Shown: piece after piece, positions 1 through 64,000 of the stretch
Numbering within the stretch: the stretch's first letter is position 1
Layout of the letters: each line of letters starts with the position of its first letter
Assembly (NCBI GenBank): GCA_000421045.1
Contig: ATWC01000002.1
Span: 124,001 to 188,000 of the forward strand
Direction: 5' to 3'
Origin: Lachnospiraceae bacterium NK4A179
GTDB lineage: Bacteria > Bacillota > Clostridia > Lachnospirales > Lachnospiraceae
DNA: 64,000 nucleotides
Translations under genes and position numbers: made by a program
Notes under the pieces: generated by a model
Databases searched by the model: none
Told to the model about the DNA's origin: nothing
The model's input: the letters and a program-made list of their open reading frames with translations, nothing else

Positions 1-1612
1 CTGCAGAATCATAAGCTTCCTTTGAAAACTCCGGATCGATATCAGCAAAGACCCTTGAAGCTTTTGCCATCACTGCTGCAAAGTCTGCAGTTGCCGTATA
101 AGACTTTTCCGAAACTATAAGCGGCTCCTTCTCTTCATCCGGCATGATGTCATTACAGAAGACCATGGGAGTAACTTTATGATATACACCACCATCGGCT
201 TTATCCTGCATCTTTAACATCCAATCTAATTCCCACCTGGCTTCATCAAGGATATCAGGCACACCGTTGCCGCTCTCGGGAATCCCCAGATCATCATCCG
301 TCACACGAAGATCTTCATATGTTTCAAGAAGATCCGCAACCGTCTTAGCTCCGGAAACAACATATTTCCCGTAATCGCCTGCATCATGCCAGCCGCCGCT
401 CACATCAAACTTTTCTCCGGTGCCGAAAACTTCAGCCTCATCCATATGGCAGGCATCATGTGCATATACCCCTGCTATGTCAGGATCGATCGTCGTGCCG
501 CAACGCTGTTTATAAAGCATCAGCACAACTTCTTTATAAAGATCATCATAGACATCATCTGCGATCTTAAACGGATAGCTTGCACCTGCATCAGTATATA
601 TATAGTATTCACCGGGCTTTGTAAGACCGGAAAAATCACCGTGGGCAACATCTTCTCCGGAACCGGTATCTCCATTATGCGGTTCAAGAGTCCCCTGCCA
701 TACAATCTTTCCCGTACTGCAGTCAACTACATAGAAATCTGCACCGTCATCAGAGGTCTTTACAAACACGGTCTTACTGTCATCTGTTCCGTAACCGACC
801 TGATTGATATTCACCGTATTGTACTGCGGCAGAGCCTGTATGACCTGAGCGTTCGACGAATCCTTAACTTCAAGCTTTATATTATCGATATAGATCTTGT
901 GAGGACCGGGATCTTCCTTCATATCCTCCATCTTCCCCATGTTGAATACAAGTCTCGGGGCCGGATCCGAAGTTTCATCCATCGTGAAATCAACCGAGAA
1001 ATGCTCTACATCAGGACCCACATCTATATAATCACCCTGATATGCATGATAATCACCACCATTTATCTGAAGCCTGTATTCAACCTTTCGTTTAATATCC
1101 GAAGATATATCAAAACTGTATGTATACTCACAGCCTTCACTTAAGAAGAAACCGTCCCAGTATATCTGGTTGGCATAATCCTTGCCACCGCAGGCAGCGA
1201 TCTCGCAAACTATCTGCCCGCCGTCTTCTTTAAGGCTGAAACTGCCGCCATTTAAGTATTTACTGAAGTCATCCTTTTCGTTTGTGCCGTCATCAAAATT
1301 GAGATCAACGACCACATCACCGTCATTTACTGAAGCAAAGGCAGCTTCTCCTCCCGCCGCACTGTAATTAAGTTCTGTCGTGGCCGCGGGCTTCTCAGCA
1401 TCCGATCCAACCTTTTCCCCTGTAACCCCGCTTTCAGGTGCAGCTTCTTCTGTAGCCTGTACCTCTGTAGCCTCAGGTGCTGCCTCTGTCACCTTATCCG
1501 TTGTCTCAGGAGCCGCTGCTTTTGGCACATTGCCCGTACAACCTGCTGCAGGAATCAGCAGAACAGTCGAAAATGCCACCGAAAGAAGTCCCTTTATCCC
1601 GTTATTTTTCAT
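1..1612 (-). CDS. Glycoside hydrolase family 9 cellulase lipoprotein, 3' end cut by window
   Basis: Secreted endoglucanase-type enzyme that would cut beta-1,4-glucan. The reading frame stays open to base 1, giving about 537 residues without the C-terminus. The N-terminus is a lipoprotein signal (hydrophobic run, then a PAAGC lipobox) followed by an Ala/Thr/Glu-rich linker. Next comes a carbohydrate-binding, beta-rich module (about residues 85-240), a CelD_N-type Ig-like domain starting near VNINQVGY, and the (alpha/alpha)6 barrel. The GH9 signature GGWHDAGDYGKY lies at about residues 405-416 and contains the catalytic-base Asp pair. The start is the ATG at 1612, with GGGAG just upstream. The E-containing GH9 motif would lie beyond the window, so activity cannot be judged. 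It is divergent from the surface-protein gene at 1794. Confidence 0.9.
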   Translation of the reverse strand, partial: MKNNGIKGLLSVAFSTVLLIPAAGCTGNVPKAAAPETTDKVTEAAPEATEVQATEEAAPESGVTGEKVGSDAEKPAATTELNYSAAGGEAAFASVNDGDVVVDLNFDDGTNEKDDFSKYLNGGSFSLKEDGGQIVCEIAACGGKDYANQIYWDGFFLSEGCEYTYSFDISSDIKRKVEYRLQINGGDYHAYQGDYIDVGPDVEHFSVDFTMDETSDPAPRLVFNMGKMEDMKEDPGPHKIYIDNIKLEVKDSSNAQVIQALPQYNTVNINQVGYGTDDSKTVFVKTSDDGADFYVVDCSTGKIVWQGTLEPHNGDTGSGEDVAHGDFSGLTKPGEYYIYTDAGASYPFKIADDVYDDLYKEVVLMLYKQRCGTTIDPDIAGVYAHDACHMDEAEVFGTGEKFDVSGGWHDAGDYGKYVVSGAKTVADLLETYEDLRVTDDDLGIPESGNGVPDILDEARWELDWMLKMQDKADGGVYHKVTPMVFCNDIMPDEEKEPLIVSEKSYTATADFAAVMAKASRVFADIDPEFSKEAYDSA

Positions 1613-1651
1613 AATTTCTCCCGAATAAAAATACATACTTATATAAAGTAA

Positions 1652-1680
1652 ATTTTACTTCAAGAATATGCTTAAAACAA
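1652..1680 (-). promoter_or_regulatory. Likely promoter of the GH9 gene with a palindrome over the -10
   Basis: On the minus strand TTGTTT (1675-1680) and TAAAAT (1652-1657) are 17 bp apart, about 40 bp upstream of the GH9 start. A 7-bp-arm inverted repeat (AAGTAAA / TTTACTT, 1646-1660) covers the -10, a natural place for a repressor. This is pattern reading only. Confidence 0.45.
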
Positions 1681-1793
1681 GGGAAGCAGCCCCTTTTATT
1701 GTATAGTCTCATGTGCCAAAAAGAAGACATAACAGCCCGGTGTTTATATGTTATAATTTTTTTGACTGCTGTTTTTTACGGGGAATAAACGCT

Positions 1794-2858
1794 ATGAGAA
1801 AAAGAGTATTCACTAAGATCATAAGCCTTATCATGCTGTCGGTCGTTCTTGCGGGGGCAATTCCCGCTCATACCGAAGCTGCCGGCAGATCAGGTTATTC
1901 ATATAACAATTACATGCAGGTCTTCGATCCGGATTATTATGCGATACTCTATCCGGAGGTAGGGATCGCCTGCAACTTCAACAGAGATCTGCTCTTAAAA
2001 CACTTTGTTGAAACGGGCATGCCTTCCGGCATGCGCGGGTGCCGTGAGTTTGATCCTGTATGGTACAGACAGACTTATCCTGATGTAGCCGCATCCTGCG
2101 GAGATAACTGGTCAGCTTATTACAGGGAATACATAACCTCCGGCATAAAAAAAAGAGCCGGTTCGGCAGAAGTCCAGCAGGCACTAAATGCTGCATCAAC
2201 AGAAGCTGCACGGATCGCGGGTGGCAGGTTTTACAGTGCAAACGGTGCAACCTACTTTCAGCCTGCCGGCGGCGGTAATTTCAAGGGTTGGATCTCCTAC
2301 GGCGGAAAGTACTACTACCTTGACAGATGGTCCGGCGCACTTCATATAAATGATAAAGTGGACGGGATCTCGATATCATCCGACGGATCTGCCATTATGG
2401 ATCAGTATGCGACAGAAAAGATCCCCGTAATGATAAAAGCCAGACAGATCGCATATACGATATGCAGCGACAAAGACACTTTAAGCACTAAAGTATGCCG
2501 TTCGATCACATATGCTGCCCGCTTCAACTACATTCTGAAAGACGCATATATAGGCGATCACAGATATAAATACGCCTGTCCCGAAGCACACTATGCAAAC
2601 AATATGCTCAATGTATATGGTGACCAGGTAGTTATAGGCGGCGAATGCTATGCACAGTGCTCTGTTGCCGCATTCATATTGCATGAACTGAATGTACCGG
2701 AAGTATGGATAGAAGACAACATGTTCCACGGTTGGCTTTTTGTCGACGGACATTACTATGATCCCGGCATCGCCCTGCAGAAAGACTTCTTTTCCAATTT
2801 TGATATAAAGATCGAAGGAATACCCGAATATGAAATATCCGGGTATGTCAGATTCTGA
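1794..2858 (+). CDS. Secreted transglutaminase-like protein with wall-type repeats
   Basis: A 354-residue exported protein. It starts with a signal peptide (MRKRVF, hydrophobic stretch, cleavage near HTEA). Two repeats of the Lachnospiraceae type follow (FDPDYYAILYPEV and FDPVWYRQTYPDV, each ending in a G-x-x-S-G-like turn), about residues 30-120. An aromatic glucan/choline-binding-like stretch with GWISYGGKYYYLD lies near 150-190. The C-terminal part has a transglutaminase/cysteine-protease-like triad: Cys in GGECYAQC (about 283), His in MFHGWLFVDG (about 311) and Asp in HYYDPG (about 322). I chose ATG 1794 over the longer frame from 1713 because GGGGA lies 10 bases upstream and a signal peptide begins exactly there. 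The substrate is unknown; cell-surface crosslinking or peptide cleavage is inference. Confidence 0.75.
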   Translation: MRKRVFTKIISLIMLSVVLAGAIPAHTEAAGRSGYSYNNYMQVFDPDYYAILYPEVGIACNFNRDLLLKHFVETGMPSGMRGCREFDPVWYRQTYPDVAASCGDNWSAYYREYITSGIKKRAGSAEVQQALNAASTEAARIAGGRFYSANGATYFQPAGGGNFKGWISYGGKYYYLDRWSGALHINDKVDGISISSDGSAIMDQYATEKIPVMIKARQIAYTICSDKDTLSTKVCRSITYAARFNYILKDAYIGDHRYKYACPEAHYANNMLNVYGDQVVIGGECYAQCSVAAFILHELNVPEVWIEDNMFHGWLFVDGHYYDPGIALQKDFFSNFDIKIEGIPEYEISGYVRF

Positions 2859-2864
2859 AAAAAC

Positions 2865-3089
2865 TTACATTCCCTTGCTTTCCATTTCGGCAAGGATAGC
2901 TATCGCTTTCATATGCCCACGCTTTGCGGCATACATGCCCCACTTGCGCGCCTTGATGATATCCGTCTGCCCGAAAGTTCCTTTATAATATGCTTCAGCC
3001 AGATCCGCTATCGCATCAAGGTCACCGCGGGCAGCATTGTCTACAAGTGCTACCCAATTTTCATCAGCCATCAGACCATGAACTTCCAT
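2865..3089 (-). CDS. Small Sel1/TPR-like repeat protein
   Basis: A 74-residue protein whose helices match one or two Sel1-type repeats (GDLDAIADLAEAYYKG, then ARKWGMYAAKRGHMKAIAIL). Sel1 repeats make alpha-solenoid surfaces for protein-protein contact. There is no signal or membrane segment, so it is probably cytosolic. GGAGG lies 6 bases before the ATG at 3089. It follows the GH95 gene by 38 bases on the same strand and may be co-transcribed. Its partner is unknown. At one to two repeats it may be only the remnant of a longer Sel1 protein. Confidence 0.7.
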   Translation of the reverse strand: MEVHGLMADENWVALVDNAARGDLDAIADLAEAYYKGTFGQTDIIKARKWGMYAAKRGHMKAIAILAEMESKGM

Positions 3090-3127
3090 AAAAATCCTCC
3101 ATCAAAATACGTTTAACCTTTGCGTTA

Positions 3128-5362
3128 TTATACAACAGGGATCACTGTGTTGCATCCGGCCTTCAATCCCACCGTTCCCATCCCTTCTATGGTAATCGTT
3201 CTGTCTCTTAACGAGTACAGTTCAAGACTCGTAAGCTTTCTGTTTTCCCAACTGAAATCGGCTGTTATACCTCCTTCTGCCCCAAGTCCTTTTACCTTGC
3301 CACTTTCCCATTCTACAGGAAGCGCAGGAAGGAATGAGACAGTAACTGCATCGCTCTGCATTAGCATCTGTGCTATAGCCGCTGTGGTCCCGAAGTTTCC
3401 ATCAATCTGGAAAGGCGGATGGTTATCGAACATATTAGGAAGGACTGACGATTCAAAATACTTCCTGATACCCTCCCATGCTTTGGGTGCATTTCTCAGT
3501 CTAGCCCACATATTTATTATCCACGCTCTGCTCCAACCTGTATGGCCGCCTCCGTTTTCGAGCCTTCTGTTCAATGTTGCTTCAGCAGCTTTTTTCAGTC
3601 TGTCATCATAAAACTTTATCTGTCTCCCCGGATAAAGGGCATAAAGATGCGATATGTGCCTGTGGCCTATCTCTGTCTCTTCATAGGCATCTGCCCATTC
3701 CTGAATGGTACCGTTTGATTCAATCTTTATGACAGGAAGTCTGTCTCTTAATTCTGTATAACGTCTCTTCTCTTCTTCAGAAAGTTTTCCGCATTCAAGC
3801 ATTCCATTTAAGAGCTCTCTCAGTATCTGACTGTCCATTGATGCGCCCTGACAGAGATTTCCGGTTTCACCATTATCCAGTCTGTATGTATTTTCAGGAG
3901 AAGATGTCGGAGATACTACAAGCTCTCCATTTTCATTTTCTATCATTGTCTCCTCAAAGAATCTGACCGCATCCTTTGCATAAGGCAAATACTCCTCCAG
4001 AAACGCTTCATCCTGAGTATATCTGTAATGCTCAAAGATATGGGTACAAAGCCACACAGCGCCCATCTGCCAGTATGTGGAAGAGGCAAGTGTATCCTGA
4101 GGTGCACAGTCTCCCCAGAGATCGGTATTGTGATGAGCCATCCAGCCGCCTGCTCCGTACATTTCTTCAGCCACTTTCTTTCCGTGAGGATACATACGTT
4201 TGATATGCTCAAATAATGGCATATGCATCTCTGACAGACCGCAGGTCTCTGCGGGCCAGTAATTCATCTCGGTGTTTATATTTATAGTGAACTTGCTGTC
4301 CCATGCCGGTACAAAGCTTTCATTCCATATGCCCTGCAGGTTTGCAGGAAGGCTTCCTTTTCTGCTTGAACATGTAAGAAGATACCTTCCGAATTCAAAT
4401 GAAAGATTCACAAGGCCCTTGTCTTCTTCCCCATTCTTAACTCTTTCCAGCCGTTCATCTACAGATACTTCACTCTTATCCTCACAGTCAATTTCAAGCG
4501 TACACCTATTCATTATCTCATTGAAATCTTTCAGGTGTCTTTCACGCAGCCTGTCATATCCGGCCTCTTTGCCCCTATCCAGAAGCATCATTGTTTCCTT
4601 ATAAGGATCATCATTATAAAAAGATGTTTCACCGGCTGCGATGATCACGCAGTCATCACTGCACGAAAGCGTTCTGCCCGTGATCCCCATAGAGCCCTTT
4701 ATCGCTCTTACAGCAAAGCAATATTTCACTCCATCAGGCCCCGCCTGTCCCTGCATGCAAAGTGTATTCTTATCGGGCCTGCTCAGATCCTGCATATAAA
4801 CACCGCGTTCAAGGATCAGCGAAACAGGAAGTCCGGTACTCTTTATTACCATGAGCTTATCAGGAGCAGAAATAAAACTCTCTCTTTCACACTTCGTATT
4901 GTTTATCGTATACGAAACTCTGTGTATACCATCTGTCAGATCAAGACATCGTTCATAACCATCACAGGGAAGCATGTCATATATCTGCGGACTCCATCTG
5001 TCTCGAAGCCCGAACATGCATACATTTTTATCGCTTTTAGGGATAAGGAACATATCGCATAAGGGTTCATAGTGACACTGAAAATCCGGAACTGCTGCCA
5101 TGGAAAGATCGGCGAGAGCTTCCGCCTCACTTATCCTGCCTTCCTTTATCAGTTCACGGATCTTGGGAATATTCTCTTTGGCATCAGGATTAACACGATC
5201 TTTAAATCCGCCATACCACAGACTGTCCAGATTGAGCTGAAACCGGTCTGCGATATTCCCGCCAAAGCACATAGCTCCCATAAAACCGTTTCCAAGAGGG
5301 AGTGCCTCATTCCAGTTCCCGGCCGGTTTTCTGTACCATAATCTGTTGGTATTATTGCTCAT
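3128..5362 (-). CDS. Glycoside hydrolase family 95 alpha-L-fucosidase (or galactosidase)
   Basis: A 744-residue enzyme of GH95, whose members remove alpha-1,2-L-fucose (some alpha-L-galactose) by inversion. The N-terminal beta domain opens with the family hallmark RLWYRKPAGNWNEALPLGNG. The (alpha/alpha)6 barrel carries INTEMNYWPAETCGLSE (about residue 360, the Asn region that activates water), HHNTDLWGDCAPQDTL, the acid-Glu region SPTSSPENTY (about 488) and the Asp loop FQIDGNFGTTAA (about 652). All four key regions of the characterised bifidobacterial enzyme therefore have counterparts, by family alignment from memory. No signal peptide is seen, so it probably acts on imported oligosaccharides. 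Start: ATG 5362 with AAGGA upstream. Targets could be plant xyloglucan or host glycan fucose. Confidence 0.9.
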   Translation of the reverse strand: MSNNTNRLWYRKPAGNWNEALPLGNGFMGAMCFGGNIADRFQLNLDSLWYGGFKDRVNPDAKENIPKIRELIKEGRISEAEALADLSMAAVPDFQCHYEPLCDMFLIPKSDKNVCMFGLRDRWSPQIYDMLPCDGYERCLDLTDGIHRVSYTINNTKCERESFISAPDKLMVIKSTGLPVSLILERGVYMQDLSRPDKNTLCMQGQAGPDGVKYCFAVRAIKGSMGITGRTLSCSDDCVIIAAGETSFYNDDPYKETMMLLDRGKEAGYDRLRERHLKDFNEIMNRCTLEIDCEDKSEVSVDERLERVKNGEEDKGLVNLSFEFGRYLLTCSSRKGSLPANLQGIWNESFVPAWDSKFTININTEMNYWPAETCGLSEMHMPLFEHIKRMYPHGKKVAEEMYGAGGWMAHHNTDLWGDCAPQDTLASSTYWQMGAVWLCTHIFEHYRYTQDEAFLEEYLPYAKDAVRFFEETMIENENGELVVSPTSSPENTYRLDNGETGNLCQGASMDSQILRELLNGMLECGKLSEEEKRRYTELRDRLPVIKIESNGTIQEWADAYEETEIGHRHISHLYALYPGRQIKFYDDRLKKAAEATLNRRLENGGGHTGWSRAWIINMWARLRNAPKAWEGIRKYFESSVLPNMFDNHPPFQIDGNFGTTAAIAQMLMQSDAVTVSFLPALPVEWESGKVKGLGAEGGITADFSWENRKLTSLELYSLRDRTITIEGMGTVGLKAGCNTVIPVV

Positions 5363-5508
5363 AAGTCATTCCTTCCCTGTTACACTTATCATTCTGAATG
5401 AACAACGAAAGTATACCGACATCTCCTCCAATATGCAACGAAGTCACTTATATATAGTAAGCGCAATTACCTATGGCGTTTACTATATATATTTTTATTT
5501 AGGCTGTT

Positions 5509-5542
5509 TTGGTATATCATATAGTTGTTTTTGATATATCAA
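5509..5542. promoter_or_regulatory. Paired operator-like repeats before the channel operon
   Basis: TTGGTATATCA (5509-5519) and TGATATATCAA (5532-5542) form an inverted repeat with one mismatch and a 12-base spacer. Each half is itself almost palindromic (TGATATATCA), and the two centres lie 22 bp apart, two helical turns. They sit just upstream of the ribosome site of the channel operon, so a dimeric repressor pair is plausible. No regulator gene for it is visible nearby. Confidence 0.4.
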
Positions 5543-5558
5543 AGATGAGAGGTGTTTT

Positions 5559-7721
5559 ATGGATATTCTTGCCACAAGCGGCGATATAAATATCATACTG
5601 ATAGCGTTAGCTTTTTTCATCGTAATCGTATCCATGTTTGCGATGAAACCCGAAAGAGCTACCCGCGTCACTCACTGGACAATGCTTTTGTCGGCAATGG
5701 GCGGCATCATGATATACACCATGGCTTATGCCTCCTCTGCCACAAGCACCGTTGACCTGACAAGCGGCATATTAAGAGCTGTTACATCTGCCTTCTTTAT
5801 GTTCGTAGGCAGGGAAGGCTATTCAAGCGTCATCAGCAGCTGGCCTTATTTTGCGGAAAACGCATGGATCCGTCTTGTATTCTGGCTTATCCATCTTATG
5901 GCTTTCTACGTTTCCCTTACAACCGTATTTAATGCTGTAGGAAAGAGCGCCATCCGAAATCTCCGTGTTTTCCAGTACCGCTTCACCGGAAATGATTATC
6001 TTATCCTTTTCGGAAAATCCGACAAAATGAGACTTGATTCTCCCGCCGCAGGCAAGGCACTTAAGAACGGCATACATGTTGTCCTTGTAGGGCAGGATTC
6101 TTCCGGTCTCACCATCGCCGACAGTCTCGGTGCGATATACCGAAATGTAAGCGAAATGGATAATGAAGGAAAATGGCTCAAGAAACTCGGAATAGGAAAA
6201 CGATCAAATATAAGCATCATCTGCGGTGAGGCCACTGATAATGATATAGAGAATTTTCTTGAGAAGTTCGTAAAAGGCGGTAATGCTCTTGGTCTGATCT
6301 CCGGCCAGATACAGGCTACACTTATCTGCAGGGATGAATATATCTTCTTTAACAGAAATCTTGAACTCGGTGACTTAAGCTCCGGAGGCGGACAGCTCCA
6401 CATGGAATTGAAAACACCTGCATCAATGTCTGCCGAAAGAATGCAGAATCTTATCCCCTTATGGGATATATATGATTTCAGATCCGAGAAGAAATGCACC
6501 GTACTTATAATCGGTTTTTCAACTCTCGGCCAGAAAACACTTCAGACAATGATACGAAACGGCGGATTCTTAAAGGACCAGATCGAATTCATAGTTGTTG
6601 ACAGGAACCTGAAATCATACAGTGCTTTCAACAGACAGTATGCGAGTATGATGGAAAACTATAATATACAGTGCTACAGCTACAGTACAGATTCAGAGGA
6701 ATTCCTCGATCTGCTTGATTCCTGTGCCGGAACGCTGCGCTACGCTGCCGTCTGCGAAAATTCAAGTTTCAACGGAGAAGACAAAGTTATGCTTCTTCAT
6801 CGTTATGCACTTGCCAATGAAGATAATATGCCGGACAGCTTTGTGATCATGCGCTGCAATCGTGAGATAGTCGGCTGTAACGTTCTGGAAAAACCTACTC
6901 CCGAGGACCATTACAAACTGGTACGTCAGGAAACATGTCCTGTCATCGATATTGCCGAACTGATTTCCGGAAACGGCAGTCTTTCCGCGCGCAAGGTTAA
7001 TGATGCCTATTACGCAGAAGAAGCCAAACGTATGTATCCGACCGATCCTGCGGGATGTGAAAACTATCTGAAGGAAATGTGGTACGGAACAAATCTCATA
7101 GACAGGTCCTCCTGCACCGCCACCGCACAGTTCATGCCTGCCTATCTCAAACTGGCCGGTGTGGGATCTTACAGTGAGCTTTACAACTATCTTGAGGATG
7201 AAGAAAATGCAGAAGCCTTCGGACGCATAGAGCATGATCGCTGGATGGCATTTGAATCCTCAATAGGTGTAAAAGCCATGGAAGAGGAAGACTTTAAAGA
7301 ACGTATAAATGTAATGGAAGATCATTTCAACACCCTTATACCCAAACTCAAACTCCTTGATAAGGAAAAGAAGGCTCTAAATTCGGATGTCGATACTCTC
7401 TTCGCAGAATATAAAACAGCTCAGAGACACAGCCGCAAACAGATCCCTTTCTTCGGACTTGGCGGTGTACATGTATGCATGACAGACTGGAATAATCTTG
7501 ACCATCTGTGGGATATTTACAAAACAGCAGATTACCATTTCAGAGAAGCAAATTATTACAGAGAGCATATCAAATGGCAGATGAACGATGAAGAAGGCTC
7601 CGAACCCGTTAAGCCCACTCTTGAGGGCGCACGCGGATTTAAGCAGATGGATATAAACAATATAAAAGATATGAGCCGCTACTATGCCGGCCAGGAAACA
7701 GGAAAAAAAGCCGATGAATGA
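5559..7721 (+). CDS. Membrane protein with Rossmann (TrkA-N-like) and split RyR-like regions; probable partner of the K+ channel
   Basis: A 720-residue protein that I do not recognise as a named family. Residues 8-28, 38-57 and 102-125 are clear membrane helices, with a weaker hydrophobic stretch at 70-84 where a pore helix could sit. The loop after it reads MFVGREGYSS, not a canonical filter. The cytoplasmic part has a first alpha/beta unit (NDYLILFGKSDK, about 145-260) and a second with a dinucleotide-type loop (VLIIGFSTLGQKTL, 315-328, then IEFIVVDRN). The C-terminal region carries EHDRWMAF (558-565) and HVCMTDWNNL (638-647). These align with EHDRWLKL and HNCMVPYDRL in the RyR domain of the next protein, but about 65 residues are inserted between them. 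Start: ATG with GAGAGG upstream. The 3' end overlaps the next gene. Inferred role: regulatory or non-conducting subunit of the same channel. Confidence 0.75.
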   Translation: MDILATSGDINIILIALAFFIVIVSMFAMKPERATRVTHWTMLLSAMGGIMIYTMAYASSATSTVDLTSGILRAVTSAFFMFVGREGYSSVISSWPYFAENAWIRLVFWLIHLMAFYVSLTTVFNAVGKSAIRNLRVFQYRFTGNDYLILFGKSDKMRLDSPAAGKALKNGIHVVLVGQDSSGLTIADSLGAIYRNVSEMDNEGKWLKKLGIGKRSNISIICGEATDNDIENFLEKFVKGGNALGLISGQIQATLICRDEYIFFNRNLELGDLSSGGGQLHMELKTPASMSAERMQNLIPLWDIYDFRSEKKCTVLIIGFSTLGQKTLQTMIRNGGFLKDQIEFIVVDRNLKSYSAFNRQYASMMENYNIQCYSYSTDSEEFLDLLDSCAGTLRYAAVCENSSFNGEDKVMLLHRYALANEDNMPDSFVIMRCNREIVGCNVLEKPTPEDHYKLVRQETCPVIDIAELISGNGSLSARKVNDAYYAEEAKRMYPTDPAGCENYLKEMWYGTNLIDRSSCTATAQFMPAYLKLAGVGSYSELYNYLEDEENAEAFGRIEHDRWMAFESSIGVKAMEEEDFKERINVMEDHFNTLIPKLKLLDKEKKALNSDVDTLFAEYKTAQRHSRKQIPFFGLGGVHVCMTDWNNLDHLWDIYKTADYHFREANYYREHIKWQMNDEEGSEPVKPTLEGARGFKQMDINNIKDMSRYYAGQETGKKADE

Positions 7722-9336
7722 TAAAAAAACGATCAAAAAAATGCTGATAGTGCCGATTCTGGCTGCAGTATATCTGTTGCTTGCATGGCTTCTTCTTGTC
7801 GCAGAAAAGAACGGTAACGGAACCATTAAGACATGGTCTGATGCACTGTGGTATACCTTTGTCACCATGACAACAGTCGGATATGGCGATATGTACCCTG
7901 TTACTCCGTGCGGACGCGTGATCGGTTTCATCTTCATAATGATGAGTATGGGGGCTTTGGCAGCATTATTCTTCTTTATAGTACGCGTAGTACTCAGTGA
8001 GGCATTGATATACCTGCAGATAAGGCTTGTTAAGAATAAACCCTGGCATATCTTTTTAAATGACAACGATGAATCACGCGAACTCGCTGAAGGCATCTCC
8101 CGTGAATCCGAAAACAACAGAGCGATCTGTATATTCACAGGTGTTACTGATGATACAGGCTATGGACACAGATCGCTGCGCACTGCTCTTTCAGCAGATA
8201 AAATACTTGAGTTAGGAAGAGATATCAAAGGCATATATCTTGCCGGCGGCGAAGGAAAAGTCAACATTCACACTGCTCTGTCACTTAAAGAAACCATTCT
8301 CAAGACAGGGCATGATGATGCCTTAGACATACCTGTGTATTGTGACACAGGTGATCTTGATTTTCCCGAAAACGGAAATAACAAATTTTTCAATATGAGC
8401 AGTATGATGGCACGTAAATACTGGCAGGAACATCTTTTAAAACCGGAAGAGACATGTGTAGTTCTTATCGGACTTGGCCGGAACGGATCCGCTCTTCTCA
8501 CGCAGGGACTTCTTGTAAACGCATGTGGTATTGAAAAACACGTTGAATGGCATATATTCGGGAACTCTGCAGACTTCAAAGGAAAGCACAGATTTCTGGA
8601 TCAGGTATTTGCCATAGACGAAAACAGCACGGAAAAAGACAGCATATTCTTTGACGGAAATGACTGGAGCACAGATGCCCCTCTTATTTGCGACAAGGCA
8701 GATCGCATCATCCTCTGCATGGATTCCGATGAAGAAAATCTTAAAGTACTTTCAGACATGGAAAAATACTATTCCATTAACTGCAATATCGATGTACAGT
8801 TTTCGTCTGACAATATGTGTGCAGTTTCGGGCGAACAGCTCCAAAGCCATATAACAGCATTTGGGTTCCGCAAAGATCTGTACATTCCCGAACTGGTGAT
8901 GCGAAAGGAACTCGACCGTATCGCAAGACGTATGAACGAAATATACTGTGAAGAAAGCGGCGGCGGATGCGACTGGAATGAGCTCTCAGAATTTATCAAA
9001 ACCTCAAACATCGCCTCTGCCGATCATATAAGCACCAAAATAGCGATCCTTACCGGAGACTATGACAACTGCGGTGTAACAGATGAGAACTGTCAGAAAG
9101 CTTATAGCGCTTATCTTGAAGAAATAAAAAAGAATCCTGATGCCGCTGAACGATTTGAACGTATAGAACACGACAGATGGCTTAAGCTCTATGCAATGTA
9201 TAACTGGAGATATGCCGATAAGCGCAATGACTCTCTGCGACTCCACAACTGCATGGTGCCTTATGACAGACTTACTGCTGATGAAAGAAGAAAGGATGAT
9301 TACGCCTGGGAACTGATCGGAAGGATTGCAAAATAA
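7714..9336 (+). CDS. Two-helix potassium channel with Rossmann cytoplasmic part and C-terminal RyR domain
   Basis: A 540-residue membrane protein. Helix 1 (about 10-30), a pore loop with the K+ selectivity filter TVGYGD (54-59) and helix 2 (about 68-95) make a KcsA/MthK-like pore module. A large cytoplasmic region follows. It has an alpha/beta unit (about 110-215) and a second unit with the nucleotide loop LIGLGRNGSA (251-260), as in RCK/TrkA-N domains. The last 60 residues read as a RyR domain (PF02026 type): IEHDRW, NWRY, then LHNCMVPYDRL and a charged helix. The ATG at 7714 (ATGA, 8-base overlap with the upstream stop) is preferred to 7684, since AGGA lies about 10 bases ahead. The overlap suggests coupled translation and a joint complex. 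The ligand of the RyR domain is unknown; nucleotide gating is inference. Confidence 0.85.
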   Translation: MNDKKTIKKMLIVPILAAVYLLLAWLLLVAEKNGNGTIKTWSDALWYTFVTMTTVGYGDMYPVTPCGRVIGFIFIMMSMGALAALFFFIVRVVLSEALIYLQIRLVKNKPWHIFLNDNDESRELAEGISRESENNRAICIFTGVTDDTGYGHRSLRTALSADKILELGRDIKGIYLAGGEGKVNIHTALSLKETILKTGHDDALDIPVYCDTGDLDFPENGNNKFFNMSSMMARKYWQEHLLKPEETCVVLIGLGRNGSALLTQGLLVNACGIEKHVEWHIFGNSADFKGKHRFLDQVFAIDENSTEKDSIFFDGNDWSTDAPLICDKADRIILCMDSDEENLKVLSDMEKYYSINCNIDVQFSSDNMCAVSGEQLQSHITAFGFRKDLYIPELVMRKELDRIARRMNEIYCEESGGGCDWNELSEFIKTSNIASADHISTKIAILTGDYDNCGVTDENCQKAYSAYLEEIKKNPDAAERFERIEHDRWLKLYAMYNWRYADKRNDSLRLHNCMVPYDRLTADERRKDDYAWELIGRIAK

Positions 9337-9347
9337 ACTTTAACCGA

Positions 9348-10259
9348 TCATATAACAAGAACTATTTTCAGCAGATCATTCTTTAATCCGGCATGCACGG
9401 ATCCGCCAAGTTTTTCCGTTAAAAGCCTGACCACAGCAAGCCCTAACCCTGTGCTTCCATCATGTCTCGAACGATCCCCTGTGTAGAAACGTTCAAAAAG
9501 GAGATCCGGATCCAATTCTGTTCCGCTTTTTACTGAATTGCTTATGACAAGTCTTATATGGTCCGGGCCGCCTTCTTCAATCGTATCAAGTTCTATTTTC
9601 AGGATACCTGACGAATACCTGACTGCATTTGTAAAAAGGTTCTGAAGTATCCTTTCAAGCATCCCCCTGTCAGTCTCTATAAAAACAGACTTCTCCGGAA
9701 TCTTGACTTCCGGTTCGATTTTCCTCTCTTCCAGCGCCGGAGCAAAATCAGCAAGATAGTCAAAAATCATATTGGAAAGATTGATCTTTTCAGGATCCGG
9801 ATTATCTCCACCTGAATCAAGTACCGAAAGATCATAGAATGAATCAACAAGTTCCTTCATTCTTACAGCCTTGGATGATATAACCTTAAGTCTTTCTCTC
9901 TGATCATCAGGCATAACAGACTTTTCAAGGATCTGTATATGTCCGAGGATAACGGTAAGAGGAGTTCTCAGATCATGAGAAATATTGGCAACAGAGTCCT
10001 TGAGATAATCTTCCTGTTTTTCGGATTCCGCAACGATTCCCCGCTCTCTTTCAATGTATCGGTTCATTTCACCGGCAAGCATTTCAAGATCCCTGTCCAG
10101 AAGAGATATATCGAGAACCTTATCCGTCTTACCTTCAGCAAGAAGAGTTATCTGAGACGAAATGTTTCGCAACTGTTTTTTCAGTCCGAAATATCTTATC
10201 AGTATCATTATCAATGATACTGACAGTATTCCTGTAATTAAGAACAAAATCTTATCCAA
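9348..10259 (-). CDS. Sensor histidine kinase of the peptide-antibiotic ABC system
   Basis: A 303-residue kinase. One N-terminal membrane helix (about 3-23) has almost no extracellular part, so the sensor is probably the membrane or the linked transporter rather than an outside domain. A short HAMP-like linker leads to HisKA with the phosphorylated His95 in NISHDLRTPL. The ATPase domain has an N-box (LQNLFTNAVRYSS) and a G2 box (STGLGLAVV). The start is a TTG, supported by AGGA 7 bases upstream. It is last in an ATPase-permease-permease-kinase operon, 24 bases after the second permease. The order matches CprABCK-type lantibiotic resistance systems of clostridia. The likely partner is the regulator at 12891-13583. 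Confidence 0.88.
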   Translation of the reverse strand: MDKILFLITGILSVSLIMILIRYFGLKKQLRNISSQITLLAEGKTDKVLDISLLDRDLEMLAGEMNRYIERERGIVAESEKQEDYLKDSVANISHDLRTPLTVILGHIQILEKSVMPDDQRERLKVISSKAVRMKELVDSFYDLSVLDSGGDNPDPEKINLSNMIFDYLADFAPALEERKIEPEVKIPEKSVFIETDRGMLERILQNLFTNAVRYSSGILKIELDTIEEGGPDHIRLVISNSVKSGTELDPDLLFERFYTGDRSRHDGSTGLGLAVVRLLTEKLGGSVHAGLKNDLLKIVLVI

Positions 10260-10283
10260 AATCTTTTCCTTTTGTTATCGCCT

Positions 10284-11063
10284 TTATTTCATTTCAGCTT
10301 TCCTGAAGCATCTCCATGCAGCATAAGCCAAAGTTGCAGTCCATATCACTCCTATCATAATGATCCCGGGGTGAAAAGTATCAAGATGGCTGAGTGCGAT
10401 CCTCCACTGCGTTATCGGAAGATATGCAAGAGGCTTGAATATCCCACTAAGATATACAAAACCAAGCGTCTGCACTATTGCACTGACAAGAGCTATTGTC
10501 ATTGAACCAAGCGCACTCCTTACAATAAAGGATATAAGTACTGACTGCATCATAAATGCACCATTCAATACTATCGAATAAATACAGATCACTGCTATCT
10601 TCTTAAGTTCATTAGCAGGATCCGTTACCGGCACCATCCTGAGATAAGCAATTATCGCTGTTATAGGATACACTAACAGAACAAGATTGAAAACACTCCA
10701 ATACGTTATCAGCTTGCTTAAATACACTTTTAATCTGCTATGACCGGCCGTAATCTCAAGATTCATGGTACGGTTTACAAATCCCTTGCCAAGAATGAAT
10801 GCCTGTATCGAAACTATACTGATGATAAAGATCGTTGAGTCCATATTGAGAGTCATGAACGTATCTCCCAATGTCATGGCAGGCCCGGCTGTTCCTTCAA
10901 TCCCATCTATATTTATGATATAGTACATAGCCTTGGGGCCATAATAATTCAGTGCATTGGTAAGTCCGTTCAATACTCCGAACACCGCATACAATATGAT
11001 CGTACCCCAAAGCAGCCTGTTATGCATAAGATCATATCTTTCTGCTTTAAGTAAATTTCTCAT
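10284..11063 (-). CDS. ABC-2 type permease, lantibiotic-immunity-like (second subunit)
   Basis: A 259-residue membrane protein with about six hydrophobic helices, typical of LanEG/BcrB-type permeases that expel or remove antimicrobial peptides from the membrane. The opening MRNLLKAERYDLMHNRLLW (a charged amphipathic start ahead of helix 1) is characteristic of this permease class. It is paired with the slightly shorter permease encoded 14 bases upstream, and both would use the ATPase at 11769-12698. Substrate specificity cannot be read from the sequence. Confidence 0.82.
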   Translation of the reverse strand: MRNLLKAERYDLMHNRLLWGTIILYAVFGVLNGLTNALNYYGPKAMYYIINIDGIEGTAGPAMTLGDTFMTLNMDSTIFIISIVSIQAFILGKGFVNRTMNLEITAGHSRLKVYLSKLITYWSVFNLVLLVYPITAIIAYLRMVPVTDPANELKKIAVICIYSIVLNGAFMMQSVLISFIVRSALGSMTIALVSAIVQTLGFVYLSGIFKPLAYLPITQWRIALSHLDTFHPGIIMIGVIWTATLAYAAWRCFRKAEMK

Positions 11064-11077
11064 TTTATCCCTCTTTT

Positions 11078-11785
11078 CTATTTAAGTTCTGCCCTTTTAA
11101 ATACTGCAAATATCCCGCAAAATGCAGCAATGATCCATATTGTATCCACAAAGATCATTGCCGGAACAGAATAATCAAATGTATCAGCTGAAATAACAAG
11201 GGGCTGAAGAACCGGTATAACTTTTGCTGAAGCAAGCTGTAATCCCGGCTCTCCGACTCCGGTAAAACCTAAGCAGAATATCACGAATAATATTGATCCG
11301 ATGATAGTCTTACCCATACTTTTTACTGCAAAAGAAATGAACACCATTACCGACGAAACTGCTATTATCGAAAAAAATGCAGCAAGCCCCACCTCCCAAA
11401 GCGGCTTGTTGAACTCATGCAGTGAGCTGTTACAAATATCGATCACCCCATAGACCAAAATCGGAAGACCTGTTACAAACAGGTTAGCCAGATCACATAT
11501 GATAAGCTTGGAAGCTGCAAATGTGATCCTGCCCTTTCCTCCTGTCAGATAATGCTGATATGTCCTTGTATCAAAATCATCACCTGCAGCCATCCCTACG
11601 ATTATCCCTGCAAAGAACACAAGATATGAAACGAAATGAATGGCATACTGAAACCCCGAGGCCGCTTCTCTCATCCATACGTCATAGATCATGACGCCGG
11701 TCATTGCAAGCTGTGCAACTGCCACGACCCATATAAATCTGCTGTGAAGGAGCTTATACAGTTCTGCTTTAAGAGTTTTTAACAT
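11078..11785 (-). CDS. ABC-2 type permease, lantibiotic-immunity-like (first subunit)
   Basis: A 235-residue membrane protein with about six helices. Its start, MLKTLKAELYKLLHSRFIW, is clearly related to the downstream permease, so the pair probably forms a heterodimeric membrane channel. The gene overlaps the ATPase gene by 17 bases, implying translational coupling. The expected role is export of, or immunity to, membrane-active peptides such as bacitracin-like compounds or lantibiotics. This is inferred from family and operon structure; no substrate-specific motif is visible. Confidence 0.82.
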   Translation of the reverse strand: MLKTLKAELYKLLHSRFIWVVAVAQLAMTGVMIYDVWMREAASGFQYAIHFVSYLVFFAGIIVGMAAGDDFDTRTYQHYLTGGKGRITFAASKLIICDLANLFVTGLPILVYGVIDICNSSLHEFNKPLWEVGLAAFFSIIAVSSVMVFISFAVKSMGKTIIGSILFVIFCLGFTGVGEPGLQLASAKVIPVLQPLVISADTFDYSVPAMIFVDTIWIIAAFCGIFAVFKRAELK

Positions 11786-12698
11786 CGCCGCCTCCTATTT
11801 TTTCAAGGAAGTATTCTTCGAGAGTATCACCTGACATCTTAAGTTCGGTTACAACTATATGTTCCTCTGAAAGAACCACGGCGACCTTCTCCATATCATC
11901 CAGACAGTCATAGAGTCTTATGGTTCCGTCCGGCATGATCTTATAATTGTCCGTTCCGAGCTTCTCCTCCAGAACTAAAGCAGCCTTATTCGGATCAAGT
12001 GCTCTGAGTGTAATATTTCTCTTACATTTTTCATCAAGCTCTCTCTCTGTGAGTTTCTCGATGATCTTCCCTTTGTCTATAAAGATAAATTCACTTGCTG
12101 TCTGATAAAGTTCCGAAAGGATGTGACTGGATATAAAGATAGTCATTCCGAATTCCTTATTCAGCGCCTTCAGCATATTTCTCACTTCGACTATTCCGGC
12201 AGGATCAAGGCCGTTGATCGGTTCATCAAGTATCAGAAACTCCGGTGAGTTTATCAGTGCCATTGCGATCCCAAGACGCTGTCTCATTCCCAGTGAAAAA
12301 TCTTTTACTTTTTTCTTTCCCGTATCAGTAAGTCCTACTCTTTCAAGCGTTCTTTCAATTATCCGCTTATCCGGTATCCCTCTCTGTATCCTCTGGATTT
12401 CCAGGTTCTGATATGCCGTCATATTGGGATAGAGTGCAGGATTCTCAATGATACAGCCAATCCTCTTTCTCTGTTCCTGAATACCACGTTCATCTGATGA
12501 TCCCCACAGACTTATCTTTCCGGAAGTTGGGAATGCCAGTCCCGTGATAATTCTCATAAATGTAGTCTTTCCTGCACCGTTCTGCCCGATAAAACCATAT
12601 ATCTTTCCCTGATTTAATTTAATGCTCACGTTATCCAGAGCCTGTGTCTGTTTATAAGACTTTGAAAGTCCTTCTGTTTCCAGCACGATCTGATCCAT
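11769..12698 (-). CDS. ABC transporter ATPase, BcrA/lantibiotic-immunity type
   Basis: A 309-residue ATPase that powers the two permeases downstream. Visible motifs are Walker A GQNGAGKTT (about 38-46), signature FSLGMRQRLG, Walker B FLILDEPINGLD and the switch His in ISSHIL. The extra C-terminal 90 residues, after the core, are usual for this subfamily and probably contact the partner subunits. Start ATG 12698. The gene has its own upstream region (12700-12880), which includes a candidate regulator site. Confidence 0.9.
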   Translation of the reverse strand: MDQIVLETEGLSKSYKQTQALDNVSIKLNQGKIYGFIGQNGAGKTTFMRIITGLAFPTSGKISLWGSSDERGIQEQRKRIGCIIENPALYPNMTAYQNLEIQRIQRGIPDKRIIERTLERVGLTDTGKKKVKDFSLGMRQRLGIAMALINSPEFLILDEPINGLDPAGIVEVRNMLKALNKEFGMTIFISSHILSELYQTASEFIFIDKGKIIEKLTERELDEKCKRNITLRALDPNKAALVLEEKLGTDNYKIMPDGTIRLYDCLDDMEKVAVVLSEEHIVVTELKMSGDTLEEYFLEKIGGGDVKNS

Positions 12699-12802
12699 TG
12701 TTTCCTCCCTTGTTTCGATATGTTTCTTATCCGCATTTTTTCTGCGTCGATGTAGTTATAATAATGCCTTACTCTAAAAATACTGTTAAATTATGATCTG
12801 AA

Positions 12803-12833
12803 ATTATAAAGAATTTATAAAGTTTTTAATCAA
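12803..12833 (-). promoter_or_regulatory. Candidate promoter and regulator-binding direct repeat of the ABC operon
   Basis: Two copies of TTATAAAG (12804-12811 and 12815-12822 on the + strand) repeat with an 11-bp period, the arrangement OmpR-family regulators usually bind. On the minus strand the first overlaps a TATAAT-like -10 (12803-12808). A weak TTGATT -35 lies at 12828-12833, 19 bp away. That spacing is long, which fits an activator-dependent promoter. The response regulator is encoded immediately upstream. Confidence 0.45.
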
Positions 12834-12879
12834 TACTAAAGAATCGATCAATCTTCCATACGCGAGACTGCGCATAATA

Positions 12880-12905
12880 AAAGACGGAGATCATTCTCCG
12901 TCTTT
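12880..12905 (-). terminator. Rho-independent terminator overlapping the regulator stop codon
   Basis: AAAGACGGAGA / TCTCCGTCTTT, an 11-bp perfect stem with a 4-base loop. On the minus strand it is followed by TTTTATT. The left arm is part of the last codons of the response regulator, so termination is built into the gene end. It separates the regulator transcript from the ABC operon. Confidence 0.85.
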
Positions 12906-13583
12906 ATGCATCCTGTAGCCTATCCCCCAGACAGTATCTATGTATTCATGCTCCGGATCATATTTCTTTAATTTGGTCCTTAAATTGCTTATATGTACCG
13001 TAAGTGTATTATCCTCACTGAAATATTCCTCTCCCCATACACTCTCAAACAGATTGGACTTTGAGAATATCTTCTTGGGATATCTCATAAGAAGTTCCAT
13101 TATCGCAAATTCCTTGGCCGTAAGTGTGATCTCCTGTTCAGTATCTTTAAGATATGCTGTATTTCTGCTCAGATCAAGGACAAGATTGCCACTTTCAAGT
13201 GTTTCGGAAATATCGCTTGGTGTTCCTGCTCTTCTGAGTGCACATTCCATCCTTGCAAGCACTTCCTCAAGATCAAAAGGCTTTGTTATATAATCATCAG
13301 CGCCCAGTCTTAAAAGATCTATCTTATTCTGTGTAGTCTCCCTTGCCGAAATGATGATAACGGGAATATTAGTGATCTTTCTTATATCCCTTAACACCTG
13401 ATCGCCACTCTTAAACGGAAGCATCAGATCAAGCAGCACCAGTTCTATCCCGTCTTCCTTTACACATTTATCCGCATGCAGCCCGTCAGCAAGCTCGACA
13501 ACTTCATAACCGTTATCACGAAGATGCTCTGCGAGAAGGGCTCTGATCTCACGATCATCTTCTACTATCAGTACCTTATTCAT
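12891..13583 (-). CDS. OmpR-family response regulator
   Basis: A 230-residue regulator. The receiver domain has the acidic pocket VEDD, phosphoacceptor Asp52 in LLDLMLPF and Lys in ITKPF. The winged-helix domain (about 130-228) has the TVHISNLRTKL recognition helix and ends with a wing ending in GIGYRM. It probably receives phosphate from the kinase at 9348-10259 and activates the ABC operon through the TTATAAAG repeats. It lies 33 bases downstream of the MATE gene on the same strand and may share its transcript, with AAGGGAAG as ribosome site. Confidence 0.92.
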   Translation of the reverse strand: MNKVLIVEDDREIRALLAEHLRDNGYEVVELADGLHADKCVKEDGIELVLLDLMLPFKSGDQVLRDIRKITNIPVIIISARETTQNKIDLLRLGADDYITKPFDLEEVLARMECALRRAGTPSDISETLESGNLVLDLSRNTAYLKDTEQEITLTAKEFAIMELLMRYPKKIFSKSNLFESVWGEEYFSEDNTLTVHISNLRTKLKKYDPEHEYIDTVWGIGYRMHKDGE

Positions 13584-13616
13584 TCTTTGCTTCCCTTCTT
13601 CATCATCCGCGAACTT

Positions 13617-14969
13617 TCAGTTCCAGCATTTAACCACTTTTCCGAACTTTCCGAAATTGATGATCGCTCTTAATCCTTCATCTATCATTACTGCCACAAA
13701 CACTCCCAATATTCCGAGCTTGAACACATAAACCATGATCCATGCACAGGTTACCACCAATACCGTTCCGAAAGCCTGAGTATAAAGCATCCATTTGGTA
13801 TCACCGCTGCCTTTGATCCCGGAACCACAGATGATATTTGCTGATTTACCGAACAGATTAACACAAACAAGTATAAGGAGATAACCACAGGTTTCTATAA
13901 TGTATGTATCTTTTGTAAATAATGAAAGGATCCTTTCCGGGTTTATAAAGCATATTATCAGCATCACAAAAGCTACCAATGCAGAAAGGCCATAGGCACT
14001 CTTAACAACCTGACTGTACTGATCACGGTCGTTCTTTCCCTTTGCTTCTCCGGTCAGGATCATAGTTGCCGTTCCGAAGGAAGCAACTACAACCACAACC
14101 AATATCTCTACGCTGAATACCATCCCATAGATACCGGCAGCCAGATCGTTTATAGAATTCAGTATCCTCATTATCACCAGATTTCCGGCATTCCAGGCTA
14201 ATTCCTCCATAGCACAGTTTACCCCCATCCCCAATGAGGATAAATAAGGTTTCGCGGATGCATGGATCGTCTGTTTTAATGACGGACGTGTTATGAGTTT
14301 TTCTGACCTGATAAATACCAGGCAGGATAACAGTCCCAGGTACTCGGCGATAGTCGTTGCAATGGCCGCCCCCTCTATCCCAAGAGCAGGAAGACCAAAA
14401 TGACCGAATATCAAAGCATAATCCAAAACAATATTAATACCTGACCTGAGTATTCCAAACACGAGCAAAGGCATCGTGTAATTCGATGTCTGCATGATCA
14501 CACTCATAGAGCCTTCCAGACCTATAAGCAGAATGATAGGCATAAAATATTTCAGATATGCCATACAGTACGGCATAAGCGTTTCAGACACACCAAGCAA
14601 CGCAAATATCTTTTCACCAAATAAAAGCCAGCATAAAAAAATTATAAGACAGGGCAGATTATTCCATTTGATCATCGATGACGTATACTCTTTGACTTTA
14701 TCCATATTACCGGCACCGACATTCTGACTGATAAGGATTGATGCACCTGCAGTTATAGCAAAGCAAAAGGACATACTGGTCCACATAGGAGAATTCACAT
14801 TTCCTATCGCGCTCATATAAAGAGGATCGACCTGTCCCAGAAACATGCGGTCAATGATCATCTGAACCTGTGAAATAGCATTTGAAAGTATAAGCGGAAA
14901 TGCTATTTTCATAATGCTGTTTATGTATCTTTCTTTTTTTTCTTTATTCTTCTCTTCTACTGCTTTCAT
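13617..14969 (-). CDS. MATE-family multidrug efflux protein
   Basis: A 450-residue membrane protein with about 12 helices in two similar halves. It belongs to the MATE family, which exports drugs or metabolites in exchange for Na+ or H+. Typical parts are the first-helix region AFPLILSNAISQVQMIIDRM, the QNVGAG loop after helix 2 and the mirrored GEAKGKND loop in the second half. The substrate is unknown. It is first in a likely two-gene transcript with the response regulator, so it may belong to the same drug-response unit. The start ATG 14969 has only a weak ribosome site. Confidence 0.88.
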   Translation of the reverse strand: MKAVEEKNKEKKERYINSIMKIAFPLILSNAISQVQMIIDRMFLGQVDPLYMSAIGNVNSPMWTSMSFCFAITAGASILISQNVGAGNMDKVKEYTSSMIKWNNLPCLIIFLCWLLFGEKIFALLGVSETLMPYCMAYLKYFMPIILLIGLEGSMSVIMQTSNYTMPLLVFGILRSGINIVLDYALIFGHFGLPALGIEGAAIATTIAEYLGLLSCLVFIRSEKLITRPSLKQTIHASAKPYLSSLGMGVNCAMEELAWNAGNLVIMRILNSINDLAAGIYGMVFSVEILVVVVVASFGTATMILTGEAKGKNDRDQYSQVVKSAYGLSALVAFVMLIICFINPERILSLFTKDTYIIETCGYLLILVCVNLFGKSANIICGSGIKGSGDTKWMLYTQAFGTVLVVTCAWIMVYVFKLGILGVFVAVMIDEGLRAIINFGKFGKVVKCWN

Positions 14970-15025
14970 TATTCCGGTCTCAATCTAATGTAGTAATTAT
15001 TGTCGCGTTATGGGTAAACAGGGCT

Positions 15026-15053
15026 ATTATACCATTTTCTGTTATCGTTTTAA
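15026..15053 (-). promoter_or_regulatory. Promoter of the MATE gene
   Basis: On the minus strand the extended -10 TGGTATAAT (-10 at 15026-15031) has a weak TTAAAA -35 (15048-15053) 16 bp upstream. It overlaps the -35 region of the divergent promoter, so the two may compete for RNA polymerase. Confidence 0.55.
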
Positions 15054-15070
15054 CGTATGAGATGTATAAT
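15042..15070 (+). promoter_or_regulatory. Promoter of the zinc-ribbon membrane protein gene
   Basis: TATAAT at 15065-15070 with a modest TTATCG -35 at 15042-15047, 17 bp apart. It lies about 40 bases ahead of the ATG at 15108, which has AAAGGATG as ribosome site. Confidence 0.5.
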
Positions 15071-15107
15071 AGTTAATGCAATAGATTTTTGAAAGGATGT
15101 ATCGATC

Positions 15108-16559
15108 ATGGGGGAGAGAACAGCCATAAGTCTGAATTGCCCGTCCTGTGCGGGACGTGTCAGCTACGATCCGGAATTACAAAAGATCGTATGTGACAGT
15201 TGCAGCCAGACTTTCGAGGTAAAGGATTTCATCAATCAATCAAGAGAAGTGGCCAAGATGCGGCCCGTTTCATGGGATAATGTCAAAGGTCCTGAGATCG
15301 ACCGCAGTGCCATGCATGTCTATACCTGTATGAACTGTGGTGCGCAGGTGCTTTCAGAAGGCCTTCTGGCCACTGCTCACTGCATGTACTGCAATTCCGA
15401 ATTTGTCCTTACCGATAAATTTGAAGATGTGATGATGCCGGAAGGTATCATACCTTTTGAGCAGACGGTTGAATATGCCAGAATGACAATGCGACGGCTG
15501 GCAAGCGAAAAGACCGGTATTCCCGAAAAAGATTTCAAGGAAGAATGGCTCACAAATATGCAGGGCTGTTATATCCCCTGCTGGCTTTTTGACTGCAGCA
15601 CTTCAGTATGCGGTGTTTATTTTGGAACTGAAGTAAGGCAGGGCTTTGACATGCGTTACGGCAACACCACACTGGAAACCGAATATACCATAACCCGCAT
15701 AGGAACCATACAGGTAAAGAATATCCCGGCCAGAGCTGATTCAAGACTCAAGGAAACCACTATTATGAAGCTGTTTCCTTTTTATCTGAAGGATATGCAG
15801 CCGTTCAATCCGGCTCTTCTTACAGGTTACAGTGCATCACTTTATGATATTTCACCCGAGGTCGAAAAAGAAAAAATAGAAAAAGACATTGAACTACAGG
15901 CAACTACAGAACTCTCTTCAACCATTCATCATGGCAACCTCAAAACCGTTATGTCTTTTTGCAATATCAATTCCGCACAATACGGATACTGCCTGCTTCC
16001 CATATGGATCTGCAGATTCAATTACATGGGATATAATTACAAATTCTGCATGAATGGCCAGACCGGCGAAGCAATGATAGAATTGCCCCCCGGAGCCGCT
16101 GAAGCAATAAGAAAAAAACGTCAGCAGAAAAACAAACTGTTAGACGGTTTTATCGCCATCCCCATCGCCATACTTATACCCCTGGCCCTGCTCTTTATTG
16201 ATTCATCACCACGTGTGAGCATGTTCGGCTTCTTTGGAAGCACCTTCGGAACTGTAGCGGTTCTTATCGTCACATTTATTATGCGAAAGATCAGATACAA
16301 AGGTTATCTGAGCGAAAGAGAGATCCAGCACGACGAAAAACTTCTGAAGAGATACGGGAAGACTTTGGATGATTTCTCGCCCTTTGCTGACCCTGAAGGA
16401 CTGAACGAAGGAAGCAATGCAGGCGTACACGGCAGTTCAGACAGATTAAAACTTGAAGTGGCAACAGATGAACTTTACGGAACAAGAACCTATGCCTTCG
16501 TACCTGACGGAAGCGGTAATTCATCAAGGCAGGTTGTAAATTTCCGGGAAGGAAAGTAG
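15108..16559 (+). CDS. Double zinc-ribbon membrane protein of unknown function
   Basis: A 483-residue protein. Two zinc ribbons are evident: CPSC...CDSC (residues about 11-33) and CMNC...CMYC (about 76-98), each with paired CxxC knuckles. A long middle domain follows that I cannot name. Two membrane helices (about 345-365 and 372-392) come late, then a charged tail of about 90 residues. Similar proteins are common in Lachnospiraceae and are often mislabelled as helicase or TFIIB-like because of the ribbons; no helicase motif is present. It stands alone, divergent from the MATE gene and convergent with the MFS gene. A metal- or redox-sensing membrane role is only a guess. Confidence 0.7.
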   Translation: MGERTAISLNCPSCAGRVSYDPELQKIVCDSCSQTFEVKDFINQSREVAKMRPVSWDNVKGPEIDRSAMHVYTCMNCGAQVLSEGLLATAHCMYCNSEFVLTDKFEDVMMPEGIIPFEQTVEYARMTMRRLASEKTGIPEKDFKEEWLTNMQGCYIPCWLFDCSTSVCGVYFGTEVRQGFDMRYGNTTLETEYTITRIGTIQVKNIPARADSRLKETTIMKLFPFYLKDMQPFNPALLTGYSASLYDISPEVEKEKIEKDIELQATTELSSTIHHGNLKTVMSFCNINSAQYGYCLLPIWICRFNYMGYNYKFCMNGQTGEAMIELPPGAAEAIRKKRQQKNKLLDGFIAIPIAILIPLALLFIDSSPRVSMFGFFGSTFGTVAVLIVTFIMRKIRYKGYLSEREIQHDEKLLKRYGKTLDDFSPFADPEGLNEGSNAGVHGSSDRLKLEVATDELYGTRTYAFVPDGSGNSSRQVVNFREGK

Positions 16560-16568
16560 CTTTACAAT

Positions 16569-17804
16569 TTAATCTTTCTCTTCTCCGGTCTCAAGATTTT
16601 TTATCTTCTTTGAAAACAGAGACATCAGCGAAGTGATAATGAGCATCACTCCCGCGATCGATATTACAAATGCCGATCCCCTGCCAACAGAAATATTCAT
16701 GATATACGCTGACCTGTCAGCAAATACACCCGATAAGGCATATGCCGGAATATAACCTAACTGTGATAAAAATCCAATGAAGCCCCAAACTCTGCCCTGA
16801 AGCGCATCCGGGATATTGGTTCTTGCAAGATAATCCAGAGACGAATTGGCTATAGGAAGCATGGCAAAGAACATAAAGCCAAACAGGCATATCATATATA
16901 TATTTTCTTTCAGTGAAAAACATATCATAAAAACTCCGGCCATGGCAAGCGATAAACCCAGTACCGATGCATGACTTTTCTTTATCCCTATTACGCCTAT
17001 GATAAGAGCCGTAACCAGCATTCCCAATGCGCATACAGTCTCGGCAAATCCCAGAGTTTTAGAATCGGCAAAGGAAAGGATCATGGGTTCACACAATACC
17101 TGGATCACACCTAGAAATATCGACATACAGGAAGAAATGATGATCAGCTGCAGCACACCTTTCCGCGTATATACTGCTCTCCAGCCTTCCTTAAGACTCT
17201 CCATAAATCCCGGTCTTTTATCACCTCTGCTATCAGATAGTCCACGTTTTACAACAGCTGTAGCGATGATAGTCACGAAAAAAGTACAGATGTCTATCAC
17301 AAGAAGCAATTTGATCTCATATGCAGCCAACAGAAGTCCTGCTATCACCGGAGATATCAGATATCTTGCACTCCCGGCAAGCGAAACCAGGCCACTAGCC
17401 TTTGTGAATTCCTCTTTTGTCAAAAGATCCGTTATCGTAGATCTGTAGGACGGTTCCAAAAGAGATGAAAAAACAGAACTTACAAATACCCCCAGGCATA
17501 TCTGCCAGACTGCACATTCTCCGTTCATCATGCATATCAGTATATAAAGAACACCGATCGCAGACAGTCCGTCACCTGTCATCATAAGGATCCTTCTGTC
17601 AAACATATCAGCAAGGACCCCTGCCGGAACAGAAAGAATAAGTGTAGGGATAAATCCCAGAAGTGTAACGATAGCCATTGTTGCAGCGCTTCCTGTTTTT
17701 TGAAAAACATAGACTCCAAGTCCAAAAGCTGTAAGTCCTCCCCCGATCTGTGAGATGAGATTTCCGATCCATAAGATCAGGAACTTTGAATAACCTTTCT
17801 TCAT
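16569..17804 (-). CDS. MFS transporter (MFS_3 / enterobactin-exporter-like)
   Basis: A 411-residue protein with about 12 membrane helices. The family loop between helices 2 and 3 is visible as GVLADMFDRRILM, and its half-repeat around ARTNIPDALQGRVWG resembles MFS_3 exporters (macrolide or siderophore efflux). The ribosome site AAGGAGGT is near perfect, 10 bases before the ATG. Repeats resembling TetR-type operators lie upstream, so drug-inducible repression is plausible, though no TetR gene is near. The substrate cannot be read from sequence. Confidence 0.85.
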   Translation of the reverse strand: MKKGYSKFLILWIGNLISQIGGGLTAFGLGVYVFQKTGSAATMAIVTLLGFIPTLILSVPAGVLADMFDRRILMMTGDGLSAIGVLYILICMMNGECAVWQICLGVFVSSVFSSLLEPSYRSTITDLLTKEEFTKASGLVSLAGSARYLISPVIAGLLLAAYEIKLLLVIDICTFFVTIIATAVVKRGLSDSRGDKRPGFMESLKEGWRAVYTRKGVLQLIIISSCMSIFLGVIQVLCEPMILSFADSKTLGFAETVCALGMLVTALIIGVIGIKKSHASVLGLSLAMAGVFMICFSLKENIYMICLFGFMFFAMLPIANSSLDYLARTNIPDALQGRVWGFIGFLSQLGYIPAYALSGVFADRSAYIMNISVGRGSAFVISIAGVMLIITSLMSLFSKKIKNLETGEEKD

Positions 17805-17876
17805 ATCGATCTGACCTCCTTACTTTAGTCTGCAAAATCAAACATTTTCTTAATTTTTAGATACCAGAACTTTATC

Positions 17877-17979
17877 GACCGACTATCTGTCTATAAACTT
17901 ATAAAATTAAATGGAACCCGTAACAGTTCCATTTTCTGCTTCTTTTGATCCGCTCATCACCTTCGACAGTCTGTCGGTC
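17877..17979. repeat. Two inverted copies of GACCGACnnnCTGTC upstream of the MFS gene
   Basis: One copy is at 17877-17891 on the + strand, the other at 17965-17979 on the - strand. The second also contains a perfect CGACAG-T-CTGTCG palindrome (17964-17976). The GACCGAC half-site resembles those bound by TetR/QacR-type repressors. They bracket a hairpin at 17909-17934. Confidence 0.45.
17909..17934 (-). terminator. Probable terminator of the kinase-NfeD-FloA-LytTR operon
   Basis: AAATGGAAC / GTTCCATTT, a 9-bp stem with an 8-base loop about 95 bases after the LytTR gene. On the minus strand it is followed by AATTTTAT, a moderate T-rich tail. Confidence 0.55.
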
Positions 17980-18029
17980 TGTTGTAATGATATCACTTCC
18001 GTAATTTCACAGTCAAGTGTTTAAGTGGG

Positions 18030-18764
18030 TTAAATCACAAGCTTTTGTTTCATTTCATTATATTTCTCAGTAGTCATAAGCGCTGTCTCATCCGTATCCC
18101 TGAGGGTTACCGTATAAGTCCATCTGCCATAGATCTCAAGCTTTTTGACTGCCTCTAACCTGATGATATAAGACTTATGACAGCGCATGAATTTATCCTG
18201 ATCCAGCTTTTCCTGTATTGAAGAAAGAGATGCTGATGTAAGAAAAGTCTCATCCTTAGTAACGATCCTGCACATGCCGTCAGTACGCTCTATCATCAAA
18301 ATATCCTCTGTATCAATAAGATTGATTTCTTCTTTCCCGCGTATTACCAGCTTCTCACAAGACGCTGCGGTTTTAGTCTCCTCCACTGCGGCATTTTTTT
18401 CCGGCATCATACTCTTTATTCTGTCAAGCGTCTTCCCGATCCTCTCAAGATCAAACGGTTTTACGAGATAGTCAAATGCATAGATTTCAAAGGCATTTGC
18501 CATATACTCGCTATGAGCTGTTGCAAAAACTATCTTAACCTTTGGATCCAGCTCAGTAATAGCTTTTGCACATTCAAGACCGCTTTCTCCCGAAAGATCT
18601 ATATCCATAAAGACAACATCAGGGCGAAGCTTTATAAAGTCACTGATAGCTGCAGCAAAGTTTCCGCTCAAGGATACTACTTCACAGTCTGAAGTCTTTT
18701 CGATCATTTTCTTCAAAATGATCCTTATCTGTTCATCATCTTCAACTATCATTATCTTTATCAT
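18030..18764 (-). CDS. LytTR-family response regulator
   Basis: A 244-residue regulator. The receiver domain (1-120) has VEDDEQ, phosphoacceptor Asp54 in VVFMDIDLSG and Lys in YLVKPF. After a variable linker comes a LytTR DNA-binding domain (about 145-242) with FMRCHKSYIIRL. LytTR regulators control cell-surface, peptide-signalling and virulence genes, and bind direct repeats. It is the last gene of the operon whose first gene is the Spo0B-like kinase, its likely partner. Between them lie NfeD and FloA, so membrane microdomain genes are co-transcribed with a signalling pair. Confidence 0.92.
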   Translation of the reverse strand: MIKIMIVEDDEQIRIILKKMIEKTSDCEVVSLSGNFAAAISDFIKLRPDVVFMDIDLSGESGLECAKAITELDPKVKIVFATAHSEYMANAFEIYAFDYLVKPFDLERIGKTLDRIKSMMPEKNAAVEETKTAASCEKLVIRGKEEINLIDTEDILMIERTDGMCRIVTKDETFLTSASLSSIQEKLDQDKFMRCHKSYIIRLEAVKKLEIYGRWTYTVTLRDTDETALMTTEKYNEMKQKLVI

Positions 18765-18793
18765 GGCTTCGCCCCTTCACAGCTGTTTAGATC

Positions 18794-19759
18794 TTAGTTC
18801 TTATCCTTTTTTGCCTCAACATATTCTGAGATACTGTTGCCGATATCATTCTTCATTTTTGTATCAGCCTGAACATTTTTAAGATTGTAATAATCCAGCA
18901 CTCCGATACTTCCCGATCTTAATGCTTCTGCCATAGCCTTCGGGATCTCTGCCTCAGCCTTTACAACTTCGGCTTTCATCTCCTGCTCAAGTGCTACCGC
19001 CATGGCTCTTCTCTCCTCAGCCTTAGCCTGAGCGATCTTGGTGTTTGCTTCTGCCTGAAGGCTCTGAAGATTTGCTCCTATATTTCTGCCGATATCGATA
19101 TCTGCAATATCAATGGACATTATTTCATAAGCAGTACCGGAATCAAGACCCTTTTCAAGAACAACCTTGGATATTTCATCAGGATTCTCAAGAACGCTGC
19201 TATGGGTTGTAGCCGAACCTACAGTTGTTACGATACCCTCACCTACTCTCGCAAGAACCGTAGCTTCTCCGGCACCGCCGATAAGTCTGTCTATATTGGT
19301 CCTTACTGTTACACGTGCCTTAACAAGCAGCTCTATTCCGTCCTTTGCCACTGCAGCGATCTGAGGCGTCTCAATAACCTTGGGAGTAACACTCATGGTT
19401 ACTGCTTCAAAAACATCACGTCCTGCAAGATCAATGGCTGATGCCTGCTCAAAAGAAAGATCCATACTTGCTCTCTCGGCCGCTATAAGAGCATTTACAA
19501 CACTGTCTACATTACCACCGGCCAGATAATGCGCCTCAAGCTGATTGGTTGTAACCTTTATTCCGGCCTTTGTTGCCTTAATAAGAGGACTTACGATCTT
19601 TACAGGCTTTACTCTTCTGAGTTTCATTCCTACCAGAGAAAAGATACTTATCCTAACTCCGCTGGCTACCGCAGATATCCACATTCCAATCGGGATCACC
19701 GTAACAAACACAATTGCCAGAATGATAATAAGTACTGCTACTATAATAGTTGTCTTCAT
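18794..19759 (-). CDS. floA: Flotillin-like membrane scaffold protein FloA
   Basis: A 321-residue SPFH-type protein of the FloA (YqfA) family, which organises ordered membrane regions and affects kinase signalling and wall enzymes in Bacillus. An N-terminal membrane hairpin (about 5-25) is followed by the conserved GMKLRRV and the PHB-like core (about 40-230). A coiled, Ala/Glu-rich region has repeated AEA/KAEAE motifs (about 230-275), and a polar tail follows. The length is near that of Bacillus FloA. The start ATG overlaps the NfeD stop by 4 bases (ATGA) and has GGAGG 7 bases ahead, implying coupled translation with its usual partner. Confidence 0.93.
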
Positions 19760-20241
19760 TTTGTTCCCTCCTCCACAATTATCCTGTTGTCTTTTACTTC
19801 TGTTATTACAAGAACAGAATCCTTTTTTATGTAATAATTTGCAGACATTACATCAAACTTAACGCCATCAAATTCTCCCTTTCCGGCCGGCTTCAGATCG
19901 CTTATTGCTACGCCCTTTTTCCCGATCAGATATTCCATATCCTTCTCTTCGATAAACAGGTCTTTCCCTTGGAGATCTTCATCAAGTTTGATCGGTGACT
20001 TTATCTTCTTTGAACTGAATATCACTATGCTTATCACAAGCAACACCGCGATCACAACAATGGCTATTATGCCAACTACAACTCTTTCCTGAACATTCCT
20101 GCCGGTTAAAAATATGCCGGCAGCGGTAAAAACGGTACCTGCTATCCCGGGAAATCCAAAGCCGGGCAGATAGAACTCAACACCTATCAGAAGTATTCCT
20201 ATTATAAGGACTACTACTCCCAATATCTGAACTGCACCCAT
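19756..20241 (-). CDS. NfeD-family membrane protein, FloA partner
   Basis: A 161-residue protein. Three or four hydrophobic helices fill the first 85 residues, including [11 protein letters not shown], a motif typical of NfeD proteins. A small OB-fold domain follows (about 95-161: [21 protein letters not shown]). NfeD proteins pair with SPFH proteins at membrane microdomains; some long forms are proteases, but this short form lacks the protease domain. The ATG at 20241 is chosen over the one at 20247 because GGAGG ends directly at the latter, leaving no spacing. Confidence 0.9.
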
Positions 20242-20287
20242 AATCATCCTCCTTTTACAAAGCTTACTTTACAGACTATACTCATGA

Positions 20288-21025
20288 TCATTCTCCTTTT
20301 TCAAAGCTTATCGTGAAGACTGTTTCCTCATCATCTGATGAAAGCTCAATATCTCCACCGTTCTTACTTAAAATCTCGGATACGATTGCAAGCCCCATTC
20401 CATGGCCTTCTTCTTTCTTAGTGGAAAAACCTTTCTTGAAAATGTTCTCTCTGTAATCCTCTGGGATCTTTGGGCCATTGTCCTCCACACCGAAAATGTA
20501 TCTCTCAGGTGTTTCCGTGATGTTTACTCTGATCTTCTTATTATCTCCGGAGAAGTCTTCAAGTGCTCTTATCGCATTGTCTATCAGATTGGAGAGAACC
20601 TTGCACAGCTCCCAGTCTTCTATACAAAGCTTTTTGAGATCAGACTTAACATCGATCAAAAACTCGATATCCTGTGATTCTGCTTCTGCCATCTTGGCTG
20701 CCAGGAGTGCATTTATCGCAGGCTTTGACGTCTTTACAGCTTTTCCTGTTTTAAGCAGCTCCTTGTAGACTTTCCTGAGGTATGAATTCATTTCATCATA
20801 TTCCTCAAGCTCCATGAGACCATAAATGATCTGCAGATGGTTTAAATAGTCGTGCCTGTCCATTCTGAGCTTGTCATTTAGCTGACACAGGTTGTCCAGG
20901 CTTTCGATAAGGACATTGTTTCTCGTTATCAGCTTCTTGTAGTTCCTTACCAGAATGGCAATACAACAGATCAGTATCACAACCAATATGACCCAAAAGA
21001 TTAGATTTATATATGTATCTCCCAC
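20288..21025 (-). CDS. Membrane sensor kinase, Spo0B/AgrC-like
   Basis: A kinase of about 245 residues. One membrane helix (about 8-28) is followed by a coiled helix and the phosphorylated His58 in MDRHDYLNHLQ, typical of the Spo0B-type (citrate-sensor and AgrC-like) class. The GHKL ATPase domain has LIDNAIRALEDF (N box), EDNGP (G1) and HGMGLAI (G2). There is no extracellular sensor domain. I prefer the GTG at 21025, with GGAGG 5 bases before it. A -10-like TATAGT (21094-21099) would put the transcript start about 60 bases upstream. An ATG at 21076 would add 17 residues but has no ribosome site. It heads the operon with NfeD, FloA and the LytTR regulator, the probable partner. Confidence 0.85.
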   Translation of the reverse strand: MGDTYINLIFWVILVVILICCIAILVRNYKKLITRNNVLIESLDNLCQLNDKLRMDRHDYLNHLQIIYGLMELEEYDEMNSYLRKVYKELLKTGKAVKTSKPAINALLAAKMAEAESQDIEFLIDVKSDLKKLCIEDWELCKVLSNLIDNAIRALEDFSGDNKKIRVNITETPERYIFGVEDNGPKIPEDYRENIFKKGFSTKKEEGHGMGLAIVSEILSKNGGDIELSSDDEETVFTISFEKGE

Positions 21026-21152
21026 AATCGCCTCCGTTTTTCTATATTCCCATAATAGCATTGCTATGTCTTTCATCAATGCTAATCTTCTATACTATAC
21101 AAAAATCGGTCTGAAATGACATTTATGCATAAAGAATTCTTTTAATCGAAAA

Positions 21153-21177
21153 ACCGGAAGCCACATGTGCTTCCGGT
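21153..21177 (-). terminator. Terminator after the 177-residue hypothetical gene
   Basis: ACCGGAAGC / GCTTCCGGT stem (21153-21161 with 21169-21177) with a 7-base loop. On the minus strand it is followed by TTTTTCG. It ends the transcript of the gene at 21258-21791 and insulates the kinase operon promoter. Confidence 0.8.
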
Positions 21178-21257
21178 AAATGAAATTCTTCTTTTCCGTA
21201 AATGATGAATAAATGTCATCTTCTTATGCAGATGTCCGGTTGTCAAAATCCATAGTT

Positions 21258-21791
21258 TTAGCTCTTGATCACGCCTATGTCACTCCATACATGAGCCTCA
21301 ACGTATCGTTCAGGGCCATATTTGCCGTCCGGATTCCATTCCTGAGGAAGTCCGTACTTTTTTATTATTTCAAGTATCTCATCATATGTGTATAGCTTTT
21401 TTCTATATTCTTTTCCGTCATTAACCCGATCGCTGAATGTTGGATGTGAATCTCCATAGGTAAAAGAAACTGTGCTTAAATCCAGGTCGGCCGTATCTAT
21501 CACTACATGATCGCAGTCCTCGAACCAGCTCTGTAACCACAGACATTCTCCCACCACCAGATAATGTGGTGCTTCTCTTTCGATCTTTCCGCCCTTTTTC
21601 AAAAACTCGTTTCTTAATATTTCTTCAAAACGTCTCCTGTCAGCGATATAGCTCTCTTGTCTTTTTGCACACATAGTTTCAGGTTTCTCGGCTTTGATAG
21701 CTGAAAGGACTCTGTTGGCTTCTTCCACGCTAAGGTCTGACAGATTCTTAAAAGGACCGGTTTTCTTATCATAATAATGGTATAAAAGCAT
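21258..21791 (-). CDS. Conserved hypothetical protein, 177 residues
   Basis: I do not recognise a named family. The protein is soluble, with no signal or membrane helix. It opens with MLLYHYYDKKTGPFKNLSDL and has a helical, basic stretch (about 25-70). A mixed segment follows with ECLWLQSW, VVIDTADLDLSTVSFTYGDSHPTFSD and a C-terminal YVEAHVWSD. The opening phrase resembles small proteins of unknown function seen in other Clostridia, from memory. It sits 47 bases downstream of the adenosine-deaminase-like gene on the same strand and is followed by a strong terminator, so the two may form one transcript. Confidence 0.65.
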   Translation of the reverse strand: MLLYHYYDKKTGPFKNLSDLSVEEANRVLSAIKAEKPETMCAKRQESYIADRRRFEEILRNEFLKKGGKIEREAPHYLVVGECLWLQSWFEDCDHVVIDTADLDLSTVSFTYGDSHPTFSDRVNDGKEYRKKLYTYDEILEIIKKYGLPQEWNPDGKYGPERYVEAHVWSDIGVIKS

Positions 21792-21838
21792 TATAAGCCT
21801 CTTTTATTGCATTCTTCATAAGTCAAAGTGCTATATTT

Positions 21839-22780
21839 CTATATTCTTGAGTTTAGCCCATTTTCACGGATATCGTTTAGCTGCTCAGCGCTCAATACAC
21901 CTGCACGGTATAGCAAAATGTATTCATTCTCTATAGTGCTGCCAAATAAAAGCAGATCATCGGTATTTATCGTAACTTTTACTCCGCTCTCATACAGGAT
22001 TCTTATTGGATGATACTTATAATCCGCAACATATCGAAGTTTCACATTACTACTAGGGCACACATTCAGTTGAATCTGATTGTCTGCGAGGAAAGCCATA
22101 ACTTCCGGCGAAGTTGCAGCATTAATGCCATGATGTATCTCTTGCAGCCCAAGTATTTCAACCGCCTTTTTCACATCCTCTGCAGATCCTGTTTCTCCAA
22201 CATGCATCCTTTTTAACAGATGGTATTTCTCCGCTTTCCTGTATAGTGGCAAAAAAGTTTCAAAAGGCTGTATATTCTCTCCGCCACATACATCGATAGA
22301 CTTGAAAAAACCGCTTGAAAAATAATCATCCATTTTGTCCGATTCCTGAGCAATATCACAACATGAAAGATATGTCAGTTCCGGCTCAAATACTATATCC
22401 GGACAATATCTGTTGTGGTACTCATTTATAGTCCTTACAAAAACATCCATGCCTCCAACAAGATCAATTACAGAAACATCAAAGTTCATTGAAAGTCTTT
22501 TGATATTGTTTCTCTTAGCCTCAGCAAATGCACCTTCCCACCTGATCAGAAGACCTTCAGCTCCTCTACAATATGGCTTAATAGTTTCAGTAAACCATTG
22601 TTGCATCCCCTCCAGACCATCAAAACTTGCAGGCTGGTTCGGAATGTTTACCTTTAATTTCTCTTTAAGCCATTCTATTGTGCATCCTTTGCCGGAATGG
22701 TTATGCAGATCACTCTTGGGTACCAAAAGCAATTTGGAAACATCATTTTCTACAAGGCCTTCACAGAACAAGTTTTTCAT
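21839..22780 (-). CDS. Adenosine-deaminase-like metallohydrolase
   Basis: A 313-residue enzyme of the adenosine/AMP deaminase superfamily. The metal-binding HxH is in DLHNHSGKG (His26, His28). The third His and catalytic Glu are in MHVGETGS, the next His in IHHGINAA, and the Asp pair in INTDDLLLFGS, followed by the usual ENEY. All ligands for a zinc-dependent deaminase are therefore present, but substrate loops are diverged. The substrate could be adenosine, adenine or a modified nucleoside. The ATG at 22780 (GGGAG upstream) is preferred to a start 19 codons earlier, which lacks a ribosome site. Confidence 0.82.
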   Translation of the reverse strand: MKNLFCEGLVENDVSKLLLVPKSDLHNHSGKGCTIEWLKEKLKVNIPNQPASFDGLEGMQQWFTETIKPYCRGAEGLLIRWEGAFAEAKRNNIKRLSMNFDVSVIDLVGGMDVFVRTINEYHNRYCPDIVFEPELTYLSCCDIAQESDKMDDYFSSGFFKSIDVCGGENIQPFETFLPLYRKAEKYHLLKRMHVGETGSAEDVKKAVEILGLQEIHHGINAATSPEVMAFLADNQIQLNVCPSSNVKLRYVADYKYHPIRILYESGVKVTINTDDLLLFGSTIENEYILLYRAGVLSAEQLNDIRENGLNSRI

Positions 22781-22859
22781 ACGCACTCCCATCAAAATTA
22801 TAATCAACATTATATCTTTGATGGTGACAATAAGCAAAAATGCCCCCTAACCCCATCTC

Positions 22860-23100
22860 TCATTTAATGTATCGAATTAAAAAATCAGTAATCCCTATTA
22901 TAGTGAAGCCATTTTCATCCATGTTTTCCTTAATTAGTTTATTTACAACGAGTATCTTTTGTACTTGATCATTCAGCTTATAATAAGGGCGTATTTCTCT
23001 TTCGTGTGTATCCGCATTAGAAATATCGGCCGTAACCTGGATATAAAGAGATTTCAGACCTTTAATCGCATAGAAATCAACTTCATTATTCTTTCTTATG
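22860..23100 (-). pseudogene. 3' remnant of a DUF4143/AAA-type ATPase gene
   Basis: The minus strand reads NNEVDFYAIKG, SLYIQVTADI and a C-terminus with NGFTIIGITDF, ending at TGA 22860-22862. This is the usual tail of AAA ATPases with a DUF4143 (restriction-nuclease-like) domain, whose VDF..IKG residues belong to the nuclease-like core. About 80 residues remain. Upstream the frame is broken: a neighbouring frame continues as VEFYNFVDYYNMVNP then stops. No Walker motifs or start are found before the rpsI terminator. It is a decayed fragment, not a working gene. Confidence 0.7.
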
Positions 23101-23274
23101 GATTTACCATATTGTAATAATCAACAAAGTTGTAGAATTCTACATTTTTAGCGATTATCTCGATGCAATAAAAAAACACCCCAGGACAGTTGCCTATATT
23201 CCGCGATGCCATTCGCAGACACTTCGTGTCTTGCTCATGTCGCGCTGTCGCGCTATAAAACAAAAGGCAAAAAA

Positions 23275-23307
23275 ATGCTCCGTGAAGAGTAAACTCTTCC
23301 GGAGCAT
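23275..23307 (-). terminator. Strong terminator of the rplM-rpsI operon
   Basis: ATGCTCCG / CGGAGCAT and GAAGAG / CTCTTC stack into one long stem with a single bulged base and a 4-base loop. Seven Ts follow on the minus strand (bases 23268-23274). It lies about 40 bases past the rpsI stop. Confidence 0.93.
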
Positions 23308-23348
23308 ATATTTTGTCTTTGTTTTGTATCGCTCGTAGTTCGCGCAGA

Positions 23349-23750
23349 TTATCTCTTTGAAAACTGAGGAGCACGACGAGCTGCCTTTAAGCCGTACTTC
23401 TTTCTTTCCTTCATACGAGGATCTCTGGTAAGGTATCCAGCCTTCTTGAGAACAGGTCTGTTCTCTGCATCCTCTACGCAAAGTGCTCTTGCTATACCGT
23501 GACGGATAGCACCGGCCTGGCCTGTGTAACCGCCGCCCTTAACAGTAACGATCACATCATACTTGCCCTCAGCATCAAGTGCTACGAAAGGCTGCTTTAC
23601 GATTGCCTTTAATGTATCAAGACCGAAGTACTCGTCAAGGCTTCTCTTATTGATCGTGATCTCTCCCTTACCGGGCATAAGATATACTCTAGCGATAGAG
23701 CTCTTTCTTCTTCCGGTTCCGTAATATTTCTGAACTGATCTCTTAGCCAT
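23349..23750 (-). CDS. rpsI: 30S ribosomal protein S9
   Basis: A 133-residue protein, full length for the family. It opens with [15 protein letters not shown], the core [17 protein letters not shown] and the basic tail ending in FSKR, which reaches the P-site tRNA anticodon loop in known ribosomes. It lies 22 bases after rplM, the usual L13-S9 pair, and is followed by a strong terminator. Confidence 0.98.
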
Positions 23751-23772
23751 TTCTTATCTCCTTTTCTCCAAC

Positions 23773-24201
23773 TCAGAACTTAAGCTCTTCAGGCTTCTGA
23801 GCTGCATGCTTATGATCGGGACCTGCGTATACGAAAAGCTTCTTGCCCATTGCATCACCAAGAGGTCCGTTAGGAAGCATACCCTTTACAGCGTGCTCGA
23901 TAACATCCTCAGGCTTCTTTGCAAGCTTGTCGCGAAGTGATACGCTCTTTAAGCCGCCAACATAGTCGGAGTGTGTGTAATAGATCTTGTCATCAAGCTT
24001 CTTACCTGTAACTTTGATCTTTTCTGCGTTTACTACTATAACATAATCACCTGTATCCACGCTGGGTGTGTAGATAGGCTTGTTCTTGCCGCGGAGAACC
24101 TTTGCGATCTCACTTGCAAGACGGCCGAGAGTGCAGTCAGTTGCATCAACAACATACCACTTTCTCTCTACACTTGCGGGATTAGCTAAATAAGTCTTCA
24201 T
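23773..24201 (-). CDS. rplM: 50S ribosomal protein L13
   Basis: A 142-residue protein, the usual length, starting [20 protein letters not shown]. The core [18 protein letters not shown] and [18 protein letters not shown] are diagnostic. It binds 23S rRNA early in 50S assembly. The ATG at 24201 is set by GGAGG 8 bases upstream and by family length; the reading frame itself is open 5 codons further. It has its own promoter and a leader of about 75 bases. Confidence 0.98.
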
Positions 24202-24246
24202 TAAACTATCCTCCAAAAATAACTGCTGTTACTGTTCGGTGCAGTA

Positions 24247-24267
24247 TGCGTGATGTCCGGGCACGCA
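24247..24267 (-). promoter_or_regulatory. Hairpin in the rplM leader
   Basis: TGCGTG / CACGCA, a 6-bp stem with a 9-base loop, between the predicted transcript start (about 24278) and the rplM ribosome site. L13 autoregulates its mRNA in several bacteria, so a leader binding site is possible. I cannot match it to the Bacillus L13 leader by eye. Confidence 0.4.
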
Positions 24268-24284
24268 GACCGCCACGGAAATAT

Positions 24285-24313
24285 ATTATATTACCGGGTA
24301 AGCAAGCTGTCAA
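24285..24313 (-). promoter_or_regulatory. Consensus promoter of rplM-rpsI
   Basis: TTGACA (24308-24313), a 17-bp spacer and TATAAT (24285-24290) on the minus strand. Both hexamers match the sigma-A consensus exactly. This explains how rplM-rpsI are expressed independently of the genes upstream. Confidence 0.9.
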
Positions 24314-24368
24314 TCAGAAATTTAAAGCTTCATCTTTCATCTGTTTTTGATCTTACAAACATGCAGTA

Positions 24369-24704
24369 TCACGCTGACAGGGCTTTTGTGTATGTATTCC
24401 AGTATTCCGTAATATATTCATCAGAAACCTTTCCTTCTTTATGAAGACGCAATTGTTCTTTTTCATCTTCCAGTTCTTGTATACGCCTGATGTTTTTGGG
24501 ATCACTCTCTGTGCGGTCTATCAGTTCCAACACTTTATTAAAATAAAAATCCGAATAATCCTCCTTATCCACACCGGATTTGTAATTATCCCTTGCATCC
24601 ATGTATCTCTTAATCTCTCCGTCTATATTAGACATCTGTTCAAAAAGAGTAAGTCTGTACCACCGCTGCAGGCGTGGATCATTTGTTTTATCAGCCTTTT
24701 CCAT
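24369..24704 (-). CDS. Small hypothetical protein, 111 residues
   Basis: A highly charged, helix-rich soluble protein (MSNIDGEIKRYMDARDNYKS, then IRRIQELEDEKEQLRLH) that probably forms a short coiled coil. No family recognised. It lies 13 bases downstream of the DUF5674-like gene and so is probably co-transcribed from the promoter at 25166-25194. The pair separates truA from rplM. Two small adjacent genes can be a toxin-antitoxin pair, but nothing in the sequence specifically supports that. Confidence 0.6.
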   Translation of the reverse strand: MEKADKTNDPRLQRWYRLTLFEQMSNIDGEIKRYMDARDNYKSGVDKEDYSDFYFNKVLELIDRTESDPKNIRRIQELEDEKEQLRLHKEGKVSDEYITEYWNTYTKALSA

Positions 24705-24717
24705 TCTTCTGAATCCT

Positions 24718-25053
24718 TCACTTTATATATTCTTTAAGTATTTCCAATAATTCATCTATTACTGTCTGATCGGTGAGTTCTCTTCCCGCTCCGATCCCGA
24801 GTTCCCTGTTACGACTGATGTTCGGGTGTGCAGTCCATACAACAGATACAGGTGACTTCATAATGTTACCACCGTATATGTCATGTTCATCCGATCCGTC
24901 ATCGTACAGCTCATACTCTAGATCATTGTGCATTTCTTCATTAACCGCTACTACACGCCGTTTTCTGTCTAAACAGAACTTGATCATATTGGGGAAGTAC
25001 TGCGGATCCAGTTTCCACAGTTCTTCAAGATTGACAGGTTCTTTCAGTATCAT
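24718..25053 (-). CDS. DUF5674-like small protein
   Basis: A 111-residue soluble protein. The layout resembles DUF5674 from memory: an EPVNLEELWKL opening, then FPNMIKFCLDRKRRVVAVNEEMH with the conserved acidic/His stretch, a YDDGSDEHDIYGGNI loop, a beta strand (VSVVWTAHPNISR) and a C-terminal helix. The function of that family is unknown. The start ATG 25053 comes about 100 bases after the predicted transcript start. It leads a two-gene unit with the coiled-coil protein downstream. Confidence 0.65.
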   Translation of the reverse strand: MILKEPVNLEELWKLDPQYFPNMIKFCLDRKRRVVAVNEEMHNDLEYELYDDGSDEHDIYGGNIMKSPVSVVWTAHPNISRNRELGIGAGRELTDQTVIDELLEILKEYIK

Positions 25054-25165
25054 ATGATCCTAACCTCTCTCCTCAATTGTAGTTCATTCTCCGTCCACTT
25101 CACCCACCGTGCGTGGCCGGCATCGACAATCGTCACCTTCCATTTTTTGTGGCTCTCACATATCT

Positions 25166-25194
25166 ATTATAATACCACAGACTCCGAAACTTAA
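25166..25194 (-). promoter_or_regulatory. Promoter of the two small genes
   Basis: TTAAGT (25189-25194), a 17-bp spacer and TATAAT (25166-25171) on the minus strand, just after truA. It shows the small genes can be expressed separately from the truA cluster. Confidence 0.65.
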
Positions 25195-25223
25195 CTCGCC
25201 CCTGCCGCGTGATCTTATCCCCG

Positions 25224-26021
25224 TTAAAAATACCCTATAAGAGTAAGCCCTTCCGGCGGTGCTGTGGGGCCGGCCGCATTTCTGTCACAGGCTTCCAGCA
25301 TTTCTTTTATATCCTGAGCAGTATACTTTCCTTTGCCGGCTTCCATAAGGGTACCTGCAATGATGCGTACCATATTGTATAAGAAGCCGTTTCCGGAAAC
25401 ACGTATGACAATATCCCTTCCGGGGAACCTGCTGTCGTTTTCCTCTGAAACAGAGATATCATATATGGTCCTCACCTTTGTCAGAACCTGCGCACCGGCA
25501 CTGCAAAAACTCGAGAAGTCATGCTCACCTTTTAAAACCTCTGCTGCCGCCCGCATCTTATCAATATCATATGAGCTGTAGGAAAAATAAGCATAATGGC
25601 ATTTTTGCGGATACTGTATCTCGGCATTGTAGATCCTGTATTCATAAGTTTTTCCACGACCGGATCTTCTGGGATCATAATCCGCGGGCACTTCCTCGCC
25701 CTTCACTACACGTATATCATCCGGCAGCGCCCTGTTAAGTGCATAAGGCAGCTTGTCAGCCTCGATACATGCATGTGTATCAAATACCGCAGGATTCCCG
25801 AGCGAATGCACTCCGGCGTCCGTACGGCTTCCTCCTGACACTTCAATAGGCTCCTTAAACACTGCGGTCAGAGTTTCATTCAGTACACCTGCTATTGTCG
25901 GTGCACCGGACTTCTGCGCCTGAAAACCATGATAAGCCGTACCGTCATAGGCAACTGTTATCATCATGCGGCGAAGCGGTTTCTCTGTTTTCTTTTCCTT
26001 AACCTGTTCCGATATTTCCAT
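25224..26021 (-). CDS. truA: tRNA pseudouridine(38-40) synthase
   Basis: A 265-residue enzyme that converts uridines 38-40 of the tRNA anticodon stem to pseudouridine. The opening VAYDGTAYHGFQAQ and the catalytic Asp68 in GGSRTDAGVHSLG are clear, as are SFCSAG and VSGNGFLYNMVRI. The first 18 residues (charged, Lys/Glu-rich) exceed the usual family start, and no good ribosome site precedes either candidate start, so the true start may be the ATG near residue 19. In related genomes truA follows ecfT directly; here a GH3 gene comes between, 20 bases upstream. Confidence 0.95.
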   Translation of the reverse strand: MEISEQVKEKKTEKPLRRMMITVAYDGTAYHGFQAQKSGAPTIAGVLNETLTAVFKEPIEVSGGSRTDAGVHSLGNPAVFDTHACIEADKLPYALNRALPDDIRVVKGEEVPADYDPRRSGRGKTYEYRIYNAEIQYPQKCHYAYFSYSSYDIDKMRAAAEVLKGEHDFSSFCSAGAQVLTKVRTIYDISVSEENDSRFPGRDIVIRVSGNGFLYNMVRIIAGTLMEAGKGKYTAQDIKEMLEACDRNAAGPTAPPEGLTLIGYF

Positions 26022-26041
26022 CTGTAAATTATTATTTCAAT

Positions 26042-27997
26042 TTAATCCTGAAGGCAGTTCCAGCCAACGGGATGAAGATACTTCCCTGTACCTATCTGAT
26101 CAACGCTTGAATAATATGGCATGGGCAGCTTTCCGCTGTACTGCTGCTCGCCCGAAAGAAGAGCCGCTGCTGCGCTTCCGCCTTCGCATCCCGGAAGATA
26201 ACACATGATAACAGAATCCCAGTCAGCTTCATAATCGCTTATGATCACATTTCTGCCTGCCGTTATAAGAGTTATGACAGGCTTTCCCGAAGCCTTCGCA
26301 AATGCTATTGCTTCCTCATTTCCATTAAGGGCGCAGCTGCCGGTTATAGATAGATCCTCCGTATCACCATACCACTCGGCATAAGGCACCTCACCTACAC
26401 AAAGCACTACATAATCACACTCTGAGACACGTGATTCATCTGTTATGATCTCCCAGCCGTGAGATGATGCTTTTTCATTTAATCCGTCAAGATAGGTTTT
26501 AGCTGACGGTACCCATTTATCACCGAACTCAGAATCCGAAGATGCAAGCCAGGTATAGGTCCATCCTCCGCACTGTGCACCGGTATCATCGGCTGCGGGA
26601 CCTGTCACAAATATCTTTGATCCGTCAGGGATCACAAGACCAGCATCATCCTTAAGCGGTACCATGGATTCATACGCAAGCCTGAATGCCGTTTCCTCAG
26701 CAGACATGCTGCACTCCGGTTTCTTTAAGTTTTTAAGATACGGATCATCAAACAGACCTGCATCCTGCTTCACCTTTATTATCCTGCATACCGCATCATC
26801 AACTCTCTCTTCGGATATGCGGCCCTCGTTCACACCCTGAACGATAAGTTCTGCAGCCTCATCATAGGCTTCTGCTTCCATGAACATATCAATACCTGCA
26901 TTAACTGCAAGCACCATATTGTCATAGAATGTTTCTCCGGAGCAGTTGTGGACCGAATCCCAGTCAGAGATGATAAATCCGGTAAATCCCATGTCATTCT
27001 TGATCTTATCGATCAGATCTTTATTTTCATGCATCTTCACACCGTCAAAGGATGAATGTGAGATCATGACAGTCTGCGCGCCCGCATCGATCAGAGCCTT
27101 ATAGATTGCAAGATTTGCTTCCAGCTGCTCATCCGTCATCTTTGTATCGCCCCTGTCAAGAGGCATGACTACACCCTTTTGCTTTTCTCCTGTACCATAC
27201 TGTGTGTATCCCTCTCCTATGAAATGCTTGGGGCATGCTATTGTCCCGCTTTCCACAAGTCCTTTTGTGAATTCGAGAGAAAGCTTCTTTACAAGCTCAG
27301 GGTCTGATGAGATAGACTCATAAGTTCTGCCCCAACGGGGATCCTGCGCTGCTGCCACGCATGGTGCAAAATTGAATATCATGCACGATGCTATCTCATC
27401 GGCTGCAGTGTGTTTTCCCATCTCATAGGTAAGCTCCGGATCATCTGCCGCGCCTATGTTTATGTTCTGAGGAAATATCACTGTATCTGATGCAAAATTA
27501 ACTCCATGCACTGAATCATTGCCGTAAACAAAAGGAATGCCCGCTTCACTTGCCAGTGCGGCATCCTGATATTCATCGATCAGAGAAACCCATTCGTCAC
27601 AGGTATACTGTGGATGGGTATCAAATCTGGAAAGAACCGAGCCATAATCATTCTCTCCCATATATTCAACCGGAAGCTCATATACCGCACCCTGCACCAT
27701 CTGATAAGCCTTCTGCTCAAGTGTAAGAGATGCAGTTATCTCTTCGGGAGTCATTCCCGCATAAGGACTGACGTAAGTTTCCGTATTATCTGTTTCTGCT
27801 GTTTCATCTTTATCTTCGCCGGCAGGATCCTCTTTTGCCTGTTCCGAATCTTTATCAACACTGGCAGTATCGTTTTCAGTTTTGCTTTCAGCATCTGCAT
27901 CAGGAGTAATGCCGCCTCTATCCTGTCCGGTACATCCGGAAAGGTATGTGAATGCAAGCATAGATGCCATCAGTATTGATACCAGCTTCTTTTTCAT
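26042..27997 (-). CDS. Glycoside hydrolase family 3 beta-glucosidase lipoprotein
   Basis: A 651-residue secreted enzyme. It starts with a lipoprotein signal ending in the lipobox LSGC, then an acidic Asp/Glu/Thr-rich linker (about 25-70) that would hold it off the membrane. The TIM-barrel domain has CPKHFIGEGY (substrate-binding KH) and the nucleophile Asp in FIISDWDSVH (about residue 344). The C-terminal alpha/beta sandwich with VTGPAAD and CGGWTYTW (about 430-651) is complete. It probably releases glucose from beta-glucan oligosaccharides made by enzymes such as the GH9. GAGGAGGAG precedes the ATG. It sits between ecfT and truA. Confidence 0.93.
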   Translation of the reverse strand: MKKKLVSILMASMLAFTYLSGCTGQDRGGITPDADAESKTENDTASVDKDSEQAKEDPAGEDKDETAETDNTETYVSPYAGMTPEEITASLTLEQKAYQMVQGAVYELPVEYMGENDYGSVLSRFDTHPQYTCDEWVSLIDEYQDAALASEAGIPFVYGNDSVHGVNFASDTVIFPQNINIGAADDPELTYEMGKHTAADEIASCMIFNFAPCVAAAQDPRWGRTYESISSDPELVKKLSLEFTKGLVESGTIACPKHFIGEGYTQYGTGEKQKGVVMPLDRGDTKMTDEQLEANLAIYKALIDAGAQTVMISHSSFDGVKMHENKDLIDKIKNDMGFTGFIISDWDSVHNCSGETFYDNMVLAVNAGIDMFMEAEAYDEAAELIVQGVNEGRISEERVDDAVCRIIKVKQDAGLFDDPYLKNLKKPECSMSAEETAFRLAYESMVPLKDDAGLVIPDGSKIFVTGPAADDTGAQCGGWTYTWLASSDSEFGDKWVPSAKTYLDGLNEKASSHGWEIITDESRVSECDYVVLCVGEVPYAEWYGDTEDLSITGSCALNGNEEAIAFAKASGKPVITLITAGRNVIISDYEADWDSVIMCYLPGCEGGSAAAALLSGEQQYSGKLPMPYYSSVDQIGTGKYLHPVGWNCLQD

Positions 27998-28072
27998 ATA
28001 ATCTCCTCCTCGTCAGACACAGGTTGCTAAAAAATACGCACAACAGTAGGATGATCGATCAGTCTTTCTGCC

Positions 28073-28888
28073 TTAGCCCAGTATCCCGGGAAGAAAATGC
28101 CCCAGGAATACGACCAATGCCAGATAGATGACCAACAGCAGGAAGGTGATATAATCCCTGCCTTTATATTTTAGCGGCTTCATCTGTGTACGTCCTTCTC
28201 CACCATGATAACATCTGGCCTCCATAGCCATAGCCAGATCATTTGCTCTTCTGAATGCCGATATAAAGAGCGGTACCAGCACCGGCACCATTGCCTTGGT
28301 TCTTTTCAGTAAATTGCCGCTTTCAAAATCCGCACCTCTTGCAAGCTGCGCTTTCATTATCTTATCCGTCTCATCCACGAGTAGCGGTATGAAACGCAGT
28401 GCGATCGACATCATCATCGCAATTTCATGAACCGGAAAATGAATAAACTTAAGGGGCTTCATAAGAGCCTCAAGCGCATTTGTAAGGCGTGTTGGGGTTG
28501 TTGTGAGTGTCATCAGGTTCGAGCCGAATACCAGCAGGATAAGACGCCCGGCCATGAAACCGGCTCTCTGCAGACCTTCCGCCGTAACCTTAAACCTCCA
28601 GAGCTGAAACAGAGGTTCCCCGTCCGTAAACATTATATTCATAAGGGATGTGAGCAGTATGATCAGCCATACCGGCTTTAAACCCTTTATCATAAACTTT
28701 ATGGGTACCCTGGACATTGCCAGCGCGATCACAAGAAAAAGAAGCCCGGCTGCATATACATACGGGTCAGTAAAAATGAACAGGCTGATCAGATAAACAA
28801 AGGTCATGATGAGCTTTGTTCTCGGATCCAATCTGTGTATAACCGAATCGGCCTGATAATATTGTCCAAGTGTAATATCACGTAACAC
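28073..28888 (-). CDS. ecfT: ECF transporter transmembrane subunit EcfT
   Basis: A 271-residue membrane protein with about five or six helices. The shared EcfT subunit couples the two ATPases to vitamin-binding S components. The conserved Ala-Arg-Gly-type coupling motif appears as ARGADFESG, and a second as MEARCYHGG. Together they grip the ATPase grooves. The start is a GTG with GGAG upstream, 3 bases after ecfA2. No S component gene is in the window, as expected for a shared group II module. Confidence 0.95.
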   Translation of the reverse strand: MLRDITLGQYYQADSVIHRLDPRTKLIMTFVYLISLFIFTDPYVYAAGLLFLVIALAMSRVPIKFMIKGLKPVWLIILLTSLMNIMFTDGEPLFQLWRFKVTAEGLQRAGFMAGRLILLVFGSNLMTLTTTPTRLTNALEALMKPLKFIHFPVHEIAMMMSIALRFIPLLVDETDKIMKAQLARGADFESGNLLKRTKAMVPVLVPLFISAFRRANDLAMAMEARCYHGGEGRTQMKPLKYKGRDYITFLLLVIYLALVVFLGHFLPGILG

Positions 28889-28891
28889 TTT

Positions 28892-29785
28892 TTATACTCC
28901 GAATGCTTTCATAATCTCTGAAACCGCCTCATCGGTGGTCAGAGCCATCCTGTCATCAACAGGAATGCCCGCTTCCTTAAGCCGATGCATGACTGAAACA
29001 ACCGCAGGGGCTGCAAGACCTATCTTCTCCAGTTCATCAGCATGTGCAAATACCTCGGAAGGAACATCATCAAATAACTTCTTTCCCTTATCCATTACCA
29101 TGATACGGTCTGCATAGCGGGCCACATCTTCCATGGAATGGGATACCAGGACTATAGACATATTGTCTTCATTCTTAAGTCCGGCGATCATATCAAGTAT
29201 CTCTTCTCTTCCCTTTGGATCAAGCCCTGCTGTGGGCTCGTCAAGCACTAAAAGCTCCGGCTTCATCGCAAGCACCCCGGCAATGGCAACACGTCTTCTC
29301 TGACCTCCTGAGAGATCAAACGGCGAGTGATAGAAACACTCATCGGGAAGACCAACTTTTTTTATCGTTTCATAAGCGGTGAGTTCCGCCTGTTTCCTGC
29401 TCATTCCGATATTCTTCGGACCATAGCAGACATCCTTGAAAACAGTCTCTTCAAAAAGCTGATGCTCAGGGTACTGAAAAACAAGCCCCACGTGACTGCG
29501 GAGTTTTTTTCTGTCATAGCCTTTGGTAAATACATCCTCGCCCTTGAAATATATACTTCCGCTCTTTGGCGTAAGCAGTGCATTCAGGGTTTCTGCGAGC
29601 GTACTCTTGCCTGAACCCGTATGTCCGATAAGGCCAATGAACTCACCGGGGTATATCGTGAAGCTCACATCATCGAGAGCCCTTACCGTATTTGCAGATC
29701 CGGTCTCGTATTCATAGACAAGATGGTCTGCCACAAGCAAAGGGATTCGGCTGTCTTCAATTGTTTTTTTATCTTCGTTTCTCAA
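28892..29785 (-). CDS. ecfA2: ECF transporter ATPase EcfA2
   Basis: A 297-residue ATPase. Walker A is GHTGSGKST, the Q-loop VFQYPEHQLF, the signature LSGGQRRR and Walker B LLVLDEPTAGLD. The extended C-terminal part is usual for EcfA proteins. It forms a heterodimer with EcfA1 to energise vitamin uptake. The start appears to be a TTG only 3 bases after the ecfA1 stop, with AAGGA about 10 bases ahead; no upstream in-frame ATG exists. Confidence 0.95.
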   Translation of the reverse strand: MRNEDKKTIEDSRIPLLVADHLVYEYETGSANTVRALDDVSFTIYPGEFIGLIGHTGSGKSTLAETLNALLTPKSGSIYFKGEDVFTKGYDRKKLRSHVGLVFQYPEHQLFEETVFKDVCYGPKNIGMSRKQAELTAYETIKKVGLPDECFYHSPFDLSGGQRRRVAIAGVLAMKPELLVLDEPTAGLDPKGREEILDMIAGLKNEDNMSIVLVSHSMEDVARYADRIMVMDKGKKLFDDVPSEVFAHADELEKIGLAAPAVVSVMHRLKEAGIPVDDRMALTTDEAVSEIMKAFGV

Positions 29786-29788
29786 GGA

Positions 29789-30652
29789 TCAATTTTTCCT
29801 TATTGAGTACTCTTTTTTGATACTGCGTACCAGCTCATCTTCCGTAAGGATACCATCGGGAATATCAAGCCCCGCTTCTTTAAGCTTCCAGGCAAGATCC
29901 GTTACTTCAGGCACCGTCAAACGCAATTCCTTAAGTTCCGGAACACGTGAGAATACCTCACGCGGAGTGCCTGTCATTGCTACCTTACCTTTGCTCATTA
30001 CAAAAACCTTATCAGCTTCTGTAACCTCCTCCATATAATGAGTTATGAGTATTATCGTTATGCCTTCTTTGTTTAACTGTTTTGCGGTTTCGATAACTTC
30101 CTTTCTGCCGCCCGGATCAAGCATTGCAGTGGGCTCATCAAACACAATGCATTTGGGATGCATTGCTATTACGGAAGCGATCGAAACTCTCTGCTTCTGT
30201 CCGCCTGAAAGCCGTCCGGGATCTTTCTTCCTGTACTCATACATACCAACGGCTTTAAGACTTTTCTTAACACGCTCGATTATCTTTTCCGTGGGAACTC
30301 CCAGATTCTCCGGGCCAAATCCCACATCTTCCTCTACTACCTGTCCTATTATCTGATTATCGGGATTCTGAAATACCATACCCGCTGTTTTTCGTATCTT
30401 AAGCTGAAGACCTTCATCAGTTGTGTCCATGCCCTCAACTGTCACCTGTCCTTCCGTAGGAAGAAGCATAGCATTTATATGTTTAGCTAACGTACTTTTT
30501 CCCGAGCCGTTAGCTCCTAGTATGGCAATGAATTCGCCTGCGTGAACTTTAAGGCTCACGTCATCAACGGCGGTAGTGATACCTTCCACTCCGCCCTCTT
30601 CATCGCGTCTTATATATTCAAATGTCAGTTTATCTATATCTATTAATGACAT
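29789..30652 (-). CDS. ecfA1: ECF transporter ATPase EcfA1
   Basis: A 287-residue ATPase. Walker A is GANGSGKST, the Q-loop [11 protein letters not shown] (typical of EcfA1), the signature LSGGQKQR and Walker [13 protein letters not shown]. It is the first of the ecfA1-ecfA2-ecfT unit, placed directly after the alpha operon as in most Firmicutes. A strong terminator lies about 20 bases before its start and no promoter is obvious between, so it may depend on read-through. Confidence 0.95.
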
Positions 30653-30671
30653 ATTTCCATCTTGTAAAAAA

Positions 30672-30697
30672 TCCCCGGGGATTTATTCCCCCGGGGA
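30672..30697 (-). terminator. Strong terminator after rplQ
   Basis: A GC-rich stem (arms built from TCCCCGGGGA with one bulged G, 5-base loop), followed by six Ts on the minus strand (30666-30671). It ends the S10-spc-alpha transcript, or attenuates it ahead of ecfA1. Confidence 0.9.
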
Positions 30698-30721
30698 CTG
30701 CAGAATTACATGTGCCGGATC

Positions 30722-31258
30722 TTAAACGAGCTCGATGATAACCATCATTGCTGCATCACCCTTACGGGGTCCGATCTTTACGATCCTTGTATATCCGCCC
30801 TGACGGCCTGCATACTTAGGTGCGATCTCATCAAACATCTTTGCTGTAAGATCAACCTTCTTGCGGCCCTTCTTCTTGTTCTGAGCATCCTTGGGAACCT
30901 CTGTAGCTCCGTAGAATACCTTGAGCATCTGACGACGAGCGTGAAGTCTTGAAGGCATATCCTTCTTGATCTCCTTGTCTACCTCTGTGAATACGGTAAC
31001 CTTCTTGCCGTCCTTAACTTCCTTAACGCGCTTTCCGTCAGCATCCTTCTCAGGAACCTTTGCCTTAACGGTAACTGTTTCGAAGTTATCCTTTTCCTTA
31101 ACTGAAAGAGCGATAAGGCTTTCAGCTATCTTGCGGATCTCCTTGGCTCTTGCCTCAGTTGTTGTGATCCTTCCGTTCATGATAAGCATTGTTACCTGAT
31201 TGCGGAGAAGTGCCATTCTCTGATCAGATGTCTTACCAAGCTTTCTGTACTTAGCCAT
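30722..31258 (-). CDS. rplQ: 50S ribosomal protein L17, with insertions
   Basis: A 178-residue protein, well above the usual 115-130. The ends are canonical ([20 protein letters not shown] and [16 protein letters not shown]). Charged insertions of about 40 residues (57-100) and about 20 residues (117-136) interrupt the middle. Such long L17 forms occur in Lachnospiraceae. L17 lies near the 50S tunnel exit, where extra segments could be solvent-exposed. Last gene of the alpha operon, 100 bases after rpoA. Confidence 0.96.
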
Positions 31259-31358
31259 TTTTTCCTTCTTTCCGGCAGCGCCCTTATGGTCTTACCTGCC
31301 TGTTGTGTGCATCAGTTTTCCGTACCTGTGGATTTACCGAAAAACCTCATCTGTACTA

Positions 31359-32321
31359 TCAGATCTCATCCTTAAGATGAAGATTCTTTTCCTTTAACTT
31401 CGCAAGAACTTCGTCAAGTGACTTCTTGCCGAGGTTTCTTACCTTCATCATCTCATCACTTGTCTTTGTAAGAAGCTCTTCAACAGTATTGATGCCGGCT
31501 CTCTTTAAGCAGTTGTAACTTCTTACTGAAAGCTCAAGCTCATCTATTGAAAGTGATGAAGAAGACTTTGTCTGAGACTCTGTCTCGTTCTTAAGTACTG
31601 CAGCCTGTCTGCCCTTATCTGAAAGGTTGATGAAAAGCTTAAGATGCTCGCTTAACACCTTTGCAGCAAGACTTACAGCGTCATCAGGATAAATCGTACC
31701 GTTTGTGAATACTTCAAGTGTAAGCTTATCATAATCGGTAACCTGTCCTACACGGGTGTTCTCAACGTTCATATTGACACGCTCTACAGGTGTGTAGATC
31801 GAATCAACAGCGATTGAACCGATAGGGAAATCCTGTCTCTTATTCTTATCCGAGCTAACATATCCACGGCCCTTTGTGATCACAAGATCCATTTCAAGTC
31901 TTGCATCCTTGCCGGAAAGTGTAGCAATCGTCTGATCCTGATTAATGATCATCACATCCGGATCATCTATCTTGATATCAGAGGCCTTGACAACTCCGCT
32001 GCCTTCGAAATCAATATGTGCTTTCTTAGGCTCGTCTGTCTCGCTGTCATCCTTGATGGCAAGGGACTTGATGTTCATAACGATCTCTGTCACATCCTCT
32101 TTAACTCCGGGGATAGATGAGAACTCATGAAGCACACCGTCGATCTTTATCTGGCTGACTGCTGCTCCGGGAAGTGATGCAAGCATTATACGTCTCAGAG
32201 AATTTCCAAGAGTGATGCCGTATCCTCTCTCAAGGGGCTCAACCACAAATCTGCCGTACTTCTTGTCATCTGAGATCTCAGCGATCTCGATATTCGGGCT
32301 GTCAAAATCAAATTCTAACAT
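31359..32321 (-). CDS. rpoA: RNA polymerase alpha subunit
   Basis: A 320-residue protein. The N-terminal assembly domain has [24 protein letters not shown], needed for dimerisation and beta/beta' binding. The C-terminal domain, with [20 protein letters not shown] and [11 protein letters not shown], contacts UP elements and activators. Full length, GGAGGG upstream. Standard place between rpsD and rplQ. Confidence 0.98.
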
Positions 32322-32370
32322 TTATGACCCTCCTTCATGATCAAAAGTTTTATTATGAAGCTATCAGTGT

Positions 32371-33042
32371 TTACTTGGAATAAAGCTCGACGATAAGCAT
32401 CTCGTCAACGGGAACATCTATTGCTTCTCTATTAGGGAGTTCCTTAACGGTTCCCTTCTTTGCCTCATAATCCACTTCCATCCACTCGGGAACGGTTCTT
32501 CCGGAAGTCACCTCGATGACATCCTTATATCTCTGAAGGCCCTTTGCCTTTTCGGTAAGCTCGATAACATCTCCAGCCTTAACAAGGTATGAAGGAATGT
32601 TGATCTTCTTTCCGTTCACAAGTACGTGCTTGTGTGTTACGACCTGACGAGCTTCCCTTCTTGTACGGGCAAATCCCATACGGAAAACAACGCTGTCGAG
32701 TCTGCTCTCGAGGAGCCTCATAAGGTTCTCACCGGTCATACCCTTCATGCGGTCAGCCCTCTCGTAGTAATTACGGAAAGGCTTCTCAAGTACGCCGTAG
32801 ATGAACTTAGCCTTCTGCTTTTCCTTAAGCTGCATTCCGTATTCGGAAATCTTTCTGCCGCCTCTGGGATTGCGGATAGACTCATTAACGTGTCTGTCAA
32901 GTCTCTTGTTGATATTCTTCTTGCTTCCGTCTACTTCCTTGTGCCACTCGTTTGTGTGAGTGTACTTTTCAACACCAAGGTATGCCGGATCAAGACCTAA
33001 AGCTCTGCATCTTTTTAATACAGGAACTCTGTTGATAGCCAT
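32371..33042 (-). CDS. rpsD: 30S ribosomal protein S4
   Basis: A 223-residue protein, about 20 longer than typical. It has the S4 RNA-binding domain ([33 protein letters not shown]). The N-terminal zinc Cys cluster found in some S4 proteins is absent. S4 nucleates 30S assembly and often represses its own operon. It lies 50 bases after rpsK. Confidence 0.97.
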
Positions 33043-33092
33043 TTATTTTTCCTCCAAAATAATAGTTGCTGATAAAGGTATACTGCCCAAGA

Positions 33093-33494
33093 TTATACAC
33101 GACGTCTCTTGGGAGGACGGCATCCGTTGTGAGGAACGGGTGTTACGTCGCGGATACTTGTAACCTGCAGACCGTTTGCTGCAAGCGCGCGGATAGCTGC
33201 TTCTCTTCCTGAACCGGGTCCCTTTACGAAAACGTCTACTGTCTTAAGGCCGTGGATCAGTGCTGCTTTTGTTGCAGTCTCTGCTGCCATCTGGGCTGCA
33301 TAAGGAGTAGATTTCTTTGAACCTCTGAATCCAAGACCGCCCGCTGAAGCCCAGGAAAGTGCATTTCCTTCAGCATCTGTCAGAGTGACGATGGTGTTGT
33401 TGAAGGAAGCCTGGATATGAGCCTGTCCGTGTTCAACGTTTTTCTTGACACGCCTAGCTTTGCTTTTCTTAGCTGATGAATTATTAGCTGCCAT
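33093..33494 (-). CDS. rpsK: 30S ribosomal protein S11
   Basis: A 133-residue protein, full length. Diagnostic segments are [39 protein letters not shown] and the tail [16 protein letters not shown]. It forms part of the platform near the mRNA exit on the 30S subunit. It lies 59 bases after rpsM. Confidence 0.98.
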
Positions 33495-33553
33495 TTTAAA
33501 CTAACCTACTTTCTATGATATTGATGATTAATGTTTACGGTCACTGCCAGGTA

Positions 33554-33922
33554 TTATTTCTTCTTACCTGCAACAGTCTTCTTCGGACCCTTTCTTGTAC
33601 GTGCGTTTGTCTTGGTCTTCTGACCTCTTACAGGAAGTCCCTTCCTGTGACGAACACCACGGTAGCATCCGATTTCCTGCAGTCTCTTGATGTTAAGAGC
33701 TATCTCTCTTCTGAGGTCACCTTCTACCATGTGATCACGATCGATGATCTCACTGATAGCCTTTACTTCATCATCTGTAAGATCTCTGCATCTTGTGTCA
33801 GGATTAACGCCTGATTCAGCAAGGATCTTAACTGCACTAACTCTGCCTATGCCATAGATATAGGTAAGACCTATCTCTACGCGCTTGTCTCTGGGCAGAT
33901 CTACGCCTGCAATACGAGCCAT
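33554..33922 (-). CDS. rpsM: 30S ribosomal protein S13
   Basis: A 122-residue protein, full length. It starts [20 protein letters not shown] and ends in the basic tail [18 protein letters not shown] that reaches tRNA at the subunit interface. GGAGG lies close upstream. It is separated from rpmJ by an unusually long spacer of 330 bases. Confidence 0.98.
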
Positions 33923-34252
33923 TTTTAAATTCCTCCAAGTTAAGTTGTGGTGCGTGTTTCTTTTCCGCAGAAGTATTTCATTCTTTATATAACGGAATAT
34001 GGTTCAGAAACATCTATTAACAGTTACCTGCTGACTGGGTGCTTCTCTTCATTCCGGGGATTCGGAATATCAGATTATCACCGGCGGATCTCTCCGCTTT
34101 GCCTTCTCCGGTGGCTTACCCGGATAAGTATCAGCCGTAAATGCACGGCGCCACCATAATACGCCTCACATTTATCAAATAAACCGGTCTGAAATTGACG
34201 GACTCCAGACCGCAGCCGCTTTACTGCTTACTGCACACAAATAAAACAGTTA
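33923..34252 (-). other. 330-base structured spacer between rpmJ and rpsM
   Basis: There is no gene here: all frames are broken and no conserved protein is seen. On the minus strand the spacer holds several inverted repeats. These are CGGTCTG / CAGACCG (34185-34191 with 34206-34212), CACCG / CGGTG enclosing GCGGA / TCCGC (34079-34113), and ATTCCG / CGGAAT (34051-34068). Spacers at this point are normally a few tens of bases. A structured mRNA element controlling the alpha operon, for example a site for S4 or S13, is plausible but not proven. Confidence 0.5.
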
Positions 34253-34366
34253 TCAACCCTGTCTCTGTTTGTGCTTGGGATTCTCACAGATTACCATGAT
34301 CTTCCCTTTCCTCTTAATTACTTTGCACTTTTCGCAAATAGGCTTTACTGATGATCTAACCTTCAT
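34253..34366 (-). CDS. rpmJ: 50S ribosomal protein L36
   Basis: A 37-residue protein starting [18 protein letters not shown]. The zinc-type pattern of three Cys and one His (CEKC ... CENPKH) is intact. It stabilises 23S rRNA junctions. The start follows AGGAGGG by 8 bases. A sigma-A-type promoter lies in the 73 bases after infA, so rpmJ and the alpha operon may be transcribed separately. Confidence 0.97.
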
Positions 34367-34400
34367 GATAATACCCTCCTTTCAGAAAAGTCCGTTTAAC

Positions 34401-34429
34401 AGTATACTACGGGGGTTCATCAAATGCAA
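34401..34429 (-). promoter_or_regulatory. Internal promoter before rpmJ
   Basis: TTGCAT (34424-34429), a 17-bp spacer and TATACT (34401-34406) on the minus strand, 35-60 bases upstream of rpmJ. Good hexamers at ideal spacing within the cluster suggest a second entry point for rpmJ, rpsM, rpsK, rpsD, rpoA and rplQ. Confidence 0.7.
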
Positions 34430-34439
34430 GGAGAATTTT

Positions 34440-34658
34440 TTACTTTTTTCTCCATATGATGCGGCCCTTTGAAAGGTCGTAGGGTGAAAGCTCAAGTGTT
34501 ACTGTATCACCGGGCAATATTTTTATAAAATTCTGTCTGAGCTTACCGCTTATGTGTGCGAGTACCTCATGCCCGTTTTCAAGCTTTACACGAAACATCG
34601 TATTAGGCAGTTTCTCTGTTACTGTGCCCTCAATTTCGATGACATCTGTCTTTGACAT
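34440..34658 (-). CDS. infA: Translation initiation factor IF-1
   Basis: A 72-residue OB-fold protein, exact family length ([33 protein letters not shown] in part). It blocks the A site during initiation. It lies 29 bases after map with GGAGG upstream. The KOW-domain protein gene often found between map and infA in Clostridia is absent. Confidence 0.98.
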
Positions 34659-34687
34659 AAATTCCTCCGTATTCCTATAAAAATGTA

Positions 34688-35443
34688 TCAGTCTACTAAT
34701 GAAAGTATTTCGGGTGCCCCGTCAGTAATGAGTATCGTATTTTCATAATGTGCCGCAGGGCTTCTGTCTTCTGTTACCACTGTCCAGTCATCTCCGAGCC
34801 ATTCAACATCGCCGCGTCCCAGCGCTATCATGGGCTCAACTGCCAGTGTCATTCCGGCTTCAAGCTTAGGTCCCTTTCTCTTCATATGGAAGTTGGGGAT
34901 CTGAGGTTCTTCATGTAATTCGGTTCCGATCCCGTGTCCTACAAGGTCCCTTATTATGCCATAGCCGAACTTTTCTATATAATCAGCGATCGCATTTGAT
35001 ATATCATAGAGATGATTTCCGGCAGTCGCGAATTTGATTCCTTCGAAGAAACTGTTTCTGGTTTCATCAACCAGCTGTTTCACTTCAGGAGCAACTTCAC
35101 CGACACAATGTGTTCTTGCCGCATCGGAATTATATCCCTTATATATCATTCCGGCATCGATCGAAATGATATCGCCTTCCTTGAGTATCCTGTCCTCTCT
35201 CGGTATGCCGTGAACCACTTCTTCATTAATGGAACAGCATATATTTCCGGGATATCCTTCATAATCCAAAAAATTCGATACACAGCCGCAGTCTTTAATG
35301 AAAGCTGCGGCGGCCCTGTCGATATCCATGGTTGAGATCCCGGGCTTGATCATTTTAGCGAGTTCATTATGCATCTCGCACAGAAGCCTGTTGGACTCTC
35401 TCATGAGTTCTATCTCTCTGGCCGATTTTATTGTGATTGCCAT
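34688..35443 (-). CDS. map: Type I methionine aminopeptidase
   Basis: A 251-residue enzyme that removes the initiator Met from new proteins. The di-metal ligands are visible in order: Asp in [16 protein letters not shown] (two Asp), His in [10 protein letters not shown], Glu in AVEPMIALG and Glu in [15 protein letters not shown]. No N-terminal zinc finger. It lies 26 bases after adk, the usual secY-adk-map-infA order. Confidence 0.97.
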
Positions 35444-35469
35444 TTTACTGCCTCTTCTCTTTAAAAATC

Positions 35470-36111
35470 CTATTTAAGGATCTTCTTTATATCTTCAAAT
35501 ACTTCTTTACTGTCTTTTGTTCCATCAACTGTTTCAAGAACATTTCTCTTACTGTAAAAATCTATAAGCGGGCTTGTCTGCTTGTGATAAACGTCAAGTC
35601 TGTTCTTTACTGTCTCTTCCTTGTCGTCATCTCTCAGAACAAGTTCGGATCCGCATACATCGCAGATACCTTCCTTCTTGGGAGGAATGTGAACGATATG
35701 ATATGTTGCGCCGCACTTAAGGCATGCCCTTCTTCCTGACATGCGTCTTACTATATTCTCATCAGGAACATCTACGTTAACAGCCTTATCGATCTTGTCT
35801 CCGGTCTTCTCCAGTTCCTTCTCAAGCACCTCAGCCTGGGGTATCGTTCTGGGGAATCCATCAAGAACATAACCTTCCTTGCAATCATCCTGTGCAACTC
35901 TGTCAAGAAGAAGCCTTACCGTAAGTTCATCCGGAACAAGTTCTCCCTTGTCCATATAAGCTTTTGCTTCCTTGCCGAGTTCAGTTCCGTTTTTGATATT
36001 GGCCCTGAAAATATCACCTGTAGAAATATGAGGGATACCAAAATTTTCAGCTATCATTGAAGCCTGTGTTCCTTTTCCGGCCCCGGGTGCTCCAAGCATT
36101 ACTATCTTCAT
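35470..36111 (-). CDS. adk: Adenylate kinase
   Basis: A 213-residue enzyme (AMP + ATP to 2 ADP). The P-loop is [10 protein letters not shown] at residues about 7-16, the AMP site is STGDIFR and DGFPRT is present. The long LID has four Cys (CLKC ... CDVC) that bind structural zinc, as in Gram-positive enzymes. The ATG at 36111, with AGGAGG upstream, is the family start; the open frame reaches 15 codons further without support. Confidence 0.98.
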
Positions 36112-36159
36112 ATCTATCCTCCTGTTCTGCGGTATGATTGTTTCCCTTAAACTCAAAGG

Positions 36160-36188
36160 ACACTATGCATAAATCTTATGCATAGTGT
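36160..36188 (-). repeat. Perfect hairpin in the secY-adk spacer
   Basis: ACACTATGCATAA and TTATGCATAGTGT, a 13-bp perfect stem with a 3-base loop, in the 131-base spacer between secY and adk. On the minus strand a C/T-rich stretch (CCTTTGAGTTT) follows, which is a weak terminator tail. It could attenuate transcription, protect the upstream mRNA 3' end or be a processing site. Confidence 0.7.
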
Positions 36189-36242
36189 TCCTTGATATAA
36201 CTTATTATCTTTTTGTAAGCTTAAGATCTTCCGTCATCATCT

Positions 36243-37562
36243 TTATGAATTAAGGAAGCCCTTGTAATTTCTTTCAACCATCATGGTCTCAACCTGATGT
36301 ATTGCTTCGATCACAACGCTTACAATGATTATCAGACTGGTGCCGGCAAATGTTACTCTTGCGCCGAATGCTCCGTTGCATACGATAGGGATCGCAACAA
36401 CTATGAACAGACCGATAGCACCGATGAAAATGATATATCTGAGTATATTATTGAGATACTCTGTTGTCGACTTTCCGGGACGTACGCCGGGGATGAAGCC
36501 GCCGTGCTTCTTTAAGTTATCTGAAATGATAACAGGGTTAAATGTGATCGCTGTATAGAAATAAGCGAAGAATATAACAAGCACGATATAAATAAGTACA
36601 CCGATAGTATATATAGGCTTCTCTTTGTTAAACCAATAGCTGGTCTGAAGCACTTTGAATACATCTGACCAGAATCCTGTCTGCGGAGTCTTTCCGAACA
36701 GACTGGCGATCACAACAGGGAACTCCATAAGCGATGATGCAAAGATAACGGGCATAACGCCTGAAGTATTAACCTTGAGCGGAATACTGTTTGTATTTCC
36801 TGTTGCACTTATCCTGCTCTGGTTGCTCCTGCCATTGTAATGAACAGGAATCTTTCTTACCGCATCATTGAGCATGATAGTAAGAACTATTGTAATAACA
36901 ATTACACCTATTATTATAACTGACGCAAGTATCGCTCTTCCGAGGTTAGATGCTGTTACAACAAACTGATTGAAGAGTCCGGCAATATCGCTGGGGATTC
37001 TTGCAGTTATGTTGAAAAGAAGGATGATAGAACTTCCGTTACCGATACCCTTCTGTGTGATCTGCTCACCGAGCCACATAACAAATGCTGCACCTGCTGT
37101 CAGTGCGACTGTTACAGAAATGATGTTTATCGCATCATACTGCTGAAGAAGTCCGTCACGTCCGAACCCGACTGCCATACCAATGCCTTCAAGTACTGCA
37201 AGACCGATCGTGGCATATCGTGTTATCTCTGAAAGTTTCTGATGTCCGTCTTCCTCTCTGCTCATTTCTTCAAGAGCAGGAATAGAAAGAGTAAGCATCT
37301 GTATAACGATGGACGCCATAATGTAAGGTGTGATGCCGAGTGCGAAGATCGACATGCTGGAAAACGAGCCACCGGTAAATGCATCAAAGAAATTGAATGC
37401 ATCGCCTGTCTGCTGCGCAAACCAGTTTGCGAAGTAATCCCTGTTCGTACCCGGAACAGGGATCTGGCTTCCAAGCCTTACTATCACAAGCGCTAATAAC
37501 GTATATAATATACGGTTGCGTATGTCTTTAATCTTAAACGCATTGACTAATGTTTTAAACAT
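36243..37562 (-). CDS. secY: Preprotein translocase subunit SecY
   Basis: A 439-residue membrane protein with ten helices forming the Sec channel. Family landmarks are the early GSQIPVPGTNRDYF loop, GIGNGSSIILLFNI and the cytosolic loop FIPGVRPGKSTTEYL that contacts SecA and the ribosome. The start overlaps the rplO stop by one base (TAATG). Confidence 0.98.
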   Translation of the reverse strand: MFKTLVNAFKIKDIRNRILYTLLALVIVRLGSQIPVPGTNRDYFANWFAQQTGDAFNFFDAFTGGSFSSMSIFALGITPYIMASIVIQMLTLSIPALEEMSREEDGHQKLSEITRYATIGLAVLEGIGMAVGFGRDGLLQQYDAINIISVTVALTAGAAFVMWLGEQITQKGIGNGSSIILLFNITARIPSDIAGLFNQFVVTASNLGRAILASVIIIGVIVITIVLTIMLNDAVRKIPVHYNGRSNQSRISATGNTNSIPLKVNTSGVMPVIFASSLMEFPVVIASLFGKTPQTGFWSDVFKVLQTSYWFNKEKPIYTIGVLIYIVLVIFFAYFYTAITFNPVIISDNLKKHGGFIPGVRPGKSTTEYLNNILRYIIFIGAIGLFIVVAIPIVCNGAFGARVTFAGTSLIIIVSVVIEAIHQVETMMVERNYKGFLNS

Positions 37563-38002
37563 TAAACCACCTCTGCTGTGCCGCCTGCTTTTTCAATCTT
37601 TTCCTTTGCAGATGCGCTGAAAGCGTTAACTTTAACATTGAGCTTCTTTGTAAGCTCGCCGTTACCGAGAATCTTTACTCCGTCAGCAGCATCTTTTATG
37701 ATGCCTTTTTCCAGTAAGGATTCTACTGTAACATCAGTTCCGTTGTCAAATACTTCAAGACGGCTGACATTTATAGCAACGATTTCACGAGTGTTAATGT
37801 TCTTGAAACCTCTCTTCGGGATACGTCTGTATAAAGGCATCTGACCGCCTTCGAAACCTATCCTGGGAGCTCCTGAACGTGCCTTCTGACCTTTATGTCC
37901 CTTACCTGCAGTCTTTCCGTTTCCTGATCCGTGACCACGTCCTCTTCTGAAGTTATCGCTGTGAACGGAACCCTTAGCAGGTCTTAAATTAGATAATTCC
38001 AT
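37562..38002 (-). CDS. rplO: 50S ribosomal protein L15
   Basis: A 146-residue protein, full length. The Gly/Arg-rich N-terminal extension [20 protein letters not shown] runs into the 23S core, and the C-terminal domain is globular. It lies 27 bases after rpmD and overlaps secY by one base. Confidence 0.98.
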
Positions 38003-38029
38003 TTTATACCTCCATGTTATGAAAGGGCT

Positions 38030-38215
38030 TTAAGCCTCTTCAACCTTAAGCATATATCCGACCTGACGGATCTGTCCTCTTGTTGCCTCGTTATCCGGAA
38101 GGGTAACGGTCTTGTGCATCTTTGAAAGGCCCATAGCCTCGACAGTCCTTCTGTGCTTCGGAACAGCCCCGATCGGTGACTTAACCAAAGTAACCTTTAA
38201 TGTCTTATCTGCCAT
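38030..38215 (-). CDS. rpmD: 50S ribosomal protein L30
   Basis: A 61-residue protein, normal size, with KVTLVKSPIGAVPKHRRTVEAMGL and the usual IRQVGYMLKVEE end. It lies 21 bases after rpsE. Confidence 0.97.
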   Translation of the reverse strand: MADKTLKVTLVKSPIGAVPKHRRTVEAMGLSKMHKTVTLPDNEATRGQIRQVGYMLKVEEA

Positions 38216-38236
38216 TTTTCTATCCTCCAGCTCTTT

Positions 38237-38746
38237 TTATGCCCTGATATCAGCAACAGACTTACCACGGTTCATTGCCACTTCTTCAGGACTCTTAAGA
38301 CCAGCCAGACCTGCTATAGCTGCCTGTACAACGTTCTGCTTATTGTTTGAGCCGAGAGACTTTGTACGGATATTCTTGATTCCGGCCATATCGCAGACGA
38401 TACGTGCAGGACCACCGGCGATGACACCGGTACCCTGAGGAGCCCTCTTCATAAGAAGAACAGCTGAACCGTACTTTCCGATCTGATCATGTGTAATGCT
38501 CTCGTTCTCATCTCTTGCAACAGTAACGAGGTGCTTTGTAGCATCCTCTTTACCCTTGCGGATTGCCTCGGGGATCTCGGCAGCTTTACCGATACCTGCT
38601 CCCACATGGCCGTTTCCGTCACCAACTACTACAAGTGCGGAAAATCTCATATGACGGCCGCCCTTAACGACCTTCGTTACGCGCTTGATGGAAACAAGCT
38701 TATCATTTAACTCAAGTCCGCTTGCGTCTATTATTTCATTTCTCAT
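38237..38746 (-). CDS. rpsE: 30S ribosomal protein S5
   Basis: A 169-residue protein, full length. It carries the double-stranded RNA-binding-like N-domain ([21 protein letters not shown]) and the loop [17 protein letters not shown], where spectinomycin-resistance changes fall in other species. It lies 15 bases after rplR. Confidence 0.98.
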
Positions 38747-38761
38747 CGCTTATCCCCTTCC

Positions 38762-39130
38762 TTAGAACTCTAATCCGGCTTCTCTTGCTGCATCTGCAAG
38801 TGCCTTAACTTTGCCGTGATAAAGATATCCGCCTCTGTCAAAAACCACTTCCTTGATGCCTGCATCGAGTGCTCTCTTTGCAACGAGCTTGCCGACGTAA
38901 GCAGCTGCCTCTGTATCATTTGTCTTGCTAAGCTCAGCCTTGACGTCTTTCTCTACTGTTGAAGCTGCAACAAGAGTCTTGCCTGCTGCATCGTCGATTA
39001 CCTGAGCATACATATTTTTGTTGCTGCGGAAAACTGAAAGGCGGGGTCTTTCAGCAGTGCCGCTAAAGCGATTACGAAGTCTGTCATGCTTCTTAACGCG
39101 GATTTCCTGTCTGGATTTCTTGCTGACCAT
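38762..39130 (-). CDS. rplR: 50S ribosomal protein L18
   Basis: A 122-residue 5S-rRNA-binding protein, full length, with [20 protein letters not shown] and [26 protein letters not shown]. It lies 15 bases after rplF. Confidence 0.98.
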
Positions 39131-39145
39131 TTTTTATCGCCCTCC

Positions 39146-39688
39146 TTATTTCTTACCGGTCTTGCCGACTTTGCGTCTGATCGTCTCAGTGGCATACTTG
39201 ATACCCTTGCCCTTGTAAGGCTCAGGACGTCTCTTGTCTCTGATCTCTGCCGCAAACTGGCCGACTTTTTCTTTGTCGCAGCCCTTAACGATTATTACGT
39301 TCTGGCCGTCAACAACTGTCTCTATTCCCTCGGGATCGGTCATCTCAATGGGATGTGAATAACCAAGAGTAAGCTGAAGTGTCTTGCCCTGCTTCGCAGC
39401 CCTGTAACCTACACCGTTAACCTCAAGCTTCTTCTCAAAACCATCAGTAACACCAACTACCATATTGTGGATGAGTGTTCTTGTAAGTCCGTGAAGAGAT
39501 TTCATCTTCTTAAGATCATTCGGTCTTGAAACCGTTATCTCGGCACCCTCTACCTTGATCTCCATCTCAGCGGGAAGAACTCTTTCAAGTGTTCCCTTGG
39601 GTCCCTTTACAGTCACTTTGTTATTTTCTGCAATATCTACCGTTACTCCGGCAGGTATCGCGATTGGCATTTTTCCTATACGTGACAT
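39146..39688 (-). CDS. rplF: 50S ribosomal protein L6
   Basis: A 180-residue protein made of two similar domains, full length. It starts [15 protein letters not shown], and the C-domain has the diagnostic [13 protein letters not shown] loop near the sarcin-ricin region. It is preceded by a structured spacer of 148 bases after rpsH, far longer than other gaps in this operon. Confidence 0.98.
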
Positions 39689-39739
39689 GCCCGTACCTCC
39701 TGTATTATTTTGATTATTAACAACAAACTAGCATTAATT

Positions 39740-39819
39740 ATGCGATCAACCGCATATATGTCTGCACATTCACAGACCCTGTTTTCTTTTGTAAAACCCA
39801 GCATTTAAGCCGGTTTTAC
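39740..39819 (-). other. Three-hairpin spacer between rpsH and rplF
   Basis: The 148-base spacer (39689-39836) holds no gene but three inverted repeats: GTAAAACC / GGTTTTAC (39791-39798 with 39812-39819), GTCTG / CAGAC (39760-39777) and ATGCG / CGCAT (39740-39755). None is followed by a T run, so they are not ordinary terminators. A protein-binding or processing element in the spc operon mRNA is possible. Confidence 0.5.
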
Positions 39820-39836
39820 TTTAGAAAACATCTATC

Positions 39837-40238
39837 TTACCAGATGAATGCAAGCACTTCTCCGCCTACACCCTTGTTTCTTGCTTCTCTGTCAGTTATA
39901 ACTCCCTCGTTTGTGGAGATTATAGCAACACCGAGTCCGCCAAGAACCCTGGGAAGCTCATCCTTACCTGCATAAACACGCAGACCGGGCTTTGAGATTC
40001 TCTTGATGCCTGTAAGAACCTTGTCGTTCTTGTCAGCGCCATACTTAAGTGTGATGTGGATGTTCTCGAACTTGCCGTCCTGAACCATCTCGTATTTCTT
40101 AATATAGCCCTCGTCCAGAAGGATCTTTGCTATGGAGATCTTCATCTTGGATGCCGGGATATCAACCGTATCATGCTTTGCAGTGTTTGCATTACGGATT
40201 CTTGTAAGCATATCCGCTATGGGATCACTCATTGTCAT
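39837..40238 (-). CDS. rpsH: 30S ribosomal protein S8
   Basis: A 133-residue protein, full length. The N-terminal [13 protein letters not shown] and C-terminal [26 protein letters not shown] bind 16S helix 21. S8 represses the spc operon in E. coli by binding its mRNA. The structured spacer directly downstream could be related, though that is inference. It lies 18 bases after the S14 gene. Confidence 0.98.
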
Positions 40239-40256
40239 CTTTTCTGTCCTCCTTCT

Positions 40257-40442
40257 TTACCAGCTGGCCTTCTTAACACCCGGGATCTCACCCTTGCTTG
40301 CAAGCTCACGGAAGCATACTCTGCAGATACCGTACTTCTTAAGAACAGAATGAGGTCTTCCGCAGATCCTGCAGCGGGTATAAGCTCTGGTCGAGAATTT
40401 CGGTGTACGCGACTGCTTTACCTTCATTGACATTTTAGCCAT
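40257..40442 (-). CDS. rpsZ: 30S ribosomal protein S14, zinc type
   Basis: A 61-residue short S14 with an intact zinc site of four Cys ([20 protein letters not shown]). This is the zinc-dependent form of the S14 pair known from Gram-positives; many genomes keep a longer zinc-free copy elsewhere. It lies 35 bases after rplE. Confidence 0.97.
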
Positions 40443-40477
40443 GAAATATTTCCTCCTTGATTGATGGACTGTCTGCC

Positions 40478-41017
40478 TTATTTCTCGTAGGGCATGCCGA
40501 ACAGTCTCAGTAACTCTCTTGCTTCCTCATCGGTCTTAGCTGTGGTAACGATTATGACATCCATACCACGAACCTTATCGACCTTATCGTACTCTATCTC
40601 GGGGAAGATGATCTGCTCTTTGATACCAAGTGCATAGTTTCCTCTTCCGTCGAAGCTGTTGGGGTTAACACCCCTGAAGTCACGAACTCGAGGAAGTGCA
40701 AGATTTACAAGCCTGTCAAGGAACTCGTACATCTTCTCGCCTCTGAGTGTTGTCTTGCAGCCGATCGCAAGACCCTCACGGATCTTGAAGTTTGCGATTG
40801 ACTTCTTGGCCTTCGTGATGACAGCCTTCTGACCTGTGATAGTTTCCATATCTGCTACAGCGCCTTCCATAGCCTTGGCATTTTCCTTAGCTTCGCCGAC
40901 GCCCATATTTATCACGATCTTTTCGATCTTAGGTATCTCCATGACGTTCTTATAACCGAACTTCTTTGTCATGGCATCCATGATCTCGTTCTTATACTGA
41001 TCTTTTAATCTGCTCAC
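40478..41017 (-). CDS. rplE: 50S ribosomal protein L5
   Basis: A 179-residue 5S-binding protein, full length, with [23 protein letters not shown]-type loop [15 protein letters not shown] and [17 protein letters not shown]. It lies 17 bases after rplX. Confidence 0.98.
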
Positions 41018-41034
41018 GTCTTAAGTCTCCTTCC

Positions 41035-41343
41035 TTAATCGATCACATCACCGGTGGACTTTGCGTAACGAACTTTCTTACCATCCACGGTCTTGAAGCC
41101 GATCCTGGTCGGATTTCCTTTGTGAAGATACATCACATTGGAAATATCGATGGGAGCTTCCTTTTCAACTATTCCGCCAGTCTGATTCTTTGCTGAAGGC
41201 TTCATGTGCTTTGTTACCTTATTGATGCCCTCAACGAGCACCTTGCCGTTCTTATGATCGACTTTAAGGACTTTGCCCTCTGTGCCTTTATTTGTATCTC
41301 CTGCGATGATCCTGACTGTATCGCCAACTTTTATCTTTGTCAT
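41035..41343 (-). CDS. rplX: 50S ribosomal protein L24
   Basis: A 102-residue protein with the N-terminal KOW motif (IKVGDTVRIIAGDTNKGTEG). It initiates 50S assembly. It lies 13 bases after rplN. Confidence 0.97.
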   Translation of the reverse strand: MTKIKVGDTVRIIAGDTNKGTEGKVLKVDHKNGKVLVEGINKVTKHMKPSAKNQTGGIVEKEAPIDISNVMYLHKGNPTRIGFKTVDGKKVRYAKSTGDVID

Positions 41344-41356
41344 TACCGGATCCTCC

Positions 41357-41725
41357 TTATAATACTTCCGGAGCGAGGGATACGATCTTCATGAACTTCT
41401 TATCACGAAGCTCCCTTGCAACCGGCCCGAATATACGGGTGCCGCGCGGAGTATTGTCATCCTTTATGATGACTGCCGCATTCTCATCAAACTTTATATA
41501 GGAACCATCCTTGCGGTGTGCGCCCTTTACTGTACGAACAACTACAGCCTTGACAACATCACCTTTCTTCACAACGCCGCCGGGTGTTGCATCCTTGACC
41601 GAAGCAACGATCACATCGCCGATCGCAGCATATCTCCTGGTAGATCCGCCGGATACCCGAATGCAGAGGAGTTCCTTTGCGCCGGTGTTGTCAGCAACCA
41701 CCAGTCTGCTTTCCTGTTGTATCAT
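41357..41725 (-). CDS. rplN: 50S ribosomal protein L14
   Basis: A 122-residue protein, exact family length, starting [19 protein letters not shown] and ending [12 protein letters not shown]. It forms intersubunit bridges. It lies 32 bases after rpsQ. Confidence 0.98.
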
Positions 41726-41757
41726 GATTATAATCTCCTTCCGAATCTAAAATCCGA

Positions 41758-42015
41758 TTACTTCGCTTTTTCAACGATGCCTACCAGTCTCCATCTCTTA
41801 TCTTTTGAAAGAGGTCTGGTCTCGACAACCTTTACGGTATCTCCGATATGTGCTTCGTTGTTCTCATCATGAGCCTTGAGCTTGTAGGTCTTCTTCACGA
41901 TCTTTCCGTAAAGAGGATGCTTGACATGGTCCTCAACGGCCACAGTGATGGTCTTTTCCATCTTATCACTGACTACCTTGCCGGTACGTGTTTTTCTTAA
42001 ATTTCTCTCTTCCAC
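41758..42015 (-). CDS. rpsQ: 30S ribosomal protein S17
   Basis: An 85-residue OB-fold protein ([20 protein letters not shown]). The start is a GTG at 42015 with GAGAGGAG 6 bases upstream, which gives the family length. The longer frame from 42138 would add 41 residues that overlap rpmC in another frame and is rejected. Confidence 0.96.
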
Positions 42016-42034
42016 GATCTTCTCCTCTCTACGT

Positions 42035-42244
42035 TCACGCCTCTGCCTTAAGCTTGTCGTTAAGCACTGTCTGGATGCGGGCAATGTTTCTGCGCACCTC
42101 TGTGATCTGTGCTGTATTGTCAAGCTGGTTGGTAGCATTGCGGAATCTTAAGTTGAAAAGCTCCTTCTTAGCATCGACAAGATCCTTATTAAGTTCATCC
42201 TTTGTCTTGCCTTCAAGTTCCTTAACATACTTATTAGTTTTCAT
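42035..42244 (-). CDS. rpmC: 50S ribosomal protein L29
   Basis: A 69-residue helical protein near the tunnel exit ([20 protein letters not shown] and a conserved [13 protein letters not shown]). The ATG at 42244 lies inside the last codons of rplP (11-base overlap), so translation is probably coupled. Confidence 0.96.
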
Positions 42245-42683
42245 TTGCTGCACCGCCTTCCATGACCGGCTCGAGGTCTGCCTTCGAAACGATCTTGCAC
42301 TTGCAGGGAAGCTTGTGAGCTGCGAGACGAAGCGCCTCTTTAGCAGCCTCCTCGGGAACACCTGCGATCTCATAAAGAACGCGTCCCGGCTTTACAACAG
42401 CTACCCAATATTCAAGAGAACCTTTTCCTGAACCCATTCTGGTTCCGGCCGGCTTAGTTGTTACCGGCTTATCAGGGAAAATCTTTATCCATACACGGCC
42501 GCCACGCTTTGTGTAACGAGTCATAGCTACACGGGCTGCCTCTATCTGATTTGACTTTATCCAGCAAGGCTCGGTTGCTACAAGACCAAACTCACCATAG
42601 CTGATGGTATTACCCTTCATAGCCTTACCGGCCATGTTACCGCGGAACTGCTTGCGGCGCTTTACTCTCTTCGGCATTAACAT
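42234..42683 (-). CDS. rplP: 50S ribosomal protein L16
   Basis: A 149-residue protein, close to family length. It starts [15 protein letters not shown] and contains [19 protein letters not shown] and [19 protein letters not shown]. It helps tRNA accommodation at the 50S A site. The first ATG overlaps the rpsC stop (TAATG). Confidence 0.98.
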
Positions 42684-43378
42684 TATCTGTCACTCCCTTC
42701 TTTCGAGGCCTGCTTATTTCCCTTTGAGGGAAGCACCTCGCCCTTGTAGATCCAAACCTTTACACCGATCTTTCCGTAGGTTGTATCTGCTTCTGCGAAG
42801 CCATAGTCAATGTCTGCACGGAGTGTCTGCAGAGGAATTGTACCCTCGCTGTAGAACTCCTTTCTTGCGATATCCGCACCACCAAGTCTTCCGGAAACGC
42901 AAGCCTTGATACCCTGAGCTCCGGTGATTGAATTGCCGCGGTTGTCTTTCTTCATTGTTCTTGTCATGCAGCTCTTTACCGCACGTCTGAATGAGATACG
43001 ATTCTCAAGCTGTGTTGCGATGTTCTCAGCTACAAGCTGTGCATCTGCATCGGGCTTCTTAACTTCCTGAACATCAAGAGAAATCTCATTTCTTCCGATG
43101 TACTTCTGAAGAGCCTTCTTTGTAGCTTCGATACCGGCACCGCCCTTACCGATCACTACACCGGGCTTCTGTGTATAAACCACAACTTCAGCCTTGCCGC
43201 CCTTGCGTGAGATCTCAATCTTTGAGATGCCTGCTGCATAGAGCTTCTTCTTTAAGTACTCACGTATCTTATGATCCTCAACGAGGTAATCAGCGAACTC
43301 TTTCTCGCTGTACCACTTGGAGTCCCAATCTTTGATAACGCCGACTCTTAAGCCGTGGGGATTAACCTTCTGTCCCAT
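42683..43378 (-). CDS. rpsC: 30S ribosomal protein S3
   Basis: A 231-residue protein with the KH domain ([20 protein letters not shown]) that lines the mRNA entry tunnel and the C-terminal domain with [20 protein letters not shown]. The start is 2 bases after rplV. Confidence 0.98.
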
Positions 43379-43380
43379 AT

Positions 43381-43776
43381 TTACTCTGCTCCTTTCTCAT
43401 CAAGAACTATAGTGATGTGGCTCATTCTCTTCTCGATCCTGTAAGCGCGTCCCTGTGCTCTGGGATGAACTCTCTTCATTGTCGGTCCCTTGTCTGCGAA
43501 GCACTCTGCGATGTAGAGATTTTCGGGATCAAGTCCGTTGTTGTTCTCCGCATTAGCTATTGCGGAATCGAGAAGCTTCTTGATGATGGATGAAGCATAT
43601 CTGGGATTGTATTCAAGTATTGCCTTAGCAGTTGTTACATCCTTGCCTCTTATCGCATCAAGCACGAAGCATGCCTTCTGCACTGATACCCTTGCAAATG
43701 AAAGCTTTGCTGAGGGCCTTGTATCTTTTTCCGAATTTCTTTCTCTCTTATACTGAGATCTATGTCCTTTAGCCAT
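43381..43776 (-). CDS. rplV: 50S ribosomal protein L22
   Basis: A 131-residue protein with the beta-hairpin that lines the peptide exit tunnel ([20 protein letters not shown]). The N-terminus has about 20 extra polar residues relative to the E. coli protein, common in Clostridia. It lies 17 bases after rpsS. Confidence 0.98.
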
Positions 43777-43793
43777 AGTTTTTTATGCCCTCC

Positions 43794-44075
43794 TTAACCT
43801 ACACTGGACTTCTTATCTTCCACCTTATGTCCGCGGAAGGTTCTTGTCGGAACGAACTCACCGAGCTTATGTCCGACCATATCTTCTGTTACATATACAG
43901 GCACATGCTTGCGTCCGTCATAAACCGCAATCGTAAGTCCCACGAATGAAGGGAAGATTGTGGAGCGGCGGGACCAGGTCTTGATCGCCTGCTTCTTACC
44001 TGATGCATTCATTGCCTCAACTGCTTTAAGTAAGCTCTGATCTGCAAAAGGGCCTTTCTTTAAAGATCTTGCCAT
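43794..44075 (-). CDS. rpsS: 30S ribosomal protein S19
   Basis: A 93-residue protein, full length, starting [20 protein letters not shown] and with [15 protein letters not shown]. It sits in the 30S head with S13. It lies 28 bases after rplB. Confidence 0.98.
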
Positions 44076-44103
44076 TTGTCTGCCTCCTGATTTCTATCCG
44101 TGA

Positions 44104-44946
44104 TCACTTTATCGCTTTGCCGTTGCGTCTTCTGACGATCAGCTTGTTAGAATGCTTCTTTGCCTTTCTGGTCTTAAGACCAAGAGCAGGCTTACCCCAA
44201 GGGGTAGTAGGTCCGGGACGACCGATACCTGTCTTACCTTCACCACCACCATGAGGATGGTCGTTCGGGTTCATGACTGAACCTCTTACTGTAGGACGTA
44301 CACCCATGTGACGAACACGTCCTGCTTTACCGTAGTTGATGAGGTTATGATCACCGTTTCCGATAACACCGATCGATGCTCTGCACTCGATGGGTACCAT
44401 TCTCATTTCGCCTGAAGGAAGACGAAGTGTTGCGAACTTACCTTCCTTAGCCATGAGCTGCGCACCGTTTCCGGCTGCACGTACCATCTGGCCACCCTTA
44501 CCGGGCATAAGCTCTACATTGTGTACCATGGTACCGATGGGGATCTCTGAAAGAGGAAGGCAGTTACCTGTTCTTACTTCAGCGTCCTTACCGTTCATGA
44601 TCTTCATGCCAACCTTGAGTCCCTCGGGTGCGAGGATGTATGACTTCTGGCCGTCTGCGTAGCAGATAAGAGCTATATTAGCAGTTCTGTTAGGATCGTA
44701 CTCGATCGCTGTTACTGTTGCAGGAACGCCGTCCTTGCTTCTCTTGAAATCGATGATCCTGTACTTCTGTCTGTTTCCGCCGCCGTGATGTCTGACGGTT
44801 ATCTTTCCCTGGTTATTTCTTCCGGCTGTCTTTTTCTTTGATACGAGAAGGCTCCTTTCAGGAGTTGTCTTTGTTATCTCGGAGAAGTCGGAGCCCGTCA
44901 TGTTTCTTCTTGACGGTGTATATGGGTTATATGTTTTGATTCCCAT
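44104..44946 (-). CDS. rplB: 50S ribosomal protein L2
   Basis: A 280-residue protein, full length. The conserved [20 protein letters not shown] contains the His near the peptidyl-transferase centre. [20 protein letters not shown] is in the N-domain. It lies 74 bases after rplW. Confidence 0.98.
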
Positions 44947-45020
44947 TTTTGTATCTCCCTTTCTTAAAGTTTATTATCGCACTGTCTTTGTGCTTAGTTT
45001 CACAAGCGTATCCTTCCGGA

Positions 45021-45320
45021 TCAAAGTCCTGCGAAGATTTCAATATCCTTGCTGTCAGCAGTAAGCGTAACGATCGCTTTCTTCTTCTTAGCTGTCTTGC
45101 CGCTTGTCATGCCGCGTCTCTTTGTCTTTCCATCCATGTTGATGGTGTTAACCTTTGCAACGCGTGTGCCTTCGAACATCTTCTCAACTGCTTCCTTAAC
45201 CTGTGCCTTGTTGGCTTCGGGATTCACAAGGAATGTATATTTCTTATCAGCCATACCGCTCATGCTCTTCTCTGTTACAAGCGGCTTTAAAATGACGTCA
45301 TAGTACTTAATGTCTGCCAT
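45021..45320 (-). CDS. rplW: 50S ribosomal protein L23
   Basis: A 99-residue protein, full length ([31 protein letters not shown]). It is the docking point for trigger factor and SRP at the tunnel exit. The start overlaps the rplD stop by one base. Confidence 0.97.
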
Positions 45321-45940
45321 TATGCGTATACCTCCTCGATTTTCTTAACTGAATCCTTGGTAAGGACAAGTGTTCCGGCCTTCATGATGTCGTATACGTT
45401 GATGGTCTCAGGAAGTGCTGTCATAGCATCTTCAATGTTTCTTGCTGAGTAAACAACGTTCTCATCATTCTCGGGAAGGATTACGAGAGGCTTTACAGCA
45501 TTGATGTTTGCAAGTACTTCAGCAAACTTCTTTGTCTTCTTCTCATCCATCTTGATCTCGTCAACAACGATGAGCTTCTCGTTTGCGAACTTGTCGCTGA
45601 GTGCTGATCTGATAGCAGCTCTCTTTTCCTTCTTGTTCATCTTTATTGAATAATCTCTGGGTACGGGAGCGAATACAACTCCGCCGCCTTTCCACTGCGG
45701 TGCTCTGATCGAGCCCTGTCTTGCGTGGCCTGTGCCCTTCTGTCTCCAGGGCTTCTTTCCGCCACCGGATACCTCTGATCTTGTCTTTGCCTTCTGTGTT
45801 CCCTGTCTGTTATTGGCAAGCTGCTGAACGACTGCAAGGTGTACGAGGTGCTCATTTATCTCAGCGCCGAATACAGCATCGCTTAAGTCGATCGTTCCAA
45901 CTTCCTTGCCTTCCATATTTACAACAGAAATAGTAGCCAT
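45320..45940 (-). CDS. rplD: 50S ribosomal protein L4
   Basis: A 206-residue protein, full length. The tunnel loop is [20 protein letters not shown] followed by [17 protein letters not shown]4 represses the S10 operon in E. coli by acting on the leader, so the long structured rpsJ leader here is of interest. It lies 21 bases after rplC. Confidence 0.97.
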
Positions 45941-45961
45941 TGTAAACTATCCTCCTTTCGC

Positions 45962-46645
45962 TTAAGCATCAACCTTGGTCGTTTCCTTGATGGTGATGAG
46001 AGCCTTCTTTGCTCCGGGTACTGCACCCTTTACAAGAATAAGGTTCTTCTCAGCATCAACCTTTACAACCTCGAGATTCTTTACTGTTACCTCAACAGCT
46101 CCCATGTGTCCGGGCATGTGCTTTCCCTTGAACACGCGGCTCGGTGATGAACATGAGCCGTTGGAACCTGCGTGACGATGATACTTGGAACCGTGCATCA
46201 TAGGTCCTCTTGACTGACCGTGACGCTTGATGGCACCCTGGTATCCCTTGCCTCGTGAAATAGCCGAGGCATCAACCTTATCGCCTTCTGCGAAGATATC
46301 AGCCTTGATCTCCTGAGCAAGTGCATACTCTTCGCTGTTTTCGAATCTGAACTCTCTTAAATATCTCTTTGCTTCAGTGCCGGCCTTCTTGAAATGTCCC
46401 TGACCTGCCTTGTTTACGCCATGGCGGTGAAGAACTTCCTTCTTGCCTGACTTGTCTCTGTTTACGACTCTTTCCTTAACATCGCCGAAACCAACCTGTA
46501 CTGCGCTGTATCCGTCGTTGTCAACAGTCTTTACCTGAGTCACTACGCAGGGACCTGCCTGAAGAACTGTTACCGGGATAAGGGCTCCATCTTCATTCCA
46601 GATCTGAGTCATCCCGACTTTTGTTGCCAGAATTGCTTTTTTCAT
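45962..46645 (-). CDS. rplC: 50S ribosomal protein L3
   Basis: A 227-residue protein, full length. It starts [20 protein letters not shown] and has the loop [19 protein letters not shown] near the peptidyl-transferase centre. It is preceded by a 137-base spacer with inverted repeats after rpsJ. Confidence 0.98.
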
Positions 46646-46671
46646 TCTCCTTTTTACCTCTCTTTTCTTGT

Positions 46672-46771
46672 CTGCTAAAGCGGTATCCTGCTATGGGATA
46701 CATAAAGCCAGCAGAGGATTTACTGTTATATCTTCAACCGGTGTCCGTTTGCTGATCGAGATTACACCGGT
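46672..46771 (-). other. Structured spacer between rpsJ and rplC
   Basis: ACCGGTGT / ACACCGGT (46737-46744 with 46764-46771) forms one 8-bp stem. CTGCT / AGCAG (46672-46676 with 46710-46714) encloses GTATCC / GGATAC (46683-46688 with 46696-46701). No gene and no T run. A possible mRNA control or processing element of the S10 operon. Confidence 0.5.
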
Positions 46772-46782
46772 AAAGTGCCAAA

Positions 46783-47097
46783 TTATTTCATCTTTATTTC
46801 AACATATACACCGGCAGGAAGATCCATCTTTCTGAGTGACTCAGTGATCTTGGATGAAGGATTGATAACATCGATGAGCCTCTTGTGAGTTCTCTGCTCG
46901 AACTGTTCTCTGGAATCCTTGTACTTGTGAACTGCACGAAGTATAGTAACCACTTCCCTCTTTGTAGGAAGGGGAACGGGACCGCTTACTGCTCCACCGT
47001 TCTTCTTAACGCTGTCAACGATCTTCTTGGCAGCTGCATCGATCAGCTGATGATCGTATGCCTTTAAGATTACTCTCATTCTCTGGTTTGCCTGCAT
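46783..47097 (-). CDS. rpsJ: 30S ribosomal protein S10
   Basis: A 104-residue protein, family length, starting [20 protein letters not shown] and with [18 protein letters not shown]. It also serves in Nus antitermination. The ATG at 47097 is set by family length and AGGAG upstream; the 50-codon extension of the open frame is leader sequence. First gene of the S10-spc-alpha cluster. Confidence 0.97.
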
Positions 47098-47397
47098 AAA
47101 AAAAGTCTCCTCTCTGTTCTTTACAAGCGGCGACTGTACACATCGGTCAGGATCTTTGTCCTTCCCACTCTCCCGTGTGTGTCCTGATTTCCCTTTAAAA
47201 AAGACGCAGGACCACGCGTCGTTTCCGGTTTCCCGGACGGTTCCCATCTGTACAGTGACTTGTCGTTAATATTCTTGCGGAATACATCGTATCTGTATTA
47301 CCCGCCATCAACATTCGCTCCGCGGAAAACCTGCCGTTTCTTATATATATTTTGTTGCGGCAGCAACCTCACGCTTCATAGCTATCATGTCACAGCA
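47098..47397 (-). promoter_or_regulatory. Long 5' leader of the S10 operon
   Basis: About 300 bases lie between the predicted transcript start (about 47397) and rpsJ. The minus strand contains GTTGC-TGCC-GCAAC, a CCGG-GAAA-CCGG tetraloop hairpin and a GC stem followed by six Ts. Long leaders with attenuator stems are a known control mode for this operon in E. coli (L4-dependent). A similar mechanism here is inference. Confidence 0.6.
47197..47220 (-). terminator. Attenuator-like hairpin in the S10 leader
   Basis: GACGC / GCGTC (47203-47207 with 47216-47220) with an 8-base loop, directly followed by TTTTTT on the minus strand (47197-47202). The stem is short but all strong pairs. It lies 100 bases before rpsJ, so it could stop transcription conditionally. 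Confidence 0.55.
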
Positions 47398-47403
47398 AGA
47401 CCG

Positions 47404-47432
47404 ATTATAGATTAGTCTGCAGAAAATTGCAA
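47404..47432 (-). promoter_or_regulatory. Main promoter of the S10-spc-alpha cluster
   Basis: TTGCAA (47427-47432), a 17-bp spacer and TATAAT (47404-47409) on the minus strand. The -10 is perfect. Upstream is A/T-rich, suitable for UP-element contact by the alpha subunit. A 6-bp hairpin ACAGCC / GGCTGT (47469-47485) further upstream may end the GGDEF transcript, though its T tail is absent on that strand. Confidence 0.88.
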
Positions 47433-47526
47433 GGACTTTTTGTACAATTTTTCAAATAATTACTATTCACAGCCCTTCAGGCTGTATTTCTTCTATAATA
47501 TAAGCGATCGGAATGCTGCCGATTTT

Positions 47527-48762
47527 TTATAGTACGGTAACTGTATCCTTCCCTGCATCTTTTGATGCATACATTGCCTTATCTACCCTGCTGCATATCG
47601 TATCCAGGGTATCCGAAGCAGAAACCTCAGTCACCCCGAAGCTTATGGTAAGAGAAAAGCCTTCATCAAAAGCAAGTTCAGAAAACTCTCTTCTGAGATC
47701 TTCTGCCGTTGCGGCAGCATCTTCTGCAACCATATCGGGAACCAGAAGCATAAATTCTTCTCCGCCCCATCTTCCGGCGATAATAGGCATGCCCTCTTTA
47801 TCCCCGGCCTTCCTGAACAGATCGGCAAGTGCCTTGATGGCTGCATCACCGGCCCTGTGTCCGTATGTATCATTAATATTTTTGAAATTATCTATATCGC
47901 CCATGATAAGTGAAAATCTGTTCTTTTTGGGCGAACCTATGAATTCCTCTATCCTGCGCTCTATCTCAAGCCTGTTGTAAAGGCCCGTGAGGCCGTCAGT
48001 GATGGCTGCGGTCTTAAGATTCCTCTTAAGTATCTCCTGTTCCGTAATATCCGTGATTATTCCAAGAACCCCAGCCACCTTACCATCGGCATCGGGAACC
48101 GGTTCCTTTATCACATCAAGATATTCAAGGACATCATCTACATTGATCTCCATTGTATAGCGCATGCCCTCGCCTGTAGACAGGACCTTTCTGTCAGCCT
48201 CCATGGCAAGCACTGCATTTTCCTTATCTTTCCTTATATCTTCATCGGTCTTTCCCAATATGGTCCAGTTCGGATCATCGGCATGTTTGATATGATGCCA
48301 GTAATGTGTTGCAAATACATAACGGCCTTCCGCATCTTTAAGGAAGATATTGCTGGGAAGTGCCTTAAGCATGCCGCCAAACTCATCGAAGGTCCGGGAA
48401 TTAGTTATACGTATGGCATTCTCAAGTCTTTTTACGCATACTTCCTTCACATCAGAAGTGTCGATCGCATCAACAGCCCCGTGTTCAAATACCTTTGCCT
48501 CTTTAGCGGTCAGACGCCCCTTCTTTATCACCACGGCCGGCATAAACGAAAACCTGAGATCAGACCTGAACTCTTTCAGAAATCTGTATTCATTCTCTGA
48601 AGCAAACTCTATATCCACCAGAACAGCACTGAGATTCCTGTATATCCTCTCCAGCTGCTCATTTCCATCCGCAACATCCGTTGCAGGTATCACATCATAA
48701 TCCGTCTCGGGAATAAATTTATATACATCTTCGTTTGTAATTGCAAGAATTATTTTTTTCAT
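47527..48762 (-). CDS. Diguanylate cyclase with receiver-like and PAS domains
   Basis: A 411-residue cytosolic signalling protein. The N-terminal domain looks like a degenerate receiver: a possible phospho-Asp50 is in AVLVDIEFA but the N-terminal acidic pocket is not clear. A PAS domain follows (about 130-245: LPSNIFLKDAEGRYVFA). The GGDEF domain (about 250-411) has GGEEF at 333-337, so it should make cyclic di-GMP. No RxxD inhibitory site is seen before GGEEF. The ATG at 48762 has GGAGGAG ahead; the 41 extra codons of the open frame lack support. It stands alone between the S10 promoter and the LacI gene. Confidence 0.9.
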   Translation of the reverse strand: MKKIILAITNEDVYKFIPETDYDVIPATDVADGNEQLERIYRNLSAVLVDIEFASENEYRFLKEFRSDLRFSFMPAVVIKKGRLTAKEAKVFEHGAVDAIDTSDVKEVCVKRLENAIRITNSRTFDEFGGMLKALPSNIFLKDAEGRYVFATHYWHHIKHADDPNWTILGKTDEDIRKDKENAVLAMEADRKVLSTGEGMRYTMEINVDDVLEYLDVIKEPVPDADGKVAGVLGIITDITEQEILKRNLKTAAITDGLTGLYNRLEIERRIEEFIGSPKKNRFSLIMGDIDNFKNINDTYGHRAGDAAIKALADLFRKAGDKEGMPIIAGRWGGEEFMLLVPDMVAEDAAATAEDLRREFSELAFDEGFSLTISFGVTEVSASDTLDTICSRVDKAMYASKDAGKDTVTVL

Positions 48763-48842
48763 TATAAAAACTCCTCCGGCAGATATCTGCCTGTAAATCA
48801 TCATGATTCTACCACAAATGCCGGTTAATAGATATTTACTAC

Positions 48843-48871
48843 TTGAAAATGGTATTCTTATTAAATAGAAT
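48843..48871 (+). promoter_or_regulatory. Promoter of the LacI-type regulator gene
   Basis: TTGAAA (48843-48848), a 17-bp spacer and TAGAAT (48866-48871). The operator-like palindrome at 48877-48890 covers the expected start point, which implies self-repression. Confidence 0.75.
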
Positions 48872-48876
48872 TGCTG

Positions 48877-48890
48877 TGAAAGCACTTACA
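48877..48890. promoter_or_regulatory. LacI-family operator in the regulator's own promoter
   Basis: TGAAAGCACTTACA matches 12 of 14 positions of the perfect palindrome found before uxaC (49970-49983). The central CG of LacI-family operators is CA here, giving a weaker site, as is common for autoregulation. Confidence 0.7.
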
Positions 48891-48907
48891 GCAACGGGGG
48901 CAGTTAT

Positions 48908-49912
48908 ATGAACATATATGATATAGCTGAAAAAGCCGGCGTATCTATTGCCACGGTTTCCAGAGTAATAAACGGCTCGGACAAGGTCAGCGACAAAACC
49001 AGAGCCCGTATCATGGCCATCATAGAGGAGAACAATTACACTCCCAATGTCTTCGCACGCGGCCTGTCCGGTGATTCCATTCATATCATCGGGATACTCG
49101 TCCCCGACATAGCCGACCACTTTATGTCCCGTGCGGTTTCATATCTTGAGAAAAATCTCCATGAAAAGGGATATAACATACTGCTCTCATGCAGCGGATA
49201 TTCTGCAGAGGAAAAGGAAAGCCACATACGTATGCTCCTCGATGAGCGCATAGATGCCATGATCCTTGTGGGATCCACTTATGCCGGCAGTGGCAACGAA
49301 TCCCACAATACCGAGAGCATCAAAGAAGCGTCCTGCAAAATCCCTGTATTCCTTATTAACGGATACATCGAATCCGACAATATATACTGCACTTTCTCAA
49401 ATGACTACGATGCTTCATATGAACTCACGAAGAAATTTGTGGAAAACGGACGCAAACGCTTCCTCTTCATAACTGATTCGGAAAGCTACAGTGCCAACAA
49501 AAAGCGTGAAGGTTTCACCCGCGCTCTTGAAGACAGCGGGATAAGCCCCGAAAATATAAGTTTTCTTCACCTTCCCAATGATATAGCCGTAGTTTCGGAC
49601 TATCTCAGAGAACATCCGATAGGTTTTGACGCATGCTACGCATCCGAGGACGGCATCGCCATCGGAGTGGTCAAATATGCGCAGTCAAAGGGACTTCGTG
49701 TACCGGAGGACATATCCGTTATCGGCTACAACAATTCCGAGATCTGCATCGCAGCAGTGCCCGAGATCACTTCGGTAGACAACCGTCTCAAATACATATG
49801 CGACGGCACGGTATCACGGCTTCTGGCCGTTCTCTCCGGAGAAACGGAAGTGGAACACCGAACCAGCGTAGCCTGCACTCTCGCCTGCCGCGACACCACC
49901 AATTTCAGCTAA
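48908..49912 (+). CDS. LacI-family transcriptional regulator of uronate genes
   Basis: A 334-residue repressor. The N-terminal helix-turn-helix reads IYDIAEKAGVSIATVSRVIN, then the hinge helix region ending near ARGLSGDS. The periplasmic-binding-protein-like effector domain (about 60-330) has typical GIGVVKYAQSKGLRVPEDISVIGYNN-type strands. It is transcribed with, or just ahead of, uxaC-eda-kdgK. Palindromic sites in both promoters point to control of these genes by a pathway intermediate, possibly KDG or an uronate; the inducer is not visible. Confidence 0.92.
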   Translation: MNIYDIAEKAGVSIATVSRVINGSDKVSDKTRARIMAIIEENNYTPNVFARGLSGDSIHIIGILVPDIADHFMSRAVSYLEKNLHEKGYNILLSCSGYSAEEKESHIRMLLDERIDAMILVGSTYAGSGNESHNTESIKEASCKIPVFLINGYIESDNIYCTFSNDYDASYELTKKFVENGRKRFLFITDSESYSANKKREGFTRALEDSGISPENISFLHLPNDIAVVSDYLREHPIGFDACYASEDGIAIGVVKYAQSKGLRVPEDISVIGYNNSEICIAAVPEITSVDNRLKYICDGTVSRLLAVLSGETEVEHRTSVACTLACRDTTNFS

Positions 49913-49928
49913 AACTTATCTTTACAGA

Positions 49929-49955
49929 TTGACAAGCGCGGACAGGCGCTATAAT
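49929..49955 (+). promoter_or_regulatory. Promoter of uxaC-eda-kdgK
   Basis: TTGACA (49929-49934) and TATAAT (49950-49955) are both exact consensus but only 15 bp apart. An overlapping TAATAT would give 17 bp. The start point would lie just before the operator palindrome, so the repressor would block elongation or open-complex formation. Confidence 0.7.
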
Positions 49956-49969
49956 ATTAATGTGTTTAA

Positions 49970-49983
49970 TGTAAGCGCTTACA
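49970..49983. promoter_or_regulatory. LacI-family operator before uxaC
   Basis: TGTAAGCGCTTACA is a perfect 14-bp palindrome with the central CG typical of LacI-family operators. It lies just downstream of the uxaC promoter, and a near copy is in the regulator's own promoter. A CcpA cre site has a related pattern, so dual control is possible. Confidence 0.85.
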
Positions 49984-50056
49984 AATTATTTTCTATAAAA
50001 GCAGCTTATTTACAAGAAACAAACATCAATTCATACCCCGGGGGGATAATCCAACA

Positions 50057-51499
50057 ATGAAACAATTCCTGAATAATGATTTTATGCTGCAGAACGATAC
50101 AGCAAAGCACCTCTTCCATGATTATGCGGAAGCTTTGCCTCTTATCGATTATCACTGTCACATCTCCCCTAAGGAGATATATGAGGACAGACGCTACAAC
50201 AATATCGCCGAAGTATGGCTTGGCGGACAAAATCCAGACGGTTCATACGCCGGAGACCATTACAAATGGCGCATCATGCGTTCAAACGGCGTACCCGAAG
50301 AGCTCATTACGGGGTCTGCCGATCCTTTTGAAAAATTCAAAGCATTTGCAGAAACACTGGAAGTTTCTATAGGCAACCCCATGTATCACTGGTGTCATCT
50401 TGAATTAAAGAAATATTTCGGCATCGATATGCCGCTTACCGTCTCTAACTGTAAGGAGATATGGGATAAGACTGCCGATATGCTGCAGAATGATCCCGAG
50501 CTTTCGGTACGCGGTATTATCAGAAAATCCAATGTGGAATTCATCGGCACTACCGACGATCCCATTGATGATCTCTCATGGCATGAGAAGATTGCCGCAG
50601 ATCCTTCAGTAGACTTCATGGTATGCCCTTCCTTCAGACCTGACAAAGCTGTAAACATTAGAAAAGAAGGATTCTTTGATTATATTAAGAAGCTTGCCGA
50701 AACTGTCGGCAAGGATGATCTTGATTCATGCAAGGAAGTTTGCGATGCGCTTGCCAAACGCGTAGACTATTTCAAAGCACATGGCGCACGTGCTACCGAT
50801 CACGGTCTCGACTACATTCCTTTCTGCCCATGCACCATGGAGGAAGCGGATGCCATCTTCAAAAAAGCAAAGAGCGGCGCAGCTCTCACCGATAAAGAGA
50901 GCGACAGCTACCAGACCGCAGTGCTTCTTAATCTGGCAAGAAAATATAAAAAAGAAGATTTTGTAATGGAGCTTCACTACTCCTGCATAAGAAATTCAAA
51001 TGAGAGGATGTTCAAACTGCAGGGTCCGGACACAGGCTATGACATAATCAAAAAGTCATCATGCGACAAGGAACTCTCCATGTTTCTTTCCGAGCTCGAT
51101 AAGACAGATGAGCTTCCCAAAACCATCATCTTCTCTCTCGACCACAACGACTTCAATCCGATCGGAACATGCATAGGTTCCTTCCAGGGAAATAATGAAG
51201 GCATAAAGAGCCGCATTCAGATGGGCGCGGCCTGGTGGTTCCTAGACAACAGGGACGGCATGGAGGAGCAGATGCGTTCACTCGCAAACCTTGGCATACT
51301 CGGAAACTTTGTAGGCATGCTCACCGATTCCCGCTCCTTCCTTTCCTATACAAGACATGAATACTTCAGACGTATCATGTGCAACCTTATCGGAACATGG
51401 GTCGAGAACGGAGAGTATCCCGCCGATGAAGCGGCTCTTAAAAAGATAGTTGAAGGCATAAGCTGCAGAAATGCAGAAAGCTATTTCAATATATGTTGA
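50057..51499 (+). CDS. uxaC: Glucuronate isomerase
   Basis: A 480-residue enzyme that interconverts D-glucuronate and fructuronate (and galacturonate and tagaturonate), the first step of uronate use. The amidohydrolase-like metal site is seen in LPLIDYHCHISPKEI near the start, and MELHYSCIRNSN and FSLDHNDFN are conserved. The length is close to the family norm. The reductase (uxuB/uxaB) and dehydratase (uxuA/uxaA) genes needed to reach KDG are not in the window. Confidence 0.95.
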   Translation: MKQFLNNDFMLQNDTAKHLFHDYAEALPLIDYHCHISPKEIYEDRRYNNIAEVWLGGQNPDGSYAGDHYKWRIMRSNGVPEELITGSADPFEKFKAFAETLEVSIGNPMYHWCHLELKKYFGIDMPLTVSNCKEIWDKTADMLQNDPELSVRGIIRKSNVEFIGTTDDPIDDLSWHEKIAADPSVDFMVCPSFRPDKAVNIRKEGFFDYIKKLAETVGKDDLDSCKEVCDALAKRVDYFKAHGARATDHGLDYIPFCPCTMEEADAIFKKAKSGAALTDKESDSYQTAVLLNLARKYKKEDFVMELHYSCIRNSNERMFKLQGPDTGYDIIKKSSCDKELSMFLSELDKTDELPKTIIFSLDHNDFNPIGTCIGSFQGNNEGIKSRIQMGAAWWFLDNRDGMEEQMRSLANLGILGNFVGMLTDSRSFLSYTRHEYFRRIMCNLIGTWVENGEYPADEAALKKIVEGISCRNAESYFNIC

Positions 51500-51530
51500 T
51501 CATATCCATTTACACCCAGGAGGTATATTG

Positions 51531-52175
51531 ATGATTACCAGCGAATTAAAAGACAGATTCTATAAAACAGGCGTTATCCCTGTTATAGCACTTGATGATG
51601 CAAAAGATGCGGCATCTCTCGGCGAAGCTCTTATGAAGGGCGGGCTTCCCGCAGCAGAAGTTACATTCAGGACATCTGCCGCAGTAAACACGATCAAAAC
51701 ACTGAAAAAAGAATTTCCGGAAATGCTCGTAGGTGCAGGCACAGTCCTTACCGCAGAACAGGCTGACCGCGCGATCGAAGCAGGAGCTGAATTCATAGTT
51801 GCTCCGGGCTGCAATCCCAAAGTCGTAAAGCACGTTCTTGAAAAAGGCTATCCCATGACCCCCGGGATCGCGACTGCAAGTGAGATCGAAATGGCTCTTG
51901 ATCTTGGGATCGACTTTGTTAAATTCTTCCCCGCAGAGGCTAACGGAGGCCTCCCTATGATCAAGGCACTTGCAGGCCCCTATGTAAATGTATCCTTCAT
52001 GCCCACCGGCGGAGTCAGCGCTAAGAATCTCGCAGATTACCTTTCATACAACAAGATCGTCTGCTGTGGCGGTACCTGGATGGTAAAGAAGGATCTTGTC
52101 ACCGAGGGAAGGTTTGATGAGATAGAAAAGCTCAGCCGCGAAGCTGCTGATATCGTAAAGAGCATCAGAGGCTGA
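51531..52175 (+). CDS. eda: 2-keto-3-deoxy-6-phosphogluconate aldolase
   Basis: A 214-residue class I aldolase that splits KDPG to pyruvate and glyceraldehyde 3-phosphate. The Schiff-base Lys is in VKFFPAEANGG, the catalytic Glu in PAAEVTFRT, and GAGTVLT is the phosphate-end loop. The ATG at 51531 has AGGAGG 6 bases ahead. It lies 31 bases after uxaC. The frame extends 20 codons upstream into uxaC but lacks a ribosome site there. Confidence 0.96.
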   Translation: MITSELKDRFYKTGVIPVIALDDAKDAASLGEALMKGGLPAAEVTFRTSAAVNTIKTLKKEFPEMLVGAGTVLTAEQADRAIEAGAEFIVAPGCNPKVVKHVLEKGYPMTPGIATASEIEMALDLGIDFVKFFPAEANGGLPMIKALAGPYVNVSFMPTGGVSAKNLADYLSYNKIVCCGGTWMVKKDLVTEGRFDEIEKLSREAADIVKSIRG

Positions 52176-52194
52176 TCAAAGGAGGAATTATCAT

Positions 52195-53292
52195 ATGGAT
52201 CTCGGACTTAAAAAAGAAGGAAGCTGCAGATATGACGCCGTCTCACTTGGCGAGGTAATGCTCAGGCTCGATCCCGGCGAAGGCCGCATACGTACAGCAC
52301 GTTCATTCACAGCATGGGAAGGCGGCGGTGAATATAATGTCATACGTGGGCTTCACAAGTGTTTCGGAATGAACACCGGAGTCATCACAGCCTTTGCCGA
52401 CAACGAAGTCGGCAAACTCATGAAGGATCTTATCGAGCAGGGCGGCGTTGACACTTCTCTCATATACTGGAAAAAAACAGACGGCATAGGCCGCATCTGC
52501 AGAAACGGATTAAACTTCACCGAACGCGGCTTTGGTATCAGGGGAGCTAAGGGCTGCAGCGACAGAGCGAACACAGCCATCAGCCAGGCAACACCCGAAG
52601 ATTTCGATTTTGAGCATATATTCGGAGAGCTCGGAGTAAGATGGCTTCATACAGGCGGTATCTATGCAGCGCTTTCAGAGCAGTCATGCAGTACCGTAAT
52701 AGAAGCCATAAAGACCGCCAAGAAGTACGGGACCATAGTTTCCTATGATCTGAACTATCGTCCCTCAATGTGGTCAGCCATCGGAGGTATAGAAAAAGCA
52801 AGGGAAGTAAATAAAGAGATCGCGCCCTATATTGATGTTATGATAGGTAACGAAGAAGATTTCACAGCCTGCCTCGGACTTGAGATCGAGGGACAGGACA
52901 AGAATCTCAAAAAACTCAATGTTGACGGCTACAAAGCAATGATGAAACAGGCAGCTGCTGCATATCCCAATTTCAAGGTGATCGCAACAACACTCCGTAC
53001 CGTTCATACCGCAACCGTTAATGACTGGAGCGCTTTATGCTATGCTGACGGTGAGATTTACAAAGCAGCCCAGTATGACGGGCTTGAAATAATGGACAGG
53101 GTCGGCGGCGGCGATTCCTTCGCATCAGGTCTTGTCTACGGACTTATGGCTACAGGTGATCCCGAGAAGGCTGTCAACTACGGTGCCGCACACGGTGCTC
53201 TTGCAATGACCACCCCCGGTGACACCACCATGGCGGACAAGTCCGAAGTGGAAGCACTTATGTCAGGTGCAGGCGCGCGTGTACAAAGATAA
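52195..53292 (+). CDS. kdgK: 2-keto-3-deoxygluconate kinase, PfkB family
   Basis: A 365-residue sugar kinase, about 30 longer than typical. The first motif is GGGEYNVIRGLHKCFG, the catalytic Asp is in RVGGGDSFASGLVYG, and an ATP-binding GA region is near the end. With the aldolase just upstream (19 bases) it converts KDG to KDPG. The last gene before the strand switches. Confidence 0.9.
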   Translation: MDLGLKKEGSCRYDAVSLGEVMLRLDPGEGRIRTARSFTAWEGGGEYNVIRGLHKCFGMNTGVITAFADNEVGKLMKDLIEQGGVDTSLIYWKKTDGIGRICRNGLNFTERGFGIRGAKGCSDRANTAISQATPEDFDFEHIFGELGVRWLHTGGIYAALSEQSCSTVIEAIKTAKKYGTIVSYDLNYRPSMWSAIGGIEKAREVNKEIAPYIDVMIGNEEDFTACLGLEIEGQDKNLKKLNVDGYKAMMKQAAAAYPNFKVIATTLRTVHTATVNDWSALCYADGEIYKAAQYDGLEIMDRVGGGDSFASGLVYGLMATGDPEKAVNYGAAHGALAMTTPGDTTMADKSEVEALMSGAGARVQR

Positions 53293-53297
53293 TAATA

Positions 53298-53960
53298 TCA
53301 TTTCCTGCAGACGGCGATCATCATATCGCCGTCTGACAGCGATATGACAGCATTGCATCCATCGGCAAATTCATTGCTCTGTCCGGTAAAAGCAGCCGAA
53401 TCATTGGTAAGTTCAGCATCCTGCAGCTTATAAGCTGCATTTTTTATATTAACACCACTGCACTTTCCGGAAAGACAAAAGACCGAAAGACCGAAGCCAT
53501 CCTTTGGTTCCAGCTCTATCAAGTTGCACTCTTTACTTTTCCCGTTTAGAAAATAAAGATAAGCAGAACTGCTAAGTATCCTGAAATCAACATTTCTTGC
53601 AGCAGCATAAACCCCGCATTCACAATTTGCAAAAGTATGATCAAAGCGACCGCCCAGAGCGCATATCACATCTACTCTTTCATATCCTTTTTCCATCGCA
53701 TACTTAAGTGCAAGTTTTGTATCGGTATCCGCCTTTTTTGATGGGTGTTTTTTTATTATGACATCATCTTCCACAGGCCCGGAATAAGAATCAAAATCGC
53801 TTACCAGCACATCCGGCCTGATCCCCATTTTCCCGGCATAAGCATAACCTCTGTCGCAGGCAATAATGAGGTCATAAGAAAGACGGACATCCATGATGCC
53901 CGCCGTATCATACTCTCCGCCCGATATTATCAGGCATTTTTTCTTTGTATCATTTATCAT
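53298..53960 (-). CDS. thiN: Thiamine pyrophosphokinase
   Basis: A 220-residue enzyme that makes thiamine diphosphate from thiamine. The ATP-site signature is CDRGYAYAGKMGIRPDVLVS with the acidic SDFDS, then KADTDTKLALKYA and GALGGRFDH-type CALGGRFDHTFAN. All catalytic Asp residues are present. The start overlaps the upstream glycosyltransferase stop by 4 bases (ATGA). No TPP riboswitch is seen. Confidence 0.93.
   Translation of the reverse strand: MINDTKKKCLIISGGEYDTAGIMDVRLSYDLIIACDRGYAYAGKMGIRPDVLVSDFDSYSGPVEDDVIIKKHPSKKADTDTKLALKYAMEKGYERVDVICALGGRFDHTFANCECGVYAAARNVDFRILSSSAYLYFLNGKSKECNLIELEPKDGFGLSVFCLSGKCSGVNIKNAAYKLQDAELTNDSAAFTGQSNEFADGCNAVISLSDGDMMIAVCRK
53308..53335. terminator. 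Hairpin between convergent kdgK and thiN
   Basis: CAGACGGCGAT / ATCGCCGTCTG, an 11-bp perfect stem with a 6-base loop, inside the 3' end of thiN. There is no T run on either strand, so it may act as a bidirectional stop with help, or as an mRNA-end stabiliser. Confidence 0.5.
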
Positions 53961-54685
53961 CTGTCAAAAATATTATATCTGATAATGCAGTAGAATGCTC
54001 TTGCCGCATCCTTCCAGCCTATCTTCTTTCCTTCTTCGAAGGTACGGGGATGATATGAAATAGGTATCTCATATATCCTTCTCTTCTGTGCTGCTATCTT
54101 AGCGGTAACTTCAGGCTCAAAACCAAATCTTGTCTCACAAAGCTTTATGCCCTGAATGACTTCCCTTAAGAACATCTTATAGCATGTTTCCATGTCTGTA
54201 AGAGAAAGATCGGAAAACAGGTTGGATGCCGCTGTAAGCACACGATTTCCGAATGTGTGATAAAATCCGTCTACTCTGTAAGTATTGCTCTTAAGATATC
54301 TTGATCCGTATACTACTTCGGCATCTCCGTGTATGAACGGCTCGATAAGTTTAACATAGTCGTTCGGATCATACTCCAGATCGGCATCCTGTACTGTGAC
54401 AAGATCTCCGGTTGCAGCAGCAAAACCATGCATGAGCGCTGCGCCTTTTCCCATATTGTGTCTGTGGAAAAGCGCTTTCTGTATAGTACCGTCTTCTTTG
54501 TATTTCTTTATCAGGTCTCTTGAACCGTCCGTGGATCCGTCATCAACGCAGATGATTTCCAGATTGAGAGGAACAGCTTTAAGCCTGTCCATGTTCTGTT
54601 CAAGAGTATCTATCTCATTGTAAATAGGTATCACTACGGAAAGCTTTACCTCATCTATAGTCTTTTCAAGTGTAACTTTCTGCAT
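53957..54685 (-). CDS. Family 2 glycosyltransferase, polyprenyl-phosphate-sugar synthase-like
   Basis: A 242-residue GT-A enzyme. The N-terminal motif VVIPIYNEIDTLEQNM, the nucleotide-binding IICVDDGSTDGSRD and the metal-binding QDADLEYDP are all typical of DPM1/GtrB-like enzymes that make polyprenyl-phosphate sugars. No C-terminal membrane domain, so the DPM1-like soluble form. It would feed a flippase and a membrane transferase elsewhere. It is the first of a two-gene unit with thiN, an unexpected pairing. Confidence 0.9.
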   Translation of the reverse strand: MQKVTLEKTIDEVKLSVVIPIYNEIDTLEQNMDRLKAVPLNLEIICVDDGSTDGSRDLIKKYKEDGTIQKALFHRHNMGKGAALMHGFAAATGDLVTVQDADLEYDPNDYVKLIEPFIHGDAEVVYGSRYLKSNTYRVDGFYHTFGNRVLTAASNLFSDLSLTDMETCYKMFLREVIQGIKLCETRFGFEPEVTAKIAAQKRRIYEIPISYHPRTFEEGKKIGWKDAARAFYCIIRYNIFDR

Positions 54686-54709
54686 GTGTTGCCCCCTTAT
54701 TATGAAAAA

Positions 54710-54736
54710 ACCGCAGGGATGGTATATCCCTGCGGT
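54710..54736 (-). terminator. Terminator of pckA
   Basis: ACCGCAGGGAT / ATCCCTGCGGT, an 11-bp perfect stem with a 5-base loop, followed by six Ts on the minus strand. It lies 15 bases after the pckA stop. Confidence 0.95.
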
Positions 54737-54751
54737 ATGATCTTTTGAAAA

Positions 54752-56365
54752 TTAAAGCTGAGGACCTGCTGCAACGAGTGCCTTACCTGCATCGTTGGTC
54801 TCATACTTCTTGAAGTTCTTGATGAATCTTCCTGCAAGATCCTTTGCCTTCTCTTCCCACTCAGAAGCGTTAGCGTATGTATCACGAGGATCAAGGATCT
54901 CTGTAGATACTCCGGGAAGCTCTGTAGGAACTTCGAAGTTGAAGTAAGGGATCTTCTTTGTAGGAGCGTTCTTGATGTCTCCGTTAAGGATAGCATCGAT
55001 GATACCTCTTGTATCAGGAATGGAGATTCTCTTGCCTGTTCCGTTCCAGCCTGTGTTTACGAGGTAAGCCTTAGCTCCGCTCTTCTGCATCTTCTTAACA
55101 AGCTCCTCACCGTACTTTGTAGGATGAAGCTCAAGGAATGCCTGTCCGAAGCAAGCTGAGAATGTAGGTGTAGGCTCGGTAATGCCGCGCTCTGTACCTG
55201 CAAGCTTAGCTGTGAAACCGCTGAGGAAGTAGTACTGTGTCTGCTCCGGTGTAAGGATAGATACAGGAGGAAGTACTCCGAAAGCATCAGCTGAAAGGAA
55301 GATTACGTTATCAGCTGCAGGACCTGCAGATACTCCGTTTACATTCTTAGCGATATTCTTGATGTGCTCGATAGGATAAGATACACGAGTATTCTCTGTA
55401 ACTGACTTATCAGCGAAATCGATCTTGCCGTCCTTATCAAGTGTTACGTTCTCAAGAAGAGCATCTCTCTTGATAGCGTTGTAGATGTCAGGCTCGTTCT
55501 CCTTGGAGAGGCCGATAACCTTAGCGTAGCAGCCGCCCTCGAAGTTGAATACTCCGTTGTCATCCCAGCCGTGCTCATCATCACCGATGAGAAGTCTCTT
55601 AGGATCTGTTGAAAGAGTTGTCTTACCTGTTCCTGAAAGACCGAAGAAGATAGCTGTGTGCTTACCTTCCATATCTGTGTTAGCAGAGCAGTGCATTGAA
55701 GCCATTCCCTTAAGAGGAAGGAAGTAGTTCATCATTGAGAAGAGACCCTTCTTCATCTCACCGCCGTACCATGTATTGAGGATAACCTGCTCTTTTGATG
55801 TTACGTTGAAGAGTACTGCTGTCTCAGAGTTAAGACCAAGCTCCTTGTAGTTCTCAACCTTTGCCTTTGAAGCGTTGTAAACGATGAAGTCGGGCTTGAA
55901 ATTCTCTTCCTCTTCCTTAGAAGGCTGGATGAACATGTTCTTGATGAAGTGAGCCTGCCATGCAACCTCAACGATGAAACGAACTGCAAGACGTGTGTCC
56001 TTGTTAGCGCCGCAGAAAGCATCTACTACGAAAAGTCTCTTGCCTGAGAGCTCATCAACAGCGAGCTTCTTGCAAGCGTCCCATGCTTCCTTTGTAGCGG
56101 GATGGTTATCGTTGGGATACTCGGGTGTTGTCCACCAAACTGTATCCTTTGAGTTCTCATCCATAACGATGAACTTATCTTTAGGTGAACGGCCTGTGTA
56201 AACACCTGTCATAACGTTTACAGCGCCAAGTTCTGAAACCTGTCCTACATCATAACCGGTTAAGTCCTGCTTTGTCTCTTCCTCGAAGAGTGTGTCGTAA
56301 GAAGGATTGTATACGATCTCACTTACACCGGTAATGCCGTACTGACTTAAATCAACATTTGCCAT
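54752..56365 (-). CDS. pckA: Phosphoenolpyruvate carboxykinase (ATP)
   Basis: A 537-residue enzyme that interconverts oxaloacetate and PEP. In anaerobes it often works in the CO2-fixing direction towards succinate. The P-loop is [13 protein letters not shown] (about residue 240), the kinase-1a region is [13 protein letters not shown], and the arginine-rich substrate site RSPKDKF is near 60. Single gene with its own promoter and terminator. Codon use is strongly biased (high use of the favoured codons), consistent with high expression. Confidence 0.97.
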
Positions 56366-56425
56366 TGTACTTCTCCTTTTTCTTAATATATTTGCATTAA
56401 ATTATGCTTAATTCCAACAGCATTA

Positions 56426-56454
56426 AGTATAAAATCCGGGGGCATGATTGTCAA
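56426..56454 (-). promoter_or_regulatory. Promoter of pckA
   Basis: TTGACA (56449-56454), a 17-bp spacer and TATACT (56426-56431) on the minus strand, about 60 bases before the start. Strong match, fitting the high-expression codon use of pckA. Confidence 0.88.
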
Positions 56455-56493
56455 GCCAAACAGGCACTAAAATCAAGCCTTTGAGGACTTTTT

Positions 56494-57102
56494 TCACAGT
56501 TCGCAGTTAACACCCTTAAGGCCGTTAAACGCACCCTCGATCTTTGCATCGGGATGAGCGATAAGCCACTTATTTCTGGCTGTGAGAAGCTTAAGATCAT
56601 CATGCTTTACAGATGTCGGAACAGTGTCAAAATTGGTCTCCTTGGGAAGGATAACGATAACCTTGAATCCGTCCTCTGAAGCAGGTGCATAGTGAAGGGT
56701 TGTCTGATACATTTCAACAACGGTTCCCTTCGGAACGAAGAAAGCTTCAACCTTAGAAGTATCGTAAGTATTGTCATCCTCTACATCCCAGAGATGGCCG
56801 AGCATAAGAACAGCATCGGTAACTGCGATATTGATCTCGGAATTTCTGTGATACTCAAGCGCATTGAGCTTCTTATTGTGACCGTTGCAGTAGCCTATCT
56901 CAATAGGGAGGCCGCCGAATACTCTTATGCGGAAATCCTCGCATACGGGAAGACTTTCCATCTCGGGCACAGATGCAACGTATACAACATCATCCGGGCA
57001 GGGAGCCTTTTCCATTTCCTTCTCAAGGCCGCTCAAATCGAAATCCTTCCAAATTTTTCCGTAAGGTCTGAATCTTTTGTCTGTTACAGGGATAAGTTCC
57101 AC
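56494..57102 (-). CDS. DUF4867 family protein (cupin-like)
   Basis: A 202-residue soluble protein. The segment YHRNSEINIAVTDAVLMLGH and the beta-rich FFVPKGTVVEMYQTTLHYAP match DUF4867, a family of cupin or ureidoglycolate-lyase-like fold of unknown function, often near carbohydrate genes in Lachnospiraceae. The His/Glu pairs in the beta barrel (YHRNSE, TLHYAP) are potential metal ligands. It stands alone between pckA and the esterase gene. Confidence 0.82.
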   Translation of the reverse strand: MELIPVTDKRFRPYGKIWKDFDLSGLEKEMEKAPCPDDVVYVASVPEMESLPVCEDFRIRVFGGLPIEIGYCNGHNKKLNALEYHRNSEINIAVTDAVLMLGHLWDVEDDNTYDTSKVEAFFVPKGTVVEMYQTTLHYAPASEDGFKVIVILPKETNFDTVPTSVKHDDLKLLTARNKWLIAHPDAKIEGAFNGLKGVNCEL

Positions 57103-57237
57103 GATAATAACCTCCTCTTTTACATGTGATTTGTTTGTAATAGATCCGGCAGAAAGATCTCTCCGGATACGGTATCTTTTTGATTATAGCATAAAAAAGG
57201 CTGCAAATAACGGAATTTATTGTCGAAAAAAATGCTC

Positions 57238-58224
57238 TTATTGCCGGCCGTTCGGGAGCGATTTCATCACCTTTTCCTTAAACCCGCTTTTTTTAAGTAA
57301 CCATGCTACAGACATCTGCATCCAGCCTGAAGCATGATCGTAAAACTGCAGATAATCATTCGCCGTTCTGTAATCTGCAAGTGCTATACCGTGTTCTCCG
57401 CCAGAGAACAGATGCAGTTCACAGTCCACGCCTTTCCTGTTAAGCGCCTCCGCAAATTCCAGCGAGTTCTTAGGGAAGATAAGCGCATCCCCCGCACAGT
57501 GCCATATAAATGCAGGCGGTGTGTCCTTGCTCACACTGTTCTGAAGCGAATATTTCTTCTCCTGAGCAGCCGTATACTCTCCGCCGAAAATATATGCATT
57601 CATCGCTATCTCAAAATCCACGAAACGTCTTCCGGCCTTCTTATCAACCGGGAATATCTTTTCTCTTGGCATCTTTGGATGTATCTGTCCGAATTCTATT
57701 TCATCAAGCTTTGCTTCAGGCTTTATACCTATATCCATTTTTTTAGTCGACGCCTTCAGATCGATGACCGGATAACCCAGCACCAGACCGTCCGGCCTTA
57801 TAAGCCTGAGATCCTTTTTATACTCCGGAAACATCTTCGCATCATTCCAGAATACTCCGAGACCGGCTGCAACATGCCCGCCCGCAGAAAAACCGGATAT
57901 ATAGATATTCTCTCTGTCTATGCAGAACCTGTCGGGAAGCTGCCTAACATACGCAACCGCATCTGCAGCATCCTTTATCGGGCCGGGCATAACTGCATAT
58001 TCATTTATACCGTAACGGAGCACAGCCGCATGAATTCCTGCCGCATAATACTGCATTGCCACAACCTCCGCCTCTCTGTCAGACAGAAATGCATATCCTC
58101 CCCCGGGACACACAATGATAAGAGGTCTTTTTTCGTTGTACTGAAACTCTTTAAAATTATCAAGAAGATATAATGTAAGCGTAACGTTTCTTTTCTTCGA
58201 AAGAACAACTTTCCTGTTTTTCAT
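57238..58224 (-). CDS. Alpha/beta hydrolase, acetyl-xylan-esterase-like
   Basis: A 328-residue esterase. The oxyanion motif is CPGGGYAFLSDREAE, the nucleophile Ser is in ISGFSAGGHVA (about residue 115), the acid Asp is probably in CAGDALIFP and the base His is in GGEHGIALAD. The lid-like insertion (about 160-215) is charged. It resembles carbohydrate acetyl esterases that deacetylate xylan or other sugars. No signal peptide, so it acts on imported oligosaccharides. The ATG at 58224 has AGAAGGAG ahead. Confidence 0.85.
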   Translation of the reverse strand: MKNRKVVLSKKRNVTLTLYLLDNFKEFQYNEKRPLIIVCPGGGYAFLSDREAEVVAMQYYAAGIHAAVLRYGINEYAVMPGPIKDAADAVAYVRQLPDRFCIDRENIYISGFSAGGHVAAGLGVFWNDAKMFPEYKKDLRLIRPDGLVLGYPVIDLKASTKKMDIGIKPEAKLDEIEFGQIHPKMPREKIFPVDKKAGRRFVDFEIAMNAYIFGGEYTAAQEKKYSLQNSVSKDTPPAFIWHCAGDALIFPKNSLEFAEALNRKGVDCELHLFSGGEHGIALADYRTANDYLQFYDHASGWMQMSVAWLLKKSGFKEKVMKSLPNGRQ

Positions 58225-58386
58225 TTTGCCTCTCCTTCTCTGCTGCTTCAAATTATATTTTTGTCATTTACTGCACTTTCTATAAATAAATACAGTTACG
58301 GTAAACAAAACTTGATTTACATAAGTATAACTTACATTTTCTTGGCATAAAACCCGTATTCTTTTGCATATATACAAAACAAACTG

Positions 58387-58395
58387 TGCTATAAT
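58387..58395 (+). promoter_or_regulatory. Extended -10 promoter of nagA, giving a leaderless message
   Basis: TGCTATAAT (extended -10, hexamer 58390-58395) lies only 6 bases before the ATG of nagA, so transcription should start at or next to the start codon. The best -35 candidate (TTGCAT at 58364-58369) is 20 bp away, and no ribosome site precedes the ATG. Confidence 0.65.
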
Positions 58396-58401
58396 GATGC
58401 T

Positions 58402-59565
58402 ATGCGTATTAAGGGAGCACAAATCTATACTTCAGGGCACCGGTTTGAAAACCTCGACATCCTTATCAAAGGCGGTCGTATCATACCGGATAATGAAGAT
58501 ATCACTGTGATGAGCAACCAGACCGTGATCAATGCGACCGGTCTTATTGCCATTCCCGGACTTGTGGACACGCATATCCATGGTGCTTACGGTGTGGATT
58601 TTTCAATGGCTGATGAAGCAGAAATAGAAAAGGCCGCAGTTTATGAAGCAGAGCACGGGATTTCAGTTATCTATCCCACTTCCATGACTATCTCGGAAGA
58701 GAATCTCGAAAATATGATGAAGCGTTTTGCTTCGTACACCGCCGATAAAAGCCACGAAGGCGCTATCATCCCGGGACTCCATATGGAAGGGCCCTTCCTT
58801 TCAAAGATCCATCGCGGATCTCAGGATGCGGATCTTATGCGCACTCCCGACATCAGGCTCTACAGGCATATGCAGAAACTTTCAGGCGGACTTATAAGCT
58901 GCATCGTTATATCACCGGATCTTCCCGGATCCATGGAATTTATTTCCGAACTCAACAGAGAAGTGAAGATCTCTATAGGACATACAGATGCTGATTATGA
59001 AACTGCCAGTGAAGCTTTCCGAAACGGAGCTTCAAGGATAACGCATCTCTATAACGGCATGCCCGGCATTCATCACAGAGCTCCGGGTCCTATCATATCG
59101 GCATTGGAATTCGGTGCGGAAGCTGAGCTTATCGCTGATGGTGTACATGTGCATCCTGCAATGGTAAGACTTGCATTCAAGCTTTTTCCGGCCGACAAGA
59201 TCATACTTGTTTCCGACAGTATAATGGGCACAGGTCTCACAGGAGGATGCTGCACACTCGGCGGACGTGATATCTTCATGGACGGCGATCTTGCCGTGCT
59301 TGCAAATGACAGACAGACTATAGCCGGCTCCATTACAAATCTTTTTGACTGTATGAAAAAAGCTGTTCAGGAAATGGGCATTCCTCTTGAAGTTGCAGTA
59401 CGCGCTGCTTCCGAGAATCCTGCAAGAGCACTCGGCATAGATAAGGATTACGGTTCACTTATGCCGGGACATGTAGCAGATATACTTCTTCTTGATAAGA
59501 ATCTTAATCTTAAATATGTAATTCAGCGCGGGCGTATAATCGCAACCTACGCAACAGAAGTCTGA
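58402..59565 (+). CDS. nagA: N-acetylglucosamine-6-phosphate deacetylase
   Basis: A 387-residue enzyme that turns GlcNAc-6-phosphate into glucosamine-6-phosphate. The amidohydrolase landmarks are PGLVDTHIHGAYG, the metal Glu in GLHMEGPFL, His in SIGHTDADY and THLYNGMPGIHHR, and the catalytic Asp in LVSDSIMGTG. All are intact. nagB is not in the window. The start has no ribosome site but the family N-terminus is right, which together with the -10 at 58390 suggests leaderless translation. Confidence 0.96.
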   Translation: MRIKGAQIYTSGHRFENLDILIKGGRIIPDNEDITVMSNQTVINATGLIAIPGLVDTHIHGAYGVDFSMADEAEIEKAAVYEAEHGISVIYPTSMTISEENLENMMKRFASYTADKSHEGAIIPGLHMEGPFLSKIHRGSQDADLMRTPDIRLYRHMQKLSGGLISCIVISPDLPGSMEFISELNREVKISIGHTDADYETASEAFRNGASRITHLYNGMPGIHHRAPGPIISALEFGAEAELIADGVHVHPAMVRLAFKLFPADKIILVSDSIMGTGLTGGCCTLGGRDIFMDGDLAVLANDRQTIAGSITNLFDCMKKAVQEMGIPLEVAVRAASENPARALGIDKDYGSLMPGHVADILLLDKNLNLKYVIQRGRIIATYATEV

Positions 59566-59568
59566 ATT

Positions 59569-60705
59569 TTATTCCGCTGCACCATGCAGTGTCACTGCAT
59601 TTTCCACTCCGAGATATCCCGGTCCGAAAATATAGATCAACTCATCCGGTTTTATATCCTCTATCATTCCGTACACATCAGTATCTGCAGTAATGTAACG
59701 TAAGTCTACCAGATGTATCTCACTGCACTGTGTGATCAGGAATGATGATACAGGTACCGCGGTGGAATCACGCACCATCACTATCTTCTTTCCTTCAGGA
59801 TTGCCGTGATTCATAAGTATCATATGATCATAGTCCTGATGAAGATAAGCGTAATACGCATAATAATCAAAGCTGTAATGCTCCAGATTTTCGTAATATA
59901 CAAAAGCATCTTCAAAACTGCCTTTTCGATCTATCCCCTGTGAAGGCACGGACAGTTCATAGTCACCCTTCTCCTTCGGGATCCACAGTTCATAATCATC
60001 AAGCCCTGTATAATATCTGCCCGTCATGCGCCCCTGCGCGCCAAGAAAAACATCCTCATATAAAGTCTTATCAAAATCATCAGCAGTCATCTCACAGCTG
60101 CCGTTAATCTTCTCCGCTATTGCCTTTGCAGTAATGAATGCCGCCTTATTCTGAAGATGATGATCGGTATGATAGAAATAACTGTACCATTCATCACCAT
60201 CTGCCTTAAGCAGTTCCTTCACACAGATGTTTTCATATCCCTGCTCCCTTACAAATTCTGTCATGGCATCAGCTTTTGACGGAGCATATGTCACCGCGCC
60301 AAAAGGCAACACATCCATGCTGTCTTCCTTTCCCGGAGCCTGAACATAAAGGAAGTCTGCGCCTAACTTCCCGGCAAAAACAGAAGCATCCTGAACACCT
60401 TTTTCTGCAGGAGTCACATCCCTGTCATGATCGGCCATTGTAAAATAGCCGTTATCAAGCTTTGTCACATCCTCATAGAACGTGCTTCCGATCGCTACCT
60501 TTTTTCCCATGAGTTTCTGCAACGCTCCCCAGGTATTCACTGCCGTATCCTGAGCCAGTTCAAGCTTTTCAAGCCCCTTCACATGTCCGTCAGGTTCAAG
60601 CCCCAATGCAAACTCAGCAAAGTTTATTCCCGAAAATACAACGAGCACGGCTATAAACACGATGCAGAAAACAATATTCTGTTTTGAAGATTTATTCTTT
60701 TCCAT
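59569..60705 (-). CDS. DHHW-family (AlgJ/AlgX-like) surface-sugar acetylation protein
   Basis: A 378-residue protein with one N-terminal membrane helix (about 12-32) and an extracytoplasmic SGNH-like domain. The family motif appears as FYHTDHHLQNKAAF, where the usual Trp after DHH is Leu. GKKIVMVRDSTAVPVSSFL looks like the nucleophile-Ser region. Such proteins work with an MBOAT partner to acetylate exported polysaccharide. It follows the MBOAT gene by 29 bases and ends the operon, convergent with nagA. Confidence 0.88.
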   Translation of the reverse strand: MEKNKSSKQNIVFCIVFIAVLVVFSGINFAEFALGLEPDGHVKGLEKLELAQDTAVNTWGALQKLMGKKVAIGSTFYEDVTKLDNGYFTMADHDRDVTPAEKGVQDASVFAGKLGADFLYVQAPGKEDSMDVLPFGAVTYAPSKADAMTEFVREQGYENICVKELLKADGDEWYSYFYHTDHHLQNKAAFITAKAIAEKINGSCEMTADDFDKTLYEDVFLGAQGRMTGRYYTGLDDYELWIPKEKGDYELSVPSQGIDRKGSFEDAFVYYENLEHYSFDYYAYYAYLHQDYDHMILMNHGNPEGKKIVMVRDSTAVPVSSFLITQCSEIHLVDLRYITADTDVYGMIEDIKPDELIYIFGPGYLGVENAVTLHGAAE

Positions 60706-60734
60706 AAATATACTCCACGAAGAAAAATCCGCCT

Positions 60735-62156
60735 TCAGAAATTGAAATATATAAACGGACTGTAGCCGCCCTTAAGTATGTAAATGATACTCAGCATAAG
60801 CACTGCAATAAGCAATACACGTTTTAGCGTGATATTTTTATCAAAGATCCTGCCGGCAGGTGTAGAGAATGCTATGCCTGCAGCAAAGAAAATCCAGTTA
60901 TCCGTAAGATCAAGCAATACAGCAGGAGCTGATGTTCCTGCCGCATAATCCGCGGCTGTCTGTACAGCCCTCGCGCCTCCTCCGAACATCTGACTTATAT
61001 ATAACAATGCTGTTGAAACATCCGGTGAAAAGAAGAATACCAGTCCAAAGCCAAATATCAGCATCTGGTAAACCCACATCAAAACAAAAGGCGGTTTCTT
61101 TTTGGCGATGCCTGTAACTTTTTCTATCATCAGGAAAACATAATTCATCAATCCCCATATCACATAGGTCCAGTTAGCACCGTGCCAGAGTCCGGTAAGC
61201 AGCCAGACTATGAACTGATTAAAGAATGTCCTTCCCTTTCCTTTCTTTGAGCCTCCGAGCGGGAAATATACATAATCCCTAAACCACGTGCCGAGTGAAA
61301 TATGCCAGCGTCTCCAGAATTCAGTCACGCTTGAAGAGATGTAAGGATAGTTAAAGTTCTCATTAAACTCAAAACCGAACATCCTTCCCAAACCTATCGC
61401 CATGTCCGAATAGCCCGCAAAGTCAAAGTAGATCCTTAATATAAAACACAGTGTTCCAAACCATGCAGCCGCAGGGCTTATATATGCTCCGCCTGACACT
61501 TCGGTCATTATCCTGTCGGCAAACACACTGAAAGTATCAGCAAGCAGCACCTTCTTTCCAAGACCGGTTATGAATCTTTCCGTGCCCGATGCAAATTTTT
61601 CCGCGCTTTCTTTTCTTAACTTCAGCTGTTCTTCCACATCCGTATATCTGACAATAGGACCTGCGACCAGCTGAGGGAAAAGAGAGATGTAGAGACCGAC
61701 TTTAAGCGGATCTTTCTGCGCTTTTGCATCTCCTCTGTAGACATCTATCACATATGAAAGAGCCTGGAATGTAAAAAAAGATATTCCTATCGGAAGCTTT
61801 ATATGCGTTAAAGGTATGGCTGCGCCCGTTATCTGATCGATATTTGAAATTGTAAAATCAAGATATTTGAATACAAAAAGAAGTGACAGATTAAGGACCG
61901 CCGCCGCTATGACAGCAGGCTTTCTAAGTTTGTCATTCCTGCTCTCCTTATCAGCCAGCATCCCCAGCGCATAATTCATGAGCACTGAAACTATCAGAAG
62001 CAAAACATTCCACTTTTCACCCCAGGCATAGAAAAAAATGCTTGCGGCAAGAAGCAGTATATTCTTTAACTGAAGATTTTTCCTGAAGGGAACGTAATAA
62101 AAGAACAGTACCGTCGGCAGAAAAGCAAACAGAAATATGACACTCGGGAATATCAT
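60735..62156 (-). CDS. MBOAT O-acyltransferase (DltB/AlgI-like)
   Basis: A 473-residue membrane protein with about ten helices. The catalytic His is in LLTGLWHGANWTYVIWG, and SSVTEFWRRWHISLGTWFRDYVYFPLGGS is diagnostic for AlgI/PatA-type MBOATs. It would move acyl groups across the membrane for the DHHW protein to place on a surface polymer. The start overlaps the O-antigen-ligase-like gene by 4 bases. Confidence 0.93.
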   Translation of the reverse strand: MIFPSVIFLFAFLPTVLFFYYVPFRKNLQLKNILLLAASIFFYAWGEKWNVLLLIVSVLMNYALGMLADKESRNDKLRKPAVIAAAVLNLSLLFVFKYLDFTISNIDQITGAAIPLTHIKLPIGISFFTFQALSYVIDVYRGDAKAQKDPLKVGLYISLFPQLVAGPIVRYTDVEEQLKLRKESAEKFASGTERFITGLGKKVLLADTFSVFADRIMTEVSGGAYISPAAAWFGTLCFILRIYFDFAGYSDMAIGLGRMFGFEFNENFNYPYISSSVTEFWRRWHISLGTWFRDYVYFPLGGSKKGKGRTFFNQFIVWLLTGLWHGANWTYVIWGLMNYVFLMIEKVTGIAKKKPPFVLMWVYQMLIFGFGLVFFFSPDVSTALLYISQMFGGGARAVQTAADYAAGTSAPAVLLDLTDNWIFFAAGIAFSTPAGRIFDKNITLKRVLLIAVLMLSIIYILKGGYSPFIYFNF

Positions 62157-63697
62157 GATGCCTTCCCCTCAAACGGTTCATACATAAGCATCCCTGCTCC
62201 CATAAAGAACAGGAAGCATATCACTACGCACGGATGACCCATCCATTCCGTGAGCATTGCGAGAGTTGTGGTTATCGTTATCATTACAGGAAATACGGTC
62301 AAAGGCTTTTTCTTTTTCACATACAGCATCACCGCATAAACCGATGATACACAAGCAAAGATACCAAGCAGCAATCCGTTAATGATGCCGAACTGGTATG
62401 ATACCTGAAGATATGTATTGTGAGCATGATAAACAAGCTCATCCTCTCCCAATGTTATATTTCCGGGATAATGAGGAGCAATGCCGATCTTTGACAGATA
62501 AGCCTTCCATATATCCATCCTTCCGTTGGACACATCCCTTCCGGTATCTATCTCGATCTCCTCTGTCTGTTCAGTTCCGTCAGCCCTTGTTGAATCATCA
62601 CCAAAATCAATGAGCACGCCCCACTTGCCAAGCATCTCACGCAGCAGATCAGTAAATGAAGTGTACTTGGGACTGTTTATTCCTTCCCCGCGAGTCACCT
62701 TCGTTTCATCCATATCTTCATAAGTAAAGAAATACGGCCTGTCAACAAATGCAGGAATGTATCTTACGATCAGGTAGCCCGGATAGAGCATTATCACAAA
62801 TGCTGCAATGACCGCCACATATCTTCTGACAAGTCTTTTCTTATCTTTCTTTTTTCCTGAACGCATGCTGCAAACAAAAAGCACAACTGCAGCTGTAAGT
62901 GATGCTATTATTCCCGTTCTGGTATTGTTTAAAAATGCGATTATAAGATCACTTACAAGAAGCGCTGATATAAGCAGATATCTGATCTTCTTTTTTGAAT
63001 TCATATACAGGAGAGTAACCAGAGCCGCCGTTGTAGCTGCGATATATTCGCCGGCGTCATTGGAATTTGAAAAACACAGTCCGTATCTTTCCAGATCATA
63101 AGGTCTGAAAAGCAGACTGAATAAAAGTGCAGCTGCAAAAACTAGAGCCGCAGCATACATAAGCGCGGTATAAAATGCTTCACGTCTCTTTCTATCAGCA
63201 GATACGATAAAGACAACGCTGTAGCAGAAAACAAACATACCGTTATAAAGATATCCGGGATTAAAAATGCTTAAAAGAACTATCCACAGTGCCCACAGAG
63301 CAGCTATCACCCTTCCGCCTTTTGAAGGCGGTATAAGAGACTGTTTTTCCTTCAGTGCTGTGCATATATAAGCAATAAAAGCAAGCCCCCAGACAAGTAT
63401 CAGTACTTTGCTGCATCTGATGATCAATTCAGAAGAATAATTACATGTATCGGGTATCCATTTATGAATATATGCAAAGTGCGTGAACACATAGCATATT
63501 GGAAGCCATAATGCAGAGAAAATAAAATAACGTACCGACGGCTTCACACACAGAGTAAGAACTGCAGCTCCGAGTGCTATTCCGAAGGATCTGAAAGCCA
63601 TTCCCTTTCCGAAACTGGTGCCGGCATTAACGAAAATAATGCCTGAGCATATCGTAAGAAAAAGGAATAATGTACATAATAACTTACGTATCTTCAT
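62153..63697 (-). CDS. O-antigen-ligase/Wzy-like polysaccharide protein
   Basis: A 514-residue membrane protein with about 12 helices and one large outside loop (about 330-420). The Wzy_C/O-antigen-ligase features are [11 protein letters not shown] with its Arg, then [15 protein letters not shown] and [15 protein letters not shown] with the His in the loop. It polymerises or ligates a lipid-linked polysaccharide. It overlaps both neighbours by 4 bases. Confidence 0.85.
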
Positions 63698-64000
63698 CTT
63701 TCCTTCTTAAGCTTCCCTTCCTCAACACGGTAAACCATATCGCATTTCTCTATGGTCTGAAGACGGTGCGCTATGATCACCAGGGTCTTCTTTCCCATGA
63801 AGGCATTGATCGAATCCATTATTGCAGCCTCTGTATCATTGTCTAGAGCTGATGTTGCCTCATCAAGTATCAGTATCTCAGGATCCATATACAAAGCTCT
63901 TGCTATTCCTATCCTCTGACGCTGTCCGCCTGAGAGTCTCACGCCTCTCTCTCCTATGCCTGTATCAAGGCCCTCTGGAAGTTCGCTCACGAAATCATCA
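63694..64000 (-). CDS. ABC exporter ATPase fragment, 5' end beyond window
   Basis: The frame is open at the window end, leaving the last 102 residues of an MsbA-like exporter. Visible are the signature [10 protein letters not shown], Walker [13 protein letters not shown] and the switch His in [10 protein letters not shown]. The membrane domain and Walker A lie outside. Operon context suggests export of a surface polysaccharide or lipid intermediate. Confidence 0.9.

Follow-up and report, generated by a model that had tools for sequence, protein, structure and literature searches.

Potassium channels such as GsuK, MthK, BK/Slo1 and CASTOR/DMI1 combine a two-transmembrane (2-TM) pore carrying the TVGYGD filter with two RCK-like domains, and the same plan is found in one of two paired membrane proteins (here A and B, B being the K+ channel) of a gut bacterium, Lachnospiraceae bacterium NK4A179. 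Compared with the GsuK-type RCK channels, the pair adds a C-terminal RyR domain, a conserved second subunit devoid of the filter and, in relatives, neighbouring TIR genes. Animal ryanodine receptors use a RyR-type domain to bind small nucleotides, and the site of cADPR on these receptors is unsettled. Their R12 (RyR) domain is homologous to the one described here and is likewise carried by an ion channel; in contrast to these receptors, no other receptor part was found in the bacterial pair, its pore is of the K+ and not the Ca2+ type, and an RCK ring is present. In other systems, such nucleotides are made by TIR gene products. As in Thoeris (the TIR protein ThsB with ThsA), relatives of the locus have a TIR with a catalytic Glu beside a candidate receptor of an ADPR-type signal; unlike Thoeris, the pair gives no match to ThsA, its effector would be a K+ channel, and in the window (the whole stretch of 64,000 nucleotides that was analysed) no TIR gene adjoins it. 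According to PMC13232231, cADPR has been linked to the regulation of ryanodine receptors in animals, and phage RyR-family proteins bind or cleave 2'/3'cADPR. Among the latter, RyDEP is described there as a small soluble counter-defence protein, whereas here the RyR domain is fused into a 540-aa bacterial channel protein. A literature search, with most subscription journals outside its reach, returned no paper joining RyR domains, TIR genes and K+ channels; term searches of the conflict-system papers PMC7159879 and PMC8195603, and 12 of the 22 relevant places in PMC7016017, gave no passage on bacterial RyR domains.

Both genes, and all features given below, lie on the forward strand. Gene A (5559..7721) encodes 720 aa with TM helices, two Rossmann domains and a C-terminal RyR-like domain, without a K+ selectivity filter. 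Gene B (7714..9336) encodes the 540-aa channel subunit with tandem RCK-like domains and the RyR domain. An alternative upstream ATG at 7684 would extend B to 550 aa. The ATG at 7714 is preceded, at a distance of 10 bases, by AGGA, and three of the four compared homologs start close to it, at most a few residues away (the start of the fourth was set by us). With this start the sequence gives an overlap of 8 bases between the genes (7714..7721), the value stated in the earlier note. Promoter-like and terminator-like sites showed no excess over shuffled sequences.

The pore domain of B (7720..7995, residues 3-94) comprises TM1, the pore helix and TM2, as delimited by the Ion_trans_2 match (E 2.5e-15) and the predicted model. 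The selectivity filter TVGYGD is encoded at 7873..7890, and GYGD is present in all 51 aligned B proteins. Two RCK-like domains (8044..8862, residues 111-226 and 248-383) follow in the model and match GsuK, CASTOR, KtrA and Slo1; Pfam makes no TrkA-N call in this protein. The single-chain prediction has a pLDDT of 91, and the predicted folds of the Rossmann regions of both B and A are RCK-like. Both marks of an RCK channel were thus found in B: a 2-TM pore with the K+ filter, and RCK-like domains placed after the inner helix. The C-terminal helical region (8905..9333) contains the RyR domain, which matches PF02026 over residues 479-528 in the 540-aa numbering (9148-9297; E 2.1e-6, 28.3 bits against a cut-off of 27.4), and the longer segment of residues 421-540 aligns with solved RyR domains (6uhi, E 6.2e-16). 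A profile of the 51 B proteins, compared with PDB sequences, retrieves K+ channels at 8.8e-21 and RyR R12 domains at 2.2e-20.

Protein A is paralogous to B over both the Rossmann and the RyR regions (hhalign E 1.4e-30). Its membrane region (5577..5987, residues 7-143) was delimited from predicted helices and motif counts, and includes a pore-helix-like segment (residues 64-81) followed by MFVGRE at the position of the K+ channel TVGYGD; superposition on GsuK suggests that this membrane segment is a degenerate pore. The two Rossmann (RCK-like) domains are encoded at 5994..6941 (residues 146-285 and 313-461), with TrkA-N below threshold in Pfam (12.2 bits, cut-off 23.8). The C-terminal RyR-like helical region (6972..7718; H559, W562, H638, D698) has no Pfam match. 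Its assignment comes, at the sequence level, from profile-profile homology with B and from the H-A-C-L motif, which matches 6uhi weakly (E 0.015). Foldseek gave no match of A at E 0.001 or better, a search by which the membrane part and the C-terminal region were barely tested. The earlier note had read B as a TVGYGD pore joined to a Rossmann region and a RyR domain, proposing a profile search of its C-terminus against PF02026, and A as a look-alike partner with a common cytoplasmic plan. The Ion_trans_2 match, the above-cut-off PF02026 match and the RCK-like predicted folds bear out the former; the latter also proved right, and A, by hhalign, carries a RyR-like domain as well.

The residues of phage RyDEP that contact ADPR are H75, W78, H100 and D117 (PMC13232231). 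The Aegeus phage protein gp81 matches PDB 35tm_A at 6.8e-77, and its gene lies in a similar setting of NAD-synthesis genes; PDB 35tm is probably RyDEP. The alignment of gp81 with B of the window is free of gaps from H75 to D117, and B has all four ligand residues at the spacing of the phage protein, as in the RyDEP/sponge-type RyR proteins of PMC13232231. The equivalents are H486 (9169-9171), W489 (9178-9180), H511 (9244-9246) and D528 (9295-9297). Across the B proteins, a set not chosen by this motif, H, W and H are kept in 51/51 and D in 50/51. The more distant RyR proteins L162, L167 and L163 depart from the full ligand set, having T or N where RyDEP has H100. Since both members of the RyDEP catalytic dyad (H75, D117) have equivalents in B, the RyR domains might be enzymes hydrolysing a TIR product, as RyDEP does, the membrane part serving to localise or self-limit the signal and the channel closing as the ligand is consumed. 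We regard this as very improbable: in PMC13232231 the signals were bound, yet not cleaved, by six of eight phage homologs despite this conservation, and hydrolysis does not require a conserved K+ pore.

Relatives were collected by an alignment scan of genome contigs with A; a single-sequence scan of genome contigs with B yielded no relative, and a scan of viral contigs yielded none of A. Clustering of A at 80% identity left 84 non-redundant loci, and in 60 of these the B gene sits next to A (39 of 59 at 60% clustering); the neighbour survey that had been proposed for the pair thus finds the homologs side by side elsewhere. A genomic link between these A(-B) modules and TIR genes is new here. 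In 33/84 loci the gene directly next to the module encodes a TIR, and in 25/84 it is codirectional with a gap of <200; a part of the TIR neighbours is encoded on the other strand, and at 42/84 loci no TIR is present in the available flanks, the length of which varies. At 13/84 loci a TIR accompanies A while B is missing; the module can therefore lack the K+ pore. Glu is found at the catalytic position described for TIR domains in 58 of 59 long TIRs, the remaining one being a fragment gapped there. The link also appears when A is left aside: in six of nine other genomes, PF02026 genes of the phylum are found close to TIR genes.

TIR genes are common in these bacteria (a PF13676 match occurs in 20/30 chosen controls), as would be expected if the A-B-TIR neighbourhood were due to chance or a by-product of TIR abundance. 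All 26 A-carrying genomes, however, have a PF13676 match. Against chance, a PF13676 match lies within 5 kb at 14 of 27 loci (26 genomes), where 0.33 are expected; at rank 5-8 a TIR occupies 0 of 218 gene positions, and in the control none was near the 102 TrkA_N matches of the same genomes. A chance origin has next to no probability in our estimate and was set aside. The same adjacency, far above chance and unseen for those other TrkA_N matches, argues against a GsuK/MthK-type housekeeping K+ channel, gated through its RCK domains by NAD+/ADP or ions, in which the RyR domain would be a structural cap or plain adenine-nucleotide sensor and the TIR neighbours incidental. The near-invariant RyR ligand residues of the B proteins speak against it too, and we hold it to be improbable, although by analogy with GsuK the RCK domains may themselves sense a nucleotide. 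The TIR neighbours and, by analogy, the binding of 2'/3'cADPR to phage RyR domains (PMC13232231) support a nucleotide as the ligand of the RyR domain.

The window's own A-B operon has no adjacent TIR; its genome has a single PF13676 match, which is encoded ~9.6 kb from the operon on the other strand and separated from it by several genes. The ThsB_TIR Pfam model matches this TIR and L131.

Neither A nor B matched a PADLOC family, with E values up to 1 considered. Defence genes around the relatives were compared between 75 of the 155 neighbours at rank 1-2 and 75 of the 116 at rank >=5 (60%-clustered loci, members >900 aa excluded). The near set gave ten PADLOC families with one member each (RecD, mad3 and PDC models), at most 10 of 75 members; the far set gave four (mad3, SspA, DndA, QatD), at most 5 of 75. 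There is no clear enrichment of defence genes beside the module in these near and far counts, and the defence-island reading was rejected on this basis.

This result fits the proposal that the TIR-RyR channel module serves non-immune surface or envelope signalling, with one-TM TIRs sensing the envelope through an outside beta-propeller, TPR or Sel1 part and K+ flux as output. Hydropathy indicates a TM helix in 8 of 10 examined TIR proteins, with the more basic side N-terminal in 7 of these 8, and a putatively secreted protein (cluster c5, 15 loci) adjoins the TIR pair. Other contexts point away from it. One distant RyR-TrkA_N relative adjoins a TIR-NPHP3_N-TPR protein, a make-up taken for immune-type; others adjoin TIR- or DUF4062-STAND-like proteins together with sub-threshold SLATT/DUF4231 matches, neighbours which are taken for conflict genes, and RyR matches occur in 126 phage records. 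We consider the envelope role rather unlikely. Its mechanism overlaps that of the explanation preferred below, while the role differs. Osmotic control, another role named in the earlier note, is not touched by any of the results.

The pair often stands beside TIR genes in relatives, and may therefore form an ion channel that opens on an immune-type signal. The explanation that we favour, and think probable, is that ADP-ribose-type nucleotides made by TIR enzymes gate a K+ channel. A and B would be the two subunits of this ligand-gated channel, B providing the K+ pore, and both contributing to a tandem RCK-like ring topped by RyR domains. The TIR enzyme, which in most of the small set inspected has a membrane anchor by hydropathy, would consume NAD+ to give an ADP-ribose-type nucleotide, e.g. 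2'cADPR/3'cADPR. Binding of the nucleotide in the RyR pocket would move the RCK ring and change the open state of the pore, so that a TIR signal would become a change of K+ flux and membrane potential; in the window's genome the TIR 9.6 kb away would serve the channel. As to the outcome, growth arrest or a response to infection is a tentative assignment, somewhat short of even odds; otherwise the module would act in other stress or surface signalling. The broader proposal, to which we give nearly an even chance, is ion-channel TIR signalling, in which cyclic ADP-ribose-type messengers would open a heteromeric K+ channel via RyR-type domains. Such signalling would parallel the cADPR-RyR system of animals and bring a new class of effectors to TIR immunity, and RyR domains would be a general bacterial receptor for TIR products.

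A bacterial channel with the cADPR-contact residues and TIR-adjacent relatives makes the cADPR-RyR question testable in a simple protein. If the favoured explanation is true, a K+ channel joins the effectors of TIR signalling, and there are more host systems that phage RyR proteins might meet.

Both genes described by the earlier note were found on reading the ORFs: gene A, the partner subunit without a K+ filter, at 5559-7721 (plus strand, 720 aa), and gene B, the K+ channel with the RyR domain, at 7714-9336 (plus strand). The 8-base overlap claimed for them is borne out when B starts at 7714 (540 aa, with AGGA 10 bases before); an alternative start lies at 7684. The channel and its RyR domain are secure. 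The pair is isolated, with no further genes accompanying it and minus-strand neighbors on both sides, namely a GH95 gene by Pfam (3128-5362), divergent from the pair, and an ORF that we read from its translation as histidine-kinase-like (9348-10259), convergent with it. The genome of the window holds a single RyR match and, by BLAST, no paralog of A.

Matches to A were obtained in 7 of 299 genomes of the family and, with the A profile at 1e-8, in 25 of 392 genomes of the order (that of the window counted in both). A GTDB scan gave 235 relatives of A, the best 80 of which were kept; the record titles of most GTDB relatives name uncultured Lachnospiraceae, Oscillospiraceae, Clostridia, Solobacterium or Mogibacterium, and many are from ruminant gut. 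Hits below 100 bits were dropped, and clustering of A at 80% identity reduced 106 loci (some duplicated across two collections) to 84, the window not among these. B is part of the module (A with or without B) in 60 of the 84.

The survey was prompted by the first 6 homologs, 2 of which have a TIR gene immediately after the module; a profile seeded from these two TIR genes found 79 TIR ORFs in the loci. TIR is a direct neighbor in 33/84 loci (22/59 at 60% clustering) and lies inside the available flanks in 42/84. By gene rank, it is found downstream of the module in 18/80, 8/63, 7/55 and 1/51, then 0/91, and upstream in 15/76, 2/67, 0/62 and 0/55, then 0/127. TIR_2 scored above the Pfam cut-off in 11 of 12 scanned TIR ORFs (from these and related RyR loci, the window genome's apart), the exception being a short twin with 19.7 bits against a cut-off of 28.

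The tie was also tested independently of flank length, by comparing by hand the PF13676 (TIR domain) matches with the places of A in 26 genomes. A PF13676 match lies within 5 kb at 14 of 27 A loci versus 0.33 expected (Poisson P 1.5e-18, which ignores genome kinship); three weak A-profile hits left out of the 27 (G626, G469, G098) have TIR ORFs in their loci too. None of 102 TrkA_N matches in the same genomes, several of these being two domains of one gene, falls within 5 kb of PF13676 (by hand). PF13676 is matched in 26/26 A-carrying genomes versus 20/30 without an A match (Fisher P 8e-4), the 30 controls having been chosen by us from the listed family and order genomes, mostly complete; one control (G261) has another RyR gene. 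In G058, G529, G556, G571 and G402 the sole PF13676 match adjoins A.

Of 59 long TIRs, among them that of the window genome, 58 have Glu at the position of the catalytic Glu of TIR domains, and one fragment has a gap. The short TIRs show Arg there in 18/21 and Glu in 3/21. Since the 18 Arg proteins (~270-300 aa) are encoded directly ahead of another TIR, they look like catalytically dead twins. Twin TIR genes stand at L131:13941-14783 and 14789-16819 and recur in 17 further locus entries (of which L048 and L073 are the same place); the first TIR is short (~280 aa) with the Arg, and the second TIR keeps the Glu. Beside them, mostly between these and the channel genes, lies a ~880-aa protein (cluster c5; L131:11441-13951 and 14 other loci), which is probably secreted; the one member scanned gave no Pfam match. 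Hydropathy indicated a TM helix in 8 of 10 TIR proteins examined, with more basic residues on the N side in 7, which would probably place the TIR inside and the propeller, TPR or Sel1 part outside.

In the window, no TIR adjoins the A-B pair. This genome has only one PF13676 match, in a TIR protein of 963 aa that keeps the Glu and weakly matches beta-propellers; its gene is outside the window, ~9.6 kb before A and on the strand opposite to it. In a 3.2-Mb genome a single gene would fall so near by chance with a probability of ~0.7%, and the proximity is suggestive only.

Beyond the pair, PF02026 (RyR domain) is present in 10/398 genomes of the phylum, and in 6 of the 9 other than the window's the sequence retrieved around the RyR gene has a TIR ORF close to it. 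A TIR-LRR gene abuts the RyR gene in G921 and G1005 (one genus); in G937 the TIR neighbors a 95-aa RyR protein, in G756 two RyR genes flank it, and in G261 a single gene separates it from the RyR gene. In G729 a single gene separates the TIR from a RyR-TrkA_N membrane protein, and this locus also encodes a protein of TIR-NPHP3_N-TPR make-up and a SLATT-like one with a sub-threshold DUF4231 match. No TIR was found in the fetched stretches at G841, G960 and the second RyR locus of G207; G841 and G960 have DUF4062 proteins.

Among individual loci, L162:8295-8579 encodes a stand-alone RyR protein (bacterial, 95 aa), and the gene that follows immediately codes for a TIR protein with a beta-helix part. 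The 95-aa RyR protein is matched by 126 phage records, and the best phage matches of the L162 protein are two unannotated human-gut phage contigs. The single protein of L166:916-3507 combines RelA_SpoT, a sub-threshold LSDAT (SLOG) match and a RyR domain, and an ORF matching the TIR profile lies close by. The RyR-TrkA_N membrane proteins L163:8333-10129 and L165:6840-8630, a candidate for another RyR effector class, have as neighbors DUF4231/SLATT-like proteins (matches below threshold) and proteins that join TIR or DUF4062 to NPHP3_N and TPR.

The gene context of Mycobacterium phage Aegeus gp81 (L173:2794-3204), a RyDEP-type RyR protein annotated as hypothetical, is that of NAD synthesis: its gene lies between those of a phosphoribosyl pyrophosphate transferase and a nicotinate ribosyltransferase. 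The protein matches PDB 35tm_A (E 6.8e-77), which we infer to be RyDEP, the small phage RyR protein of the preprint PMC13232231. In the alignment of gp81 with window B, H75 and W78 of gp81, which in RyDEP contact ADP-ribose (ADPR), fall on H486 and W489, and THPD and KDAVW of gp81 on LHNC and KDDYAW, so that H100 and D117 correspond to H511 and D528. Among the B proteins, which were picked without use of these residues, H486, W489 and H511 are conserved in 51/51 and D528 in 50/51. For A, the EHxxW motif was a query element of the scan, and its conservation is therefore uninformative; outside this motif, H638 is found in 59/59 and D698 in 58/59. Counting against a shared ligand set, H100 is replaced by T in the more distant RyR proteins of L162 and L167 and by N in that of L163. 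A TIR-made ADPR-type nucleotide is the best reading of the ligand, and a reasonably probable one.

The flanking genes of the relatives show no clear defense enrichment. The company of the distant RyR-TrkA_N relatives would, in our view, be of the conflict type, and the channel pair may, tentatively, have a role in defense.
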